From Streptomyces sp. NRRL WC-3549 (GTDB taxonomy: Bacteria; Actinomycetota; Actinomycetes; Streptomycetales; Streptomycetaceae), in assembly GCF_000721935.1 (NCBI RefSeq), contig NZ_KL585415.1, forward strand, positions 21,365 through 35,842: a stretch of 14,478 nucleotides of DNA, in the 5' to 3' direction. A program made the translations under genes and the position numbers. The notes below the pieces were generated by a model that had not been told where the DNA came from, did no database searches, and was given only the letters and a program-made list of their open reading frames with translations. Below, in pieces: positions 1 to 14,478 of this stretch (position 1 is its first letter; each line of letters starts with the position of its first letter).

Positions 1-1044
1 GCCGCGGCACAGTCCCTGCTCGGCGCGGCGCCGAGCGCGTCGGCACGGGCCGACGTCTCCTCCGCGCACAGCGCGTCCGCCACCGCGGCCGAGACCTGCG
101 CCCTGAAGCCCCGGCCGGAGGGCAAGGTGCTCCAGGGGTACTGGGAGAACTGGGACGGCGCCGCCAACGGCGTCCACCCGCCGTTCGGCTGGACGCCGAT
201 CACCGACCCGCTCATCCCCGCCCACGGCTACAACGTCGTCAACGCGGCCTTCCCGGTCATCCGTTCCGACGGAACGGTGCTGTGGGAGGACGGCATGGAC
301 GCCACCGTGCGGGTGCCCACGCCGGCCGAGGTGTGCCAGGCCAAAGCGGCAGGGCTCACCGTGCTGCTGTCCATCGGCGGCGCGACGGCCGGGATCGACC
401 TCAGCTCCACAGCCGTGGCCGACCGGTTCGTGGAGACCGTCGTCCCGATCCTGAAGGCGTACCACTTCGACGGCATCGACATCGACATCGAGACCGGTCT
501 CACCGGCAGCGGCGACATCCGCCAGCTCTCGCCCTCCCAGTCCAACCTCATCCGGATCATCGACGGCGTGCTCGCCGCCATGCCACCCGGCTTCGGCCTG
601 ACCATGGCCCCCGAGACCGCCTACGTCACCGGCGGCAGCGTCGTCTACGGCTCCATCTGGGGCGCCTACCTGCCGGTCATCAAGAAGTACGCCGACAACG
701 GCCGACTGTGGTGGCTGAACATGCAGTACTACAACGGCAGCATGTACGGCTGCTCCGGCGACTCCTACGAGGCGGGTACCGTCCAGGGGTTCACCGCCCA
801 GACGGACTGCCTGGACAAGGGACTCGTCGTGCAGGGCACCACCGTCAGGGTCCCGTACGACAAGCAGGTACCCGGCCTGCCCGCACAACCGGGCGCGGGA
901 GGCGGCCACATGGCGCCCGCGCTGGTCGCACAGGCATGGAACGCCACCGGCGGACTGAAGGGCCTGATGACCTGGTCCCTCAACTGGGACGGGTCCCGCA
1001 ACTGGACCTTCGGCGACAACGTCAAGGCGCTCCAAGGCCGTTGA
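1..1044 (+). CDS. Secreted GH18 chitinase, 5' end outside window
   Basis: Extracellular chitinase that hydrolyses beta-1,4 links of chitin by the substrate-assisted GH18 mechanism. The frame is open from base 1. The first visible residues (AAAQSLLGAAPSASARA, then an Ala/Ser-rich stretch) look like the end of a Sec signal peptide and a short linker, so the true start lies upstream; the GTG at 127 is internal. The catalytic domain begins near GYWENWDG. It shows the SxGG strand (LLSIGG, about 364-381), the DxxDxDxE motif as FDGIDIDIE with the acid Glu codon at 490-492, the substrate-side MQYYN (721-735) and a C-terminal MTWSLNWDG (967-993). No carbohydrate-binding module follows the catalytic domain; one could lie upstream. 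The gene ends at TGA 1042-1044, followed by a stem-loop. Family assignment is firm; the exact chitinase subtype is not resolved. Confidence 0.95.
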   Translation, partial: AAAQSLLGAAPSASARADVSSAHSASATAAETCALKPRPEGKVLQGYWENWDGAANGVHPPFGWTPITDPLIPAHGYNVVNAAFPVIRSDGTVLWEDGMDATVRVPTPAEVCQAKAAGLTVLLSIGGATAGIDLSSTAVADRFVETVVPILKAYHFDGIDIDIETGLTGSGDIRQLSPSQSNLIRIIDGVLAAMPPGFGLTMAPETAYVTGGSVVYGSIWGAYLPVIKKYADNGRLWWLNMQYYNGSMYGCSGDSYEAGTVQGFTAQTDCLDKGLVVQGTTVRVPYDKQVPGLPAQPGAGGGHMAPALVAQAWNATGGLKGLMTWSLNWDGSRNWTFGDNVKALQGR

Positions 1045-1051
1045 GCCCTTC

Positions 1052-1088
1052 GCCCGGCCCCTTGCCGCACCCCTGGGCGGGGCCGGGC
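1052..1088 (+). terminator. Stem-loop after chitinase gene
   Basis: Perfect 10-bp inverted repeat, GCCCGGCCCC at 1052-1061 and GGGGCCGGGC at 1079-1088, with a 17-nt loop, starting 8 bases after the chitinase stop codon. There is no U tract, which is common for actinomycete terminators. Confidence 0.6.
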
Positions 1089-1170
1089 CCCGGCGTCACG
1101 GACGCGTTCCACGCCCGCCCGCGCGGGAAGCCGCTGGCCAGACGCAGCCACCGGGGACGAGAATCCCGTC

Positions 1171-1698
1171 ATGACCGACAACAGTGACGACGCGGACCGC
1201 GTGTTCGTACGCAGCAAGTGGGGCACCAACCGCTACGTCTACAACCCCCGCAACCCGGTCGGCCGGGCTCTCATCGCCGGTTCTCTGCTGTTCGCCGCCG
1301 GTAGCATGTACGTGCTGTACCACCCGGACCTCTTCGAGCCTTCCCACGACTGGAAGACGGGCGAACTGCGGGACGCGGTGACAACGGCGACCGCTGAACT
1401 GTCGAGGGACGCCGAGTTCGGGCCGGGCGGCGGGAGCGGTAGCTACGACGACATCCTGCGGGCCCACATAGCCAAGGCGGCTGACCGCCCGTCGGACGGG
1501 ATGAGCGTCGCACTCGCCTCGGCCCCTGCGGTGTCCGCCGCATTCACCGGTGGTGAGGAACAAGCCGTGTACACCGTCACCGCCGAGGGCACGGACGCCG
1601 CCTTCTGCCTCGACGTCCACGCGGTGACGCGCGAGGGGGGATGGCGTTACGCATCGGTGAGCATCTCCGTCGACGAAGGAGTCTGCCCCGACCCCTGA
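1171..1698 (+). CDS. Single-pass membrane protein of unknown function
   Basis: I do not recognise this 175-residue protein. It starts at ATG 1171 after a weak purine stretch (GGGGACGAGAA). The first ~30 residues are charged and aromatic (RVFVRSKWGTNRYVYNPRNP) and probably cytoplasmic. One hydrophobic segment follows at about residues 31-51 (GRALIAGSLLFAAGSMYVLY). The remaining ~120 residues are hydrophilic and likely outside the membrane, with two late cysteines (in AFCLDV and EGVCPDP) that could form a disulfide. Codon use matches the neighbours, so it looks like a real gene. It is 126 bp downstream of the chitinase gene with a stem-loop between them, so it is probably transcribed separately. 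The function is unknown. Confidence 0.75.
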   Translation: MTDNSDDADRVFVRSKWGTNRYVYNPRNPVGRALIAGSLLFAAGSMYVLYHPDLFEPSHDWKTGELRDAVTTATAELSRDAEFGPGGGSGSYDDILRAHIAKAADRPSDGMSVALASAPAVSAAFTGGEEQAVYTVTAEGTDAAFCLDVHAVTREGGWRYASVSISVDEGVCPDP

Positions 1699-1717
1699 CC
1701 CGAAAACGCGGGCAAGG

Positions 1718-1758
1718 GGCGGGCCGGCCAGGCGTCCGGTCCGCCTCACCGGCCCGCC
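1718..1758. terminator. Stem-loop between convergent genes
   Basis: Perfect 10-bp inverted repeat, GGCGGGCCGG at 1718-1727 and CCGGCCCGCC at 1749-1758, with a 21-nt loop. It lies between the 3' ends of the small membrane protein gene (+) and the TauE/SafE permease gene (-), so it could terminate both transcripts. Confidence 0.5.
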
Positions 1759-1765
1759 TCCCCCT

Positions 1766-1823
1766 GCGTCCGCCGGAACCCCGCGTCCGCCGGAACCCCG
1801 CGTCCGCCGGAACCCCGCGTCCG
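1766..1823. repeat. 17-bp tandem repeat, 3.4 copies
   Basis: The unit GCGTCCGCCGGAACCCC is repeated exactly at 1766-1782, 1783-1799 and 1800-1816, followed by a partial copy (GCGTCCG, 1817-1823). The array ends directly at the stop codon of the permease gene on the minus strand, in the convergent intergenic gap. The copies are identical, which suggests recent slippage. Confidence 0.9.
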
Positions 1824-2611
1824 TCAGGCAACCGGCAGCATCGCGACCGTCACGACGGCCAGCAGCCCGACGTACGCCCAGGCGTACGTGCGGTCGGGTA
1901 TCCGCGGCGGGCGTCGCCGCAGCACGGCGATCACCGGCAGAGCTCCGAGGAGCAGTGCCGAGGCGGCACGCAGGTCGACGAGTCCCGCCAGGTGCCCGTG
2001 CACGTCCGCCGCATCGGCGGCCGTCGCCCCGCCCAGGGACACCGCGGTGGCCGGGAGAGCGATGGCGAGAGTGAGCGGGTTGGCCAGCGCCGTCGCCGTG
2101 TGCATCGTGTGCCCCGCCCGTCGCATCGCGGGAACGGTCATGACACTGCCCCCCACGCCGAGGAAGGCGGCGACCGCACCCACCGGCGCGGCCGTGGTGC
2201 TCCGGGAGCCGCCGCCCCTTGCCGGCCGTGCGGACGCAGGAAGCCGGGCCGCAGGAGCACGTCCCCGATGGTCACGGTGACGTAGGCGACGAACGCCCAG
2301 CGCACCAGGCCGGCCGGGGCTAGGCGGGTGGCCAGCGCACCGGCCCAGGCACCGGCCGCGAGCAGGGCGAGCAGCATGCCGCTGCCGCGGAGCGCGACGA
2401 GTACCCGTCCGGGTGTGACGGCCGTGGCGAACCCCGCGTTGACCACCATCACCAGGGCGGAGGTGGCCGTCGCCACCCTCATCGCGTCCGTGCCGAGCCC
2501 GGCGTCCGCCCACACCACCACGGGAACCGCGACGAACCCGCCGCCGAACCCGAAGAGCACCGTCGTCACCCCGGTGAGGAGCCCGACCCCGATCAACATC
2601 ACGACATCCAT
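1824..2611 (-). pseudogene. TauE/SafE (TSUP) permease, one-base frameshift
   Basis: Membrane permease of the TauE/SafE family, whose members export sulfite, sulfonates or other organic anions. The protein is split over two frames. The N-terminal half (from ATG 2611) has the first family repeat, FGFGGGFVAVPVVVW, and further hydrophobic helices. The C-terminal half (to TGA at 1824-1826) has the matching second repeat, FLGVGGSVMTVPAM, and three more helices. The frames meet at a CCCC run at 2215-2218 (plus strand). Restoring one base there gives a continuous protein of about 262 residues, a normal length for the family, with a glycine-rich loop at the join. The start is preceded by GGGTGG. It is divergent from the AraC-type gene. 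The frameshift may be a real mutation or a homopolymer error. Confidence 0.85.
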
Positions 2612-2697
2612 ACGCCCACCCCATCAGCCCGCACCGACGTCCCGCATTCGATGGTCGGCACACTTCCTTCGCGTCCCGGCCCCGTAAGGTGAGCAGC
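2612..2697. promoter_or_regulatory. Divergent promoter region, permease and AraC gene
   Basis: Short intergenic gap from which both the TauE/SafE permease (-) and the AraC-type regulator (+) must be transcribed. The only symmetry I see is a weak pair, CCGAC at 2634-2638 and GTCGG at 2654-2658, spaced as two half-sites might be. No convincing -35/-10 pair is visible. The role as a shared control region is inferred from gene arrangement. Confidence 0.4.
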
Positions 2698-3489
2698 GTG
2701 AGGAACGTCCCGCCGGCCGAGGTGGACCACGTCGACCGGGCCGTCCTGCCGATCGGCACCGACTACCCGCCCGGCCACGTACTGGACTGGCACGTGCACC
2801 GGCGCGCGCAGTTCCTCTACGGCGCCACCGGGGTCATGGTCGTCGACACCGCCGAGGGAACCTGGACCGTCCCGCCCGAACGCGCCGTACTGATCCCGGC
2901 GGCCACCCGGCACCGGGTCCGGATGCTGGGCGTGAGCACTCGGAGCCTGTACATCGAACCAGGCGCCGTCCCCTGGTGGCCCGGCACCTGCACGGTCGTG
3001 GACGTTCCGCCACTGCTACGGGAACTGCTGCTGGCCGCAGTGGAGTTCACCCCCGACTACAGCTTGTCGGGGCGTGAGGGCAGCATCGCCGCGACACTCC
3101 TGTACGAGATCGCGGAGCGCGCCCCGCTGCCGTTCCACGTGGCGATCCCCGCCTCCGCGGACCTCGCGGAGATCTGCCGCGACTACCTGGCCGGCCCGGA
3201 CGCCGGCGTGACCAACGCCGCGTGGGCGGCGCGCACGGCCATGAGCGAACGGGCCTTCACCCGGCGCTTCCGCGCGGAGACCGGTGACAGCCCCGCCGTA
3301 TGGCGGAGCCGCGCCCGGATGCTCGCGGCCGTGCCGCTGTTGCGTACCGCGTCGGTCAGCGAGGTCGGCAGCCGCCTGGGTTACACCACTCCGGCGGCGT
3401 TCACCGCGGCCTTCACGCGTGTCTTCGGCGTGCCGCCCTCCCGGTTCGCCGCCAGCCGCCAAGGCCACCGGCCGGGCCCACGCCGCTGA
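2698..3489 (+). CDS. AraC-family transcriptional regulator
   Basis: DNA-binding regulator of 263 residues. The N-terminal ~85 residues form a cupin-type AraC ligand-binding domain: WHVHRRAQFLYGATG, then VPPERAVLIPAATRHRV, including the usual WHxH. The C-terminal ~100 residues hold the double helix-turn-helix: NAAWAARTAMSERAFTRRFR is the first, and SVSEVGSRLGYTTPAAFTAA followed by FTRVFGVPPSRF the second, with the standard GY..PAAFTAAFxRxFGxPPSxFR-like ending. There are two GTG candidates, 2689 and 2698. I prefer 2698 because AAGG at 2686-2689 is then 8 bases upstream; a start at 2689 adds MSS and has no ribosome site. It is divergent from the TauE/SafE gene, the usual arrangement for a regulator of a transporter, so control of that permease is likely but inferred. 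Confidence 0.93.
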   Translation: MRNVPPAEVDHVDRAVLPIGTDYPPGHVLDWHVHRRAQFLYGATGVMVVDTAEGTWTVPPERAVLIPAATRHRVRMLGVSTRSLYIEPGAVPWWPGTCTVVDVPPLLRELLLAAVEFTPDYSLSGREGSIAATLLYEIAERAPLPFHVAIPASADLAEICRDYLAGPDAGVTNAAWAARTAMSERAFTRRFRAETGDSPAVWRSRARMLAAVPLLRTASVSEVGSRLGYTTPAAFTAAFTRVFGVPPSRFAASRQGHRPGPRR

Positions 3490-3625
3490 TGTACGCCCGA
3501 GCCGGACGCCCCCTTTCCACGGTCCCGGCCGAGCGGGCCCGTGCGCCAAGACCGACGGACGCCTCGGACGCCGGCGGGCCGGGAAGGGCGAGAGGGAGGC
3601 CGCCCGGTGAAGCCTGCCGTCGGTT

Positions 3626-3651
3626 CCGGCCCGGGCCCACTTTCGGGCCGG
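3626..3651 (+). terminator. Stem-loop after AraC-type gene
   Basis: Perfect 8-bp inverted repeat, CCGGCCCG at 3626-3633 and CGGGCCGG at 3644-3651, with a 10-nt loop (GGCCCACTTT). It is 137 bases past the AraC-type stop and 110 bases before the DoxX-like start, so it may separate the two transcripts. The rest of the 3490-3761 gap shows no gene or clear promoter. Confidence 0.35.
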
Positions 3652-3761
3652 CCGGGACGGAGCCGCGCATCGTTCCCCTTCCGCGGGTGCCGAATGGCGC
3701 AGGCCGGTCGGGGCACCCGATGATCCCAGTAGGCCCCATCCCTCATCCCGGAGGCAGTGTC

Positions 3762-4283
3762 ATGAGTCTTCTGCGTATCGTCGGCCGCCCGCTCCTCGCC
3801 TCGATGTTCATCGCCGGCGGCGTGAACTCCGTGCGCCGGCCCCAGGACGTGGCCGAACTGTCCGAACCCGTCGTCCGGCCGGTGGCCGACCGGGTCGCCG
3901 TGCTCCCGGACCGCACCGAGCAGCTCGTACGGCTCAACGGCGCCGTGCAGGTGGTGAGCGGCGTCCTGCTCGGACTGGGACGGTGCCCGCGGCTGTCCGC
4001 GCTGGCCCTCGCGGCGACCGTGGTCCCCACGACGCTGGCGGCCCACCGGTTCTGGGAGGTGGAGGACGCCTCCGACCGGGCACAGCAGAGCATCCACTTC
4101 CTCAAGAACCTGTCCATGCTGGGCGGCCTGCTGATCGCCGCCGACGACACCGGCAGCGCCCCCTCGCTGCTGTGGCGCGGCCGTCACGCCGCCCACGGTG
4201 TGCGCCACGACGCCCATGTGGCGCGCCGCTCGGCCCGTGCCGCGGCGATGTCCGGCGGCGTACGGGCCAAGCTGGGCGTCTGA
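3762..4283 (+). CDS. DoxX-like membrane protein
   Basis: Protein of 173 residues resembling the DoxX family of small four-helix membrane proteins, some linked to redox or sulfur stress. Start ATG 3762 is preceded by GGAGG at 3750-3754 with a 7-nt spacer; the longer open frame upstream overlaps the AraC-type gene and is not coding. The N-terminus has the family signature RPLLASMFIAGGVNSVRRP (residues 9-27). Further helices are at about 58-73 (NGAVQVVSGVLLGLGR), 78-96 (ending TTLAAHRFWE) and 111-127 (IHFLKNLSMLGGLLIAA). The C-terminal ~45 residues are hydrophilic, His- and Arg-rich, and likely cytoplasmic. It seems to stand alone as a single-gene transcript. The family is fairly clear; the substrate or partner is not. 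Confidence 0.88.
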   Translation: MSLLRIVGRPLLASMFIAGGVNSVRRPQDVAELSEPVVRPVADRVAVLPDRTEQLVRLNGAVQVVSGVLLGLGRCPRLSALALAATVVPTTLAAHRFWEVEDASDRAQQSIHFLKNLSMLGGLLIAADDTGSAPSLLWRGRHAAHGVRHDAHVARRSARAAAMSGGVRAKLGV

Positions 4284-4596
4284 AGCGGTACGAGGGCCGG
4301 CCGCACGGACAGCGAGGCCGGATCGCGCTCCACACGGCTTCCTGCCCGGCCGCCGAGCCCCGGTCACGTCGGCTTCCGCCACCCACCCGTCGGTACCACT
4401 GCCCGGCGGACCACCGCACGGGCGGCGGCTGGAGACGGGGTATGGGAGCCTGAAAGGGGCCGGACGGGTGAGCCCGCGAGGCCAGGGGCCCCGGCCGGAC
4501 AGCCGCCGGGAGCCAGGGCAGGGTGCGGCGCCCGGCCGCTGGAACAGCCCTCACCGCCGCACCCGTGGGCCCCCGGGTTTCCGTCATGGAGGACTG
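4284..4596. other. Intergenic stretch without recognisable gene
   Basis: About 310 bases after the DoxX-like gene. Open frames run through it on both strands, but they are GC-driven, overlap each other, and have Arg/Pro/Gly-rich translations with no recognisable domain. I see no strong terminator stem, promoter or RNA gene. Confidence 0.5.
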
Positions 4597-4773
4597 ATGA
4601 GCAGAGCGGCAGAGGCTGCCAGGGCCGGAATCCGGCAGCTCGCCGGGACGAAGAAGTAGGCCGACGGGATCGCTCCGGACGATGCCCGGGCGAGGGACGA
4701 GGGCGAGCAGCAGCAGAGGGAGGCGCGGACACGGGCATCACACGCCCGCCGACGGCACCGCCCCCGGCCCTGA
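4597..4773 (+). pseudogene. Possible CsbD-like short gene with in-frame TAG
   Basis: A GGAGGA ribosome site (4588-4593) precedes ATG 4597. The frame reads MSRAAEAARAGIRQLAGTKK, meets TAG at 4657-4659, then continues in the same frame as ADGIAPDDARARDEGEQQQR and a basic tail to TGA 4771-4773. Read through, it is about 58 residues, the usual size of actinomycete CsbD-like stress proteins. It has a similar plan: a helical Ala/Arg/Lys N-terminus, a short turn with acidic residues (APDDARARDEGE), then a second Glu/Gln-rich helix. The family match is by pattern from memory and is weak. It may be a CsbD-like pseudogene, a genuine 20-residue peptide gene, or chance. Confidence 0.35.
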
Positions 4774-4920
4774 CCTTCTCCGGCCGACCGCTCCTGCTCG
4801 CCCCGGCCGGAATCACCACTGCGAAACCACCCGACCGACGCGAAAGGGTCGATAGCTCCGCGGAATGCGGGCATGCGCGTGCGGACAGGGACCGGAGAAG
4901 AGAGCGAGGAGTGGAGACAC

Positions 4921-5898
4921 ATGCAGATCGGATACAAGCTGGCCGCCGAGGCGTTCGGCCCGGGCGAGCTGGTGCGCCAGGCGGTACTCGCCGAGCGCGC
5001 CGGGTTCGACTTCGTGGAGATCAGCGACCACTACCATCCGTGGCTCGACAACCAGGGTCACTCCCCCTTCGCATGGACCGTGCTGGGAACCATCGCGGCG
5101 CGCACCGAGCGGATCGGGCTGGCCACCGGTGTGACGTGTCCGACGGTGCGCTACCACCCCGCGATCATCGCCCAGGCGGCCGCCACCCTCGCCCTCCTGT
5201 CGGACGGACGGTTCACCCTCGGGCTGGGGTCCGGCGAGCGGCTCAACGAGCACGTCGTCGGCCGCGGCTTCCCGGACGCGGTCAGCACCCGGCAGGACAT
5301 GCTGCGGGAGGCCCTGGAGATCATCAGGCTTCTGTGGAGCGGCGGCTACCGGTCCTACGAGGGCAAGCACCTTCAGCTCTCGGACGCCCGTGTCTTCGAT
5401 CTGCCCGACTCCCTTCCCCTCCTCGTCGTGGCCGCCGGGGGCCGTGACGCGGCGACGCTCGCCGCCGAGCTCGGGGACGGGCTGTTCGCCACCGAGGACA
5501 GGGACGAACTGGTCCGGCACTACCGCGAAGCCGGTGGCACCGGTCCCCGCTACGCCGAGGTCCCCGTCGCCTGGGCGCCCGACGAGAAGAGCGCCGCGCA
5601 GGCCGTCCTCGACACCTCCAGGTGGGCGCTCACCGGGTGGAAGGTGATGAGCGAGCTGCCCAATCCGGTGAACTTCGACGCGGCCACCACCACGGTCCGG
5701 CTGGAGGACGTCCAGGAGAAGTTCGCGTGCGGACCGGACCCCGCCCTGTACGTGGACGCGGTGCAGAGCTACGTCGACGCCGGATTCGACCGGCTCGTCA
5801 TGCAGAACGCGGGCCCCGACCCCGACGGGTTCATCGACTTCTACACCCGTGAGCTCGATGCGCCGCTGCGCAGGCTCACGCCGGGGAAGGCCGGGTGA
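4921..5898 (+). CDS. F420-dependent LLM-class oxidoreductase, FGD-like
   Basis: Flavin-like F420 enzyme of the luciferase-like monooxygenase fold, close to F420-dependent glucose-6-phosphate dehydrogenase (FGD). I chose ATG 4921 (325 residues) because the protein then begins MQIGYKLAAEAFGPGELV like FGD, with GGAG sites 4-9 bases upstream; an in-frame ATG at 4873 would add 16 unlike residues. Visible motifs are SDHYHPW (His37, Trp41, matching the FGD catalytic His and Trp), GVTCPTVRYHPAIIAQAAAT (70-89), and GLGSGERLNE (Glu106, matching the catalytic Glu). By alignment from memory, the FGD phosphate-binding Lys198 falls in EDRDE here and Arg283 appears as Lys, so glucose 6-phosphate is doubtful as the substrate. 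It is cytosolic and apparently monocistronic, convergent with the DeoR-type gene. Confidence 0.92.
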   Translation: MQIGYKLAAEAFGPGELVRQAVLAERAGFDFVEISDHYHPWLDNQGHSPFAWTVLGTIAARTERIGLATGVTCPTVRYHPAIIAQAAATLALLSDGRFTLGLGSGERLNEHVVGRGFPDAVSTRQDMLREALEIIRLLWSGGYRSYEGKHLQLSDARVFDLPDSLPLLVVAAGGRDAATLAAELGDGLFATEDRDELVRHYREAGGTGPRYAEVPVAWAPDEKSAAQAVLDTSRWALTGWKVMSELPNPVNFDAATTTVRLEDVQEKFACGPDPALYVDAVQSYVDAGFDRLVMQNAGPDPDGFIDFYTRELDAPLRRLTPGKAG

Positions 5899-5938
5899 CG
5901 ACGCCGCGGCGCGGCACACCATGACGCGCGGCGAACCC

Positions 5939-5972
5939 GCCGAGGCCCCGGCCCACGGCGCCGGGCTCCGGC
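5939..5972. terminator. Imperfect stem-loop between convergent genes
   Basis: GCCGAGGCCCC (5939-5949) can pair with GGGCTCCGGC (5963-5972) with one mismatch and one wobble, in the 80-base gap between the LLM oxidoreductase and the DeoR-type gene. Plausible two-way terminator, not strong. Confidence 0.3.
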
Positions 5973-5978
5973 GGACCG

Positions 5979-6711
5979 TCAGACCGTGACCACCTTGACG
6001 CCGATGTCGGCGAGACGGGCGCTCATGTCGGCCGGCAGAGCCGAGTCCGTGACGAGGACGTCGACGTCCTCGAGCCCGCAGATTCGGGCGAAGGCCCGCT
6101 TGCCGATCTTCGACGAGTCGGTGACCAGGACGACGCGCTGAGCGCGCTCCGCGAACAGCCTGCTGATACTCGCCTCGTCCTCCTGGTGGGCCATCACGCC
6201 GAGCTCGGGATCGAGTCCGTCGATCCCGAGGACGGCCACGTCGAGCACGACCTCCTTCAGTACGCCGGCGGTCAGCGGACCCACCAGCTCGTACGTCTGA
6301 GGCCGGGCCACGCCGCCGGTGACGACGATCTTGATCTGGGGCCGTACGGCGAGTTCGCCCGCGATGTTCAGCGCGTTGGTGACGACCGTGAGGGCGGGTG
6401 CCGCGGCGGCCTCCACCGCGCCGTGCCGTCCTCCGCCCGCCCGCAACGCCAGCGCGCGGGCCACCTCGGTGGTGGTCGTACCTCCGTTGAGCCCCACGAC
6501 GTTTCCGTCGCCGACGCAGTTCGTAGGCGACGCCGTGGGAGATGGCTCCGCCGCGCGTCCGGATGAGCATCTTCTGCTCGGCGAGTTCGTCGAAGTCCCG
6601 CCGAACCGTCGCGGGGGAGACCCCCAGGGACGCTGCGGTCTCCTCGACGTCCAGCCTGCCCTCGGCCGCCAGCAGCTCCAGCAGCGCGTTCCACCGCTCG
6701 TGTTTGGCCAT
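5979..6711 (-). pseudogene. DeoR/GlpR-family regulator, internal deletion and frameshift
   Basis: Sugar-responsive repressor of the DeoR/GlpR family, broken near its middle. From ATG 6711 (AAGGAG 10 bases upstream) the first frame encodes the winged-helix domain: MAKHERWNALLELLAAEGRL, then LGVSPATVRRDFDELAEQKM and RTRGGAISHGVAYELR. The second frame encodes the sensor domain: VVGLNGGTTTTEVARALALR (phosphate-binding GGTTT), ALTVVTNALNIAGELA, VVTGGVARPQTYELVGPL, VLVTDSSKIGKRAFARI, ending at TGA 5979-5981. The frames meet near 6512-6517. Intact relatives have about 25-30 residues between YEL and VVGLNGGTTT, including a KxRIAxxAA helix, which are missing here, so this is a deletion with frame change, not a single-base slip. 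The N-terminal domain alone could still be made. Targets are unknown; no sugar operon is adjacent in the window. Confidence 0.85.
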
Positions 6712-6828
6712 GTGTCGGGAGCTCCTTGACCTCTGTCCGCGCACGTGAGTCGCCGCGAGAGGCGCTTGTCGGGCTCTTCGCCGGGCCGCCTCGCTGACAA
6801 AGGGGGAGCGTAACGCGTACACCGGGGG

Positions 6829-6847
6829 GGATGTGTATAAGAGACAG
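6829..6847. other. Tn5/Nextera mosaic-end sequence (likely adapter artefact)
   Basis: GATGTGTATAAGAGACAG at 6830-6847 equals 18 of the 19 bases of the synthetic Tn5 mosaic end used in Nextera libraries; only the first base differs (G for A). A run of seven G precedes it (6824-6830). Translations across it give the peptides MYKRQ, CLLYTS and SLIHI, which are typical of this contamination in databases. The natural Tn5 outside and inside ends differ from this mosaic, and no transposase is nearby. The sequence on the two sides may therefore not be adjacent in the genome. Confidence 0.9.
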
Positions 6848-6904
6848 CTGCCGGCCTGCGCGACGAGGGTGGTCCTGACAGGGGGAGACACTACTGTGGT
6901 CGGG

Positions 6905-7450
6905 ATGAGCGCTGATCCTGTGATACTGCGACCGGTGAACGAGGCTGATCTGCCTCTGCTCGCACGGTTCCTGACCGATCCGGAGGCGACCGGGCCGTTC
7001 CAGTGGCTGGGCTGGTCGGATCCGGAGCGCTGGCGGCGGGAGTGGGAGGTGAACGGCCTGCTGAGCGATGAGGGCGGCCGGTTGATGGTGGTGACCGGCA
7101 CCGACCGGCTCGGATTCGTGTCCTGGCGGAGGGCCGTGACCTCGCGCAGCTCGTACTACTGGAACATCGGCGCCCAGCTGCTGCCGGAGAGCCGCGGCCG
7201 GGGGATCGGCACGCAGGCCCAGCGGTTGCTGGTGCGATACCTGTTCGCCCACACCCCCGTCGTCAGGATCGAGGCGGACACCGAGACGGAGAACATCGCC
7301 GAACAGCGCGCCCTGGAGAAGTCCGGCTTCTCCCGCGAGGGCGTGCTGCGCAGCACCGTGTTCCGGGATGGGCGCTGGCGGGACGCCGTGCGGTACAGCG
7401 TGCTGCGTGAGGATGTCCCGACGGGCCTCCCTGACGGCGGAGCGGCCTGA
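6905..7450 (+). CDS. GNAT-family N-acetyltransferase, RimJ/RimL type
   Basis: Acetyl-CoA-dependent N-acetyltransferase of 181 residues, like those that acetylate ribosomal-protein N-termini, small amines or antibiotics. Start ATG 6905: the protein then opens MSADPVILRPVNEADLPLLA, the usual RimJ/RimL beginning. The longer frame upstream runs into the adapter-like sequence and is not credible. The acetyl-CoA loop is seen in LPESRGRGIGTQAQRLLVRY (R-G-x-G-x-G/A core), followed by the late-fold motif RIEADTETENIAEQRALEKS and GFSREGVLR, a standard GNAT end. The last ~12 residues are a loose tail. No ribosome-binding site lies within 12 bases of the ATG; TACTGT at 6892-6897 would suit a -10 box for a leaderless mRNA. 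The substrate is unknown. A link to the downstream rifampin gene is not supported, since a stem-loop separates them. Confidence 0.92.
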   Translation: MSADPVILRPVNEADLPLLARFLTDPEATGPFQWLGWSDPERWRREWEVNGLLSDEGGRLMVVTGTDRLGFVSWRRAVTSRSSYYWNIGAQLLPESRGRGIGTQAQRLLVRYLFAHTPVVRIEADTETENIAEQRALEKSGFSREGVLRSTVFRDGRWRDAVRYSVLREDVPTGLPDGGAA

Positions 7451-7503
7451 ACGAGGCGGCCGGGCCGGGAGAGGTCCAGGACCAGCGGGCCGCCTGATTC
7501 CAG

Positions 7504-7530
7504 GAGAGGCGGTCGTCCTGGCCGCCTCTT
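7504..7530 (+). terminator. Stem-loop after acetyltransferase gene
   Basis: AGAGGCGG at 7505-7512 pairs perfectly with CCGCCTCT at 7522-7529, with a possible G-U closing pair (7504/7530) and a 9-nt loop. It lies 54 bases after the acetyltransferase stop and upstream of the rifamycin-associated element. Confidence 0.55.
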
Positions 7531-7605
7531 CGCAATCCCGAGGATGCCGCTGTCCGCACCGCGTCGTGAGGTACCTGCCGATTCCGCGGACCGCACAAGA
7601 AGAAA

Positions 7606-7627
7606 GCAAGGAGACATCTCTCCTTGC
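7606..7627. promoter_or_regulatory. Perfect 9-bp inverted repeat upstream of RAE
   Basis: GCAAGGAGA (7606-7614) and TCTCCTTGC (7619-7627) form a perfect inverted repeat with a 4-nt centre (CATC). Its outer GCAAG and CTTGC words are the same five bases that form the arms of the RAE core 29 bases further on. It could be a second operator or a stem-loop in a leader or terminator. A TATAGC hexamer at 7639-7644, between this repeat and the RAE, could be a -10 box. Confidence 0.45.
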
Positions 7628-7651
7628 CACTCCCAAGGTATAGCGCGCCGG

Positions 7652-7670
7652 GGGGCTTGCGGCAAGACCC
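7652..7670. promoter_or_regulatory. Rifamycin-associated element (RAE)
   Basis: GGGGCTTGCGGCAAGACCC is a 19-bp imperfect palindrome (CTTGC-G-GCAAG core with GGG/CCC flanks). As I recall it, this is the published RAE consensus with one base changed near the right end. RAEs lie upstream of rifamycin-inactivating genes in actinomycetes (rph, rgt, rox, arr, helR) and are associated with rifamycin-inducible expression. Here it is 60 bases before a glycosyltransferase remnant and 269 bases before the rifampin phosphotransferase start. A TATAGC hexamer lies just upstream at 7639-7644. Confidence 0.85.
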
Positions 7671-7729
7671 GGGGCGCGGCGCAGAATCGTCGGTCGAGAC
7701 CACAACCTGCGGAAACGGGGGATCACGAC

Positions 7730-7942
7730 GTGCGTGTGCTGACATCGACGTACGGGAGACGCTGTGGCGTCGCACCGGTGGTGGCGCCGGAGGTGCGGCT
7801 GCGGGCGCCCGGTGCGGCGGAGGGAGGGCGACCGGAGACGAGGACATGCCCGGCGAGGGGTAGGACGGAGTCGGGCGCGCCGGTGACGGGATCGGTCATC
7901 GCGGCGCAACGGAGTACGGCTGTCCCGGAGGTGTCGCCATGA
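7730..7942 (+). pseudogene. Remnant of macrolide-type (rifampin?) glycosyltransferase
   Basis: A 70-codon frame from GTG 7730, preceded by GGGGGA (7717-7722). Its start, VRVLTSTYGRRCGVAPVVAP then EVRLRAPGAA, resembles the N-terminus of MGT-type glycosyltransferases (MRVLxSTYGSRGDVEPVVAL, VRLRALGAEVRV). Later residues VTGSVIAAQRSTAV recall a following segment of those enzymes, but most of the ~400-residue protein is absent, including the UDP-sugar-binding domain. The key GSRGDVEP loop is damaged (GRRCGVAP). The frame ends in TGA 7940-7942, overlapping the rph start as ATGA. Rifampin glycosyltransferases (Rgt) are of this family and carry RAEs, so an rgt remnant is the best reading; this is inference from pattern and position. 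The short frame may still be translated and couple to rph. Confidence 0.6.
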
Positions 7943-10539
7943 CCCGGCCGTATGTGCGGGCTCTCCAGGAGATCGACGAGCTGCAGGTCGCGGTCGCCGG
8001 AGGCAAGGGTGCGCACCTGGGCGGACTCTCGCGGATCGAAGGCATCCCTGTACCTGATGGCTTCTGCGTGACGACGGACGCCTTCCGGCGGATCATGGCC
8101 GAAGTGCCGTCGATCGATGATCGGCTCGATCAGTTGTCGCGTTCGGACCCGGATGACCGGGCGGCGATCAGTGCGCTCAGCGCGCAGATTCGCCGGGCCA
8201 TCGAGCAGGTCGTCATTCCGGGCGATCTCGCGGCGGAGATCACCGGCGCCCTGGCCCAGTTTGGCGAGCAGGCCGCCTATGCCGTCCGGTCCAGCGCGAC
8301 GGCGGAGGACCTGCCGACGGCCTCCTTCGCCGGACAGCAGGACACCTACCTGAACATCGTGGGGCCGACGGCGGTCCTCCGGCACGTCAGCCGCTGCTGG
8401 GCTTCGCTCTTCACCGAGCGGGCCGTGACCTACCGTCGGCGGAACGGCATCGACCACCGGACCGTCCACATGGCCGTGGTCGTGCAGCGCATGGTCTTCG
8501 CGCAGGCGGCCGGCATCCTGTTCACGGCCGACCCCGTCACGGGCAACCGGAACGTAGCCACCGTGGACGCGGGCTTCGGCCTCGGCGAGGCCCTGGTCTC
8601 CGGACTGGTGAACCCGGACGTGTTCAAGGTGCGGCGGGGCGAGATCGTGGAAAAGGCGATCGCCGCCAAACCGCGTGCCGTACACGCCCTGCCGGCCGGG
8701 GGTACGCGGGAAGTGGCGATCGACTCGCAACGGCAGCGGGTGCCGGCCCTGACCGATGCGCAGGCCGTGCGGCTCGTGGGGCTCGGGCGGCGGATCGAAG
8801 CGCACTTCGGCTGTCCGCAGGACATCGAATGGTGCCTGATCGATGACGGCTTCCAGATCGTTCAGAGTCGGCCGATCACGACGCTGTTCCCCGTGCCCGA
8901 GGCCGGCGACCGGGAGAACCACGTCTATGTCTCCGTCGGCCATCAGCAGATGATGACCGACGCCCTGAAGCCCCTGGGGCTGTCCATGTGGCGGCTGACG
9001 GCCATGGTGCCGATGAGCGAGGCCGGCGGGAGGCTGTTCGTGGACGTCACCCGGCGCCTGGCCTCACCGGCGAGTCGCACCGGCCTCCTGGACCTCATGG
9101 GAAGAGGGGATCCGCTGGTCAGGGACGCGTTGGAGACCGTTCTCGACCGCGATGACTTCGTTCCGTCGCTCCCGGACGCGGATTCCGGCGGGCCGCCCGC
9201 AGCACCCGCCTCTGCTCCGGTCGAGACCGATCCCACCCTCGTCACCGGCCTGGTCGAGCGCAGCCGGACGTCCGTCGCCGCCCTGGAGCGCGACATCCGG
9301 ACGAAGGCCGGACCGACGCTGTTCGACTTCCTGCTGGAAGCGTTCGAGGAACACAAGCGGATCCTCGGTGACCCTCTGAGCATGCGCGTGATCATGGCGG
9401 GCATGGAGGCCACCTGGTGGCTCAACGACAAGCTGGGGGAGTGGCTGGGGGAGAAGAACGCGGCCGACACCCTGACACTGTCCGCCCCCGGCAACGTCAC
9501 GTCGGAGATGGGGCTGGCCCTGCTCGACGTCGCGGACGTGATCCGCCCCCACCCGGAAGTGGTGGCGTTCCTGGAGGACGTCGAGGACGAGGACTTCCTG
9601 GACGATCTGGCGGAACTCGCCGGCGGAACCGAAGCCCGCGAGGCCGTCGAGGCCTACCTCGGCAGGTACGGCATGCGCTGCGTCGGCGAGATCGACATCA
9701 CCAGGCCGCGTTGGCGCGAGCGCCCCACCACGCTCGTTCCCGTGATCCTCGACCACGTCAGGAACTTCGAGCCGGGCGCCGCCGAGCGGCGGTTCGAACA
9801 AGGGCGGCACAGGGCGCGGGAGAAGGAACAGGACCTGCTGTCACGCTTGCGGGACCTGCCGGACGGGAACCGGAAAGCCGACGAGGCCAAACGCATGATC
9901 GACCGGGTCCGCACCTTCATCGGATACCGGGAGTACCCGAAGTACGACATCGTCAGCCGTTTCTTCGTCTACAAGCAGGCCTTGCTGAGGGAGGCCGGAC
10001 GTCTTGTGCGGAGCCATGTGCTCCGGGACAAGGAGGACGCCTTCTACCTCACCTTCCAGGAGTTCCACGACGTCTCCCGCTCCGGCCAGGTGGACGAGCG
10101 GCTCATTCAGCAGCGCAAGGACGCCTTCCGGTCGTACCACGACCTCACTCCGCCCCGGGTGCTCACATCGGACGGCGAGGCGGTCACGGGGGCCTACCGG
10201 CGCGACGACCTGCCGGCCGGCGCCCTGATCGGTCTCCCCGTCTCCACCGGGACCGTCGAGGGAAGGGCTCGCGTCGTCCTCGACATGACGGAGGCGGACC
10301 TGGAGACGGGCGACATCCTGGTCACCGCCCACACGGACCCCAGCTGGTCGCCCTTGTTCGTCGGAATCTCGGGCCTGGTGACGGAGGTCGGCGGTCTGAT
10401 GACCCATGGCGCCGTCATCGCCCGGGAGTACGGCTTGCCGGCCGTCGTGGGCGTCGAGCAGGCGACCCGGCTGATCCGGGACGGGCAGCGGATCCGCGTC
10501 CACGGGGCCGACGGGTACGTCGAGATCCTGTCTGCCTGA
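7939..10539 (+). CDS. rph: Rifampin phosphotransferase
   Basis: Inactivates rifamycins by moving the beta-phosphate of ATP to the C21 hydroxyl, releasing AMP and phosphate. At 866 residues it matches the family length. The three domains are in order: ATP-binding (about 1-315), rifampin-binding (about 325-750) and swivelling His domain (about 770-866). Visible residues are Lys23 (GGKGAHLGGL), Arg117 (YAVRSSATAEDLP), Glu297, Gln309 and Arg311 (DIEWCLIDDGFQIVQSRP), and the phospho-carrier His823 in GGLMTHGAVIAREYGLPAVV (codon 10405-10407). Spacing agrees with Listeria RPH (Arg117, Glu297, Gln309, Arg311, His825). The start at ATG 7939 has GGAGG (7927-7931), 7 bases upstream. It resembles PEP synthase, but the RAE upstream and the middle domain favour RPH. 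All catalytic residues are intact, so it should confer rifampin resistance and be rifamycin-inducible through the RAE. Confidence 0.96.
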   Translation: MTRPYVRALQEIDELQVAVAGGKGAHLGGLSRIEGIPVPDGFCVTTDAFRRIMAEVPSIDDRLDQLSRSDPDDRAAISALSAQIRRAIEQVVIPGDLAAEITGALAQFGEQAAYAVRSSATAEDLPTASFAGQQDTYLNIVGPTAVLRHVSRCWASLFTERAVTYRRRNGIDHRTVHMAVVVQRMVFAQAAGILFTADPVTGNRNVATVDAGFGLGEALVSGLVNPDVFKVRRGEIVEKAIAAKPRAVHALPAGGTREVAIDSQRQRVPALTDAQAVRLVGLGRRIEAHFGCPQDIEWCLIDDGFQIVQSRPITTLFPVPEAGDRENHVYVSVGHQQMMTDALKPLGLSMWRLTAMVPMSEAGGRLFVDVTRRLASPASRTGLLDLMGRGDPLVRDALETVLDRDDFVPSLPDADSGGPPAAPASAPVETDPTLVTGLVERSRTSVAALERDIRTKAGPTLFDFLLEAFEEHKRILGDPLSMRVIMAGMEATWWLNDKLGEWLGEKNAADTLTLSAPGNVTSEMGLALLDVADVIRPHPEVVAFLEDVEDEDFLDDLAELAGGTEAREAVEAYLGRYGMRCVGEIDITRPRWRERPTTLVPVILDHVRNFEPGAAERRFEQGRHRAREKEQDLLSRLRDLPDGNRKADEAKRMIDRVRTFIGYREYPKYDIVSRFFVYKQALLREAGRLVRSHVLRDKEDAFYLTFQEFHDVSRSGQVDERLIQQRKDAFRSYHDLTPPRVLTSDGEAVTGAYRRDDLPAGALIGLPVSTGTVEGRARVVLDMTEADLETGDILVTAHTDPSWSPLFVGISGLVTEVGGLMTHGAVIAREYGLPAVVGVEQATRLIRDGQRIRVHGADGYVEILSA

Positions 10540-10609
10540 GGGTTTTCACACGCGGGCGACAACGGGCGCACCTGGCGCCGGAGCGCGTGCACCACCAAGC
10601 GGGGCACGC

Positions 10610-10640
10610 CGCCGTCCGCCGGTGCGCCGGGCGGACGGCG
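10610..10640. terminator. Strong stem-loop between rph and permease
   Basis: Perfect 11-bp inverted repeat, CGCCGTCCGCC at 10610-10620 and GGCGGACGGCG at 10630-10640, with a 9-nt loop. It lies 70 bases after the rph stop and 114 bases beyond the permease stop on the opposite strand, so it can serve both convergent transcripts. Confidence 0.65.
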
Positions 10641-10670
10641 ACGACACGGGCTCGTCTCAGTCGTACAGGG

Positions 10671-10705
10671 CCGTGTCCCCGTCCCGTGTCCCCGTCCCCT
10701 GTCCC
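10671..10705. repeat. 13-bp tandem repeat, about 2.5 copies
   Basis: CCGTGTCCCCGTC occurs exactly at 10671-10683 and 10684-10696, followed by a degenerate part copy (CCCTGTCCC). It is a short C-rich array in the convergent gap between rph and the permease gene. Confidence 0.6.
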
Positions 10706-10754
10706 GCGGGCCGCCGCACCGCTTCTGCCTCTGATCTTGCCCGGTGGGTCCGTG

Positions 10755-11927
10755 TCAGTGGCGGGAGCGGTTCGGCCGGGCGCCGTCGTGGTCGGATTCG
10801 GGTGAGCCGCCCATCATGCCCAGCATGGCCCTGCCGCCCGTGCGCAGGAACCGTACGACCAAGGTTGCTGCCAGCAGGAAGAAGGCGATGTTGAGCCAGG
10901 TCGTGTAGTTCCAGCTCACCCCGCTGTCCGGGACGGTGGCGTGGGCGCGGTCGGGGACGAGGCCGAGACCGCCGAAGAGGAACTCGACGACGTATCCGGC
11001 CAGGACCATGGCGGTGTAGAAGGTGCCGAGCACGAAGAGGGCCATGCGCGCGCCGTAGTACTTCCGGTAGATGTTCAGGATGGGCAGGATCAGGAGGTCG
11101 GCGAAGAGGAACGCCACGACACCGCCGAAGCTGATGCCTCCCTTCCACAGCACGACGGCGAGCGGCACGTTGCCCACCGAACACACGAACGAGGCGATGG
11201 CCACCAGGGGGCCGATCAACGGCCCCCACAGCTTGGACGCGAGCGGGTGGCCGTCGAAGAAGAAGGCGCGCCAGAAGGAGTCGGGCACCCAGGCGGCGAT
11301 CGCGCCGGCGATCAGCAGGCCGACGACGAGGTCACGCAGGATCGCCGCCCACTCCATGACGAAGACGTGGGAGACCGAGGTGAAGCCGTCTCGGGAGAAC
11401 AGCCTGCGGACGAAGGAGCCCTCGCGCCGCACGGACATGTCCATCGCGGCATGCCCCTCCATGGAGCCGGCCACCCCCCGTTCGGCCTGCTCGCGGGCTC
11501 CGCGCAGCAGCTGGTCGCGCAGGAAGAGGCGGAACAGCACCGCCAGGGCGATGATCATGAATGTGCCGCCGGTGAACTCGGCGGCCGTGAACTGCCAGCC
11601 CATGAGCAGGGCGAGGATCACGCCGAGCTCGACGACGAGGTTGGTGGAGGCGATCTCGAAAGCCATCGCCGCGGTGAAGTTCGCCCCTTTGCGGAACAGT
11701 GAGCGGGCCAGCGCGACCGCGGCGTAGGAGCAGGACGAGGAGGCGATGCCCAGCCCGGTCGCGGTGGCCAGGGTGCGGGGGCGGTCGTCGCCCAGCAGGG
11801 AGACGACGGTGGACCTGCGGACCACCGCCTGGACCACTGCGGACAGGGTGAAGCCGAGGATCAGCGCCCAGGCGATCTCCCACGCCATGGAACCGGTGAT
11901 CGACAGGGCGTGCTGAATTGCGTGCAT
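10755..11927 (-). CDS. YraQ/ArsP-type permease, possible metal exporter
   Basis: Integral membrane permease of the DUF318 (YraQ/ArsP/SO_0444) family, 390 residues. Members export organoarsenicals or have been linked to copper and zinc efflux. Start ATG 11927 has GGAGG 6 bases upstream; longer frames upstream look non-coding. The two family repeats are clear: IASSSCSYAAVALARSLFRK then AAMAFEIASTNLVVELG in the first half, and FVCSVGNVPLAVVLWKGG then SFGGVVAFLFADLLILPIL in the second. Each holds a conserved membrane Cys near Ser. About eight helices are visible, with a charged loop between the halves (residues about 135-185), a final helix (LNIAFFLLAATLVVRFLR) and a short Arg/Asp-rich tail. A CsoR-like inverted repeat 50 bases upstream suggests copper-linked control. 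Apparently monocistronic and convergent with rph. Confidence 0.93.
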   Translation of the reverse strand: MHAIQHALSITGSMAWEIAWALILGFTLSAVVQAVVRRSTVVSLLGDDRPRTLATATGLGIASSSCSYAAVALARSLFRKGANFTAAMAFEIASTNLVVELGVILALLMGWQFTAAEFTGGTFMIIALAVLFRLFLRDQLLRGAREQAERGVAGSMEGHAAMDMSVRREGSFVRRLFSRDGFTSVSHVFVMEWAAILRDLVVGLLIAGAIAAWVPDSFWRAFFFDGHPLASKLWGPLIGPLVAIASFVCSVGNVPLAVVLWKGGISFGGVVAFLFADLLILPILNIYRKYYGARMALFVLGTFYTAMVLAGYVVEFLFGGLGLVPDRAHATVPDSGVSWNYTTWLNIAFFLLAATLVVRFLRTGGRAMLGMMGGSPESDHDGARPNRSRH

Positions 11928-11976
11928 ACGCGTCCTCCCGTGCCCCGGACGGGCCCGATGCGCCGCCCGGATCGTG

Positions 11977-11990
11977 TACCCCAAGGGGTA
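11977..11990. promoter_or_regulatory. CsoR-like operator upstream of permease
   Basis: TACCCC and GGGGTA arms separated by AA (11977-11990), 50 bases upstream of the permease start. CsoR/RcnR-family metal sensors bind inverted C-tract/G-tract sites of this kind, and Streptomyces copper-efflux genes carry similar TACCC...GGGTA repeats. On the minus strand the downstream TACACGAT could be part of a -10 box that this site would overlap. No csoR gene is in the window. The site is seen directly; the regulator is inferred. Confidence 0.5.
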
Positions 11991-12090
11991 ACGGTGTGAC
12001 GCCGCGGACTCGACACGCCTCGCCGTGTCCATGTGGCCTGCCGTGCATGGGTCCGGCGTCACGGGCAGGTCCCGTCCGGCCCGGGGCGGC

Positions 12091-12745
12091 GAGACCTACC
12101 TGCGTCGCGAGGAAGGCCAGGCACTCGGCCTGGAGCGCCACCGTCCGCGAGGCGGCCCGCCGGCCACCGTGGCCCACGCCGTGTTCCGGCCGCAGCAGGA
12201 CCGGCCCGGAGCCGGGACGGGGCATGCATGCTGCTGGGCGGCGGGCATCTTCCGGGCGTGCAGCGGGTCCGTCCTGGTGTCACCGTCCGAGGCGGTCAGC
12301 AGGACGGCCGGGTACGCCGTGGCCGGGGTGATGCGGTGGTAGGGGAGTACCCGAGCAGGGTCCCAACCGGCCGGGGTCCCGGGCGCTGCCGTACTCGGGC
12401 ACCCAGCTGGGGCCCAGCCCGGACAGCTCGTAGCGGACCACGCCCAGGAGGGGGACATACACACCAGGGCGGCGTACCTCTCGGGCCGCTGGGTGAGGGC
12501 CGCGCCGACCAGCAGTTCGCCGTTGGGCCCGCCCCGTCGCCACCAGGTGCTCGGCGGCCGCGTCGAAGTCGTGGAACGTGGGCTGTTCGTGCTCCCCGCT
12601 GGCGGCCCGGCCCATTCCTCGCCCTCTTCACCACCACCGCGCAGCCCCGCGCAGGCGAACGGTCGGACGCGGTATGTCCGGACGGCTCGTGGACGAGACG
12701 ACGAACATCCGCACCGTCGTCCCGTCACGGAACGCGAAGCCGGGA
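12091..12745 (-). pseudogene. Decayed prolyl oligopeptidase (S9A), C-terminal part
   Basis: Pieces of a serine peptidase of the prolyl oligopeptidase family lie in order on the minus strand but in changing frames. From the right: DGTTVRMFVVSSTSRPDIPR (hydrolase-domain entry), LRGGGEEGEEWAG (about 12606-12644), HDFDAAAEHLVATG, GGPNGELLVGAALTQRPERY, VRYELSGLGPSWVPEYGSA, then LLGYSPYHRITPATAYPAVL with LTASDGDTRTDPLHARK, and GPVLLRPEHGVGHGGR, ending FLATQVGL near 12091. The catalytic Ser of the family motif GGSNGG is Pro here (codon 12525-12527). The catalytic Asp and His regions are still recognisable. Segments are missing after IPRPTV and after VATG, and no beta-propeller is seen. With several frameshifts, deletions and a lost nucleophile it cannot make an active enzyme. 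Confidence 0.8.
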
Positions 12746-12806
12746 GCACGGAGCGTTCCCGCTCTTCCGTCGTCGCGCGGGAGGACGCGCTGCGGTCGCC
12801 CGTGGA

Positions 12807-12956
12807 GGAGCCGTGGTTGCCGAACTTCTGGACACCGGCGAAACGCAGTGGCTCCAAGAGCAGGGCCGCCATGTCCGTCAAGGCTTCATGGATCCGAGGC
12901 AGTAGGCGGCGTTCGAAGAGTTCCTGTCCCGGCAGGCACCACTCGGCGAGCAGTGA
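12807..12956 (+). pseudogene. Unidentified degraded coding fragment
   Basis: I do not recognise the family. One plus-strand frame reads AVVAELLDTGETQWLQEQGR, HVRQGFMDPRQ, then TAG (12903-12905), and continues as AAFEEFLSRQAPLGEQ to TGA 12954-12956. The helical, Glu/Gln-rich composition is more protein-like than the surrounding Arg/Pro-rich noise, and it looks like the tail of an enzyme interrupted by one stop. It lies on the strand opposite the decayed peptidase. It may be a real remnant or chance. The remaining 12957-13080 bases show nothing I can name. Confidence 0.22.
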
Positions 12957-13080
12957 CGAAGGCTGCGCACCGGCGTCGCAAGGGCCCGCTCGGCCGGGGC
13001 GCGGCGCCCGGTGCCGGTGCTTCGGGTGAGCCGAGTTCTATCAGCCGGCGGAGGCTCGCGGACGGCGCTGCTCACGCGCT

Positions 13081-14196
13081 CTACTTCCGCATCACCAGGA
13101 GGACGATCAGCGCGGCGAGGATCAACCCGCACACCACAGCCGCGGCGATCTTGACCTTGCTGTACGGGCGTTCGCCGATGACTTCGGCGGTGCGGGCGTT
13201 CACCATGACCTGCCAGCTGGTGCCCGCGTACAGATAGGTGAGGAACCACACGGGCAGCAGCATCAACTTGAACGTGAGCGCCGAGTACTGCGTGTCCAGC
13301 GCGGTGACCCGCTGCTCGTCGCCGCCGATGTCGGCCCGGCAGTCGAACTTGATGACGGTGGCCATCCGCTCCTTGGCCGTCACCAGCCCGTCCTCGGGCT
13401 CCACGTCGTACCGCACGGTCTGGAAGCCGGCCAGGTACTCAGCCTGGAACGGCTTGGCCTCCTCGAGCGGCCACGGCGTGAGCTTGTCCAACTGGTCGTG
13501 GCCGACGTGAGTGGTGCCGGCGACGAGAACGTCGTCGAATGCGCGGCTGACCATCCCGGAGGCAGGGGACCAGCGGGTGTGGCGTACCTGGCGGGTCTTG
13601 GTGACGCTCTCGCCGTTCTCGGTGGTGGTGTACGTCTCGGTGACGTAGTAGTAGTCGCCACGTTGACCCCGGTAGCTGGAGGTCGTTTGCGCGTCGTAGG
13701 TCCAGTGCGGCAGGTAACTGCCCTTGAACGTCTCCGCCTCGCTGACCTTCTTCAGCCGGGAAGGCGCGAACCAGCGGGAGGATGTCCAGGTGCGCAGTGC
13801 TTCCCGGGCCGCGTCCCGATCCAGGCCGAAGGGGACCACGGCCTCCGGCTGCACCCGCTCGGTGGCTTCGGGTTCGGCCACCAGTGCGGTGGCGCAGAAC
13901 TGGCAGTGCGCGGAGAGGTCGTCGCTCTCGGTGTGGGCGCCGCAGCCCGGACAGACGTACGTGCGTATGCCGTCAGTCGCCGAGCTCCGTGGCTTGACGG
14001 GCAGAGTGGCCAGTTCGTCGAAGCTGTGCTCACGGACCTCGCGCGACGCCGTGGTCACCGGCTGTTCATGACCGCAGTACGGACACCGCATGGCGTCGGT
14101 GCCCGGCGCGAACACCACCGTGGCGCCGCACGCCTGGCAGGGGTAGGAACGGGAACTCGTGCCGGCAATCCCGGCGTTCTGCTCGTCGGTGTTCAA
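13081..14196 (-). CDS. Double zinc-ribbon membrane protein, YdjG-like
   Basis: Protein of 371 residues with two N-terminal zinc ribbons and a C-terminal membrane anchor, the plan of B. subtilis YdjG, which works with YdjH and the SPFH protein YdjI in PspA-linked envelope-stress response. Cysteine pairs are C20/C23 and C38/C41 (CQAC...CPYC), then C82/C85 and C98/C101 (CPGC...CQFC). The middle (about 120-320) is a soluble domain with aromatic strands (GSYLPHWTYDAQTTSSYRGQ). LPVWFLTYLYAGTSWQVMVN precedes the anchor at about 348-368 (IAAAVVCGLILAALIVLLVM) and a short basic end. The start is TTG 14196 with AAGGGGG (14202-14208), 5 bases upstream; no better start exists before C20. It begins 13 bases after the upstream gene's stop, so the two form an operon. 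Such proteins are sometimes misnamed PriA or TFIIB because of the ribbons. Confidence 0.85.
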   Translation of the reverse strand: MNTDEQNAGIAGTSSRSYPCQACGATVVFAPGTDAMRCPYCGHEQPVTTASREVREHSFDELATLPVKPRSSATDGIRTYVCPGCGAHTESDDLSAHCQFCATALVAEPEATERVQPEAVVPFGLDRDAAREALRTWTSSRWFAPSRLKKVSEAETFKGSYLPHWTYDAQTTSSYRGQRGDYYYVTETYTTTENGESVTKTRQVRHTRWSPASGMVSRAFDDVLVAGTTHVGHDQLDKLTPWPLEEAKPFQAEYLAGFQTVRYDVEPEDGLVTAKERMATVIKFDCRADIGGDEQRVTALDTQYSALTFKLMLLPVWFLTYLYAGTSWQVMVNARTAEVIGERPYSKVKIAAAVVCGLILAALIVLLVMRK

Positions 14197-14209
14197 CGTC
14201 GCCCCCTTG

Positions 14210-14478
14210 TCAGGCCTGCGGCGGGAGCGGCGGAGGTACGGCCCCGAAGAGCCGGCTGAGGTCGGGCACCTGGTCGGCGGGCTGCCACCCGGACATCCCC
14301 TCCTTCCACATCAACGTCGTCCCGGTCAGGGTGCCCGCGCTCACCAGACCGGCCAGCGCCGTTCGGTCGTACGGCCCTTGCTGGGTGCCGTTGACGCCGA
14401 TGAACCACTGCTCCTGCACGGGCAGCGGCGGCGGGCCCGCCGAGGGGGCGGGAGATGCGGCAGGGGTGGGGGCAGAGG
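14210..14478 (-). CDS. C-terminal GYF_2 domain, probable SPFH protein (partial)
   Basis: Only the last 88 residues or so are in the window; the frame is open to the right edge, so the GTG at 14419 is probably internal. A Pro/Ala-rich linker (SAPTPAASPAPSAGPPPLP) leads into a GYF_2 (DUF4339) domain: QWFIGVNGTQQGPYDRTALA, then LVSAGTLTGTTLMWKEGMSG and WQPADQVPDLSRLF. A second proline run (VPPPLPPQA) ends the protein at TGA 14210-14212. Such a tail after a Pro-rich linker is typical of SPFH/virion-core-like proteins encoded beside the double zinc-ribbon gene that follows here at 13-base spacing. The domain is clear; the SPFH identity of the unseen part is inferred from context. Confidence 0.75.
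   Translation of the reverse strand, partial: SAPTPAASPAPSAGPPPLPVQEQWFIGVNGTQQGPYDRTALAGLVSAGTLTGTTLMWKEGMSGWQPADQVPDLSRLFGAVPPPLPPQA

What the first reader, a model, noticed from the sequence alone, without database searches (positions are those of the whole stretch)
7652..7942. RAE separated from rph by a glycosyltransferase remnant
The RAE (7652-7670) normally sits just before a rifamycin-inactivating gene. Here the first frame after it is the wreck of an MGT-type glycosyltransferase, the Rgt family, and the intact rph follows with an ATGA overlap. The simplest history is an ancestral RAE-rgt-rph operon in which rgt decayed while rph kept the RAE as its only inducible control. That would be direct evidence of replacement between two rifamycin-inactivation chemistries at one locus.
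Basis: partly seen in the sequence, partly recalled or inferred. Interest (0 to 1): 0.75.

Follow-up and report, generated by a model that had tools for sequence, protein, structure and literature searches.

The report
Old gene stub reused as rph leader
Between the rifamycin switch and a rifamycin-resistance gene lies the start of a different rifamycin-resistance gene, fused there once long ago and still kept as a short reading frame that ends exactly where the resistance gene begins, probably because it leads ribosomes there.

Summary
The RAE (7652-7670), a GTG-started 70-codon frame (7730-7942) and intact rph (7939-10539) are as described, and the frame's TGA overlaps the rph ATG. The first ~90 nt of the frame are the 5' end of rgt (Rgt-family glycosyltransferase): E 4.6e-7 against a model of 45 intact RAE-linked rgt genes.

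This is no local wreck: RAE, UTR and up to ~47 rgt codons precede rph in Streptomyces and other families, and the 28 best copies form one clade (support 0.994). No hit in 110 rph leaders goes beyond rgt nt 167, and no RAE-rgt-rph order was seen. Intact RAE-rgt is instead followed by helR (20 of 28 loci with enough flank); two helR leaders hold 3' parts of a lost rgt.

The stub is not simply decaying. Its residues drift nearly freely (median dN/dS 0.77-0.96; same part of intact rgt 0.31), yet the frame is kept: 40 of 46 leaders in frame, 12 of 12 in a further set, 37 length changes against 6 frame changes on the rph tree. Best reading: an rgt 5' stub, probably captured, reused as a translated leader coupled to rph. 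Translation and coupling are inferred, not measured.

The parts
7606..7627 (.). inverted repeat GCAAGGAG-N6-CTCCTTGC, ending 24 bp before the RAE
   Evidence: a like repeat before 85 of 110 rph, 19 of 25 rox, 30 of 48 rgt and 17 of 38 helR RAEs (controls 19 of 155); role unknown
7652..7670 (.). RAE (rifamycin-associated element), 19-bp near palindrome
7671..7729 (+). RAE-to-start stretch, 59 bp, like that of intact RAE-rgt loci (56-62 bp in 47 of 48)
7682..7687 (+). CAGAAT, putative -10 of a promoter whose -35 would overlap the RAE
   Evidence: sequence; the same or a similar word recurs in rgt, rph, helR and rox loci; layout inferred from mycobacterial helD as described in PMC10719064 (passages)
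7730..7942 (+). leader ORF, 70 codons, GTG start, TGA overlapping the rph start
7731..7820 (+). remnant of the 5' end of rgt (rgt nt 2-91)
   Evidence: (E 4.6e-7)
7810..7937 (+). 3' part of the leader, shared with other rph leaders; source unknown
   Evidence: E 1.1e-19 to a model of 23 full-length rph leaders
7927..7932 (+). GGAGGT, Shine-Dalgarno-like sequence of rph inside the last codons of the leader
   Evidence: sequence
7939..10539 (+). rph, rifamycin phosphotransferase, intact

Best explanation
Long ago, in one event, rph came under the control of an rgt promoter. The piece that moved (or was left) holds the RAE, the 5' UTR and about the first 47 codons of rgt, joined to ~125 nt of other sequence before rph. 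The resulting frame of ~86 codons starts at the old rgt start codon and stops at a TGA overlapping the rph ATG or GTG. Since then its residues have drifted nearly neutrally and large parts were lost, but losses that break the frame were mostly removed. It therefore probably acts as a translated leader: the RAE-controlled mRNA is read by ribosomes from the rgt start, which terminate at ATGA and reinitiate on rph; translating the leader may also protect the mRNA from polarity. Shown: rgt descent of the 5' part, one clade, frame preservation, near-neutral residues. Inferred: capture, translation, coupling and benefit to rph expression.
For: rgt match and shared geometry; the NCBIfam Rgt model hits the full-length leader of L033 at residues 1-40, E 1.3e-10. 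One clade of 28 rph stubs, support 0.994. Frame: 40 of 46 leaders in frame, 35 of 46 end at +4, 27 of 33 distinct lengths in frame, p 1.4e-8 if independent. Tree of 44 of them: at least 37 length changes, 6 frame-class changes, P 3.6e-10. Further set: 12 of 12 in frame, 11 of 12 at +4. Of the 40 in-frame leaders 35 are free of stops, against 8 and 12 in the other forward frames and 12.4 +/- 2.7 (largest 20) in shuffles. Changes at codon positions 1-3 are 0.32/0.36/0.32 in 18 long leaders and 0.26/0.23/0.51 in the same part of intact rgt; median dN/dS 0.87 (whole leader), 0.96 (rgt part), 0.77 (3' part) against 0.31 for that part of rgt and 0.46 for whole rgt. The window's leader differs from that of L033 by one gap of exactly 17 codons.
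Against: No expression, ribosome or mutant data. rph has its own good Shine-Dalgarno, so coupling may be dispensable. Many rph genes have RAE gaps of 50-100 bp with little or no leader. Six of 46 leaders are out of the coupled frame, and five in-frame ones carry a stop in it. The 3' part (dN/dS 0.77) may be under some constraint, and its source is unknown, so the join is not reconstructed. Among greedy nearest pairs on the tree only 14 of 20 length differences are multiples of three. Reverse-strand frames of the in-frame leaders are also often open (39, 36 and 20 of 40). helR leaders do not show the +4 rule (2 of 12). The p-values assume independent events, and the further set comes from the same genus.
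Confidence: 0.7

Rival explanations
1. One reading: an ancestral RAE-rgt-rph operon lost rgt by deletion, leaving its 5' end before rph. (This concerns origin; it can hold together with a later leader function, so the odds overlap with the best explanation.)
For: The 5' stub is rgt. In-situ loss of rgt is seen for helR: RAE-rgt-helR is common and helR leaders L214 and L190 hold rgt 3' parts.
Against: No RAE-rgt-rph locus seen: 0 of 28 RAE-rgt loci with at least 800 bp held downstream, and no rgt match over 150 aa in the rph loci (upstream DNA held was about 1.5 kb for L002-L031 and up to 4 kb for L032-L111). No rgt hit beyond nt 167 in 110 rph leaders, even at E <= 10.
Confidence: 0.3
2. The leader peptide is a sequence-specific regulator (attenuator or arrest peptide) sensing rifamycin or stalled transcription.
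For: It is widespread, in frame, and lies between an inducible-type promoter and the gene.
Against: Residues evolve nearly neutrally, cancelling frame shifts replace long stretches (L003, L011), and the window RNA folds no better than shuffles (z 0.69; only the window was folded).
Confidence: 0.05
3. The frame is kept by shared ancestry and chance only; no selection acts on it.
For: Leaders are related, high-G+C DNA has few stops, and reverse frames are often open too.
Against: 37 length changes with only 6 frame changes on the rph tree; 12 of 12 in the further set; the other two forward frames far less open.
Confidence: 0.1

Closest known systems
RAE-linked rifamycin resistance genes (rgt, rph, rox, helR)
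   Same: RAE, surrounding promoter-like sequence and an intact rph
   Different: the leader carries the coding start of another member (rgt); no account of this was found in the open-access searches
Rgt, rifamycin-inactivating glycosyltransferase (NF000354)
   Same: about the first 30 codons here, about 47 in the best preserved rph leaders, and the RAE-to-start distance
   Different: lacks the rest of the protein, so it cannot be an enzyme
Translationally coupled leader cistrons with start-stop overlap (natural operons, recalled; engineered bicistronic designs, PMC10367133, seen only as a search listing with the start of its abstract)
   Same: short upstream frame ending on the start codon of the gene, Shine-Dalgarno-like sequence inside its last codons
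   Different: arose from another resistance gene's 5' end; coupling untested here

Membership tests
Rgt glycosyltransferase | N-terminal sequence homologous to Rgt | tested here: met
   E 4.6e-7 (DNA); the leader of L033 hits NF000354 at E 1.3e-10
Rgt glycosyltransferase | full-length protein with both glycosyltransferase halves | tested here: not met
   70 codons, no rgt hit beyond nt 91 in the window; no Rgt elsewhere in the own assembly, 85.5% complete, only partial 33-34% matches
RAE element | 19-bp palindrome upstream of a rifamycin-resistance gene | tested here: met
   102 of 110 rph loci (L002-L111) have one by my pattern
RAE element | rifampicin induction through it | not testable with these tools
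   no expression data
Rph rifamycin phosphotransferase | ATP-binding domain and mobile swivel domain in a protein of ~865 aa | tested here: met
   NF041857 1617 bits, cutoff 999; PF01326 and PF00391; matched along its length by solved chains 5hv1, 5fbs and 5hv2, deposited as phosphoenolpyruvate synthase
Translationally coupled leader ORF | frame kept and stop overlapping the next start | tested here: met
Translationally coupled leader ORF | downstream expression depends on leader translation | not testable with these tools
   needs reporters or ribosome profiling
Attenuator or arrest leader peptide | conserved residues or an RNA switch | tested here: not met
   median dN/dS 0.77-0.96; no unusual fold of the window leader

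The most novel reading that the evidence does not exclude
Much of the actinomycete RAE regulon was seeded from rgt: an RAE promoter with the rgt coding start was captured once by rph and also came to stand before rox, and was left behind by rgt loss before helR; before rph the stub became a coupling cistron selected for being translatable in one frame, not for its residues.
Probability: 0.5. Interest if true: 0.72.

Novelty: new variant of a known kind. Interest (0 to 1): 0.6.

Why it matters
It gives a sequence record of how one RAE promoter came to serve different rifamycin-resistance chemistries, and a clean natural case of a reading frame kept without its residues. It also suggests what small proteins named 'hypothetical' or 'vancomycin aglycone glucosyltransferase' of ~86 aa may be.

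Tried and rejected
Pfam and NCBIfam on the 70-aa frame: nothing at E <= 1, so a DNA model of rgt was built instead. A perfect-palindrome RAE pattern found nothing. RNA folding of the window leader: no signal. Source of the leader 3' part: a model of it hit only rph loci; outside loci that are rph with a leader, the one match was in L068 (RAE-rox-rph), E 0.16; the RAE-less rph loci L097, L100, L103, L105, L108 and L109 had no hit. Resident rgt in the own genome: only 33-34% partial matches; own relatives of Rox are 47% identical at best and the best-scoring HelR relative 38%, so no clear orthologue was seen in this 85.5% complete assembly. The 2012 Rgt and 2014 Rph papers are not held, so absence from print rests only. 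One search ended in a script error after its counts; the listing was redone. (ORF list of L129) was used only to fix coordinates.

Full report
What is in the window. The RAE GGGGCTTGCGGCAAGACCC lies at 7652-7670. Its core occurs once in the own assembly with up to one mismatch allowed. After 59 bp a GTG at 7730 opens a 70-codon frame that ends at TGA 7940-7942, overlapping the ATG (7939) of rph, an intact rifamycin phosphotransferase (NF041857, 1617 bits). GGAGGT at 7927-7932 looks like a good Shine-Dalgarno for rph. I take the genus as Streptomyces because locus L007 (genome G168, same genus as the window) and L036 (Streptomyces sp. ERV7) have the same contig coordinates once the flank is allowed for, and the same leader.

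Is the frame really glycosyltransferase? The 70-aa frame has no Pfam or NCBIfam match at E <= 1. Intact RAE-linked glycosyltransferases were found by scanning 392 genomes of the genus for the RAE (267 have it) and for the protein (145 of 392 at E <= 1e-110, which includes genes without RAE). The two tested match the Rgt model NF000354 at 522 and 511 bits (cutoff 800), far above any other model; they are Rgt-like by family, their activity is not tested. In 47 of 48 RAE-rgt loci the start lies 56-62 bp after the RAE, as in the window. A DNA model of 45 intact rgt coding sequences hits the window leader at rgt nt 2-91, E 4.6e-7 per Mb; 151 shuffled leaders gave no hit. Of 110 distinct rph leaders 36 hit at E < 0.01 and 28 at E < 1e-6; 48 hit at E <= 10, all on the plus strand and all ending by rgt nt 141 except L128 at nt 167. 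A well-preserved leader (L033, 87 aa) matches the Rgt model at residues 1-40, E 1.3e-10, and an intact Rgt at 29 of 38 residues. The window leader aligns to it at 41 of 86 positions with one 17-residue gap.

Not local, and one origin. Of 110 rph loci (L002-L111) 102 have an RAE upstream by my pattern; the eight without include L010, whose RAE has one change outside the core. RAE-to-rph gaps run from 49 to 353 bp in the 110 distinct leaders analysed; in L068 a rox gene lies between RAE and rph. The stub is detected in Streptomyces, Actinacidiphila (L033), Nonomuraea (L049), Acrocarpospora (L050) and Micromonospora (L056), among others. A protein search with the 87-aa leader found 615 relatives at E <= 0.001; 91 of the 120 listed cover at least 90% of it (my count of the listing). 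In a tree of the RAE-plus-stub DNA (47 rgt, 28 rph, 5 helR, 3 rox; for rph, helR and rox only leaders with E < 1e-6 that begin at the rgt start), the 28 rph form one clade, support 0.994, that includes the window; the three rox stand beside it with weak support (0.59). The gene label changes 5 times, against 30.6 on average (smallest 25) for shuffled labels. The tree is short and midpoint-rooted, so only the rph clade is firm.

Operon decay or capture? Of 28 RAE-rgt loci with at least 800 bp held downstream, 20 are followed by helR and none by rph; 22 of the 30 loci L142-L171 hold both rgt and helR. Leaders of helR include rgt 3' parts (L214 and L190) and, in six others, rgt 5' parts; L214 also shows the rgt start by the 8-codon template. 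So loss of rgt from RAE-rgt-helR operons is well supported. No rph leader has a rgt 3' part. The ~125 nt between stub and rph are shared by rph leaders (window 7810-7937, E 1.1e-19; 70 loci at E < 1e-3) and were not found in the rgt, helR or rox-only loci held; their source is unknown. So rph may have captured the rgt promoter with its coding start, or a deletion in a now unseen RAE-rgt-rph operon ran past the rgt stop. I favour capture, without proof.

Frame kept, residues nearly free. Leaders with a recognisable rgt start (template score >= 12, length >= 30; 46 of the 110) were read from that start. In 40 of 46 the distance to rph keeps the ATGA/GTGA stop frame; in 35 of 46 the frame runs open to the stop at +4; five in-frame ones stop earlier (L019, L020, L029, L055, L099). 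Of the six out of frame, three (L026, L032, L096) run in frame into rph, two of the same class (L006, L024) stop early, and L027 is in the third class; L006 and L027 have another frame that ends at +4. Distinct lengths: 27 of 33 in frame (p 1.4e-8 if independent). On an rph tree with 44 of these leaders, length changes at least 37 times and frame class 6 times (P 3.6e-10 for 6 or fewer at 2/3). Among greedy nearest pairs, 14 of 20 length differences are multiples of three, weaker but in the same direction. In the 40 in-frame leaders frame 0 is open in 35, frames 1 and 2 in 8 and 12, shuffles 12.4 +/- 2.7; reverse frames are open in 39, 36 and 20, so openness alone is weaker evidence than the length rule. 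As a further test 60 more rph upstream stretches were fetched: 6 had no RAE by the pattern, 5 repeated known leaders, 49 were new, 12 had the start, and all 12 were in frame, 11 ending at +4 and one (L299) at -5. They come from the same genus and some are close to each other (L286 and L296). By contrast, codon positions 1-3 take 0.32/0.36/0.32 of the changes in 18 long leaders and 0.26/0.23/0.51 in the first 47 codons of intact rgt; median dN/dS is 0.87 (whole leader), 0.96 (rgt part) and 0.77 (3' part), against 0.31 (first 47 codons of rgt) and 0.46 (whole rgt, 18 genes). In L003 and L011 frame shifts cancel. In helR leaders with the start, 2 of 12 end at +4 and 4 of 12 at -4; no single class dominates. 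Of 3 rox leaders none ends at +4.

Reading. The residues are close to free while the frame is not, and the stop sits on the start codon of rph: this is what a coupling cistron predicts. Sequence-sensing leader peptides are disfavoured by the near neutrality and by the plain RNA fold of the window leader. Translation and coupling are not shown.

Literature (passages only). RAE is described as a 19-bp palindrome upstream of rifamycin-resistance genes; in mycobacterial helD it overlaps the -35 of the downstream promoter, and its factor is unknown (PMC10719064; PMC12802891; also PMC8655204; PMC7283461; PMC10194278). Nothing on rgt remnants or rph leader frames appeared in the listings; the original Rgt and Rph papers are not held.

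Noticed in passing
window 6829-6847 (- strand): A Nextera transposon mosaic end (CTGTCTCTTATACACATCC, 1 mismatch; identity recalled; 0 in 200 shuffles) is embedded in the contig, so the join between the DeoR-family regulator side and the GNAT gene side may be an assembly artefact; the RAE-rph stretch lies wholly on one side.
   Followed up: partly
window 7606-7627, and 24 bp before the RAE in related loci: A second inverted repeat (GGCAAGGAG-N-CTCCTTGCC type) precedes the RAE in 85 of 110 rph, 19 of 25 rox, 30 of 48 rgt and 17 of 38 helR loci, against 19 of 155 control stretches; not mentioned in the passages read.
   Followed up: partly
L068, RAE near 2248, rph 4001-6583: One RAE is followed by a full rox and then rph in tandem; the stretch before rph weakly resembles the tail of rph leaders, E 0.16.
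   Followed up: no
L142-L171: rgt-helR is a common two-gene order in the genus: inactivating enzyme plus RNA polymerase rescue factor (22 of 30 loci; 20 of 28 RAE-rgt loci).
   Followed up: partly
L097, L100, L108 (Myxococcus, Corallococcus), L103, L105 (Dormibacterota), L109 (Solirubrobacteraceae): rph relatives at 74-76% identity from outside the usual actinomycete genera show no RAE by my pattern in the 2.5 kb upstream.
   Followed up: no
L045: RAE-rph (gap 90) on a 1.07-Mb plasmid of Streptomyces nigrescens.
   Followed up: no
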